Virus record (IMG/VR): IMGVR_UViG_3300021959_000116
Location: 1 to 40,534 of that record
Length of the DNA: 40,534 nucleotides
Source of the DNA: a virus
Reading direction: 5' to 3' (one strand)
Numbering within the stretch: position 1 is the first letter of the stretch; each line of letters opens with the position of its first letter. The translations under genes were made by a program, and so were the position numbers. Shown one piece after another: positions 1 through 40,534 of this stretch. Below the pieces are notes generated by a model. It was given only the letters and a program-made list of their open reading frames with translations, was not told the DNA's origin and searched no databases.

Positions 1-1
1 G

Positions 2-1171
2 CATCTTATAGAAGGAGCTACGAGAGAGGAAGGATTTGATGACTCCTGGGACTTGATTGATCCTCATTCTGGTAGAGTTACAAAGACCGTTTCTGCAAAA
101 ACACTTTGGGTAAAACTTATTCAAAATCGTGTTGAAACTGGCGAGCCTTATATTATGTTTAAGGATACCGTCCAGAAAGCTTTACCAGAGTGCCAGAAGG
201 ATCTAGGACTGCAAGTACATCACTCCAATCTTTGCAGTGAGATTACTCTTGCAACGGATGAAGAGCGTACAGCAGTATGTTGTCTATCAAGTGTAAACTT
301 GGAAGAATTTGATGAGTGGCAACACGACCCAAATTTTATTCCTGATCTAATTGCAATGCTTGACAATGTACTTACACACTTTATTGATAATGCTCCCCGT
401 GAGCTTTGGAGAGCGGCATATAGTGCAATGCAAGAAAGAAGTATTGGTCTTGGCGCAATGGGCTTTCATGCATATTTACAGAGACATCATTTGCCTTTTG
501 AAGGAGTTATGGCAAAGAGCGCAAACATGAGAATGTTTCGCCATATAAAATCGGAGGCACTCAATGCAACTCGTAAACTCGCTGAAGAACGCGGGGAAGC
601 TCCTGATGCAAAAGGTTATGGAGTTCGTAATGTTCATTTGCTGGCTGTTGCTCCTAATGCTAGTAGTTCTATTATATGTGGTAACACTAGTCCCAGTATT
701 GAGCCTTATAGGGCTAACGCATTTACTCAGAAGACTAAGTCAGGCTCAAGCTTACAAAAGAATGAGTACCTGGAACATATTCTTCAAGAAATAGGAGAAG
801 ATAACGATGAAGTATGGAAAAGCATCATTACAAACAATGGCTCAGTTCAGCATCTTGACTTTTTGGACGAAGTTACTAAAGACGTCTTCAAAACCGCAGT
901 TGAAATTGACCAAAGATGGGTTATTGATCTTGCAGCCGATCGACAAGAACATATCTGCCAAAGTCAGTCTCTAAATGTGTTTTTTCCTGCAAACGTATCA
1001 AAGCAGGAACTTCACGCTGTTCACATGATGGCATGGAAAAAGAAAGTGAAAACTTTGTATTATTTACGAAGTGAAGCATATAAGCGTGCTGAAAATGTAT
1101 CTGACGAAGCTCTTCGACAGTATATCTTTGAAAGCATGGATGAAGAGGGGTGCCTTGCTTGTGAAGGATAA
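2..1171 (+). CDS. nrdA: Ribonucleoside-diphosphate reductase, large (alpha) subunit, class Ia; 5' end outside window
   Basis: The frame is open from base 2, so the gene starts upstream and only about the C-terminal half is present. The protein reduces ribonucleoside diphosphates to deoxyribonucleotides together with NrdB. Visible active-site features are the N-x-C-x-E motif (NLCSE, codons at about 227-241), matching Asn437/Cys439/Glu441 of E. coli NrdA. The partner cysteine lies in AVCCLSS (equivalent of Cys462). The radical-transfer tyrosine pair is in KTLYYLRS. The C-terminal redox pair is CLAC right at the end (GCLACEG), which shuttles electrons from glutaredoxin to the active site. The pair is closer than in E. 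coli (CESGAC). The next gene, a glutaredoxin, overlaps its 3' end, and nrdB follows, which is a typical phage dNTP cassette. Identification is secure; the missing 5' part means the allosteric ATP-cone region cannot be judged. Confidence 0.97.
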   Translation, partial: HLIEGATREEGFDDSWDLIDPHSGRVTKTVSAKTLWVKLIQNRVETGEPYIMFKDTVQKALPECQKDLGLQVHHSNLCSEITLATDEERTAVCCLSSVNLEEFDEWQHDPNFIPDLIAMLDNVLTHFIDNAPRELWRAAYSAMQERSIGLGAMGFHAYLQRHHLPFEGVMAKSANMRMFRHIKSEALNATRKLAEERGEAPDAKGYGVRNVHLLAVAPNASSSIICGNTSPSIEPYRANAFTQKTKSGSSLQKNEYLEHILQEIGEDNDEVWKSIITNNGSVQHLDFLDEVTKDVFKTAVEIDQRWVIDLAADRQEHICQSQSLNVFFPANVSKQELHAVHMMAWKKKVKTLYYLRSEAYKRAENVSDEALRQYIFESMDEEGCLACEG

Positions 1172-1391
1172 GATAACAATATGGGGCACAGAAGATTGTC
1201 ATTTTTGCCATTTGGCAGAAGAGCTAGTAAAAAGTAAAGGGTTTGAGATAGAGAGTATCGAAGCAAGCCATGATATGATAAAATTTACGGAATTGTTCCC
1301 TGGAGTTAAAACAGTACCTCAAATACTTATTGGAGATACTTGGATTGGGGGATATAGCGACTTGAAAGAAGTCTTAGAGAGCGTTGAATGA
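1161..1391 (+). CDS. Glutaredoxin-like electron donor for the RNR
   Basis: A 76-residue thioredoxin-fold protein with the redox motif C-H-F-C near the N-terminus (WGTEDCHFCHLAEEL), a TVP cis-proline segment (VKTVPQILI) and the GG-Y-D motif (IGGYSDL) that bind glutathione in glutaredoxins. It most likely re-reduces the C-terminal CxxC of NrdA. I chose the GTG at 1161. It puts the first beta strand (KDKITIWG) directly at the start, as in other small glutaredoxins, and a GA-rich GAAGAGGGG lies about 10 bases upstream. An in-frame ATG at 1140 would add seven residues and is the alternative. The gene overlaps the nrdA end by 11 bases and its TGA overlaps the nrdB ATG (ATGA), indicating translational coupling. 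Confidence 0.85.
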   Translation: MKDKITIWGTEDCHFCHLAEELVKSKGFEIESIEASHDMIKFTELFPGVKTVPQILIGDTWIGGYSDLKEVLESVE

Positions 1392-2347
1392 ATTTATTGA
1401 CAGAAAGAGAATATTATAAGCCTTTTAATTATCCTTGGGCTTATGAACACTATAAGACTCAGCAGCATATGCATTGGCTTCCTGACGAAGTAAATCTTGC
1501 TGATGATCTTCGAGATTACCGAGATAAGTTGACTCCTGAGAATCGTCGACTTATCAATCAGATTTTTAGATTCTTTACACAGGCTGATGTAGATGTTTGT
1601 TGTGGATATGCAAAGCACTATCTTCCTACATTTAAGCAACCTGAAGTAAGAATGATGTTGTCTGCTTTTGCAGCAATGGAAGCAGTGCATCAAGAAGCTT
1701 ATTCACTCTTGCTAGAAACTCTTGGCTTTGGGGATGACGAGTACCAAAAGTTTTTTGAACATAAAGCAATGATGGATAAGCATGAGCATCTGTCCAATTT
1801 TGGAATGGATACTCCAATGAATATCGCAAAAACTATGGCGATTTACTCTGGATTTACAGAAGGAGTGCAACTGTTTAGTAGTTTTGCGATTCTACTCAAC
1901 TTTCCAAGACATAACTTGATGAAAGGCATGGGACAGATTGTAACATGGAGTATTCGTGATGAAACTCTTCATGTTGAAGGCATGAGCCAGTTGTTCCGAA
2001 CTTTTATTAAGGAGAATCCAGAGCTATGGAATGATGATTTAAAATATGAAATTTACTGTGCTGCAGAGCGAACAGTAGAGCTCGAAGATGCTTTTATTGA
2101 TCTTTGTTTCGAAGGTGCAGAAGTACCGGATCTAACAGCAGAAGAAGTAAAAGAGTATATTCGATATATTGCGGATCGTCGACTTCTTGGTCTGGGAATG
2201 AAGAAAATCTTTAGCAGCGACAAAAATCCTCTACCTTGGCTTGACTATATGTTGAATGGTGTAGAGCACACTAACTTTTTTGAGAATCGTGCTACTGAAT
2301 ATGCTCGTGCGAGCACAACAGGCAATTGGCAAGATATATTTAAATAG
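1388..2347 (+). CDS. nrdB: Ribonucleoside-diphosphate reductase, small (beta) subunit, class Ia
   Basis: A complete 319-residue ferritin-like protein that houses the diiron centre and tyrosyl radical used by NrdA. All expected ligands are present and correctly spaced against E. coli NrdB: Asp67, Glu98, His101, Glu158, Glu192 and His195. The radical tyrosine is Tyr105, four residues after His101 in EAVHQEAY. The metal-ligand spacings 67-98 and 158-192 equal those of E. coli 84-115 and 204-238, while the loop between helices is about 29 residues shorter. The protein is therefore a standard Tyr/diiron class Ia enzyme and not a radical-less Ic or Ie type. The start ATG overlaps the glutaredoxin stop. 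Confidence 0.98.
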   Translation: MNLLTEREYYKPFNYPWAYEHYKTQQHMHWLPDEVNLADDLRDYRDKLTPENRRLINQIFRFFTQADVDVCCGYAKHYLPTFKQPEVRMMLSAFAAMEAVHQEAYSLLLETLGFGDDEYQKFFEHKAMMDKHEHLSNFGMDTPMNIAKTMAIYSGFTEGVQLFSSFAILLNFPRHNLMKGMGQIVTWSIRDETLHVEGMSQLFRTFIKENPELWNDDLKYEIYCAAERTVELEDAFIDLCFEGAEVPDLTAEEVKEYIRYIADRRLLGLGMKKIFSSDKNPLPWLDYMLNGVEHTNFFENRATEYARASTTGNWQDIFK

Positions 2348-2355
2348 GAGTTTTT

Positions 2356-2523
2356 ATGGCAAATGAAAATATAAATCTTGATCTCTCTTTGCAAGAAGTA
2401 AATACTATACTAGCAGCTTTGGGAGAGTTGCCTGCTAAAAATAGCATGGCAATTATTAACAAGATTCAACAACAGGCGCAACCACAAGTTACGCCAGAAC
2501 CAATTGAAAAAGGGGCTGAATAG
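2356..2523 (+). CDS. Small conserved-looking phage protein, 55 aa
   Basis: A short gene starting at an ATG preceded by a good Shine-Dalgarno (TAGGAG, 5 bases before the start), eight bases after the nrdB stop, and ending inside the terminator hairpin. The product is acidic and helical, with NINLDLSLQEVNTILAALG at the N-terminus, a central ELPAKNSMAIINKIQQQ helix and a Gln/Pro tail ending EKGAE. The pattern 'leucine-rich strand, LAALGELPA, helix, QQQA' resembles small proteins I have seen in several marine phages, but I cannot name a function. It is the last gene of the + strand operon. Confidence 0.75.
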   Translation: MANENINLDLSLQEVNTILAALGELPAKNSMAIINKIQQQAQPQVTPEPIEKGAE

Positions 2524-2533
2524 CCCCTTTTTT
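2507..2533. terminator. Bidirectional intrinsic terminator between the convergent operons
   Basis: GGGGCT (2512-2517) pairs with AGCCCC (2522-2527) around a GAAT loop. The stem is extended by AAAAA on the left and TTTTTT on the right, so each strand ends in a U-tract. It closes the + strand RNR operon and, read the other way, the - strand tail-fibre operon whose last stop codon is at 2535. The stop codon of the 55-aa gene lies in the hairpin itself. Confidence 0.85.
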
Positions 2534-2534
2534 A

Positions 2535-2903
2535 TTAAGGTGAAGTAGGCCAGTCAGCCTCTTCTAGAAAAGGCCAATTTGTATGATCTGGCAAATCACG
2601 AAGAGCCTGTCGATATGTAACCCAATCGGCAGCAACTGCTGTTCCGGTCTCGAGTGCTTTTGTTACGACCCAGTCACACTGCTGTAGTTTAAAATTTCTT
2701 CCATCTCTCATTCTAGTACTTACTGCATCCGAAGACAAAAGTCTATCTTTTGCTACTATTTCATCTGCTGTAAGCTCTCGAATATTTCCATCAGAATCTC
2801 GAAATTGATTTAAGTGATCAAAATTTGATTCTATAAAGCCCTCTGTAGGAGAGGCTGAAAAACCTATGGCATAACCATCCGAATTAAAATTTATATAAGC
2901 CAT
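2535..2903 (-). CDS. Phage tail assembly chaperone-like protein (fibre-associated), 122 aa
   Basis: The C-terminal part has the signature of the Phage_tail_APC-type chaperones found behind tail-fibre genes: CDWVVTKALETG, then W-x-TYRQALRDLPD and a final proline-rich WPTSP. The N-terminus (MAYINFNSDGYAIGFS) is beta-rich and probably contacts the fibre. A second protein of the same kind lies at 6534-7034 and shares the TYRQALRD-P core and the WPT-P ending. The start overlaps the stop of the upstream fibre gene (TAATG). It likely helps fold or attach the fibre encoded at 2903-4021. Confidence 0.75.
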   Translation of the reverse strand: MAYINFNSDGYAIGFSASPTEGFIESNFDHLNQFRDSDGNIRELTADEIVAKDRLLSSDAVSTRMRDGRNFKLQQCDWVVTKALETGTAVAADWVTYRQALRDLPDHTNWPFLEEADWPTSP

Positions 2904-4021
2904 TATCTATCTCCATATAAAGCTGCACAAAGCTGATAAACTCTGTAAGGATATGCGGTACTTGTGCTCGCCGCTGTGTTAGTACCTACACCCGCCCTAG
3001 CAACCGATAAAGCATTAAGCATTCGAATATCGCATATAACGCTAGAGGAAGTAAAAGTTGTATCCAAGTCAATAAATTGATTAGTGTCCGAAAACCTAGA
3101 AGTAGTTTGATATCCATGTCCGCTAATTAATACCACGAGAACCGTGACTCCCGCAGGAACAGTAACAGTTTGGGAAGGGTAGGTATAACTAGTATTATTT
3201 CCTGTCGAACTAGCAAGAGCTGTCCAACCACCTCCTGTAGCATTTGCATAGTTTGTACCACTTGAAAATGTAGGAGTATAGTACCCCATTGCCGTTGAAT
3301 TGTAACTATCGCCATAGGTAGATCCCATTGCCTTTACACCAACATTAATGGAAGCATTACTAGTGTTTCTAATTGGAAGAACTCTAAAAGTTGTACCAGA
3401 ATAACTAGTGGAATTGGAGTAATATTGAATATCTTTTAGATAATATCCTACTCTTACACCGTAAGCAAATTCAAAATAACGATAAAGATCATAACCTCCA
3501 TTATTTACAAAAGTTTTTGCGGCGCCAGTAGTACTATCGGGAGTACCATCACCTAGTAACATATTCCAAGTTTCTTCTGCATGACTTGAAAATGCATTTT
3601 GATTCTGATATGTGCTATTTGGACCGCTGCTATTCCATCCTCCACTACTGTAAGAATTATTTCTAGAACTTGTTGTTACCATTGTACCTATAAAATTATC
3701 AGAACTTTCAGTCGGAAGGCCGGGCTGACTTTCAGGAAGAGCTTCCCAAGCCGCTGCAGTACCTGTACTTGTTAAGACTTGTCCGTCGGTTCCCGCGGTA
3801 GTCGGAAGTGCAAAAGCACCAAACTGTAGTTGGGCCGACCCATCCGTAGTAACTGGTTTATTTGCGTCTCCGTCTGCGGAAGGAAGTGCTAACGGCGAAA
3901 AAGTAAGAACCCCTGAAGTACTACCAACTATAGGCTGATTAGCCAATGTAGCATCCGTAGTTGGGACCGTTAGTACATCTCCTCCATTTGACTGAATTTG
4001 ATCTACAATTATTTTTGACAT
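2903..4021 (-). CDS. Putative tail fibre / receptor-binding protein, 372 aa
   Basis: The N-terminus SKIIVDQIQSNGGDVLTVPT is of a kind that recurs in fibre proteins of marine phages and probably anchors the trimer. It is followed by Ser/Thr/Gly-rich linker units (GTDGQVLTSTGTAAAWEAL, a phage-fibre shaft phrase) and then a Tyr/Asn/Ser-rich beta-structured domain from about residue 110 to the end. No enzyme motif is visible. ATG at 4021 is preceded by GGAG about 7 bases upstream. It is the distal structural gene of the block and is followed immediately by its presumed chaperone, which suggests it is the receptor-contacting part. Function is inferred from composition and position. Confidence 0.7.
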   Translation of the reverse strand: MSKIIVDQIQSNGGDVLTVPTTDATLANQPIVGSTSGVLTFSPLALPSADGDANKPVTTDGSAQLQFGAFALPTTAGTDGQVLTSTGTAAAWEALPESQPGLPTESSDNFIGTMVTTSSRNNSYSSGGWNSSGPNSTYQNQNAFSSHAEETWNMLLGDGTPDSTTGAAKTFVNNGGYDLYRYFEFAYGVRVGYYLKDIQYYSNSTSYSGTTFRVLPIRNTSNASINVGVKAMGSTYGDSYNSTAMGYYTPTFSSGTNYANATGGGWTALASSTGNNTSYTYPSQTVTVPAGVTVLVVLISGHGYQTTSRFSDTNQFIDLDTTFTSSSVICDIRMLNALSVARAGVGTNTAASTSTAYPYRVYQLCAALYGDR

Positions 4022-4061
4022 TTATTTCTCCAGGTGTTATATCTTTTGGTATTTTATACCA

Positions 4062-4610
4062 TTATGTAAAAACATGAATCTGTGCAAATACATGAGCATA
4101 TGAGCTATTTGCAGAATTTCCAGAAAGAAGCTGGAACTTTTCTCCGGGGTTTAATATAAGACGACTACCTTTAAGTATAATTCCGGGTTGTGCTGTCCCC
4201 TCATAGGTAATAAGAGCATCATTATCCTCAATCGTAGGGTACTGATAAGGAGCAACACTTGATCGAAAAAGTCTATTAATTGCTAATGTCTGAGTTCCTC
4301 CTTCAGTTGGAGATCTAACAACTACGTCATTTCCCACTTTTATATTGTATTGATAACCAGTCGTAGTAGTATTAATGAGCTGTGTGTACCTATTATCCGG
4401 GTCGCTTGTATTGTTATTATGTCCAGACCAATTAAAGTATATTTTTGCATATATAGCCGTAGACGGACAAGTATATAATGTTTTAGTTGTCCAGTTTCCG
4501 TCAGACGAAGGCCTATTATAGTAAGCAATATCAACAACAGAACTCGGAGATATTTTAGGGGAAGTTGCCCCAACGGCATCAACAGATTTTTTAGTTAAAC
4601 TCATTGACAT
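4062..4610 (-). CDS. Hypothetical virion-associated beta-rich protein, 182 aa
   Basis: Family not recognised. The protein is Ser/Thr/Asn-rich, without signal peptide or membrane segment. A short N-terminal tail (SLTKKSVDAVGATSPKISPS) is followed by alternating hydrophobic strands typical of a jelly-roll, ending in a motif LILNPGEKFQLLS and a hydrophobic last strand (AHVFAQIHVF). The LNPGE turn is common in small beta-sandwich decorations of phage fibres. The first ATG (4610) is favoured over the second Met because GGAG sits six bases upstream. It lies between two fibre-like genes and is probably a fibre-associated or adaptor protein. Confidence 0.6.
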   Translation of the reverse strand: MSMSLTKKSVDAVGATSPKISPSSVVDIAYYNRPSSDGNWTTKTLYTCPSTAIYAKIYFNWSGHNNNTSDPDNRYTQLINTTTTGYQYNIKVGNDVVVRSPTEGGTQTLAINRLFRSSVAPYQYPTIEDNDALITYEGTAQPGIILKGSRLILNPGEKFQLLSGNSANSSYAHVFAQIHVFT

Positions 4611-4620
4611 AATTATCTCC

Positions 4621-5994
4621 TTACGTCATCTCTATGCCAACCGCACGAATTGTTGTTTCAATATCGTAGTCAGTAATTGCTAAAGATGAGCTTGTAGGGG
4701 CTTTATATACATCATACATTGTTTCGCCTTTGGCAGGCTTAGAAGTAGATATTGTATTTCCTGTAAGATCTGCAGTATATTTAAGTGATTGATTTTCACA
4801 TGCATAAACTTTATATGTACTAGAATTAATAGGAACTCCTAAATATGGGCCCCCTAAAGGTCGTACATGCCAACTCGTTGCAGTAATTCCACTATCCCCT
4901 AGTCCAAGATAGGCAGAAAAATTGCCATTATTCAATAAAACTGTTTGAGTAACACTTTGACCATTGCCGCTATTTAGTGCAGCAACTATATCTGCTTTTG
5001 TAAAGTATTCTATAAGAGTTCCGCTAGTGCTTTCGACTGCTGCTTCTCCATTAAATAAAAATGAATAATAAGCTTCTTCAGTTGAATTGTAAACCATTAC
5101 ATAATTAGAATTCGAGCCCGGATTCATATGATTAGTCATTCCAAAATAGTAATCCTGCGGCTGACCACTTAGAAAACCTCCCACTGGTGCGAAGCCGCTA
5201 TATCTATATACATATAAGTCCCCAGCATAAGCTCCGTGAGCATAAGTACTAGTGTTACTTGGCCAGTTATTTGACCAAGTTGTATTAGAAACTGTACTAC
5301 CACTAGCATCTGCATATCTCGCATTTGAACTACTGTTTTGGTGATAAATTATACGTTGACCTGCTTTATCTAATGCGGGTCCGGTATAATTGCCAGTATC
5401 AACATTACTAACAGCATTTGCTGCAGTTCTAAGTTGGCTCGTAGAAAAATCATTAGTATTCATTCCATAATAGAACCAACTCCCGGTGCTGTTTCTATAG
5501 ACATTTCCATGATAACTTGATGCACCGTAAAAAGTATCTATAATACTTGTAAGAGGGGTCTCACTGCTATAATCTGCGACTTGTACCAGGTTGTTTGATA
5601 ATATACCAGCTTTTAGTGCATAAGTTTGTCCCGCTGATGGAATAGCCTTTTCATATCTTTTATAAATTTTATCACTAGAACTTGTTGTGTTTATGAAGTC
5701 TAAATGCAACTTTGTATAACTAGGAACGGTAAGTGCAGTATTTAGTTTTACAGAGAGAGACTGCCCTTTATCTATAAATAATAAGCCTGATGCACTTTCA
5801 AAGGTATCCATAACTTCGATACCTCCAATATAGAATTTTGCGTCTGTTTTTGCAATATCACTATTTTGAACAATAATATCTTTTACAATTGCTTGAGTAG
5901 CATCATTATTTGTAAATAAAACAATTTCATTATTATTTATAATGTCCGAAGAAGTAAATGTTTTATTTACGAATTCTTTTATTATTTCCGCCAT
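4621..5994 (-). CDS. Putative distal tail fibre/structural protein, 457 aa
   Basis: The N-terminal 110 residues resemble an adaptor domain: EFVNKTFTSSDIINNNEIVLF, then IVQNSDIAKTDAKFYIGG and a receptor-free beta-sandwich pattern with LFIDKGQSLSVKL, similar in style to small phage decoration proteins. The remainder is Tyr/Ser/Asn/Trp-rich and likely a beta-structured tip. The C-terminus has a turn-rich MYDVYKAPTSSSLAITDYD segment. No catalytic motif or repeat unit is obvious. It is the first gene after promoter 6046-6074 and is notably AT-rich (one 50-base sample at 5641 is 24% GC). The role in host recognition is inferred only from context. Confidence 0.62.
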   Translation of the reverse strand: MAEIIKEFVNKTFTSSDIINNNEIVLFTNNDATQAIVKDIIVQNSDIAKTDAKFYIGGIEVMDTFESASGLLFIDKGQSLSVKLNTALTVPSYTKLHLDFINTTSSSDKIYKRYEKAIPSAGQTYALKAGILSNNLVQVADYSSETPLTSIIDTFYGASSYHGNVYRNSTGSWFYYGMNTNDFSTSQLRTAANAVSNVDTGNYTGPALDKAGQRIIYHQNSSSNARYADASGSTVSNTTWSNNWPSNTSTYAHGAYAGDLYVYRYSGFAPVGGFLSGQPQDYYFGMTNHMNPGSNSNYVMVYNSTEEAYYSFLFNGEAAVESTSGTLIEYFTKADIVAALNSGNGQSVTQTVLLNNGNFSAYLGLGDSGITATSWHVRPLGGPYLGVPINSSTYKVYACENQSLKYTADLTGNTISTSKPAKGETMYDVYKAPTSSSLAITDYDIETTIRAVGIEMT

Positions 5995-6045
5995 AGTCGT
6001 CTCTTTAAAGGCTTTTCCAGAAGGATATATACTTAGTATGGTAAA

Positions 6046-6074
6046 ATTATATCAAAGTACACATTTTATGTCAA
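6046..6074 (-). promoter_or_regulatory. Consensus sigma70 promoter before the distal fibre block
   Basis: Reading the - strand, TTGACA (6074-6069) and TATAAT (6051-6046) are separated by exactly 17 bases, with AAAAATAA about eight bases upstream of the -35 box. The expected start is near 6039, giving a leader of about 45 bases to the ATG at 5994. The -35 box, its upstream flank and the first bases of the spacer are identical to the promoter at 15087-15115. Confidence 0.85.
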
Positions 6075-6092
6075 GTGTTATTTTTATAATGG

Positions 6093-6530
6093 TTACATTA
6101 CTCCGAGCATCATTAATTGTTGTATTGATCTAAACCCATCGGCTACTCCAACCCCTGTTGTTACTGCCGCGGGGCTGGTATCTCCGTGCCCTTGTACAAC
6201 TTCTCCGCTTGGAACAGTAAGAGTTTTTCCAGTTGATACATATAAGTATTCATAAAATACTAAATCATTGGAAACAGTTGTATCTACTTTTACGTTATCT
6301 CCTGAATCATTTGCTACTGAGTCAAGGTCTGAAACATGGAGTACTGCATTTTCATTGCCCGAAAAAAGCTGCCAAGTTCCTGTAGGAGTAAAGTTATTTG
6401 GAACAATTGTATAGGTATCTTCTAGTGTAAAACTTGCATCTGGATCATTTATAACAGTATAAGCAGATACTGCCCCAGTACTTGCAGTACGAATTATCTC
6501 AGCAACTAAACGCGCATTTGATTTTGCCAT
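6093..6530 (-). CDS. Hypothetical fibre-associated virion protein, 145 aa
   Basis: Family not firmly recognised. The N-terminal phrase SNARLVAEIIRTASTGAVSA is of a type seen at the start of short fibre-associated proteins. The middle is predicted beta (LYVSTGKTLTVPSGEVVQGHG, a receptor-free sandwich turn followed by a His/Gly loop). The hydrophobic C-terminus FRSIQQLMMLGVM has no membrane-anchor character. GGAG is six bases before the ATG. It is the last gene before promoter 6046-6074, immediately downstream of the chaperone-like gene 6534-7034. Confidence 0.6.
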   Translation of the reverse strand: MAKSNARLVAEIIRTASTGAVSAYTVINDPDASFTLEDTYTIVPNNFTPTGTWQLFSGNENAVLHVSDLDSVANDSGDNVKVDTTVSNDLVFYEYLYVSTGKTLTVPSGEVVQGHGDTSPAAVTTGVGVADGFRSIQQLMMLGVM

Positions 6531-6533
6531 TTT

Positions 6534-7034
6534 TTACTCCGGTTTTGTAGGCCAGGTTATAGTGTTTGGAAACCCTGCCTGCTGAGGCACATCTCTTAGT
6601 GCTTGACGATATGTAGTCATTTCTGCCGACATTGTTACATCAGAAAGTGCAAAATGATCTGTAGCTTTTAGTAGTTCGTCTCTTGTAGAGCGTTCTGTGG
6701 CTTCTAGGGCAGCATTGTCGGCAGCTACTTTGGCGTCTATTTGAGCCTGTACGGTTACAGTATTGCCTTCGTCGTCTGTGTACTCTTGGAACGTATCGTT
6801 CTCTGTCCAAGCCCATACCCAGTTACCGTTGGCGTCCTGCTCTACACCATTGCGTACAACAGTTTTGTAGTCTCCAGACGGGTCAGGCTTAGGTGACGCC
6901 AGTACAGGGTCAATCCCAAGTGTCTCGTTGACGTTTGCGTTCCACACTTTTGGTAGTGAAACATTCGGGTGCATGCTGCGGATTTGGCCTTGAGTTTTGA
7001 CCTCCCCCGTTGATCTGATGCGATATTCGGACAT
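6534..7034 (-). CDS. Phage tail assembly chaperone-like protein, 166 aa
   Basis: The C-terminal half matches the tail-assembly-chaperone pattern: a helical stretch with RSTRDELLKATDHFALSD, then MTTYRQALRDVPQQAGFP and a closing WPTKPE. The N-terminal part (EYRIRSTGEVKTQGQIRS..MHPN) resembles the N-terminus of XkdW-like or fibre-assembly proteins. A central stretch has paired Trp and acidic residues (NWVWAWTENDTFQEYTDDEGN). It follows the 667-aa fibre gene at 7046-9049, as such chaperones usually do. Base composition is higher in GC (about 50% in two 50-base samples) than the distal fibre genes to its left. A paralogue lies at 2535-2903. Confidence 0.78.
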   Translation of the reverse strand: MSEYRIRSTGEVKTQGQIRSMHPNVSLPKVWNANVNETLGIDPVLASPKPDPSGDYKTVVRNGVEQDANGNWVWAWTENDTFQEYTDDEGNTVTVQAQIDAKVAADNAALEATERSTRDELLKATDHFALSDVTMSAEMTTYRQALRDVPQQAGFPNTITWPTKPE

Positions 7035-7045
7035 ATTTAATTCTC

Positions 7046-9049
7046 CTATGCGATTGCTAAAAATAGGTAAGTGCCGCCAGAGGCGTTTACGTTATTTTGT
7101 GAAGTAACAATTTTAAAGCCTGAACTATCTGGCTCTAACCAATCAACAGTAGTTGTTTGGGCGCTTGTTACTTGCAAATAAAGAACTGGATCATTGCCAA
7201 CAACAATTCCCCTTTCAGAATCAAATAAGCTCCAAGATCCTGTAGAGTCAGTTCGTTTAATTAGAACAAACCTAGCACCACTGCTAAATCCACAGTTTAT
7301 AGTCTGCGTAGCTCCTGTGCCGCTATAGCTTCCAACCTTTGATATTCCGGAGACTGTTGCGAATAGGTAGGCTATGTACTTATTAGAGGAGTTGCCGTTT
7401 ATATCCCCATGATTCCCAACAAGAAAATCAGTTTCAGTGTGCGTACCCCATCTATTGTTAGCACCTCCAGCGGAATTTGAATTAAGAAACCAATACTTTG
7501 ACGTATTGCTTGAATGGTACACAGGCCAGTTTTCATTAGTGTTACGGTTCTTGGCGATTATCATTTCAGGGATTACGCCTAAGTTGTGCGGGATGGCCCT
7601 GCCGTTAACACCATTTCCCGTATAAGCCACAACATCAAAAAACCCCGGCGCTCTGCGGAACATCCATGCGTATTTTTGAACAGGTGACTCAGCGCTTTTG
7701 CTAAAGCCAAGACTGACAGAGTTCATGCTATCCCAACCACCCCAACTGTTTACAGTAGCTTCAGCGTTAGTTAGCGGGGTTTGTAAGTACTTGTCTCCTG
7801 TCATCCTTGAGCCAAGTTGCATTTCTGTGCTAGCTAGAACATTTCTTGCCATTCCCATGTCTACAGGAAAATTAGAAACAAAAGCATAATCTGCGCTAGC
7901 TGTATTTGACCTTGGTGCTACCTTAAACAAATCAGTAGCCGCAAACTCTTCTGCTGGCTTGTGAGGTTTGCGGATGGCTATGTAGATAAGATTAGCCCCT
8001 ACGATATTAGAGCCAACTCCGTAATACCCTTTAAATCCTGTAGCTGTAGGAGCAACCCCTATAGACGATGTGCCTTCAACTTGGTCTCGATTAGGGTATA
8101 ATTGAGCGGCTGATCCGTCAGCAGTCATTCCTCGTATATTGTCTGAAATAATCCAATCAACAGAGGCATCCGACCTTTTCCACAAAATAAATTGAGGCTC
8201 CCAACCAAGGTTCACCTCAACAGGCCCAGCGTTTCCTGCGGAAGTCCAAGACCCACACTTAATAATTGACTTGTCGGAGTCTGTGCCAAAGTCTTGGGCG
8301 TCGTGGGCGAATAGGTAGGCTACGTAGGTTGCGCCGGAATCATTTATGTTATCTACGTTTCCTACTGCACCTGACCCGCTTAATTCATGTGGTTTAAATC
8401 CGGTCGTAGTAATGTAACCAAGCCCTTCTGCGCCTACGCCTGAAGCGACAGCGGCGGCATTTGAATTTAATGCAGCAGAAGAATTAAAATAAGCATATAA
8501 AGTTGAGCCAGCGTTTCCCCCTGTTCTGGCAAACGTACTCCAGTTTCCATTGCCGCTAGTTCGCTTAATTATTAAAGTTCCAACAGTAGCGCCAAGATTA
8601 TGACTAATCGTTTGGGTGCTTCCAGTACCCGTATACGTTACAATATCAAAAAACCCCGGGTGCTTGCGGAATGTCCAAGACATAATGCCGTCAGTGATTC
8701 CGCTAAAATTTGAATAAGCGGCGTAGCCAGTACCAAGCGTAAAGCCGTCACTATTAAAAGATGCTATGTGAGTATCGTTTGCAGTAACCTCCGCTGCAAG
8801 AGAATTAGATTTTAAAATTTTCGTTCGACCTCTAACGCTATCCGTCAACAAATGGTCAGCGGCATAGGTGGATCTGGCTTTTTGCCAAACCAAACCACCC
8901 TCACCAGCAAGATCAATCCCGTTTACAATCTGATTTGTACTGTTATTTCCTTGATATACAAAACAAGAAAACACATCGTCAACGTAAGTAGCACCAGCAC
9001 CGCCAGCGTTACCAGCGGCGGCTTGTTGTAAAAACTTACCTACACTCAT
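7046..9049 (-). CDS. Large tail fibre/side-fibre protein with internally repeated domains, 667 aa
   Basis: Start ATG at 9049 overlaps the stop of the preceding gene (ATGA) and gives MSVGKFLQQAAAGNAGG, an N-terminal phrase frequent in marine phage fibre proteins. An upstream extension in the same frame overlaps 120 bases of the 766-aa gene and is unlikely. The protein contains at least two homologous units, each with FR-x-PGFFD-V-YTG, a GHNLG-like turn (SHNLGA and PHNLGV), a WKxxW-type strand and an AYLFA ending. A third partial unit sits near the C-terminus (VGSYSGTGATQTINCGF). This concanavalin/lectin-like repeat organisation, and my recollection of a DUF7483-type family, points to a carbohydrate-contacting fibre. 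No catalytic motif was seen. The chaperone-like gene downstream supports the assignment. Confidence 0.75.
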   Translation of the reverse strand: MSVGKFLQQAAAGNAGGAGATYVDDVFSCFVYQGNNSTNQIVNGIDLAGEGGLVWQKARSTYAADHLLTDSVRGRTKILKSNSLAAEVTANDTHIASFNSDGFTLGTGYAAYSNFSGITDGIMSWTFRKHPGFFDIVTYTGTGSTQTISHNLGATVGTLIIKRTSGNGNWSTFARTGGNAGSTLYAYFNSSAALNSNAAAVASGVGAEGLGYITTTGFKPHELSGSGAVGNVDNINDSGATYVAYLFAHDAQDFGTDSDKSIIKCGSWTSAGNAGPVEVNLGWEPQFILWKRSDASVDWIISDNIRGMTADGSAAQLYPNRDQVEGTSSIGVAPTATGFKGYYGVGSNIVGANLIYIAIRKPHKPAEEFAATDLFKVAPRSNTASADYAFVSNFPVDMGMARNVLASTEMQLGSRMTGDKYLQTPLTNAEATVNSWGGWDSMNSVSLGFSKSAESPVQKYAWMFRRAPGFFDVVAYTGNGVNGRAIPHNLGVIPEMIIAKNRNTNENWPVYHSSNTSKYWFLNSNSAGGANNRWGTHTETDFLVGNHGDINGNSSNKYIAYLFATVSGISKVGSYSGTGATQTINCGFSSGARFVLIKRTDSTGSWSLFDSERGIVVGNDPVLYLQVTSAQTTTVDWLEPDSSGFKIVTSQNNVNASGGTYLFLAIA

Positions 9050-11346
9050 CCTAGTGCTTGCCCCGCAGTAAACCCGTACCAAGTTGTTCCACCGTCGTAG
9101 GTGTAGAACACGAATTGATCCACAGCAGAAGCTGTAGCTGTCAGAGTAGGCGCTGTAGCCGCAGGCCAATCAACAGATGTAGGCCACGTTACAGTGTACC
9201 CAGAGGCTCCAGAGTCTTGGACAACCTTGAGTGACATTGCGTAGGCTGTGCTGTCATTGAGGGATAATAAACTTGCGGAGTATTGATATACCTTGTCTAC
9301 ATCTCTATCTACGGTAAAAAACTTAGTTCCGTCAGAGCTAAAATGTAAACCTTCTTGAGAGGTTCCTGCTGTATTTTCTGAATCTGTGTCGTATGCAACA
9401 GAATCGTAAGACGCAGTACTAACATCATAAGCAGTTGATAAAGAATATTGGGCTAAATTTCTAAAATTTCCAGAATCTAAAATAAACATTTTAGTTCCGT
9501 CAGAATTAAAACGCATACCAGATGGAGAAGTCATTTCAGTGCCAGCATTAAAACTTTTAGAAGCATAAGAAGCAGTTGAAACATCCCACGCAGTGCTTAA
9601 CGTATACTGGTAAACCGTGTCGTTTGTAAATCCGATAACGTACATTGCCGTACCGTCTGGCTTGAACTCAAGACCGTGCGGATTAGTTTCTTGGCTTGCT
9701 ATGTAAGCATTTTTAGAGTCATAAGATGCAGTGCTTACATCCCACGCAGTGCTAAGACTGTACTGGTAAACCGTGTCACTTGTTGCACCAACAACATACA
9801 TTTTGGTTCCGTCAGATTTAAAATATAAACCTTGAGGTGTTCCGTCTTGCGTTGAAACACCAAATGATTTTGAAGCATACAATGCAGTTGAAATGTCATT
9901 AGCAACGCTTAATGTATATTGATACACTGTGTCGTTATTTGTTCCAATAACATAAAGTATTGTTCCATCAGGCTTTAAAAATAAGTCTGTTGGGACAATT
10001 TCTTGGCTGGCCGTACTAGCTTCTTTAGAATCATAAGACGCATTAGCAATGTCGTAATTGGTAGCAGCAGGCGTCCCACTAGCTGGCGGGTTGCTAAAGA
10101 CTACAGTGGTATTTACGTCTAGTTCGGTTTCAAAGACGTTAGCGTTTTCGCAGTCAAAAGTTGTGATGTAGGTTGTTGTAGATGCTGTATATTGGTAAAC
10201 GGTGTCGTTTGCATTTCCAATAATATATACTTTTTCATCGTTTCCAATTCGTAAACCATAAGGAGCGGCTTCTTGGGCCGTTACGCTTAAACTTACTGAA
10301 TTATAAGAAGCCGTTGAAACATCCCAAGCAGTGCTTAAGTCATATTCAAAAATAGTATCTAAACCAAAACCAATAATACACATTTTAGTCCCATCAGACG
10401 TAACATCCATTCCTGTAACGGTATTGGTTTCTTGAGAAGCAACGCTAAAACTTTTTGAGGCGTAAGATGCAGAGCTTACATCCCAAGCTGTGCTTAGTGT
10501 ATATTGATAAACAGTATTAGTTGTCGCATCAGCAATAAACATTACTGTGCCGTCAGATTTAAAAGCAATGCCTTCTGGTTGAACTACTTGAGAAGTTGTA
10601 GAAAAACTAATACTCGCATAAGAAGCGGTTGATAAATCCCAAGCAGTGCTTAATGTGTATTGAAAAATTGAATTATTTGCATCTCCACAAATATACATTT
10701 TTGTTCCATCAGCAGAAAAAATTAAGTCTGTTGGAGTTATGTCCTGAGAGCTTACGTTTAAACTTACTGAATCATAAGAAGCCGTTGAAACATCCCAAGC
10801 AGTGCTAAGTGAGTATTGAAAAACAGTATCGCTAACGGTTCCTACGACGTACATTTTAGTGCCGTTTGATTTAAAAGCAATTCCTCTAGGCGTACTTGCT
10901 TGTGATGTAACACTAAAACTTTTTGAATCGTAAGAACCAGTAGAAAGAGCAAATATAACAGTACTAACACTAGAAACCTTTTTAAAAGTCTCGTTGTAAC
11001 TATCAACCAGCAGTTCGCCTGCGATGTCTACGTCGCCTGTGTAGTTAGCGCCTACCTTGGAATCCAACTGTGTCTGGATGTTTGACGTAACGCCGTCTGT
11101 GTAGTTGAGTTCTGCTGTGGTAGCTGTAACGCCATCCAACAGGTTTAATTCAGCCGCGCTTGATGTTACTCCATCAAGGATGTTTAATTCAGCCGCGCTT
11201 GATGTTACTCCGTCAAGAATATTTAATTCAGCCGCGCTTGATGTTACTCCGTCAAGAATATTTAATTCAGCCGCGCTTGATGTTACTCCATCAAGAGAAG
11301 TTGCAGTAGTTGCACTTGCAATTGGTTGTACTCCAATAAAGGGCAT
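9046..11346 (-). CDS. Tail fibre protein with shaft repeats and two beta-propeller-like repeat blocks, 766 aa
   Basis: Order of parts: an N-terminal shaft with 13-residue repeats (DGVTSSAAELNIL, residues about 18-85); block A of five about 50-residue units (residues about 147-390); the first half of a fibre C-terminal domain (DCENANVFETEL to FSNPPASGT, about 395-425); block B of five more units (about 430-695); the second half of that domain (YAMSLKVVQDSGASGYTVTW to GFTAGQALG). Each unit has the form G-x-F-SDGTKMYVVG-DTVYQYTLSTAWDVSTASY, like the blade of a YVTN/NHL-type propeller. The C-terminal domain thus appears interrupted by block B. The DNA of the shaft and domain halves is GC-richer than the repeat blocks. 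The start overlaps the previous stop (TAATG). A role in receptor binding is likely but inferred. Confidence 0.8.
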   Translation of the reverse strand: MPFIGVQPIASATTATSLDGVTSSAAELNILDGVTSSAAELNILDGVTSSAAELNILDGVTSSAAELNLLDGVTATTAELNYTDGVTSNIQTQLDSKVGANYTGDVDIAGELLVDSYNETFKKVSSVSTVIFALSTGSYDSKSFSVTSQASTPRGIAFKSNGTKMYVVGTVSDTVFQYSLSTAWDVSTASYDSVSLNVSSQDITPTDLIFSADGTKMYICGDANNSIFQYTLSTAWDLSTASYASISFSTTSQVVQPEGIAFKSDGTVMFIADATTNTVYQYTLSTAWDVSSASYASKSFSVASQETNTVTGMDVTSDGTKMCIIGFGLDTIFEYDLSTAWDVSTASYNSVSLSVTAQEAAPYGLRIGNDEKVYIIGNANDTVYQYTASTTTYITTFDCENANVFETELDVNTTVVFSNPPASGTPAATNYDIANASYDSKEASTASQEIVPTDLFLKPDGTILYVIGTNNDTVYQYTLSVANDISTALYASKSFGVSTQDGTPQGLYFKSDGTKMYVVGATSDTVYQYSLSTAWDVSTASYDSKNAYIASQETNPHGLEFKPDGTAMYVIGFTNDTVYQYTLSTAWDVSTASYASKSFNAGTEMTSPSGMRFNSDGTKMFILDSGNFRNLAQYSLSTAYDVSTASYDSVAYDTDSENTAGTSQEGLHFSSDGTKFFTVDRDVDKVYQYSASLLSLNDSTAYAMSLKVVQDSGASGYTVTWPTSVDWPAATAPTLTATASAVDQFVFYTYDGGTTWYGFTAGQALG
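9290..10960 (-). repeat. Ten degenerate ~150-bp coding repeats in two blocks (5 + 5)
   Basis: Each unit encodes about 50 residues containing SDGTKMY, DTVYQY and LSTAWDVSTASYDS-like phrases. Units 1-5 lie at roughly 10200-10960 and units 6-10 at roughly 9290-10050. About 150 bases of non-repeat sequence separate the blocks. The repeats keep the reading frame throughout and are diverged, so this is a protein domain array. Confidence 0.85.
11146..11300 (-). repeat. Four tandem 39-bp repeats encoding the fibre shaft
   Basis: The phrase TTCAGCCGCGCTTGATGTTA recurs at 11149, 11188, 11227 and 11266, a period of exactly 39 bases (13 codons). Copies differ by only a few bases, and more degenerate copies follow on the low-coordinate side. 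On the - strand they encode DGVTSSAAELNIL. The near-identity suggests recent expansion or ongoing slippage. Confidence 0.92.
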
Positions 11347-11681
11347 TATGTTATCTCCATTACGCCGAGAGTAACATCAAGAGCAGACCCAGTGCCTGCT
11401 TGTACTCGTAAAACGTCCGTTGCTTCTAGAATATATTTTTGTCCAGACATTACTTCAAGAGAAGTATTTCCAGGAATTGAAACATCTTCAATAATTTGAA
11501 AAGTTGCGGAAGATGCTGATGTATCTTGAAGTTGAACTTTTGCCGTTACAGCGCTCGCTGTTTTATTACATATATTCAAACCCAATATCACAGTCGTAGT
11601 TGAAGAAGGCACTGTGTAGACATCAGCATAAGAACTGTTGCTTATATTTGCTGAAAAAGCATTTTTAAAAGTATTTGCCAT
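11346..11681 (-). CDS. Small virion-associated beta-sandwich protein, 111 aa
   Basis: A short Ala/Thr/Val-rich protein with regular beta-strand alternation: YADVYTVPSSTTTVILGLNICN, TAKVQLQDTS, ISIPGN-like turn (VSIPGNTSLEVMSG), then YILEATDVLRVQAG. This pattern (strand, 'PGNTSLEV..GQKYIL', 'LRVQA') is common to small baseplate or fibre decoration proteins of marine phages. The exact family is not named. AGGAT precedes the ATG by about six bases, and its stop overlaps the start of the 766-aa fibre gene, which suggests the two products are used together. Confidence 0.65.
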   Translation of the reverse strand: MANTFKNAFSANISNSSYADVYTVPSSTTTVILGLNICNKTASAVTAKVQLQDTSASSATFQIIEDVSIPGNTSLEVMSGQKYILEATDVLRVQAGTGSALDVTLGVMEIT

Positions 11682-11685
11682 AATT

Positions 11686-12984
11686 TTATCCTAAAGCGAT
11701 TGCCAAAGCCGTTGCATCGTCTACGGTTGCGAATCCAGCATTCGTAACTTCCGTGGTAAGAGAGCTAGTGACTGCTTGATTTGAAGAATTTCCAATAAAA
11801 ATATCGCCGTCATCGAGATTGGGCGTAGCATTCGTTCTGCCCGCACCCCCTACTTTAATAACTCCATTATTACCATCACTTCTTACAACTTTACCAATAT
11901 TTTGAATTAAGTTACTTTCTCCAGTTGGGGCAGTTTTTGTAAAAGCCCCTGCAGTTGTAGCACTTACATATAGAGCATCTCCCACACTGCAAGTGCTTGT
12001 ATCTAAGGGGGCCGCGCCAGAGCCATATAAATTACCAAAAGTTACAACTTGTCCTGAACCGCCATTTGCAATACTTGCTAGTACGAGCCCAAAAGCAGGC
12101 ATAGTAGAAGCACTATTTGCCTGAGCTTTTCTTACTATAGTATTATCACCCGCTGCACCACTAATATAAACAATGTCACCCTTACTTAAAGCTTCACCAG
12201 CTTGTATGGTAAATCTGATTCCTCCGTCTATATCTCCTTTTAGTTCATAACTTGACTCAGGCCAATCAGACATTATTATATTGCCTGCAATTTCTAAATC
12301 TCCATTCCAAGAAGGAATGAACATTTTACGACCCATATCTATAATATAGTCAATTACATCGCCCGTTACAAGTGCAGGACTAAATGTAATTGTAGTACCA
12401 GAAATTGTAAAGGAGTCCCCCGGCTCCTGGGTTATACCGTTTACAGAAACAATAAGAGCATTTTGATGCGAAGGCGTATATCCAGCACCATTTACATTCA
12501 TTGTATAGGCTGCTTGGCCATTTACAGTAGTTATCGCATCAAGTTTGGTAGGATTGTGAACAGAAGCAGTAGAAGAAATTGATATAATTCTTATAATGTC
12601 ATTTGCGGCAGCACCTACTGTAAAAACTACAGAAGTTCCATTTGTAGCTGTATAGTCTACACCGTCATCAAGTAAAACACCATTTAGAAAGACAAGAACT
12701 GAATTTGCAGTATATGAAAGAGTAGCACTATTTTCATCAGCACCTGAAAAAGTAGTTTGATTTGCGGTTGCAGTATACTCATACTCAACCATACCCGCGT
12801 CGGCATACTGAAAAACTGTTGTACCTGAACCAACTTCAACAATTGATTCGTCGCCACTAACATTTTTCTTGATGTACATTTTGCCATCATAAGTGTTAAT
12901 TGCGACTTCGCCAAGTGCTAAATCTGAAGTACCAGGAGCTGCACCCGACGTTGCCGAGCGTTTGAGTTTAATCGTCTGTGCCAT
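11686..12984 (-). CDS. Tail fibre-like protein with AQTIxxKRS N-terminal module, 432 aa
   Basis: The first 45 residues (AQTIKLKRSATSGAAPGTSD, then LGEVAINTYDGKMYIKK) form a module found at the start of many phage fibre and hyaluronidase-like proteins, and the adjacent 411-aa protein begins with a related version. Next come two beta-rich modules with TTFSGADENSATLSYTANS-VLVFLNGVLL and a second copy of the same idea (ALIVSVNGITQEPG), a 'fibre lectin-like' duplication. A C-terminal domain follows with ALSKGDIVYISG and DALYVSATTAGAF. The last residues (TEVTNAGFATVDDATALAIALG) look like a trimerisation end. It is probably a side-fibre or tip protein. Confidence 0.72.
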   Translation of the reverse strand: MAQTIKLKRSATSGAAPGTSDLALGEVAINTYDGKMYIKKNVSGDESIVEVGSGTTVFQYADAGMVEYEYTATANQTTFSGADENSATLSYTANSVLVFLNGVLLDDGVDYTATNGTSVVFTVGAAANDIIRIISISSTASVHNPTKLDAITTVNGQAAYTMNVNGAGYTPSHQNALIVSVNGITQEPGDSFTISGTTITFSPALVTGDVIDYIIDMGRKMFIPSWNGDLEIAGNIIMSDWPESSYELKGDIDGGIRFTIQAGEALSKGDIVYISGAAGDNTIVRKAQANSASTMPAFGLVLASIANGGSGQVVTFGNLYGSGAAPLDTSTCSVGDALYVSATTAGAFTKTAPTGESNLIQNIGKVVRSDGNNGVIKVGGAGRTNATPNLDDGDIFIGNSSNQAVTSSLTTEVTNAGFATVDDATALAIALG

Positions 12985-13003
12985 TTGGCTTCCTCTTTAA
13001 ATT

Positions 13004-13015
13004 GCGTATATACGC
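13004..13015. repeat. 12-bp perfect palindrome in an intergenic gap
   Basis: GCGTATATACGC reads identically on both strands and lies in the 47-base gap between two fibre genes, about 20 bases before the ATG at 12984. It has no following U-tract, so it is not a normal terminator. It could be a protein-binding site or an mRNA hairpin, but chance cannot be excluded. Confidence 0.35.
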
Positions 13016-13031
13016 GAGGTATTTTACTTAA

Positions 13032-14267
13032 TTAAAATGTTCCGCCGTCGATTGTTGGAACTTGAGTCTCAAAGTTTCCGTCAGTCAAAATGTCGGAGTA
13101 TGTACTACCGTCAGGAGTTAACTGCCAGAGGTCTGTTGTTTCATTCCAGCGCAGTGCAACATTTGTTGCTGTGCCTCTCTCAACTTCGATACCCGCATTT
13201 TGCGTAGGACTTCCTGTTTCATCTGAGTTGAGAACAATAATATTGTCACCAATGCTAACAGTATTTGAGTTAACACTAGTTGTTGTACCATTTACAGTAA
13301 GGTTACCGGCGATAGTAATTGTACCATCGTCTGCGATTGTCATTGCATTGGTGAAGCTGTTTACAGTTGAGCCTGTGCTTCCACCATCTGCAACTTGGAA
13401 AATAATTGAACCGCCAGCACCTGTACCAGTACCCGCGCCCGCTTTAATAGTAAGAGAAGTACCCGCAACATCCGTGCCAGAACCGTCAATACCATGTAAA
13501 GTATTTAGTCCGTCAAAAGTAGTAGCAGTTGCTCCCAAAGAAACGGAAGTGCTACCAATTGTTACTGCAGAATTTGCAAGATTTGCATTTGGTAGAGCAC
13601 CCGTTACATCAGTAGTGAGATCAATCTGATTAAGAGTAATTTGTTGACCACTAAGAGTTAAATAGTCATAAGAGCCAGCAAGAGTTACATCTGTAGAGAG
13701 CTGGCTGGCAGAAATTGTTACAGTATCATTACTTACAGTTGTTGTAATACCTGTACCAGCAGTAAAAGTAAGAGTACCTCCAGTATTAAAAGTATCTGTA
13801 TTTGTACCATCAGAAAGAGTAAATGAAGTACTTACGGTATCCCAAGAAAGCTGACCTGAGCCATTCGTTTTTAGATACTGTCCACTAGTTCCGTCAGCTT
13901 GAGGCCAGTTTAGCCCGTCAAGTACAAGATCGCCAGTACCGTTTGGAGTAAGAGTAAGATTTCCATTCGTATCAGTAGATGTAATTGCATTACCGTCAAG
14001 AGTAATATTATCTACATTTAATACATCAATCTTACTATTTGCATCTACAACAATTGCACTTGAAGCAGTAAGAGTACCTGCAGTATGGTCAAGCATATCA
14101 ACATATACTTTACCACCAATTACAATATTACCAGTACTACCATCAGGATGGCCAATAAAGAGCTTATGAGAGGCACTAGCTCCCGAATATGCTAATTCTC
14201 CTGCTGAAAGATTGCTACTGGGAGCCGCCGTAGAGGAACTTCGCTTGATTTGAATTGTTTGAGCCAT
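13032..14267 (-). CDS. Tail fibre-like protein with AQTIxxKRS N-terminal module, 411 aa
   Basis: N-terminal module AQTIQIKRSSSTAAPSSNLS followed by AGELAYS..HKLFIGH is paralogous to the start of the 432-aa protein downstream. The middle has fibre shaft phrases (GNLTLTPNGTGDLVLDGLNW, SGQYLKTNGSGQLSWDTV) that are widespread in phage long tail fibres. Beta-helix-like repeats rich in TVTISA and DGTITIAGNLTVNGTTTSVN follow. The C-terminus WNETTDLWQLTPDGSTYSDI, ending TIDGGTF, is also typical of fibre tips. GGAGAC lies upstream of the ATG. Good support as a fibre; the position within the tip complex is unknown. Confidence 0.78.
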   Translation of the reverse strand: MAQTIQIKRSSSTAAPSSNLSAGELAYSGASASHKLFIGHPDGSTGNIVIGGKVYVDMLDHTAGTLTASSAIVVDANSKIDVLNVDNITLDGNAITSTDTNGNLTLTPNGTGDLVLDGLNWPQADGTSGQYLKTNGSGQLSWDTVSTSFTLSDGTNTDTFNTGGTLTFTAGTGITTTVSNDTVTISASQLSTDVTLAGSYDYLTLSGQQITLNQIDLTTDVTGALPNANLANSAVTIGSTSVSLGATATTFDGLNTLHGIDGSGTDVAGTSLTIKAGAGTGTGAGGSIIFQVADGGSTGSTVNSFTNAMTIADDGTITIAGNLTVNGTTTSVNSNTVSIGDNIIVLNSDETGSPTQNAGIEVERGTATNVALRWNETTDLWQLTPDGSTYSDILTDGNFETQVPTIDGGTF

Positions 14268-14287
14268 TTAAGAGTCTCCAGCAGCCT

Positions 14288-14686
14288 TTAAAAGGCTCCT
14301 CCGTCTAATCTGCCATCAGTGGCCGTTGCAAGTAATGGATACCAATCTAGGACTCCATTTAAAGTGCGGTAGACGTAAAAAATATCATTTGCAGTATCGT
14401 ACCAAGTATCGCCCTCTTCTACATTTGTAGTGGGTGTCGTACCTCCACGAAAACTTTGGTCAGCAAGTTGTTCTAGTGCATCGTCTAAAAAACTGGCTGT
14501 AATTGTATTATATGGTGAAACAGTAACACTTGAAGCATGAATTGTTCCAGGTATTGCTGTAGGTATTGCTAAATTGTATGCTTCAATTGTGGTGACATCA
14601 TCTGTAAGATTAATGCTTATCTGGTCGCCAGTTACTGCAATATCAGTAACGCGCTCTGTTACTTCAATTACTGTAGGACTTGACAT
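14288..14686 (-). CDS. Small tail-fibre-associated protein, 132 aa
   Basis: The N-terminus contains alternating strand pattern TVIEVTERVTDIAVTGDQIS, and the C-terminus has GDTWYDTANDIFYVYRTLNG followed by WYPLLA and ends in DGRLDGGAF. The GDTWYDT..FYVYR element is a common phage fibre/baseplate module, and the DGG-F end resembles that of the 411-aa fibre protein (TIDGGTF). The start overlaps the previous stop (TAATG). It is probably a baseplate-fibre adaptor; function inferred. Confidence 0.62.
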   Translation of the reverse strand: MSSPTVIEVTERVTDIAVTGDQISINLTDDVTTIEAYNLAIPTAIPGTIHASSVTVSPYNTITASFLDDALEQLADQSFRGGTTPTTNVEEGDTWYDTANDIFYVYRTLNGVLDWYPLLATATDGRLDGGAF

Positions 14687-15066
14687 TATCGAGTTACCTC
14701 AGGATTAATTGTAGCAGTTCCTTGCATAATTCTCTTAACAACAGCGTCAGCATTTGTAAAGATTTCTATGTCATATACATATTGACCTGCTGCAATATTC
14801 GTTGACCCACTTCGAGAAACTGCAGGAGATACTGAACTATCAGTCCAGGTACCATTTGGAATTTCCACTTTTAAAGCGCCTCCAGTAGGGTTTGTTACTG
14901 TAACTTTAAAATAGCCTGCAATATCGGTCGACGTATGAGATGAGCGCAGTTGTCCGCGGCCTGAGTAGCTACTCAAATCCATAGCGGAACCAGATTCTTT
15001 AATAACTAAGTCAACCGCAAAGTCGGATCCTTGGTCAATGAATAAGTTGTAAGTAGCTGCGCTCAT
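14686..15066 (-). CDS. Baseplate/fibre beta-sandwich protein, 126 aa
   Basis: YNLFIDQGSDFAVDLVIKES followed by DLSSYSGRGQLRSSHTS is a recurrent N-terminal pattern in small phage structural proteins that resemble the upper-baseplate BppU N-terminal fold. The second half has GALKVEIPNGTW and AAGQYVYDIEIFT strands, also fitting that fold. It is the first gene after the promoter at 15087-15115, whose predicted transcript start leaves only about 14 leader bases containing GGAGAG before the ATG. It likely joins fibres to the J-containing tail tip. Confidence 0.65.
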   Translation of the reverse strand: MSAATYNLFIDQGSDFAVDLVIKESGSAMDLSSYSGRGQLRSSHTSTDIAGYFKVTVTNPTGGALKVEIPNGTWTDSSVSPAVSRSGSTNIAAGQYVYDIEIFTNADAVVKRIMQGTATINPEVTR

Positions 15067-15086
15067 TTAAATCTCTCCATGATGAA

Positions 15087-15115
15087 ATTATAACAAAGGG
15101 GACATTTTATGTCAA
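15087..15115 (-). promoter_or_regulatory. Consensus sigma70 promoter before the proximal fibre block
   Basis: On the - strand TTGACA (15115-15110) and TATAAT (15092-15087) are separated by 17 bases, preceded by AAAAAAATAA. It lies in the 67-base gap between the end of J and the fibre operon. The flank through the -35 box matches the promoter at 6046-6074. Confidence 0.87.
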
Positions 15116-15133
15116 GTGTTATTTTTTTGGTGG

Positions 15134-18100
15134 TTATGATAGCTTGCCAAGGATTACTCGTGGTGTGGTGCCACTATAAATTACAATTCTATTTTGGTTA
15201 GTTGTAGATTCTAAAACAATACTATTATTAGTGGTGGCACTACCTGTAGTAAAATCAAGACTTCCACTTGTTAGAGATATTTTTCCTGCTGAAATACTGG
15301 TACTGCTTGTTAAACCCCCGGCATCTGTTAATTGAGAAGATGTTAATATTAAACTACTAGAAGTGAGTTTTAACTTATTGTTTACAACAGTTAAACCTGA
15401 ATCACTATTTGCATCTAAACTACTATCTAAAAATAATCCTGCTGCCGTTAAATTTGCCGAAAAAGTAGAATTAATATTTCCGGAACCGTCAAAAAAGTCA
15501 GCACTTAAAGAAAGTCCTGCCGCTGTTAAAGCGCTTTTGAAAGTTGCATCAATTCCTCCCGAAGGATTAGCAGGATCGTAAAGGTCTGCTTCATATGCGA
15601 TACCCGCTGCCGTCGCAATACCAGTAAAGTTAGTTAAGTTGGCTCCAGAGGTAGCCGTTGTTAGTCCTGCTGTAAATCCAGTTCCTGCAGTAATTGCAAG
15701 ATATGTGCTTTTTGCTGTACTAACTTCTAGGTAGCTACTTAAACCGGTACTATCAATAAATCCTTCATCATTATAGAAACTAGAAATATTAATTCTTGAG
15801 TTTGTTGAGTCATAGAAAAATAATTTCTCTGCGGTAATAGTTCCAGTTGTTATTTTTCCACCGTTAATAGTAGTTGTATTACTATTAATTACAGTTGCAG
15901 GATTATAACTAGAGGTACCATCTGTTAAGTTGTCTCCGGTGAAAGTTACTAGCCCAGTAAATCCAATTCCTTGTATTGCAGAAGAACCCGCAGAAGGGCT
16001 GGAGCTTTTAGTAACACTTGGATATGCTCCATTTGCATAAGTTCCACTTTCTGTTGCTGTGAATGTAAAATACCAATATTTATTCGTATTTCCAGCTTGG
16101 AATGTAGGAGTATTAGTACTCCAATTCGTATCTTGACTTGATACAGAGCCATTTGTAAAATTTGGAATAAAATTACTTAATGCAGGAATAGTCGGTGCAG
16201 AAGTAGAGCTACTTTGATAATAAATATATGCAAAAACAGATCGAGGCCCTGGGTCTCCTGCTGCTCCGTCAGTACCATTAGTACCATCATTCCCATCAGC
16301 TCCATCAGTACCATTAGTACCTTTTGAGATAATAGGCACAGACTCAGTATCAACTAATTGAGTGTAACTAGAATCTAGATATAGCTGAGCAGTAATATTT
16401 CCGGAAGTAGAACTAATTGTTCCACTACTTACACTAGAGGCTTGGCCTTGATTACTTCCGCCTAATTTCCAATATCCTGTAGTAAATGAACTAGCACCAT
16501 CTGGGGTTACTTTTGATGCACTAAAAGTAACACTAGTGGGAGACCAAGAAACCGGATCACTATTGGGGTCATACACGACCGCTGTATCCGAAGTTGTAAT
16601 ACGATAAGAGACTCCGTCCTCTCCATTATTAACTTTTGTAATTGTAAAATTAGCAGTTTTATTTGCGGAACCTGCGAAATCCCCGGTACTCTTTGCTGCA
16701 GCAGTAATAACAACGTTTCCAGATGTAAAAGAGGAACTTAATGCTGTAACAGTAAATATGTTTCCGTCTGTACCCGTACCTGGGGTATTTACTGTAATAC
16801 CTGTAGCTGCTGTAGCGGTGAAATTCCAAGAAGATGAAACATCCGCCACCCCTGCAAATATTTGAGCCGTTGTAGAAAGGGACAGATTAGATAAAGCTTG
16901 ATTTTCAGTACCCCCAACAGTTTCTGCATCATTTGTAAGCTCAATTACAGTACTATCAGTGCCTCTTCTTGATTTACTGAGACTTTGAATAGTGGTTAAA
17001 TCAATTGTGGTACCAGCACGAGTTCCTACTCGGAGAGTCCAAGTAATTGTTTCATCGTCTTCCCCGTACCCAATACTTGTATCTACTTGTACTGGTGAAA
17101 TTGTTATAATATTATTTGAAGCAGTAATAGTGCCGGCAGAAAATTCGCTTGTACTAGAGACAGCACTTACAACATACCAGTCTCCTGGATCAAGAGTTCC
17201 AGAAAAACCTCCAGAAGAAGCAGTTCCATTACTTGTACCTCTATAAGTTCCTCGAGTTCCTCCTATTAAGACCTCTATCGTAGTACCCGAGTTTGCAATA
17301 ATATTATTATTATTGCTATCAATTGTAGTAAACTCGCCCTTTGAATCTGTAGAATAAGAATGAGCAAAGTTAGAGTTTGCAATTGCATAACCGCCTTCGC
17401 CCTGCTGCAAGTAAAGAATAGAAATACTATCAGATGCTCCTACCGTTGGAGCTATAGCATTTCCTTGACTATCTTGCCCTTCTTGAGTGCCAGCATTCCA
17501 GTTCTCGGGTCTTTCAGCTACTTGAACTTCAATTACTTTACTTGAGTAGCTAGGTTTCAAAGTAGGAGGAATAATATAAATACTATATATACTATTGTCA
17601 GTTCCAGAAGTTCCATTAACCCAGTTAGAAAAAATAGTAGCTGGCGCATTATTACTATCTACTGTAATTCTGAATAATGGATTTGCTCCAAAATTACGAG
17701 AAGTTGAGGTAAGAGTAAGGTTGCTATCGTTTCCTTCAAATTGTGGATTTTCACCGTCTGCATCATATACGATAGTATAGTCTTCTGCTGTTAATTCTAC
17801 TGTTCTACCTTGAGTTCCTGCGGCCCCATCTTTTACTCTTATAATGTCCCCTGTACCAAAAGCATTAATTCCAACGTTATTCGCTTCTCGAACTTCTGCT
17901 GTTATTACGATAGGAGCGCCTGCATCCGCTCCAGTTCCATAGTCTACATCATTATCGTTATTAACTGTAAATTCTTTTGTGAATCCGCCAACTTCATCAG
18001 GCTCTGCAAAACTTGTGGATATTGTTTCATTTAAATCAGTAGTATTCTCTCCGTTAACTCGATAAGAAGTTAAACGAAATTGAGGTTTTATAAATCCAAG

Positions 18101-21100
18101 AGCAGTTACAGTTGCAGTCAAAGACTCAAACTCTGAAGTTTGAGTAACTGTAGTGCCATCGCCACTCGTTTCGTATCGAATTGTTTCCAAGCTCGGTGTT
18201 ACTAAAACGGCTTTACCGGAAGTAAGACTTGGATCTAACTGTATAAATGAGTCTACAGAAAAACTATTGACTAGAGTTTGCGCATCTGTAGAGTTCCAAC
18301 GAACTCTGCCAAATACTGCATCATCTTTAAAATCTGGCTGGAAGTTTCTTACATAATAAGCATTCGAAGAAGTCAAGGCCGAAGAAAAGCTTCTATCAAG
18401 TATTGCCTCAGTATTTGAAACTTTTGCGATTATTTTTGCGCCTTTTACTCCAATTCTTCGAACCCATCCGCCTTCATCCCACGTTTTCCCAATATCAGAT
18501 GACGTAACATTTTCTGATAAAGCTTCATCCTTATATAGCTCAATTACAGTTGTACTTATTCTTTTTGCATAATACTCTTTATTGTTAAAATCTGTGCCAC
18601 TGCCTGTAAAAGTTGCATTTTCAAGTTTAACTTTATCGCCATTCGCTATCAAATAGTTATTAAAATTTGTAAGTATTCCTATTCGATAGGAGCCCGATGT
18701 AGAAGTTACAGAATTAATAGATACTGCTTCTACTTCATTAATATTTTCAAATGCAATAATGTCTCCAATTTTTAATGAAGAATTGGAACTATTGAAAGTA
18801 ATTCTTGTAGAATCAGCTGCTAAAGTATATCCGCCCGTTTTAGAGCTCCAACCGCTTATAGCGGAACCTCTCCAACTTCCCCCCGGTATTTTATTATAAA
18901 ATGGAAGAGTTTGTAACGTATCAGTATCCCAATAAAGTAAATTTCCGCTACCTCCATCAAATAATAAATAGTACCATTCTTGGGCAACTTTATCTACTAA
19001 TCCGCTTACATTTATATTTGAAAGACTTGCCGACGGAGAATTATCTCCTGACAAAAGGTTTCCTATGGAGAATCCTGTAGCAGAACTTCCTTCAATAAAT
19101 CTAACTGCCTCAGTTCCTCCTTGTTGGGAGCTGGCATTGGCATCGTAGGTATATGAAATTTGAGAATTTGCTACTATTCCTTTCGGCAATCCCCCAACAA
19201 TTCTAGGTACTATAGAGCCGTAAACATCATTTACCTCATACTGTGTAGATACAAAGTCAGAATAATTCTGCTTACGGGAAACTGCACGTACTCTAAATGT
19301 ATAGAGTCCATCTTCTAGATTTTCAAACCTGTAAGATAAACGACTTGTTACAATTGGGGATTCTATATGAGGAATATTATGATATAACTCATATTTATCA
19401 ATGAAGGAGTAATTTCTACTTCGTACAGTATCTAGTAAATCTAAGAAGGTTTCCTGAGGAGTTCCCCAAGTTACTATTATTTCCTCTCCAGGCTTTGCAG
19501 AGTCACTATCTAGTGCTACATAAATATTGTCAGGTGCTGGAACTTCTTCGTCAGGATCTTCAACAGTAGGAAATACATTTGAAGGAGTGGTTCCAAGTTC
19601 ATAGTCTTTATCAACTGCATCATATTTTTCTATGTAGTATTCTACTGCTGTTATTGAATAGGTATTTTTATTATCCTCGTGCTGAATCCCTAAGACTCTA
19701 TACTCTTTCTTTGAACCGAGTATATTTTGATCATTTGCATCCAAAGCCTGAAGAACCCATAAAGTTCCTAATGCAGGAGCATCTCCGGCATAATTTGTTC
19801 GTTCAATTGCAGGAATAGAAGCATCTACAGTTGTATCAATTGTAACTACAGAGACGTCCCCAGTATTATCAAGAGTTACAACTTTTGTAAGTACATAAGT
19901 ATACGGTTTCCACTCTGTTTGCAGAGGAGTGCCTGTGGAATTTTGAAAAGCATTACTTGCATCTTTCTCAGTAGTAATGGAATCTAATCCATATGTATTT
20001 GTGTCGGGGTCATACAAATATACTTGTCCGAGAATTCTATCACCCTTATTGTATGTTTCTCCATCTATAGTTACAGGGTTTAAGCCCGTATAAAAAGCCG
20101 CATAACTGTCTACAATTGTGCTAAACTTATGCTTAGAAGCATTGGCAACATTTGTAAGTTTTCTATCAAGAGTTACTGAAGAGGCAGTCGCAGAAGTAGT
20201 ACTACTCGTTAGACCACTATAGTCTACACCATATCTATCTCTATCTTGAACATTAATAATATCCCCGGGACGAATGAAAGCACCCTGCAAGCCGGTTTTA
20301 AAACTTACAACTTCCTTTTGGTTCTGAGCAGTCCATAGTTTCCATCTACCATATCTTAATGCCTGACCTTCTGAAGTCGCTCCCATTGCCACAGAATTTT
20401 GAGAAATTATGCGACCTGCTTTAACAATTGCCTCTCTATCTTCCACAATAAGAGGCACAGGCTCATAGTTTGCAATAGGATCATTCCAAGTAACTACTAC
20501 TTGATTGACTCGAGTTTTTCTGCCCGTACTTTCATAGTTAAAAACTCCATCTATAACATTTGCTTTTGAGAAATTATAGATAGGCTCTGAAGGAACGTCT
20601 TGCACAGCAGTAAGTTTACCGTCCAGCCAATAAAGCATTCCGGTAAAAATAGTTGCCATATCTTTAAGAACTTTGTATACTTCTGTAGACTTTGCTAGAT
20701 ATAAATTTGCCCTAAATCTAGGCTCTGTGCCACCATTTCCATCATCTACGAGTTCATCACAATATTTTGCAATTCTGTACAGTGCAAACTTATTTATAAA
20801 ATCTGCATCTATCCACTCTCCCGCCCCGTAACGATTATTCGTTACGATATCATAAAATACCCAAGCAGGATTATCTGTGTAATACAATAAAGGAACACTA
20901 GTATTGCTATCGAGCTGTGTAGTTTTAAATTCACCATTCCAATAATTTTCATAAACTGCTACTCCATTGTCTGTATACTCTCGAGGAGTGTAAGAAGTAG
21001 GAATTTGTACTTTCAATCCTTGAAGAAGGTAACTTCGGCTTGGAAGACTGTCATAGGTTTTTGAAGAAAAAGAAACTGCAGCATGGGCAGTATAAGGATA

Positions 21101-22489
21101 GCTAAATTTATCTTTTATGGTTGCGCTAAGATTTGCTCCTGTAATGGAAGACGCTGCTTGCAGAGTAAACTTGCCTCTATCAGTTTCTCCTCCAGTACCT
21201 CCATTCGCACGAACAGGCAGACCCGCATCTCGAGTCAATCTAACTATAGTGATTTTAAAATCATCAAAGGGTTTGAATCTGTCCAATCCAATTATGTGAT
21301 CGAAAGAAACCGGAGCAGTAGTTTGATCAGTATGAACTACTTCACCTCCATGATTAGAGAATAAAGTTATAGGGTCATTAAAACTTGCTTCTCCAGGTTT
21401 TTTAAGCTCTAGTAAGAAAACATAAATTGCACTTGCAGAAGATTTATCACCATTTTCATTATTATGAGTTATAAGTGCAGAATAATTTATTCGGATATTT
21501 AATTCACTTACCTGCTTTACTTGAGCAGCATTTAATCCAAATCCCATACCTCCCGCAGGAGAGCCACTAGAAATTACTAAAGCTGCATTTCCTACGTCTG
21601 CTGGGAAAGACTGATTTTCTGGATAACCAGTTGTATTATATAAAGTTAAACCATAAGTACTATTTGCATCGGTAGATTGCTGTAAACTTCTTGCATTCCC
21701 ACTACCCGTTATAGTAACTCCGCCAGATAAGCTATTAACTTGCTGCATTGGAGCTTGAGTTAGTGTACCTTTTCTAAATTGAAGAGTCGATCCATCAAAT
21801 TTAGAAATATTATTTACTATACCAGTAGTAGTGCTTTCTCTTGCTGGAGCATCCGAAAAAAAGAAATTAACATCTGTTAAATTACTCGTATGAAAAGCAC
21901 TATCTATTGTAAAAGTATCAGAGTCTGTACGTCCTGTTACCTCTACTGCTTTAATTAAAGTAATTGTCCAGCCTGTGCTCGTAATTAGTTGATTACTTAT
22001 ACTTCGAGAAGAAACATATAGAGTAACAGTTGTTCCAGAAGTATATTTAGCATCTGCATAAAAGGATACTCCATCACTACTTTTTACTTTTACATAAGAT
22101 AAATTATCCGTAAGAGTGCTAAAATCGGAGTCGATTCCTGTGCCCGAAAGAGATAAATAAGTTTCATTTACTCCAGAAAAACTAATAGGTGAACGAACAA
22201 GGTTACAGCCTGTAATAGATTCTACTTCAATATGGGCAAATTTTCCAATGTCTTTGTCAGTTAAAGTAACGCCCGAAACATCCATAGATGTAGCATTTGC
22301 AGTATAGCTTAAAGTGGGCTGTTTAAAAACACTTGTTTGCTCTTCGTTATACGTACCAACTAGACTGGAGTTTTCAAACGGAACATCGTTAATATAAACA
22401 GAATTTTTACCGTTTACAAGTCCACGAATAGGCCCCTCACAAAGTAAGTCTACAAGTCCTATATACTGTTTTGATGATCCTCCGGCCAT
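15134..22489 (-). CDS. J: Tail tip attachment/host specificity protein, lambda gpJ-like, 2451 aa
   Basis: The protein starts at ATG 22489, overlapping the gpI stop (TAATG). A TTG 12 bases upstream in frame is less likely. The N-terminal MAGGSSKQYIGLVDLLCEGP-IRGL is diagnostic for gpJ, and the core tail-tip region (NPAWVFYDIVTNNRYGAG, then MATIFTGMLYWLDGKL and RPGDIINVQD) spans residues about 450-760. An FN3-type domain (about 985-1085) follows. Further out are a possible FCCH-like insert (about 1220-1335), several Ig-like domains, a collagen-like Gly-X-Y run (about 2055-2085), the gpJ phrase NGGKITTGTITAEKL (about 2200) and a beta C-terminus ending VILGKLS. It closes the tail tip and contacts the receptor. 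It is more than twice the length of lambda gpJ (1132 aa), mainly through added Ig-like and fibre-like modules. Confidence 0.95.
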   Translation of the reverse strand: MAGGSSKQYIGLVDLLCEGPIRGLVNGKNSVYINDVPFENSSLVGTYNEEQTSVFKQPTLSYTANATSMDVSGVTLTDKDIGKFAHIEVESITGCNLVRSPISFSGVNETYLSLSGTGIDSDFSTLTDNLSYVKVKSSDGVSFYADAKYTSGTTVTLYVSSRSISNQLITSTGWTITLIKAVEVTGRTDSDTFTIDSAFHTSNLTDVNFFFSDAPARESTTTGIVNNISKFDGSTLQFRKGTLTQAPMQQVNSLSGGVTITGSGNARSLQQSTDANSTYGLTLYNTTGYPENQSFPADVGNAALVISSGSPAGGMGFGLNAAQVKQVSELNIRINYSALITHNNENGDKSSASAIYVFLLELKKPGEASFNDPITLFSNHGGEVVHTDQTTAPVSFDHIIGLDRFKPFDDFKITIVRLTRDAGLPVRANGGTGGETDRGKFTLQAASSITGANLSATIKDKFSYPYTAHAAVSFSSKTYDSLPSRSYLLQGLKVQIPTSYTPREYTDNGVAVYENYWNGEFKTTQLDSNTSVPLLYYTDNPAWVFYDIVTNNRYGAGEWIDADFINKFALYRIAKYCDELVDDGNGGTEPRFRANLYLAKSTEVYKVLKDMATIFTGMLYWLDGKLTAVQDVPSEPIYNFSKANVIDGVFNYESTGRKTRVNQVVVTWNDPIANYEPVPLIVEDREAIVKAGRIISQNSVAMGATSEGQALRYGRWKLWTAQNQKEVVSFKTGLQGAFIRPGDIINVQDRDRYGVDYSGLTSSTTSATASSVTLDRKLTNVANASKHKFSTIVDSYAAFYTGLNPVTIDGETYNKGDRILGQVYLYDPDTNTYGLDSITTEKDASNAFQNSTGTPLQTEWKPYTYVLTKVVTLDNTGDVSVVTIDTTVDASIPAIERTNYAGDAPALGTLWVLQALDANDQNILGSKKEYRVLGIQHEDNKNTYSITAVEYYIEKYDAVDKDYELGTTPSNVFPTVEDPDEEVPAPDNIYVALDSDSAKPGEEIIVTWGTPQETFLDLLDTVRSRNYSFIDKYELYHNIPHIESPIVTSRLSYRFENLEDGLYTFRVRAVSRKQNYSDFVSTQYEVNDVYGSIVPRIVGGLPKGIVANSQISYTYDANASSQQGGTEAVRFIEGSSATGFSIGNLLSGDNSPSASLSNINVSGLVDKVAQEWYYLLFDGGSGNLLYWDTDTLQTLPFYNKIPGGSWRGSAISGWSSKTGGYTLAADSTRITFNSSNSSLKIGDIIAFENINEVEAVSINSVTSTSGSYRIGILTNFNNYLIANGDKVKLENATFTGSGTDFNNKEYYAKRISTTVIELYKDEALSENVTSSDIGKTWDEGGWVRRIGVKGAKIIAKVSNTEAILDRSFSSALTSSNAYYVRNFQPDFKDDAVFGRVRWNSTDAQTLVNSFSVDSFIQLDPSLTSGKAVLVTPSLETIRYETSGDGTTVTQTSEFESLTATVTALGFIKPQFRLTSYRVNGENTTDLNETISTSFAEPDEVGGFTKEFTVNNDNDVDYGTGADAGAPIVITAEVREANNVGINAFGTGDIIRVKDGAAGTQGRTVELTAEDYTIVYDADGENPQFEGNDSNLTLTSTSRNFGANPLFRITVDSNNAPATIFSNWVNGTSGTDNSIYSIYIIPPTLKPSYSSKVIEVQVAERPENWNAGTQEGQDSQGNAIAPTVGASDSISILYLQQGEGGYAIANSNFAHSYSTDSKGEFTTIDSNNNNIIANSGTTIEVLIGGTRGTYRGTSNGTASSGGFSGTLDPGDWYVVSAVSSTSEFSAGTITASNNIITISPVQVDTSIGYGEDDETITWTLRVGTRAGTTIDLTTIQSLSKSRRGTDSTVIELTNDAETVGGTENQALSNLSLSTTAQIFAGVADVSSSWNFTATAATGITVNTPGTGTDGNIFTVTALSSSFTSGNVVITAAAKSTGDFAGSANKTANFTITKVNNGEDGVSYRITTSDTAVVYDPNSDPVSWSPTSVTFSASKVTPDGASSFTTGYWKLGGSNQGQASSVSSGTISSTSGNITAQLYLDSSYTQLVDTESVPIISKGTNGTDGADGNDGTNGTDGAAGDPGPRSVFAYIYYQSSSTSAPTIPALSNFIPNFTNGSVSSQDTNWSTNTPTFQAGNTNKYWYFTFTATESGTYANGAYPSVTKSSSPSAGSSAIQGIGFTGLVTFTGDNLTDGTSSYNPATVINSNTTTINGGKITTGTITAEKLFFYDSTNSRINISSFYNDEGFIDSTGLSSYLEVSTAKSTYLAITAGTGFTAGLTTATSGANLTNFTGIATAAGIAYEADLYDPANPSGGIDATFKSALTAAGLSLSADFFDGSGNINSTFSANLTAAGLFLDSSLDANSDSGLTVVNNKLKLTSSSLILTSSQLTDAGGLTSSTSISAGKISLTSGSLDFTTGSATTNNSIVLESTTNQNRIVIYSGTTPRVILGKLS

Positions 22490-23223
22490 TATGGACTCCA
22501 AGTAGGTAGATCAGTTCTCTGAATTTTACCCCAATCAAAATCAGGAAGTGTATCAGGAGCGCCATAGCCGCCGCCACCTCCACCACCTCCGTCCATCGGA
22601 GGCACTACTGAATTTTGACCAGTTTGAACATAGTCTATAAACTGTCTTTCTGCATTTTTTATTTCAAAAGAGATAGGACGCCCAGGAATTCTGAGCTGCC
22701 CATAGAGTATTGGTACAGGGTCTCCTTCTATTATATTTTGAGACGATCCCTGAAATAGGTAACTTTCATCTTGTTGTGTATCTACAGAGGGATCGGGTGC
22801 CATCAGTTCTTGAATACCTGTTATAGCTAGATTAATTGCAAGAGTTGCTGCAATAGTCCCCCAAGTTGTTAGGGCTCCTTCGAGTATAAATATATTAGCC
22901 GGATTTGATATAATTAATGCTGCTATGGCAATTGCTGCAAATATTTTTCCAATTCCTCCTTTAGATCCTGCAGGAACTGCTTGTATCGTAAACGAACCCT
23001 TAGGATATTGCAATAATAATCTTTCTTCGTGATTCAGCGGTTGGCTATCTACAAAACAAATAAACCCAATTCCTTTCTCATGGCACTCTATTAGATATTG
23101 TCGAAATTCTGAAAAATTTAATTCTAAGCACTGTAACGCTTCCCTAAAAGAAGAAACATTCATTTCAAATTCGTGCCCAAATTTATCTGCAATTTCACCT
23201 TCTAAATATATTTTACGCAGCAT
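22489..23223 (-). CDS. I: Tail assembly protein I (lambda gpI-like), 244 aa
   Basis: The N-terminal 80 residues form the ubiquitin-like beta-grasp domain of the family (LRKIYLEGEIADKFG, then FREALQCLELNF). A Gly/Ala/Ile-rich hydrophobic section (AAIAIAALIISNPANIF, about residues 93-140) follows, then the conserved ILYGQLRIPGRPISFEI and a Gly-rich stretch near the C-terminus. gpI acts with K, L and J in tail-tip assembly. AGGAAT stands about 10 bases before the ATG. The gene overlaps the K end by 11 bases and its own stop overlaps the J start. Confidence 0.9.
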   Translation of the reverse strand: MLRKIYLEGEIADKFGHEFEMNVSSFREALQCLELNFSEFRQYLIECHEKGIGFICFVDSQPLNHEERLLLQYPKGSFTIQAVPAGSKGGIGKIFAAIAIAALIISNPANIFILEGALTTWGTIAATLAINLAITGIQELMAPDPSVDTQQDESYLFQGSSQNIIEGDPVPILYGQLRIPGRPISFEIKNAERQFIDYVQTGQNSVVPPMDGGGGGGGGYGAPDTLPDFDWGKIQRTDLPTWSP

Positions 23224-23902
23224 ATCTATAAATTCCTACTAAATGCTCTGCCCAGAAAGGATATAAGTTTTCTCTGCAAGACAGTCTGTTTTCTGCATGA
23301 TGAAAGAATACATCATTTCCCAGGTAGACTCCACAATGGTTTGCTACCTTTCCTCGTACTTTAAAAATAAGTACGTCATTTTTTTGTAAATTATTTACTT
23401 TTTTATGGTTCCAATTTAATATATTTTCTTCTGTAAAATAGTCTAAGTTATTTTTCTGCCACCAGTTATCTTCGAAAGGTTCTCTTGCGGGAATATTTAT
23501 TCCTTCTTTTAAAAGCCAATCTCGAAGTGCTTCAAAACAATCTTTTACGCCAAATTCATACTCTCTACCAATTAAGGGATATGCTGCTTTTTTAGGTTCT
23601 ACAATATTTAGTTCCATCTCTGGATAACTAAAAATATAGTAAGGTATTCCTAGAGCATTACAGCAATCAATATCATGTTGAGAAGCTTCATTTGATGCAT
23701 CGGGATGGCTATGTACAATTGCAAATATATCAGCTCTTTTCTTTACATCTAAGTACTGTTTAGAGGAAAAAATAAAACTTTCAGTATCCTTTGCAATATT
23801 TGAACAGGGAAACCATTCTTTCTTTCCTTTTACAATTCCGATTATACCACAACCTTCTCGAGGATACTCTTTTTCAAAGTGCGCTTGTATTCTCTCAATC
23901 AC
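23213..23902 (-). CDS. K: Tail tip protein K: JAMM peptidase plus NlpC/P60 domain, 229 aa
   Basis: Two enzymatic domains are visible. The N-terminal JAB/MPN domain has Glu16, H64-S-H66 followed by seven residues, Ser74, two residues, Asp77, which is the full zinc metallopeptidase motif. The C-terminal NlpC/P60 domain has Cys122 (GVKDCFEAL), His189 (ANHCGVYLG) and a further His at 201/202, the expected Cys-His catalytic set for peptidoglycan peptide cleavage. In lambda, K is required for tail tip assembly, and this protein may open the cell wall during DNA entry. Start is GTG at 23902 in a GTGA overlap with the L stop, with GAAGAAG just upstream. Confidence 0.95.
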   Translation of the reverse strand: MIERIQAHFEKEYPREGCGIIGIVKGKKEWFPCSNIAKDTESFIFSSKQYLDVKKRADIFAIVHSHPDASNEASQHDIDCCNALGIPYYIFSYPEMELNIVEPKKAAYPLIGREYEFGVKDCFEALRDWLLKEGINIPAREPFEDNWWQKNNLDYFTEENILNWNHKKVNNLQKNDVLIFKVRGKVANHCGVYLGNDVFFHHAENRLSCRENLYPFWAEHLVGIYRYAA

Positions 23903-24882
23903 TTAAACTTCTTCGACCCGGGGAAGCCTCCAAAAGGTAAAGGCACTTCTGTATTTAAAGTAGTATCTGTAGCATTTCCTTGAAAACGAATTTTACAAGA
24001 ATTCATAGTTTTTCCACATAAATCAATTCGCTTCCAATACTGTCTATTTGTTTCAGGATTTTTCCCGTAGTTATCAAAAAGTGCTTCCCATATCTGAACT
24101 CTACTTGTAATTGCATTCGTTGTTTTTACTATATCTCCTGCAGAATAACCATTGGGATTATTATATGTTGCGCTCCAAACATTTATAGTGCCTGTTATTT
24201 CTGTGTCGTCTTTTCGAAAAAAGCTATGCTGTTCACTTTCTTTATATCTCCAAGTACAGCCGCCGCCAAAGCCTAAATCTCTTCCTTGATATTGCCAAGG
24301 GCAGTACTGTCCAATAACTTCTCTGGCAGGAATTCTTACTCTCTCTAAATCCATTGGGGAAGCCAGCTCAAAAGTTACAAAAATATTATTTTCAGAAGAA
24401 ATCCTATCTATATAATAAGTTTGCGAAGGTAGTTCGTCAGGAGTGGCTGCGTCTGTATTACAATCAGATAAAAAAGCTTGCCTATAAACTACACGGGTTC
24501 CAATTAAATCATCGTTTCTTTCAAAGGGAAGATTTAAGTTTGCATCGTTTCGTATACTTTGCAAAACAGTTTCACTGCTATCTCGAGTTTTTGTAAGTAC
24601 AGGAATATTTGCAACAGTTAAAGTAGGTCTTGCAATTGCTCCAGAAGATGCAATTTCTATTCCAGTTATCTGAATTGGAATTGCTTCATAGTCATTTTGT
24701 GCAAACTCTATTTTATTTCCTGCTTGCTCTAAATCGGTACCATTAAAAAGATAAAAAGTTCCTGCAAGATCACCAGAGTCATATCCTGGAAGAGTTATAT
24801 CAAATAACTCTACAAGAGAGTCTAAGTTTCCATCCCCATCTACTATTTCTTGCTTTTGTACGGTATCTACTAAGTCTGTCAC
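23899..24882 (-). CDS. L: Minor tail protein L (lambda gpL-like) with an inserted Trp-rich module, 327 aa
   Basis: Typical gpL layout: a beta-rich N-terminal domain (DSLVELFDITLPG, ARPTLTVANI) and a cysteine-rich C-terminal domain with Cys194 (YCPWQYQG), Cys209 (GGGCTWRY), Cys289 (DLCGK) and Cys296 (NSCKIRF), the four ligands of the family's iron-sulfur cluster. Between the second and third cysteines sit about 65 extra residues with the pattern W-SATY, GYSAGDIVK, V-IWEAL and NRQYWKRI, which resembles a small carbohydrate-binding (CBM5/12-like) fold. Start is GTG at 24882 overlapping the M stop. gpL lies at the tail tip near J. Confidence 0.92.
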   Translation of the reverse strand: MTDLVDTVQKQEIVDGDGNLDSLVELFDITLPGYDSGDLAGTFYLFNGTDLEQAGNKIEFAQNDYEAIPIQITGIEIASSGAIARPTLTVANIPVLTKTRDSSETVLQSIRNDANLNLPFERNDDLIGTRVVYRQAFLSDCNTDAATPDELPSQTYYIDRISSENNIFVTFELASPMDLERVRIPAREVIGQYCPWQYQGRDLGFGGGCTWRYKESEQHSFFRKDDTEITGTINVWSATYNNPNGYSAGDIVKTTNAITSRVQIWEALFDNYGKNPETNRQYWKRIDLCGKTMNSCKIRFQGNATDTTLNTEVPLPFGGFPGSKKFK

Positions 24883-25277
24883 GGCTCATAAACTCTCTTT
24901 AAAGTTGTTGTAAGTGTATGCAATTCGGTATTAATATAATTAATATTATACTCTTCTGACAATACTTTAATTGTTACGTCTGTATCATCGTACTCTGTAA
25001 TTACTAACTCAAAATGTTTACCAGCTTGTCTATTTAAGAATGCTGCAAGCTTATTTATTTCTGCTCTCGAGCGATTTGAAAATTTTACATTAAAAGTTTC
25101 ATCAGTAGGATTTATTCCATTTTTTACTCTTTGAGAATATCCATCTCCAAATTGAGCAGTAAGAATTCGTTGCTTTACTTGTCTTGTAGAGTTTCTATCT
25201 ACAGCAATTTCAGTAGCAGAAGTAGGATTTGTTCCATCATAGCCTCCTACAGGTATTTTTATTTTATAGACTGCCAT
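24879..25277 (-). CDS. M: Minor tail protein M (lambda gpM-like), 132 aa
   Basis: The signature of the family is clear: QRILTAQFGDGYSQRVKNG followed by NPTDETFNVKFSNRS and the FLNRQAGKHFELV segment, i.e. the distal tail / tail-tip ring protein that connects tube and tip. The length is similar to lambda gpM (109 aa). Start ATG overlaps the tape-measure stop (TAATG), and its own stop overlaps the L start (GTGA). Confidence 0.92.
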   Translation of the reverse strand: MAVYKIKIPVGGYDGTNPTSATEIAVDRNSTRQVKQRILTAQFGDGYSQRVKNGINPTDETFNVKFSNRSRAEINKLAAFLNRQAGKHFELVITEYDDTDVTIKVLSEEYNINYINTELHTLTTTLKRVYEP

Positions 25278-28200
25278 TAGGATACTCCGTTCGGATTAAG
25301 AATGCCGCCCTGTCTTTTCTGATTTAACAATTCTTGCTGTACGGCACTCGCAATAACTCTTCCTAGATCCATTCCTTGCTGGTCTCCTTCACTATTTTGA
25401 TTAGTATTGCCATTGCCATCAATTGAAACATTTACCGTAACATTATTTTGTTGACCCATTCCTCGACCCATACTGACAGGAATTGACTTACCATCAGGAA
25501 GAGGAACAATTGCTTCATTATACTTACCTTCGCCAACAAGACCTACTGTAGGACTTTTTGCGATTCCTCCATTTGCATATGCTGCGGAACGAAAGCCACC
25601 TTTTGCAATTCCGCCGTTGGCAAAGAAAAGGCCCGCAATAGTTCCAAATAAACCAGCACCACCGCCCCCACCTCCGCTAAAGAGTCCCATAATTCCATTT
25701 AAAATATCGCCAAACATTTGATCGAAGCCGCCTAAAGCTCCCATGAAAACATCGCCCAGTCCCTTTAAGAAAGGGGCTTCTCCACTAAAAAGTCTTTCTA
25801 AGGAATCTACAAAATTTCCAAAAATTCCACCACTAGCGCCGCGTTCGGCTGACATACCTTCACCAGATGCAGTGGTTTTTCCTGCACCTGGTTTAAAGAA
25901 ATAATCTAAAATACTTCCTGCTTTTTTATCGCCAGTAGATTCAGAACCAGAGCCTCCTTTAGCTATATCATTTATCATATCATCAATAGACTTTGAAGAA
26001 ATATTACTACTAGTTACAGCGGATTCAGTGCTTAATCCCTGTTTATGCCCATCTATTATTGCTTGTCTTACTACTTCTGCACCTTCCACGTGAGCTGTTT
26101 TAACACGGTTAGAAGCAGCATCTCCAAAAATGGCAGTCGAAAGTTTTTCAGAAAGATTTTTTGCAATACTTTGTGCTATAGACTCAAGAGTTGCTTTTGC
26201 AATATTTGCAATTGCTTGCTTAAAACTGGTCTCTTTTCCTGTTATTAAATCAGTTAGTCCTTTTGTTACCCCACCCTCGAATGCGCCTTTTGCAGCAACT
26301 TCCATTTGAGAAAGTAGTGTTAACTGTTCTTGTAAAATATCACTTTTCTGACCAAGAGTATCAATTTCATCCTGCAAAAGTATAAGAGTATTTTGTTGAG
26401 TAGGTGTAGCCTCTTCAGCTTGTTGTTTAATTAGGGCTTCTAAGTTTTGTTTTTCTCGTAGCTTATCATTAATTGAAAGTTGAATACTTTCAATCTGCTG
26501 CTCTTGCTTTAATCTTTGAGCCTGTAAAGGAGTTGCTTGAGCAAGCGAAGCTATGTATTTTTGTTCTAACTTTGTTTTTTCTCTTGTTGCTATAAATTCT
26601 CTTTCTCTCATATTTACAAGAACTTCTCGCAAAGCTTTTGACTCATTTAGTTTTTTAATCTCAGTATCTGTCATTTTTAAAACATCTTCAGATGCCTTTA
26701 TAGTTGCATCTAAAGCTTGAATCATAGGATCAAACTTACTTGTTTGTACTAAACTGCCCATAAACTGAGTTTGTAGTTCTAATTGATTTTTTAAAGCTGA
26801 ATTAAATTTAGCTCCTGCTTGACCAGCTTCTTGAGCTGCACTTACATATTGAAGAAACTGCTCTACAAATTCTTCAGTTCTAAACTTTTCGTCAGCACTG
26901 CCCATTCCTATTTTACCAGCTATACTTGCTAATTTTGTCCCGGTTTCACCAAGAGCATCTTCTGAGTTTTTAAATATTTCATAGTAGTATTGAGCGGTTT
27001 TATATGCTTCTGCTCTTAATTCTTCATTCGGACTAAGAAGTGCGGTTTTTAAACTTCCTACATCTATATTCGCAAGAACGTTTCCTGCAAACTCCGCTCC
27101 TGCTGCACCACCTTTCATGGTGTTTTTTGTCATTTCTGCAATTTCTTCATTTATGCCCTTTAGGCGACTTTGAAGAACTTCTGCTTTGTCTATTTCAGCT
27201 TGCTCCATTAGACGAAGGCTTTTTTGCTCTGCAGTTTCAAAGAACTCTTTTATTTTTGTTATAGCAATTTTTATTAGATCAATTAATAACAAAAATATAC
27301 CAATCCAACCTATAGCCGCCATAGCCCTATTTGCAAAAGTTACAAAACCTGTAGTCATTGCTTTCATGGAAGCAATAGCAGAAGCATACCCTGCTTGCAT
27401 CCCTGTCCATACTAATTTTGTTCCAGCCGCAAAAGTTTGCCAGTTTAAAAGCATTAATTTACTACTTCTTGCGTTATCTGCTACCATTAGTTTTAGATTT
27501 TTTGCAAGATCTGCTCTCTGTGCTGCATTAAGTCTTTTATATTCGCCTTGATTTGCTTCAACAGCTCTCAACATACCTGCGGCTTGCCGCTCAGAAGGGG
27601 TTCCGCCACTTTGTAAAATCTCTAAACCAGAACCTTTTCTAGCATTTAAATTTTCTACAGTCTCTCTTGCAGCGGCTGCTGCTTGAGATCTAACATCTTG
27701 TTGTGCTTTTGCTAATTTTTTTACTTGCACAATCTGTTTAGCATACGCTCTAGTGGCTGCATTAGATGCTTCTTTTGCTTCGTCTGCAGCTACTCTTGCC
27801 GCTTCTCCCATGTCGCTAAGGCCTGGAATGATTGCTTTAAGTATAGGAACTGCTAAAAGTCCTAAAGCTACTGCCAAAGAACCTACATTTTCAGTAAAAA
27901 AATCAAATACAGGCCCTAAAACTTTGGCCAACCCCTCCTTAAAAGGTTTTAAAAGATTATTCTCAAAAGCAATACCAAGTTTTGCTACAGAGTTTCCTAA
28001 CTTTTCCTGTTCTGTTAAAACTGCAGAGTATTTTTGCTCTGCCTGCTCAAGAACATCATTTGCAACTGCTTGACTTTTTTCAAACTGAGTAAGATTTTTT
28101 ACATCTTTACCAATTGCATCTGCGTACTTTTGACTAGCATTTTCCAGTCTTAAAATAATACCTAATTCGTCTAATAGTTCTGGTTCTGCTTTTGTAACAC

Positions 28201-28741
28201 CTCGAACTAAACGATTAAAGGAGTCTGTAACATCTCTTCCAAGAATTGCGGAAGCGTCTCTAGCAGCTGTTCCTAGTCTTGTTAGTTGATCTGTTGATAG
28301 CCCCGCAGCTGATCCAATTGCTGCAGCTTGAGCAGCGTCAGCAAAACTAATTTGAGCATTTGTTGCTGCAACTATATCTTCTGTAAGAGTTTTTATAGCT
28401 ACACCCGTGGATCGAGCATAGGCTGCTTGTCCCGACGCGAGTACTTCAAAGTCTGCAGCTGTCTTTAAAAAGTTAAAAGCTGCTGTAATTGCAAAAACTT
28501 GAGCTGCAAGTGTCGCATAAGCAGGAACAAGACCCCCGGAGATGCCTTGTGCCATTTTTGAAAAGTTTTTAGTAGAGTTAGCAGATGCCTGAGCAGCACC
28601 TTTAAGATTTCTATCCGTAGTGCGAGCAGACTTTCCAGCCTTATCTAAGCCTGCGGCCGCTTTTTCAGCATTTTGTCCAACTATTTTAAGATTACCTTTG
28701 TCGGTAACCTTAATAGTTAAATTAATTTCATTTCCTGCCAT
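25277..28741 (-). CDS. Tail tape measure protein, 1154 aa
   Basis: Long, helical, Ala/Lys/Gln-rich protein with the usual order: an N-terminal region of aligned helices (AEKAAAGLDKAGKSARTTDR, LVPAYATLAAQVFAITAAF), hydrophobic segments at about residues 290-312 and 478-500 (IGWIGIFLLLIDLIKIAI), a long coiled-coil about 640-880, and a Gly/Phe-rich C-terminus with LFANGGIAKGG and a final GNGNTNQN region. It sets tail length and is ejected into the host envelope. At about 0.15 nm per residue, a tail of roughly 170 nm is predicted (inference). It starts on the stop codon of the GT frame (TAATG). Confidence 0.95.
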   Translation of the reverse strand: MAGNEINLTIKVTDKGNLKIVGQNAEKAAAGLDKAGKSARTTDRNLKGAAQASANSTKNFSKMAQGISGGLVPAYATLAAQVFAITAAFNFLKTAADFEVLASGQAAYARSTGVAIKTLTEDIVAATNAQISFADAAQAAAIGSAAGLSTDQLTRLGTAARDASAILGRDVTDSFNRLVRGVTKAEPELLDELGIILRLENASQKYADAIGKDVKNLTQFEKSQAVANDVLEQAEQKYSAVLTEQEKLGNSVAKLGIAFENNLLKPFKEGLAKVLGPVFDFFTENVGSLAVALGLLAVPILKAIIPGLSDMGEAARVAADEAKEASNAATRAYAKQIVQVKKLAKAQQDVRSQAAAAARETVENLNARKGSGLEILQSGGTPSERQAAGMLRAVEANQGEYKRLNAAQRADLAKNLKLMVADNARSSKLMLLNWQTFAAGTKLVWTGMQAGYASAIASMKAMTTGFVTFANRAMAAIGWIGIFLLLIDLIKIAITKIKEFFETAEQKSLRLMEQAEIDKAEVLQSRLKGINEEIAEMTKNTMKGGAAGAEFAGNVLANIDVGSLKTALLSPNEELRAEAYKTAQYYYEIFKNSEDALGETGTKLASIAGKIGMGSADEKFRTEEFVEQFLQYVSAAQEAGQAGAKFNSALKNQLELQTQFMGSLVQTSKFDPMIQALDATIKASEDVLKMTDTEIKKLNESKALREVLVNMREREFIATREKTKLEQKYIASLAQATPLQAQRLKQEQQIESIQLSINDKLREKQNLEALIKQQAEEATPTQQNTLILLQDEIDTLGQKSDILQEQLTLLSQMEVAAKGAFEGGVTKGLTDLITGKETSFKQAIANIAKATLESIAQSIAKNLSEKLSTAIFGDAASNRVKTAHVEGAEVVRQAIIDGHKQGLSTESAVTSSNISSKSIDDMINDIAKGGSGSESTGDKKAGSILDYFFKPGAGKTTASGEGMSAERGASGGIFGNFVDSLERLFSGEAPFLKGLGDVFMGALGGFDQMFGDILNGIMGLFSGGGGGGAGLFGTIAGLFFANGGIAKGGFRSAAYANGGIAKSPTVGLVGEGKYNEAIVPLPDGKSIPVSMGRGMGQQNNVTVNVSIDGNGNTNQNSEGDQQGMDLGRVIASAVQQELLNQKRQGGILNPNGVS

Positions 28742-29585
28742 TAGCCGCGCACATTATGGGTGTAGTTTTTTCCACCTCCTGCAGACTTAGCTTTACGCTC
28801 TTCTGCTTTACGTTTTTTATCTGCTTCTTCTGCTCTGTAAGATATGAGAAGGTTCTCATAAATTTTTAAAAAGAAAAATACTTCTTTTTGATTTTCAATT
28901 TTGTATATTTTAAATATATACTCTAAACTATTCCAGTCTTTTCCTAAATAGGTTCCCGACATTCCATCCCAGCGATCAGACAGTAATCCATATATAAAAA
29001 ATGCCACTTGAACTTCCTCCGGAAAAGAAGAAGACTCGAGCGGCATTTTGGCTGGGTCAGGCTCTTGGCCTAACTGCTCACACATACGTAGATATTTTTC
29101 TACATCTACCTGTGAGCTTTCTCTTACGTATTTTTCAAGTAACTGTCGAACTTCAGTTACTTGTTGCTCGTAAAATTTTCAAGGTCACCTACTGATTCCG
29201 TCACCCATGTATCAAAGTCACTTGCATTCTTCATAAGAAGTTCTGCATTTTCTTGAGTATACATTAATTCATCATCAGGATCTTGTCCAGAAATATCAAC
29301 CAAAAGAAGCTCTTCTAGGTATCGAAATTTCAGTCCTTTCCATCCTTTAATTACTGCATTACAATATTCTGTTAAAAATTTTTCTTCATCTAACTCTTCT
29401 TCCGGCTGTCTTGTTTTTCTATTAAACTTTGTAGTAAGACAACGCTTTCGAAGTTTAATCAGCTCTTCTCTTGCCAAGTAGCAAAGATCTACTTTCATTC
29501 CTGAGTATCCAGGAAAGTCAATTGTTACTGTTTTACTTGGAGTCATAAGACTCGCGAGAGAGATAGGCTCTTTTTTGTCTGTCAT
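28741..29585 (-). CDS. GT: Tail assembly chaperone GT, made by -1 ribosomal frameshift (281 aa)
   Basis: The second frame (T) is open from 29178 to its TAA at 28741 and has an internal ATG only at 29085, with no Shine-Dalgarno. Just at the point where both frames are open, G reads AAT-TTT at an AAATTTT slippery heptamer (29178-29172), followed by a strong hairpin. After slipping back one base, codon 138 of G is followed by 143 residues of T: YEQQVTEVRQLLEKY, then MCEQLGQEPDPAKMP, a conserved-looking AFFIYGLLSDRWDGMS region and a basic KKRKAEERKAKSAGGGKN tail. In lambda-like phages GT binds the tape measure and recruits tube protein. The start is the ATG of G at 29585; the product spans both frames and is not a single uninterrupted reading frame. 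Confidence 0.88.
29136..29178 (-). other. Programmed -1 frameshift signal: slippery heptamer and hairpin
   Basis: Reading the - strand, A AAT TTT in the G frame (29178-29172) fits the X XXY YYZ rule. After an 8-base spacer, CAAGTAACTG (29163-29154) pairs perfectly with CAGTTACTTG (29145-29136) around an 8-base loop. The G stop codon TAA (29159-29157) lies in the 5' arm. The T frame is closed by TGA immediately upstream (29181-29179), so the overlap window fits the slip point tightly. Confidence 0.9.
29157..29585 (-). CDS. G: Tail assembly chaperone G, 142 aa
   Basis: An acidic helical protein in the position of lambda gpG, between the tube protein and the tape measure. Visible segments: SLASLMTPSKTVTIDFPGYS, EELIKLRKRCLTTKFN, a charged middle EEELDEEKFLTEYCNAVIKGW (split by the gene's own numbering near residues 60-80), DISGQDPDDELMYTQENAEL and a C-terminal SDFDTWVTESVGDLENF. 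Most ribosomes are expected to stop at the TAA at 29157. A minority slip into the T frame. AAGGAC precedes the ATG. It is the first gene after promoter 29624-29652. Confidence 0.88.
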   Translation of the reverse strand: MTDKKEPISLASLMTPSKTVTIDFPGYSGMKVDLCYLAREELIKLRKRCLTTKFNRKTRQPEEELDEEKFLTEYCNAVIKGWKGLKFRYLEELLLVDISGQDPDDELMYTQENAELLMKNASDFDTWVTESVGDLENFTSNK

Positions 29586-29623
29586 AATTGGTCCTTAAAG
29601 GTTTTTATTGATTTATACCACAT

Positions 29624-29652
29624 ATTATATCGAAGGCCAGGAAAAATGTCAA
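29624..29652 (-). promoter_or_regulatory. Consensus sigma70 promoter before the tail chaperone/tape-measure block
   Basis: On the - strand TTGACA (29652-29647), 17 bases, TATAAT (29629-29624), with GTTAAAAATAATTC upstream of the -35. It sits directly downstream of the tail-tube terminator (29673-29698), so transcription is reset here. The expected start is about 30 bases before the G ATG. Confidence 0.85.
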
Positions 29653-29672
29653 GAATTATTTTTAACACCTGG

Positions 29673-29698
29673 AAAGAAAAAACCCGCCGAAGCGGGTT
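29673..29698 (-). terminator. Intrinsic terminator after the tail tube gene (UUCG loop)
   Basis: In the - strand transcript, AACCCGC pairs with GCGGGTT around a UUCG tetraloop closed by C-G, followed by TTTTCTTT. The hairpin begins about 20 bases after the tube protein stop codon at 29718. UUCG with C-G closure is an exceptionally stable loop. Confidence 0.93.
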
Positions 29699-29717
29699 TA
29701 AGTAGGTAATTTTATAA

Positions 29718-31265
29718 TTATACTCCAAATACTTCCAGATTAAACTCATCCACAGTATCAAAGTCATTAGTATAAGCGCCAAAGTTCGTTTCTAGAGCTA
29801 CTACGTCTTCAATATTGTGAGAAGGTACATCAATATGTACTTTCGGGAAGTTTAAGTGAATTCGAGGCTGCCCTGATACAACGCCACCAACTTTAAAAGT
29901 TACATCGAATTCGTTTACAACTTTTGTTAGACCCTTATTCGGATCTACCAAGTCTGAGAAAAAGTCTGCGGAAGCGCCCGTATTACCTGTTGCGCTATCA
30001 AATACCAAGTAGCAAGTAAAGTTTCCACCAATTGCTCGAGCACCCGTTACACCTTCGATTGGCTTATTAATTGTACCTAATTCTTCTGGAACCAAGTAGT
30101 TAATATTGTTAGAAATAGTAATATTTCCGCCCGTAAGTGTAAAGCTATAGATACCTGTATCAACAACCGGAGAACCACTAGTTGTTACTGTGCCACTTAG
30201 AGTACTTCCTCCCGCAGTTGCAGAAAGAGTAAATGTAGTCGTGCTAGGAACTGTTTTTACAAATAAATTTACTCCATTAAATGTGGCAGCATCAACTCCA
30301 CCTAACCCGGAAACCCGAACAACATCTCCAACACTTAAACCATGAGCTGCAGAAGTAGTAAACTCTCCACTTCCATCTTCACTAGAAATTGCTACTCGCT
30401 TACCCTCCATTACGTCAGGATTTTGTCCACGAACTTCAAGCTGAGTCAAACGATTTCGAATAAAGTTAGAGGTAGAAGTTACCCCAGTATTATATGCAGA
30501 ACGCAAAGTAGTTGCAGCCGTTGCAACTCCAAGACGAAGATCATCATTACTATCAAGATAAACATTGCCTACTGTAGCGCCACTAATAGTGGTGCCGGAT
30601 TGAACAATTACTTCACCTTTCGTTTGAATATCTTCTACTTCTTTTGCAAAACCTGACCAGTTAGCAGTTGCAATTCCATCAATATCAAAATCAATTGAAC
30701 ACTCATTTACAATCGCACTAGAAAGCTTATATACCATTGGGTTAGTAGTGTCAGTCTCAAATACGAAATAAAGAGTTAGTTTTGGAAGAGTGGAGCGATT
30801 TGATTCTCCAAAAGAAAGCAATGCACCAGTGCCTCCAGAAGGCAGAGTAGCCCCAGTTACGTCAAGAACTGTACCAGAAACTGTAGCTTTGTCTCCACTA
30901 TTTCGAGAAAAATCTCCGTTTTCACTCGAACCTGTGCCTGCATGAAGATCAGCTCCCGCCATTGCAGCCCACAATACTTCGTCTACAAGATGATGCTCTG
31001 AAGTATTTTTAAGAGTTGGGCGTACATAAGTACTAAAAGACCATTCCGCAGGAGCCAAAGAGTCCGTAAAGAGACGTCGGCCCCGACGGCTAATACCTGC
31101 AGTACTTTCCATTTCGTTCAAACCGATTTCGGTTTGATTTGTAGTCTGAGAGAAACTGAAGCCATCAAGCACAGGAACTTCCCAAAGTCCTTGAAAAGCG
31201 CCAGCATTACTTGTTAGTTCGACATACAGTTTCGCGTCGCGACTAAAATAAAGTTTATCTGCCAT
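29718..31265 (-). CDS. Major tail tube protein with inserted module, 515 aa
   Basis: The N-terminus ADKLYFSRDAKLYVELTSN, followed by VPVLDGFSFSQTTNQTEIGL and RRGRRLFTDSLAPAEWSFSTY, is characteristic of tube proteins of this type of phage. Conserved later phrases include VNECSIDFDIDGIATANWSG and, at the end, PRIHLNFPKVHIDVPSHNIE. At residues about 290-370 there is an extra beta module (TTSAAHGLSVGDVVRVSG followed by TTFTLSATAGG) that looks like an FCCH-type insert found in other phage virion proteins; it may be displayed on the tail surface. The gene is preceded by GGAGAT and followed by a strong terminator, as expected for an abundant protein. Confidence 0.88.
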   Translation of the reverse strand: MADKLYFSRDAKLYVELTSNAGAFQGLWEVPVLDGFSFSQTTNQTEIGLNEMESTAGISRRGRRLFTDSLAPAEWSFSTYVRPTLKNTSEHHLVDEVLWAAMAGADLHAGTGSSENGDFSRNSGDKATVSGTVLDVTGATLPSGGTGALLSFGESNRSTLPKLTLYFVFETDTTNPMVYKLSSAIVNECSIDFDIDGIATANWSGFAKEVEDIQTKGEVIVQSGTTISGATVGNVYLDSNDDLRLGVATAATTLRSAYNTGVTSTSNFIRNRLTQLEVRGQNPDVMEGKRVAISSEDGSGEFTTSAAHGLSVGDVVRVSGLGGVDAATFNGVNLFVKTVPSTTTFTLSATAGGSTLSGTVTTSGSPVVDTGIYSFTLTGGNITISNNINYLVPEELGTINKPIEGVTGARAIGGNFTCYLVFDSATGNTGASADFFSDLVDPNKGLTKVVNEFDVTFKVGGVVSGQPRIHLNFPKVHIDVPSHNIEDVVALETNFGAYTNDFDTVDEFNLEVFGV

Positions 31266-31325
31266 AGATTATCTCCTATGTCTTGAAAAGGCATGGACGT
31301 GAACGTTTGTTCGTGCCAGCATTTT

Positions 31326-31787
31326 CTAGTATCGAACCTCGATGAGAATTTCTCCGACCCCCAAAGGTTCTAATACACCTTCATCAGTATCAATACTAAT
31401 GACTGTGATTTGTTGAGTATACTGTTCAAGACCCATTCTATCATAGTATACGAATCTACTATTTTCTTCTAAAACAGTTTCGACGTCTTCTAATAATTCA
31501 TCGAGTGCATCAACTGCATCCTCCTGATTTACATAACATCGAATTGTTATATTTAAAAATCTGTCTTTATACTGTCCGCCTTGATACTGTCGAGTTTCAG
31601 ATCCTGCATTTAGATGCACCGCAGGAAACTCTTCTACCTCGTCCCAAAACTTTAGACGAGGACTGACTTCAGCTATCGCTGTATGATAAATTCCGCGTCC
31701 GTCTATTAAAGCAATTTTATCTGCTAGTCCTTTAGTTATAGAAGCTCGGCGGCTAGTATACTGTCTATGTGCTGCTTTTTCCGCCAC
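31326..31787 (-). CDS. Tail terminator / tail completion protein, 153 aa
   Basis: Size and layout fit the gpU-like tail terminator family. After a basic N-terminus (AEKAAHRQYTSRRASITKG), a helix GLADKIALIDGRG precedes strands YHTAIAEVSPRLKFWDEVEE, FPAVHLNAG, FLNITIRCYV, and a helix DAVDALDELLEDVETVL. The end ITVISIDTDEGVLEPLGVGE-ILIEVRY is typical. It lies directly between the neck protein and tube protein, the usual place. Start is GTG at 31787 (TAGTG overlap), with AGGAGA upstream. Confidence 0.82.
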   Translation of the reverse strand: MAEKAAHRQYTSRRASITKGLADKIALIDGRGIYHTAIAEVSPRLKFWDEVEEFPAVHLNAGSETRQYQGGQYKDRFLNITIRCYVNQEDAVDALDELLEDVETVLEENSRFVYYDRMGLEQYTQQITVISIDTDEGVLEPLGVGEILIEVRY

Positions 31788-33124
31788 TATACTCTCCTAG
31801 TATAAAATCTTCCTATTGCCATTTCTGCTGCTATTTCTCTGATTGAAGCGTCAATAACTATACGAGGGTCTCTTTCAGGCGTTGACCAGGGTCTTTTACC
31901 TCGTCCCATTTCAAAAACTTGATACGGGTCTTTTTCATAAGTATATCCAAAGCTAGGAAATCCTTGTCGAGTAGTGCTAACGTCTGTTAATCTAACACTT
32001 CTTGCAAATCTTCCACTTCTATTTTCTAGCCTCGGCGACCTCATATTTTTTTCTACTGTTTGCGGCAATTTTTGATTTATCATTGCCATAACAGAAAACA
32101 TAGAACGTTTTTCACTTGAGTCCTGAGCACTCTTAATTCTCTTTTTTCTTATTAAAGCAGGAGAAGTATCTTTAAGGGCTGAAATCTTAGGCTTTTTTCT
32201 TAAAGATTGTTTACCTTTTCCCTGCTTAACTTCAATATCTTCATGTTTTACTTTTAACGTCTTTTTATTTTTAAACGGCGTTACTACAGCTTTAACTGCT
32301 TTTTTTCGTTGTGCCTGTACTAAACTATCAGATCCAGGTAAATTAGGGATGTCTAATTTTTGAATCGCTTTTCTTAATTTTTTAGCTAAATCTTTTTCTG
32401 CACCTCCTCCCGCTATTGCGTTTAAGATTTGGCTTCGAATAGTAACATTTACTATTCCATTATCTGCATCTTTGTAGACTTCTAAAAGAGCTCCTACTCC
32501 AAATTTATTTAATTCTTTTTTAAGCTCTGGAGGTACAGTAGAGTCTCCATAAGTTTTTACTAAAGCTGAGTGGACTGCATCGTTTAAAGCGTGTTCAATA
32601 TTACTACCTTGTACATGCTCCAAGTTAAAAGCTTCTCCTGCTGTAGAAATCTCTCTACGACCTCCACTAGAACTAGGGCGCGTAAGAGGCTTATCTAGTA
32701 ACTTTAAAAACTCTTCATAAAAAGAGTCTAAAGACTTTTTATATGTTCGTGCAATTAGTCCGTAGTTATTTCTACCTTTTTCTGTTTGTAGTACAGTGGC
32801 ACTAACTCCGCCTCGTATTAGCTTAACCTCTACAGTTCCGTTAGATCTTGCTGCGAGTTTAAAAAAGTCTTCTCTTATATTTTTCGTTAGCTTAGTTATA
32901 AGTTTTGCTAACTTAGGTCGAAGTGCTCGCATAGCTTCTCGACCTTGTACATCACTACCGGTGGAACGATTCAACAAATCTCTAAGTGTAAATCGTATGG
33001 TAGAACTTTTATAGGTAAACACATGAATTTTCTTATTTCCTACAAGAGTTCTATAATCCTCCGAATCTTTTTGCAATTCAGCATCTAACTTAGTTAAAAA
33101 TGCTTTTAAATTACTACTTGCCAC
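31787..33124 (-). CDS. Putative neck (head-tail connector) protein with gp10-like C-terminus, 445 aa
   Basis: The last 90 residues resemble HK97 gp10-type head-tail joining proteins: RSPRLENRSGRFARSVRLTD, then FPSFGYTYEKDPYQVFEMG, PWSTPERDPRIVIDASI and a final AAEMAIGRF helix. The preceding 350 residues have no recognised family. They are helical with charged segments and a Lys-rich middle (about 265-325, including KKPKISAL and KKRIKSAQ). gp10-like proteins are usually about 150 residues, so this one carries a long N-terminal extension. Start is GTG at 33124, sharing a TAGTG with the upstream stop. Confidence 0.65.
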   Translation of the reverse strand: MASSNLKAFLTKLDAELQKDSEDYRTLVGNKKIHVFTYKSSTIRFTLRDLLNRSTGSDVQGREAMRALRPKLAKLITKLTKNIREDFFKLAARSNGTVEVKLIRGGVSATVLQTEKGRNNYGLIARTYKKSLDSFYEEFLKLLDKPLTRPSSSGGRREISTAGEAFNLEHVQGSNIEHALNDAVHSALVKTYGDSTVPPELKKELNKFGVGALLEVYKDADNGIVNVTIRSQILNAIAGGGAEKDLAKKLRKAIQKLDIPNLPGSDSLVQAQRKKAVKAVVTPFKNKKTLKVKHEDIEVKQGKGKQSLRKKPKISALKDTSPALIRKKRIKSAQDSSEKRSMFSVMAMINQKLPQTVEKNMRSPRLENRSGRFARSVRLTDVSTTRQGFPSFGYTYEKDPYQVFEMGRGKRPWSTPERDPRIVIDASIREIAAEMAIGRFYTRRV

Positions 33125-33711
33125 TAAAAGTTCTTATACAAATCAAGTACGCGTTTAATGTGATCAGGAAATGCCACATTATTACGCTGACTTGAACTTG
33201 CTTGATTCTGAATACTAGCGCCAGCAATCGACCGTCGCTCTTTGTGCTCATCTTTCAAGTAATATGTAATCAAGTCAAAAACTGCAAGTCGAAGATCGGA
33301 AGGTAATACAGAGTATCCTGCAGTATAAGTTACACGAACTGCTCCTGGGCCACGACGCCAGTTTTTATAACTGCCATTCGTTGTACGTATTACACTATCG
33401 GTAGCAGTATCTAAATAATATTCATATGCACCTGTAGTAAGAGTATTATAAGAGCTTCCGTAAGATTCACGCTCTTCTACTGTTACAATTGTATTTACAG
33501 GACTTTCTGTTAATTGTATAATGTGAGTATCCCAATCAACATTAATGGATTCCACTTTATTTGTAGAATAGTAGTCTACAAAACTATTACCGCAATAAGT
33601 TTTTACTAATTCACTCACAGAAGGAATAAGAAAATTTAAACGAGCATCGTCCTTAGGGCTACTAATCCCTTCGGCGGCTTTATAATCATTTAAAGTAGTT
33701 AAGTCTGCCAT
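33124..33711 (-). CDS. Head-tail connector, HK97 gp6-like, 195 aa
   Basis: Typical gp6-like pattern: LNDYKAAEGISSPKDDARLN, LIPSVSELVKTYCGNSF, then the signature GPGAVRVTYTAGYSVLPSDL and LAVFDLITYYLKDEHKE. It forms the ring below the portal. It starts at ATG 33711, only about a dozen bases after the capsid terminator's U-tract. No clear Shine-Dalgarno and no promoter of the family seen elsewhere lies in the gap, so expression probably depends on readthrough of that terminator. Confidence 0.88.
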   Translation of the reverse strand: MADLTTLNDYKAAEGISSPKDDARLNFLIPSVSELVKTYCGNSFVDYYSTNKVESINVDWDTHIIQLTESPVNTIVTVEERESYGSSYNTLTTGAYEYYLDTATDSVIRTTNGSYKNWRRGPGAVRVTYTAGYSVLPSDLRLAVFDLITYYLKDEHKERRSIAGASIQNQASSSQRNNVAFPDHIKRVLDLYKNF

Positions 33712-33723
33712 AAGTCAATTAAT

Positions 33724-33754
33724 AAAAACTTGGGGAGGCGAACCTCCCCAGTTT
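33724..33754 (-). terminator. Intrinsic terminator after the major capsid gene (UUCG loop)
   Basis: In the - strand transcript, AAACTGGGGAGG pairs with CCTCCCCAAGTTT (one bulged A) around UUCG, followed by TTATT. It starts about 10 bases after the capsid stop at 33765. No promoter follows before the next gene, so it likely limits, rather than ends, transcription into the connector genes. Confidence 0.9.
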
Positions 33755-33764
33755 ATAGAGCTAA

Positions 33765-35150
33765 TTAAGCTTCGTGATCGATCTTCACTGCAGGCTCATT
33801 ACCCGCACCGTCGCCAGCCAGAATTTCTTCAAAGCCAAGCGATTGAGAAGCTACGATTACACGACGCTGGTTCATGACTTCGTAATCTTGCTCAACAGAT
33901 ACACCTCTCAGTCGAGGTACAACGTAGTTGCGAGTGTTAACTGCAAATGCAGCAGGCGCAGCAGCAACTTCAGCGGGGAACTCTTCAGATACAATTACGG
34001 GTGAACCGTATACTGCACCGATAGTACCAACAACTCGTGCTGCCAAGTCTGAACCAACTTCATCCAGAGTCTGGAAGTTAGCGTCATTCAACAGATCAAA
34101 GTAGCTGTTCTGGCTAACGATGAACGCGATGTCGCCGGGGTTAAGACCATACTTACCCATTGCTTCACGAGCACCCAACAGCATAGCTGCAGTCAGACGA
34201 GTTGACGCTGCCAGTGAGAAAGTGCCGGGATCATATGCAGCTGCATAGTTATCCAGACCAGAGATAGTGCCGTTACCGTTCAGGATAACGTCTTCTACCG
34301 CACGACCGTGCGCACGAGCTACTGATTCGATCAGCATAGGCATCAAGTTAATGAGTACCTGCTCGTCTACGTCGTTGTCCATAAAGGTGCTAGAAACCAG
34401 ACGATAAGCATTAAGTACTACTTGCTTAGCGTTATACTGGTTAGCAGTTACCTGGGGACGGTTCTCCAAGTTACCGGCAGTTGCAGAGGTTGCCCAAGCA
34501 GCCTTGCCAGCATCAGTTTGGATAGGCAGTACAGTAGCGCCGCCATTTACGGGAATCTCACGGAACAAACGAGCAACTTTCAGCTCATGCATGATTTCCT
34601 TCTCGATCAGTGAAGAAACTTCCTGGTCGATATCTGCAGCGTTGGCCGCGTAATTTACGCCAGCTTTCTCTTGCAGATCTTGAGCAAAGTCAGTGTTCCA
34701 ACCCTTACGAGTCATAACACCCAGCATATGAGCGGTCAAGAAATCCTTGCCCCACTTAGAGATGTCTGTTTTTTCAGCGCGGTCAGCGAATACACGCTTA
34801 GAATCACGCATTTTAGCGATTTCTTCTGATTTCTCTTCCAAATCTCGCTTGTACTTAGCCAGAGTTTCTTCCATATCAGCATTACGCTTGGATAGATCCT
34901 GTTGTACATCAGCCATCAGCCGCTCAGCACCTGACTCAATGCCAGTCTTAATAGCGGTCTTAACTTCTTCTTCTTGCTGAGCTTTAGCTTCGGCTTCTGC
35001 CTGAGCTTTCTCAGCAGCTTCTTGGGCAGCCTTTTCTTCGGCCGCCTTCGACTCAGCTTGCTTCATAGCGATCTTAGCAGCAGTCTCCTCTGCTACTTTC
35101 TTCGCAAAAGCTTCCAAGTCGATTTCGGGAGTTTTTACTTCTTCCGACAT
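33765..35150 (-). CDS. Major capsid protein (delta domain plus shell) from internal start, 461 aa
   Basis: In-frame ATG at 35150 (Met206 of the fusion) is preceded by GAGGAG, with 6 bases between the SD and the ATG. This is the strongest ribosome site of the gene and stronger than the one at 35765. Downstream of it, composition and codon choice change to GC-richer, C-ending codons (48% GC in one 50-base sample in the shell region against about 34% in the tape measure), as expected for an abundant protein. The product would have SEEVKTPEIDLEAFAKK at its start. Internal initiation would supply capsid protein in excess of protease. Proof needs protein N-termini. Confidence 0.72.
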   Translation of the reverse strand: MSEEVKTPEIDLEAFAKKVAEETAAKIAMKQAESKAAEEKAAQEAAEKAQAEAEAKAQQEEEVKTAIKTGIESGAERLMADVQQDLSKRNADMEETLAKYKRDLEEKSEEIAKMRDSKRVFADRAEKTDISKWGKDFLTAHMLGVMTRKGWNTDFAQDLQEKAGVNYAANAADIDQEVSSLIEKEIMHELKVARLFREIPVNGGATVLPIQTDAGKAAWATSATAGNLENRPQVTANQYNAKQVVLNAYRLVSSTFMDNDVDEQVLINLMPMLIESVARAHGRAVEDVILNGNGTISGLDNYAAAYDPGTFSLAASTRLTAAMLLGAREAMGKYGLNPGDIAFIVSQNSYFDLLNDANFQTLDEVGSDLAARVVGTIGAVYGSPVIVSEEFPAEVAAAPAAFAVNTRNYVVPRLRGVSVEQDYEVMNQRRVIVASQSLGFEEILAGDGAGNEPAVKIDHEA

Positions 35151-35765
35151 TTTGATCTCCTCTTTCGCGGAAATTTCCGCTTCGTCCGGTGTGTCACTAG
35201 CTACCGATGAATTTTCATCCTTAGCCAGAGACTGACCGGCTAGATCTACACGATTGGTGAAAGTTTTTTTGAACTCATTATACTCATCCATTGAGTCAAA
35301 TGACTTCGCCAGAGAAAAAGTTGCTGCTTGATTGCATGGTACCGATACAACTGATACTTCAAACAACTCAGCATCCTTAATCTTTAGTCCGTCGGTTTCC
35401 GAAATATAATCAGCATCCTTGACTCGGAAACCAACAGAAAAAGCTCCAAGAATGCCTTCTTTTACTAACTGCGCCACAGAATCTGGCGCTGACTTACTAA
35501 TTTTTGCTTTAAGCTCTAACCCATTGTCGGTAACTTTAAGACCTGTAGCTCGACCAATTGGTTTATTGTAATCATGATTAAAAAGAATAATAGGGTTCTT
35601 TTCAAAATTACGAAGTCCACCTTTTGTCCAAGCTTCTGCCATAATAACATCATTTGCACGATCCTCATCATGCGTACTTGCCATACCGCAGATGTGTACG
35701 CCTCCGTCATCATCTTCATGAAGAGCTTTAAAGGTGGAGGTAAGATTAAAGACTTTATTCATCAT
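33765..35765 (-). CDS. Prohead protease fused to HK97-fold major capsid protein, 666 aa
   Basis: Residues 1-170 form a U35 prohead protease: AEAWTKGGLRNFEKNPIILF, catalytic His64 in FNHDYNKPIG, catalytic Ser110 in GAFSVGF, and the SVVSVPCNQAA end. Residues about 206-330 are a charged, Ala/Glu/Lys-rich coiled coil like the HK97 delta scaffold domain. Residues about 335-666 are the HK97-fold capsid with the N-arm, P-loop and A-domain phrases (VLPIQTDAGKAAWATS, LVSSTFMDNDVDEQVL, GRAVEDVILNGNG, DIAFIVSQNSYFDLL). The chain is one open frame, so protease, scaffold and shell are joined. A strong internal start at 35150 lies at the junction. ATGATG at 35765 overlaps the upstream stop. Confidence 0.92.
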   Translation of the reverse strand: MMNKVFNLTSTFKALHEDDDGGVHICGMASTHDEDRANDVIMAEAWTKGGLRNFEKNPIILFNHDYNKPIGRATGLKVTDNGLELKAKISKSAPDSVAQLVKEGILGAFSVGFRVKDADYISETDGLKIKDAELFEVSVVSVPCNQAATFSLAKSFDSMDEYNEFKKTFTNRVDLAGQSLAKDENSSVASDTPDEAEISAKEEIKMSEEVKTPEIDLEAFAKKVAEETAAKIAMKQAESKAAEEKAAQEAAEKAQAEAEAKAQQEEEVKTAIKTGIESGAERLMADVQQDLSKRNADMEETLAKYKRDLEEKSEEIAKMRDSKRVFADRAEKTDISKWGKDFLTAHMLGVMTRKGWNTDFAQDLQEKAGVNYAANAADIDQEVSSLIEKEIMHELKVARLFREIPVNGGATVLPIQTDAGKAAWATSATAGNLENRPQVTANQYNAKQVVLNAYRLVSSTFMDNDVDEQVLINLMPMLIESVARAHGRAVEDVILNGNGTISGLDNYAAAYDPGTFSLAASTRLTAAMLLGAREAMGKYGLNPGDIAFIVSQNSYFDLLNDANFQTLDEVGSDLAARVVGTIGAVYGSPVIVSEEFPAEVAAAPAAFAVNTRNYVVPRLRGVSVEQDYEVMNQRRVIVASQSLGFEEILAGDGAGNEPAVKIDHEA
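35148..35163 (-). promoter_or_regulatory. Internal ribosome binding site and start codon within the protease-capsid gene
   Basis: On the - strand AGAGGAG (35163-35157), ATCAAA, ATG (35150-35148). Spacing and sequence are near-ideal. The site encodes EEIKM in the fusion, and the DNA around it marks the boundary between protease linker and coiled coil. Confidence 0.8.
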
Positions 35766-36087
35766 CTTTACTCACTTTAGCTGCTGCCGAAGCAGGCTTG
35801 CTCAAAGATTCAAGCGGATCCTTTTTAGGAGCTGCTTTTGGCTTTGGGTCTATTTTAGGCTTCGGAGCTTCCTTTGGTGCATTAATTTGCTTCCAAGCAT
35901 CTGGCATCTCATTTTCAAGAATGCCTATCATCCGAGGCCAATTACCAAAAAGATTAAAAATTAATCCAATTCGAACTGGAGCTTTTGTATCTTGCTCCCA
36001 ATCATGTCTAGTCATTACATGACCTACTTCAAGCATATGCATTGCAATATCTTGCAATACTGCCATTCTTGCGCGTGCTCTAGCCAT
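35755..36087 (-). CDS. Hypothetical head-region protein, 110 aa
   Basis: Start at 36087 is chosen because AGAAGGAG lies about seven bases upstream; an in-frame ATG at 36120 would overlap the portal by 41 bases. The N-terminus is basic (ARARARMAVLQDIAMHML), followed by GHVMTRHDWEQDTKAPVRIG and FNLFGNWPRMIGILE, and the tail is Pro/Lys/Ala-rich (KPKIDPKPKAAPKKDP) ending SKDDE. No family recognised. It overlaps the portal end by 8 bases and the fusion start by 11. Position and low-complexity tail would fit a head-assembly helper, but that is only inference. Confidence 0.72.
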   Translation of the reverse strand: MARARARMAVLQDIAMHMLEVGHVMTRHDWEQDTKAPVRIGLIFNLFGNWPRMIGILENEMPDAWKQINAPKEAPKPKIDPKPKAAPKKDPLESLSKPASAAAKVSKDDE

Positions 36088-37273
36088 CAGTTTCTCCTTC
36101 TTCTGGGCGCCCTCCCTCATCTGGATTTACCGCGCTTCCTGCAATATTTGCGGGAACTCGGAGGTCGTCAAATCCTTCGATGGGGTCGAAATTAATTGCT
36201 TGTCGAGCTTCATTAGGGCTAATGATTCCTGTGTTTACTAAAGCAGAGTAATACTGTGCTTGATCTCTCAGCTCTGGCTGAAGGGCAGGGATATTAGTTG
36301 CATCCTCAATGATCTCAAATCCAAAAAATCTCTCTAAAGCAAAATTTATCTTTCTTACTATTGGCATTATAGTTTCCAAATAGTAAAGTCTCATATTAGG
36401 TCGAAGGTTCGCATTGTTTCCTGAGTCAAGAAGAATCGGGGGAATACCAAGTGCCTTCAAAATAATTTTTTCATTTTCTGTAATTGCGGATTGAAAGTCT
36501 AACTCTTTAAAGTTTACATTCGATACGCTATCAATTTCAATGCCGCCATCAAGAATAAGAGGTCTACGACCCCCTGCATCAGGACGGTAGCGCGCAGTCC
36601 AAGATTGAATCATTCGCTCTTTGATTTTTTCTGAAAGAGTGTTTGGGGATTTCAATACGAGACCTGGAACCGCTCCATTTTTAAAGAAATTGTCTTGAAA
36701 ATCCCGCATATTTCTCATCAGTACCATTGTACGAAGCGCGGGCTTTAGTCTTGATACTCCTCGGTAAATAGAGTAAAAAGAATTTTCTTTTATATGAATA
36801 ATCTCGTTAGGAGAATAGTTAATTGTTTCATTGTAAGTAAACTTATCAATATAAGTTGTCTCACTTGCATGAATATGCATTTTACTTGCCGGCAGGTGGT
36901 ATAGGTGTACGCCATCAAAGTAAATAAATATGTTTCCGTCTAACAAATAGTCTGTAATTAGATTACGACGAAATGTGCTAATATCTTGAAAAAGATTTGG
37001 TTCTTTATTCAGTAGAAGATTAACACGCGATCTTTTAATATTCTTTACAACACTTGTTGTATTTAGTTGACCACCGACTTTTGCATCAATTTCTGCACAG
37101 TCGTCAACAATCATGTTTACGCCTCGATTTACAACTTCGAGGTCTTCATATGCACGCTCATAATTTACATGCCGCTCTCGCGATGACTCTACTTTATGGT
37201 CATAGTGAGGTTGCGCAGGATTTAACTTCTCCTCCACATTCTCTTTCTGCTGCCAAAAGTTATACCAAGCCAT
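36080..37273 (-). CDS. Portal protein, HK97 family, 397 aa
   Basis: The dodecameric portal through which DNA enters and leaves the capsid. Typical signatures are the central LLDGNIFIYFDG, LYHLPASKMHIH, the conserved GVSRLKPALRTMVLM and NFFKNGAVPGLVL segments, LKALGIPPILLDSGN and the C-terminal NTGIISPNEARQAINFDPIE followed by DLRVPANI, all in the expected order. AGAGGA five bases before the ATG. It overlaps the HNH gene by 14 bases. The length is normal for the family. Confidence 0.93.
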   Translation of the reverse strand: MAWYNFWQQKENVEEKLNPAQPHYDHKVESSRERHVNYERAYEDLEVVNRGVNMIVDDCAEIDAKVGGQLNTTSVVKNIKRSRVNLLLNKEPNLFQDISTFRRNLITDYLLDGNIFIYFDGVHLYHLPASKMHIHASETTYIDKFTYNETINYSPNEIIHIKENSFYSIYRGVSRLKPALRTMVLMRNMRDFQDNFFKNGAVPGLVLKSPNTLSEKIKERMIQSWTARYRPDAGGRRPLILDGGIEIDSVSNVNFKELDFQSAITENEKIILKALGIPPILLDSGNNANLRPNMRLYYLETIMPIVRKINFALERFFGFEIIEDATNIPALQPELRDQAQYYSALVNTGIISPNEARQAINFDPIEGFDDLRVPANIAGSAVNPDEGGRPEEGETDG

Positions 37274-37625
37274 GCTTTCCTCTTTGTATTTCTACCCAGC
37301 GTTTCTGTTTTGGGGCTGAGTGTAATGTTGGGTTACGACCATAAATTGAATGTAATTTCAAGTGATGTGCATGGCATAGAGTAACAGTGTAATCGTACAG
37401 TTCTTCAATATGCTCGTTTATAAACTCATCTCGAAAGTCTCTTATATCCTCCATGTGGTAGCCTTTTTCTTTGACCCACTTTTGAAGAAGAGGACTCAAG
37501 CTATAGTAGTGATGAAAGTCGAGTTCAGCATCAGCTCCACAGATATAGCACTCTGTTCCTTTTTCGTATCTTGCTTTTGCCTTATCCCGAATATACTTTA
37601 CGGGATCTCGTTTTAGCTCTGTCAT
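37260..37625 (-). CDS. HNH endonuclease-like protein next to terminase, 121 aa
   Basis: Contains a zinc-binding CxxC (Cys26-Cys29 in CYICG), the His-His pair 38-39 (DFHHYY), and Cys84-x-x-His87-His88...His92 (LCHAHHLKLHS), the pattern of the phage HNH family that sits between terminase and portal. In HK97 and relatives this protein (gp74) stimulates TerL cleavage of the concatemer, and a similar role is likely. It is the first gene after promoter 37655-37683. The ribosome site (AAAG before the ATG) is weak. Confidence 0.85.
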   Translation of the reverse strand: MTELKRDPVKYIRDKAKARYEKGTECYICGADAELDFHHYYSLSPLLQKWVKEKGYHMEDIRDFRDEFINEHIEELYDYTVTLCHAHHLKLHSIYGRNPTLHSAPKQKRWVEIQRGKHGLV

Positions 37626-37654
37626 CTTTGAATCTACTACTTTTTATTAACGAA

Positions 37655-37683
37655 ATTATATCGTGGGGGAACTAAATTGTCAA
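37655..37683 (-). promoter_or_regulatory. Consensus sigma70 promoter between terminase and HNH/portal genes
   Basis: On the - strand TTGACA (37683-37678), 17 bases, TATAAT (37660-37655), with AAAAATAG before the -35. It lies in the 80-base gap after TerL. Transcription should start near 37648, about 20 bases before the ATG of the HNH gene. Confidence 0.87.
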
Positions 37684-37705
37684 CTACTATTTTTCTCTGG
37701 TCCTA

Positions 37706-39010
37706 TCAAAATCCTGAAGTTGACGTTTCAAATGAATACATTGCATATCGTAATGCATCTGCCATGTGAGAAGCCATATTATGTTTTGGCTTTTCTCTTG
37801 CTAAATTTGGATTCGGATCCCATTGATATTGGTCTAAGCAAGACAAACTTTCCTTGCACCTTTGGTCTACGATAAGATTATCATTGTCAACAATACCAGC
37901 CACATGAGCGATGCCGTCCAAAACAGACTTTTTGGCATTAATGGTGGATATATCATAATTTTGAGCAAAATCAAACCGAGTTTGCTGAGCCGCTGAGTCA
38001 ATGTAGATATAGTCAATATTCCACTTTTCCACCAATCTTCGAATTTCTGCAGCATGTTGTTCTGTTGTTTTTTCAGCATCTAAATACTCATCTAATAAGT
38101 AGTATTTTTCCGAGTCCCAATCGTATCCAAGTACACAAAAAGCGGTGGGATCCCGATACCCCACATCAAGGCCTGAAAATATATCCATCTTCGAGGTGTC
38201 GAGCTCCTCCAGGTTCTCGATACACTTTTCGTGATTAAAGTTCCAAATTTGTCCTTCGTAGGTATTAAAATCCGCTTCGTATTCTTGCTTAAATTCAGCT
38301 TCGGACATACTTTTTCTAGCTTCCGAAATATCTGTTTCAGACATTCGAGGATTATCCCTATAAGTTGCGCGTATCGATGCCCATTCTGGGAATTCATCAG
38401 TAAAACCTCTATTAAAAAACTCTGCAAACCAGTTATTTTTACCTCGAGGAGTAGAAATAAACAGTGCTTTTGAGTTATCTTTGTCCAAGGTCGGACGCAG
38501 AGCTACATTAAAAGCTTCTTTTCCGTCAGCTAGGGCTGCTTCGTCGAATATGATTAGGTCATAGCTTCTGCCTACACAGGAATCGACCTGATTAACAGAC
38601 CCCATTCTTATTGTAGACCCATTCGTCAGTTCAATTACTTTATCTTTCGCATTATCTTTTGCAACTTCTAAGTCAAAATGCTTAATAAGTTGTCGTTGTA
38701 AGTCGAAAGAAATCTGAGACAAGGCATAGTTCGGTGACATAATTAAAATGTGTGAACCAGGCACTAAGGATACTAGCTGCCCAATTATATTTGCGATATA
38801 CGTTTTGCCCTGTCTTCTTGAAATTGCTGCTGTGACAAAACGATACTTATTGTTGTTTATCGCATTTATGATCGCCATTTGAGACGGAAGAGGTGTTACG
38901 CCGAGTAGTTCCAAATAAGGGTCTACTGGAAGTTTGAGAAACCTCGTCTCAGATTGAAAATCGACAATTTGCTCAGAGACCAAGTCTCTTCTACTAATTT
39001 CTACCGCCAT
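37706..39010 (-). CDS. terL: Terminase large subunit (TerL), 434 aa
   Basis: ATP-driven DNA packaging motor and nuclease. The ATPase domain has Walker A S64-R-R-Q-G-K69-T70, Walker B DLIIFDE (151-157) and the coupling motif LFISTPRG (183-190). The RNase H-like nuclease domain has three acidic residues in the right places: Asp282 (GLDVG), Asp338 (YIYIDSA) and Asp418 (HMADALRYA). The length is normal. AAGAAGGTAAT precedes the ATG. No small subunit was recognised in the window; it may lie to the right or be very diverged. Confidence 0.96.
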   Translation of the reverse strand: MAVEISRRDLVSEQIVDFQSETRFLKLPVDPYLELLGVTPLPSQMAIINAINNNKYRFVTAAISRRQGKTYIANIIGQLVSLVPGSHILIMSPNYALSQISFDLQRQLIKHFDLEVAKDNAKDKVIELTNGSTIRMGSVNQVDSCVGRSYDLIIFDEAALADGKEAFNVALRPTLDKDNSKALFISTPRGKNNWFAEFFNRGFTDEFPEWASIRATYRDNPRMSETDISEARKSMSEAEFKQEYEADFNTYEGQIWNFNHEKCIENLEELDTSKMDIFSGLDVGYRDPTAFCVLGYDWDSEKYYLLDEYLDAEKTTEQHAAEIRRLVEKWNIDYIYIDSAAQQTRFDFAQNYDISTINAKKSVLDGIAHVAGIVDNDNLIVDQRCKESLSCLDQYQWDPNPNLAREKPKHNMASHMADALRYAMYSFETSTSGF

Positions 39011-39019
39011 ATTACCTTC

Positions 39020-39586
39020 TTAATCGTTTTTTCGATGTTTGTTCCACGCTACAAAACCTCCCAGGCGCAATCCCCAGTAAGCTAAATAGTTTAGAAGTTT
39101 AAATCCATTTACTTCGATACAAATATCTCGAAAAAGTTTATCCATCCATTTTTGATCCTTCTTTCCTATAGTTGTACCATCTTTCTTTTTTAAAGTTCCG
39201 TACTTATACCCATAATCGTGAACAAGGCCACCCATGAGAAGTACTCCAGTAGGTGAGAGCCACATTGCAAGAAACTTAGGTACTGATGCTCCATCAAATT
39301 GAAAACCTTTCGGAATAACATATTCATCTACTCCTAGTGTAAAATGAAAATCGTCACAAATTTCCCATTGACGAACTCCTAAAAGCCACATCCAGATTGC
39401 TTTCCAGAACCCTTTGTCTTTTGTTTCAATTGGAAGAGGCTTCATATGGGGCATTTCATTATACATAAAACCTACTCTGTTTTCTCCTTGGCCGTCAAAA
39501 ATACTTGCTATAAATCCAATAAGAATAAGAGTAATTACAATTGTCCACTGCCAAAAAGTTACAGCAAGCTCAAACAAAAATTCCAT
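39020..39586 (-). CDS. DUF1353-like membrane-anchored phage protein, 188 aa
   Basis: An N-terminal membrane helix (about residues 6-30, TFWQWTIVITLILIGFIASIF-like) is followed by the DUF1353 signature: IPKGFQFDGASVPKFLAMWL, then SPTGVLLMGGLVHDYGYKYG with the conserved HD pair. The protein is about 190 residues, longer than minimal members because of the membrane anchor. Molecular function of DUF1353 is unknown to me. It frequently stands near packaging or lysis genes of phages. The start overlaps the previous stop (TAATG). Good family match, function open. Confidence 0.82.
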   Translation of the reverse strand: MEFLFELAVTFWQWTIVITLILIGFIASIFDGQGENRVGFMYNEMPHMKPLPIETKDKGFWKAIWMWLLGVRQWEICDDFHFTLGVDEYVIPKGFQFDGASVPKFLAMWLSPTGVLLMGGLVHDYGYKYGTLKKKDGTTIGKKDQKWMDKLFRDICIEVNGFKLLNYLAYWGLRLGGFVAWNKHRKND

Positions 39587-39918
39587 TACTTACCCTTGCT
39601 CCATGCCTGTGCGCCAAAAAAGGCCGCTACTAGGCCTGCAACTGCAACAAAATATGTAGGTGCCATATCTCCTAAAATTTTTGCAGCGTTGTCGAGTTCA
39701 ACAATATCAGTAGTAACAACCATGGCGGGATAGAACAACATACCAGCAAGAGAGAACCATGCCATATTTCTTTGAGCATCTCGCATTGCATCAGCATCTT
39801 CGAGTTCTTTTCTTTTAAACTCCATGTACATTGCATGTTCTTCTGGGTCAACGCTTCCATCTCCATTACTATCGGCAGGATGATATACTGACGACTTTTT
39901 AATTTCTTCTTCGCTCAT
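39586..39918 (-). CDS. EF-hand protein with two membrane helices, holin candidate, 110 aa
   Basis: After a short polar N-terminus, residues 16-27 (DSNGDGSVDPEE) form a perfect EF-hand calcium loop: Asp16, Asn18, Asp20, Gly21, Val23, Asp24 and Glu27. A charged helix (EHAMYMEFKRKELEDADAMR) leads to two hydrophobic helices, NMAWFSLAGMLFYPAMVV and PTYFVAVAGLVAAFFGAQAW, ending in a basic tail SKGK. The size and two-helix topology fit a class II holin, and the EF-hand could make it calcium-sensitive. This is inference; a structural membrane role is possible. The ATG at 39918 (TGATG with the previous stop) is preferred over two GTG codons just upstream. Confidence 0.75.
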   Translation of the reverse strand: MSEEEIKKSSVYHPADSNGDGSVDPEEHAMYMEFKRKELEDADAMRDAQRNMAWFSLAGMLFYPAMVVTTDIVELDNAAKILGDMAPTYFVAVAGLVAAFFGAQAWSKGK

Positions 39919-40217
39919 CACCACTTCACCTTATCTGCCCAGTATGCTGCGGACATCTTGCCCTTTGCAATATTCTTTGCATGACGAGCCTTGAAAGAAC
40001 GGCGTCGAGCTGCATATGCTGCGCTCTCGCCCTTTTTCTTTGGTGAACCACTTACACCTTGTTGTCCAAAGCGAATTGTTTTTACTTTTGTCCCAACTTT
40101 TGCCACAACAATATGTGACTTTTTCGGATGACTCGGAGTTCGCTTTGGCTTATTAAACCCCGATACTCCTGCTCTTTTTAAACGAGGATCTCGTTTTTTA
40201 CCTCTTCTTGCCGCCAC
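39918..40217 (-). CDS. Small very basic protein (DUF6321-like), 99 aa
   Basis: Lys/Arg/Gly-rich protein with the phrases GVSGFNKPKRTPSHPKKSH, VAKVGTKVKTIRFGQQGVSG and RRRSFKARHAKNIAKGKMSA followed by AYWADKVKW. I recall this as the DUF6321 family seen in cyanophages and other marine phages, but cannot verify it here. The strong positive charge suggests nucleic-acid binding. Start is GTG at 40217 with AGGAGAATG upstream. It overlaps the gene to its right by 20 bases. Confidence 0.75.
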   Translation of the reverse strand: MAARRGKKRDPRLKRAGVSGFNKPKRTPSHPKKSHIVVAKVGTKVKTIRFGQQGVSGSPKKKGESAAYAARRRSFKARHAKNIAKGKMSAAYWADKVKW

Positions 40218-40485
40218 GCTTCATTCTCCTCTTCGACTTTGTGAAAGTTTTCACCATAGTCGGCCTACCCCCTGGGTTACCTGCTTTTCTCTTTCTCGAA
40301 ATTGCTGACTTTCTTTGGGCTGGAGTCATACGAGCTGCTTTTGAAGCTGGTACACATTTTGGGTACTTCTTACTCGAAGCTTTTTTGCGGCCACAGGGCA
40401 TATACCCACCGCCTTTTTTTGGTCGAGAAATATCTACCCATTTCTCTTTAAACCACTTTGTAAGACCTCCTTTCGGTTTCGCCAT
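40198..40485 (-). CDS. Small very basic cysteine-containing protein (DUF5872-like), 95 aa
   Basis: The sequence runs GLTKWFKEKWVDISRPKKGG, PCGRKKASSKKYPKCVPASK, AARMTPAQRKSAISRKRKAG and NPGGRPTMVKTF, then a Lys/Arg-rich tail. This order matches a family I know as DUF5872, frequent in marine phages. Cys residues in PCGRK and YPKCVP may bind metal. Function unknown; the charge (about a third Lys/Arg) suggests DNA or RNA binding. It is the right-most gene of the window, and 49 bases to the edge show no assignable promoter. Confidence 0.75.
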   Translation of the reverse strand: MAKPKGGLTKWFKEKWVDISRPKKGGGYMPCGRKKASSKKYPKCVPASKAARMTPAQRKSAISRKRKAGNPGGRPTMVKTFTKSKRRMKRGGKKR

Positions 40486-40534
40486 AATTATGCAGTATAT
40501 TCAACCGTATGAACGGCTGTGCTTGTTTTCAAAT

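Follow-up and report, generated by a model that had tools for sequence, protein, structure and literature searches.

The window, i.e., the whole stretch of viral DNA that was analysed (40,534 nucleotides; IMG/VR record IMGVR_UViG_3300021959_000116), carries two overlapping open reading frames, G and T, between its major tail and tape measure genes, with T in the -1 frame relative to G. Profile searches placed the major tail protein gene first, followed by G/T, with the tape measure gene directly downstream (Table 1); the tape measure protein is the expected client of a G/GT chaperone. Matches to G were found in 856 phage records. The promoter candidate upstream of G probably drives a transcript covering G, T and the tape measure gene. 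A sigma-70 consensus with no more than one mismatch was also present within 250 nt upstream of G in 39 of 97 relatives with an AAATTTY slip site, compared with 0 of 73 control windows.

Table 1 Features of the G/T region and its surroundings in the window
Feature	Position	Strand	Evidence
Gene G, tail assembly chaperone, 142 aa	29157..29585	-	PHROG 313, E=6.6e-11
T frame (-1), 143 aa after the predicted slip	28741..29172	-	PHROG 3914 tail assembly chaperone, E=6e-21
Tape measure protein gene	25277..28741	-	PHROG 3779 tape measure, E=1.3e-38
Candidate sigma-70 promoter, perfect consensus TTGACA-17-TATAAT	29624..29652	-	Consensus match
Intrinsic terminator, between major tail gene and G	29680..29699	-	
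Shine-Dalgarno-like AGGTGA, 6 nt upstream of heptamer	29185..29190	-	
TGA in T frame, directly upstream of heptamer	29179..29181	-	Direct reading
Slippery heptamer A_AAT_TTT, G frame, X_XXY_YYZ phase	29172..29178	-	Direct reading
Spacer, 8 nt, ACGAGCAA	29164..29171	-	
Hairpin 5' arm CAAGTAACTG, containing G stop TAA (29159-29157)	29154..29163	-	Covariation
Hairpin loop, 8 nt, AAGTTCGA	29146..29153	-	
Hairpin 3' arm CAGTTACTTG	29136..29145	-	

Both G and T belong to the T5-type chaperone family, as demonstrated by profile matches of the two halves to PHROG 313 and PHROG 3914, the same profiles that are matched by T5.143 and T5.142. T5.143 and T5.142 align to the first and second half, respectively, of the 258-position PHROG 313, therefore the profile itself joins G and T, which hints at in-frame G-T fusions in other phages. 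A predicted structure (pLDDT 82) had 3klu (YqbN, E 0.39) as its best PDB match and 2ob9 (HK97 chaperone, E 2.5) as a weak fourth, neither of them significant.

The locus resembles lambda gpG/gpGT and other tail-chaperone frameshifts of dsDNA phages in being flanked by the major tail and tape measure genes, and lambda gpG/gpGT also in its -1 direction, in a T that has no start of its own and in two predicted products with a common N-terminus. However, lambda uses the heptamer GGGAAAG rather than AAATTTT, and the window differs in having a hairpin that contains the stop. Its G and T have no detectable similarity to the lambda proteins, which fall in different PHROGs and gave no significant BLASTP match. 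The original prediction had called the locus lambda-like, a description that suits the mechanism but not the proteins. Further downstream, the tail tip genes (22489-25277) match minor tail families of the lambda M and L types and include an NlpC/P60 plus JAB protein resembling lambda K; lambda-type tail tip genes beside T5-type chaperones suggest a mosaic tail module. On the strand opposite to the structural genes (53-2347, plus strand), ribonucleotide reductase-like subunit ORFs with a glutaredoxin-like ORF between them were recognised by eye from their translations.

Predicted slip site and hairpin in the window and its -1 relatives

The original prediction proposed a -1 slip at AAATTTT, in phase with G and followed after an 8-base spacer by a 10-bp hairpin, and all of these elements are present on the minus strand at the positions proposed. 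Direct reading also agreed with it that the stop of G sits in the 5' arm of the hairpin, whose 10 base pairs include no mismatch, and that the T frame is closed by a TGA just upstream of the heptamer. Slippage would yield a GT of 281 aa with its junction at Phe138-Tyr139, both values being those predicted. The further claim that slippage could occur only here stands in so far as this is the sole X_XXY_YYZ heptamer in the overlap, but the overlap of G and T spans about seven codons. A second AAATTTT, at 29381, is out of phase with G.

Folding of the 66-nt region yields -16.6 kcal/mol, a z of -3.85 relative to dinucleotide-shuffled sequence. However, slippery heptamers followed by a stem of at least 8 bp occurred 6 times on the minus strand, where a Markov null for the 40 kb gave about 6.4, and with a stem of at least 10 bp about 0.7 would be expected per strand. 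The pattern is therefore near chance level, and rarity within a single sequence was dropped as an argument; the window alone is suggestive rather than proof, and the case for a frameshift rests on its relatives. A permissive Rfam search returned only matches below the gathering scores, the best of which (atpB, E 0.027) was disregarded.

The comparison covered 233 loci, taken from IMG/VR, GTDB genomes, phage records and the window itself and representing 162 distinct regions, of which 126 have T in the -1 frame and 36 in the +1 frame. An in-phase X_XXY_YYZ heptamer is kept in 125 of the 126 distinct -1 regions (113 AAATTTT, 3 AAATTTC and 9 GGGAAAC), the remaining one having a broken GAATTTT (L215). 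The codons GAA AAT TTT are nearly invariant, i.e., the slip site avoids synonymous codons that these genes do employ at other positions, GAG, AAC and TTC accounting there for 23, 29 and 14% of use. Similarly, 112 regions have Lys as the final codon of G, which lies within the 5' arm, and 111 of them use AAG, although AAG accounts for 26% of Lys codons. Counting against the frameshift reading, the T codons from the slip to the first ATG are under only moderate constraint. Of 117 relatives, 79 have AGGTGA or AGGAGA 6 nt ahead of the heptamer (a mean z of -0.82 relative to synonymous shuffles), modest support for an element that may be an extra stimulator. A freshwater-type subgroup (L130, L132, L133, L142-L144, L146, L149 and L151) lacks AAATTTT and has GGGAAAC instead, placed one codon further upstream. 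In E. coli, UUY is an A-site codon prone to shifting, and R_RRU_UUY is a named exception to the rule against mixed motifs (PMC4066793).

The hairpin persists as well, with an uninterrupted stem of 7-13 bp in 115 of 116 AAATTTY-type regions, nearly always beginning 3-9 nt past the heptamer; stimulatory hairpins generally begin 5-8 nt downstream of the site (PMC4066793). Its 5' arm has a core, CAAGTA, fixed by AAG-TAR, and the 3' partner lies at varying distances, giving two main stem registers and a third, with a different stem sequence, in a freshwater subgroup; on the tree the register switched about 10 times. Where the stop is TAA it pairs with TTA, and where it is TAG with CTA (31 G-C, 12 A-T, 7 G-U and 1 mismatch). 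This covariation between the third base of the stop and its partner is significant when relatedness is left uncorrected (Fisher p=3e-6), while tree-independent pairs changed only in the same way and were too few for significance; at the next base pair the tree-independent count was 7 to 0 (p=0.016). In position and in its compensatory changes the stem agrees with a stimulatory hairpin, which is expected to start about 5-8 nt downstream. Native folds were more stable than T-synonymous shuffles where the site is AAATTTT (mean z -2.16), whereas neither the GGGAAAC group (-0.56) nor the +1 group (-0.50) showed this, which indicates that the stem goes with the AAATTTY site. A search among the relatives for a broken heptamer or hairpin alongside intact G and T, an outcome that would have spoken against the frameshift, found two exceptions among 117 members of the AAATTTY group, L215 and L174, the latter with a poor stem of 6 bp; in the same comparison most of the GGGAAAC subgroup had no strong hairpin.

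A probable -1 frameshift and its alternatives

Conservation, covariation and the missing T start strongly support a -1 frameshift into a tail-chaperone extension, as originally proposed, and judging from these comparisons the marine phage of the window almost certainly makes G and GT by programmed frameshifting of the lambda G/GT kind. G would be translated in the normal way until, at A_AAU_UUU, the hairpin 8 nt downstream held up a minority of ribosomes. These could slip back by one base, re-pairing from AAU to AAA and from UUU to UUU, and in this way bypass the stop of G, which the stem contains, and continue through T. We infer both the slippage and its rate from this arrangement. By analogy with lambda, G and GT would then act as chaperones of the tape measure protein while the tail is assembled.

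T could instead be an independently started gene, e.g., from ATG 29085, with the heptamer and hairpin incidental. A 114-aa ORF does begin at that ATG, and T5-like records annotate T as a separately started gene, but 122 of 125 relatives have no start with a Shine-Dalgarno sequence in the first 45 T codons, a result that bears out the earlier claim that T has no start of its own. Furthermore, homology in T begins at the slip point, even in comparison with T5-like phages, and the heptamer and stem are constrained at the nucleotide level, which makes an independent start very improbable. It is less far-fetched, although still unlikely, that the heptamer alone drives slippage while the hairpin has another task, such as blocking a cryptic start, stabilising the mRNA or providing stop-codon context. 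The GGGAAAC relatives are mostly without a strong stem, so a stem is not always needed; however, nearly all AAATTTY members have it where a stimulator would lie, and its weakness where the heptamer type differs is what would be expected if it boosts a particular site. Transcriptional rather than ribosomal slippage would have an A/T run to act on at AAAATTTT, but the runs here are only four long, which is short for polymerase slippage, and the GGGAAAC and AAATTTC relatives, together with the kept stem, fit ribosomes better; we regard this origin of the fusion as scarcely credible.

Probable opposite frameshift direction in T5-like relatives

The predicted ribosomal -1 site of the window belongs to a known kind; what was not expected is that its T5-like relatives appear to shift in the opposite direction. 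All 36 distinct T5-like (Demerecviridae) regions, which include T5 and cover at least eight named genera, have T in the +1 frame. The T5-type chaperones of this family (T5.143/T5.142) share with the window homologous G and T, a similar gene order and the same invariant Phe codon. They differ in frame and in having UUU_CGN without the heptamer or a conserved hairpin, whereas the sites in the window and its aquatic relatives are A_AAU_UUU or G_GGA_AAC. An in-frame UUU_CGU or UUU_CGA falls on the family-invariant Phe codon in all 36 regions; in T5 (AY543070, minus strand) it reads ACT_TTT_CGT, the TTT beginning at 97074. T-frame codons of T5-like regions that lie past the stop of G but ahead of the annotated start of T show differences of 0.099, 0.036 and 0.237 at positions 1, 2 and 3, i.e., they evolve as coding sequence. 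A +1 shift at UUU_CGN seems to be used in L116, L236 and other Demerecviridae loci, whose records list G and T as separate genes, and none of the T5-like records examined annotates a joined G-T product. A -2 shift was considered and disfavoured, since re-pairing of the Phe tRNA would then be poor (CUU or ACU), whereas +1 re-pairing from UUU to UUC is perfect.

UUU_Ynn has been reported as prone to +1 shifts in bacteria (PMC5009743), and the +1 site of influenza A PA-X is UCC_UUU_CGU (PMC3498833). The latter is found unchanged in Pectobacterium phage DU_PP_V, and the T5-like phages as a group read UUU_CGU or UUU_CGA where the shift would take place. Virus and product are unrelated, only the decoding site is alike and it is absent from the window itself; the resemblance is presumably convergent.

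As the relatives of the window are -1 and all 36 T5-like regions are +1, the direction appears to have changed once in the chaperone family. A tree of 160 fusions, which is unrooted, requires no more than one change, with an SH-aLRT of 100% on the branch separating the groups; long branches leave the order within the +1 side unsure. A combined -1/+1 alignment was abandoned as a search query because its conservation was too low. To judge from the sequences of L144 (AACTTTTCG) and L085 (AACTTTCGA), altering a single base of the U run could be sufficient to switch direction: L144 reads AAC TTT TCG and L085 AAC TTT CGA, with the T codons TTC GAR kept. We consider it probable that homologous chaperone pairs reversed direction at one Phe codon and that T5 would make a T5.143-T5.142 fusion by +1 frameshifting. 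The opposite direction is strongly predicted rather than demonstrated. No precedent for such a switch in homologous tail chaperones was found in the open literature searched, while the apparent indifference of Listeria phage structural genes to +1 or -1 shifting (PMC5009743) offers a parallel.

The site in the window is a further, well-supported example of AAATTTT with a hairpin within a known class, and the frameshift reading recovers a predicted GT that gene callers overlook. The same open literature held no described T5 frameshift besides a statement in the Sugarland announcement that its chaperone, like that of T5, has no predicted frameshift signal (PMC6256483), which a +1 fusion in T5, if true, would contradict. 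Beyond this +1 prediction for T5, a classic laboratory phage, the larger value of the analysis is evolutionary. The fusion has been kept while the slippery sequence, the stimulator and the direction vary, which suggests selection for the production of GT rather than for any particular means of producing it.
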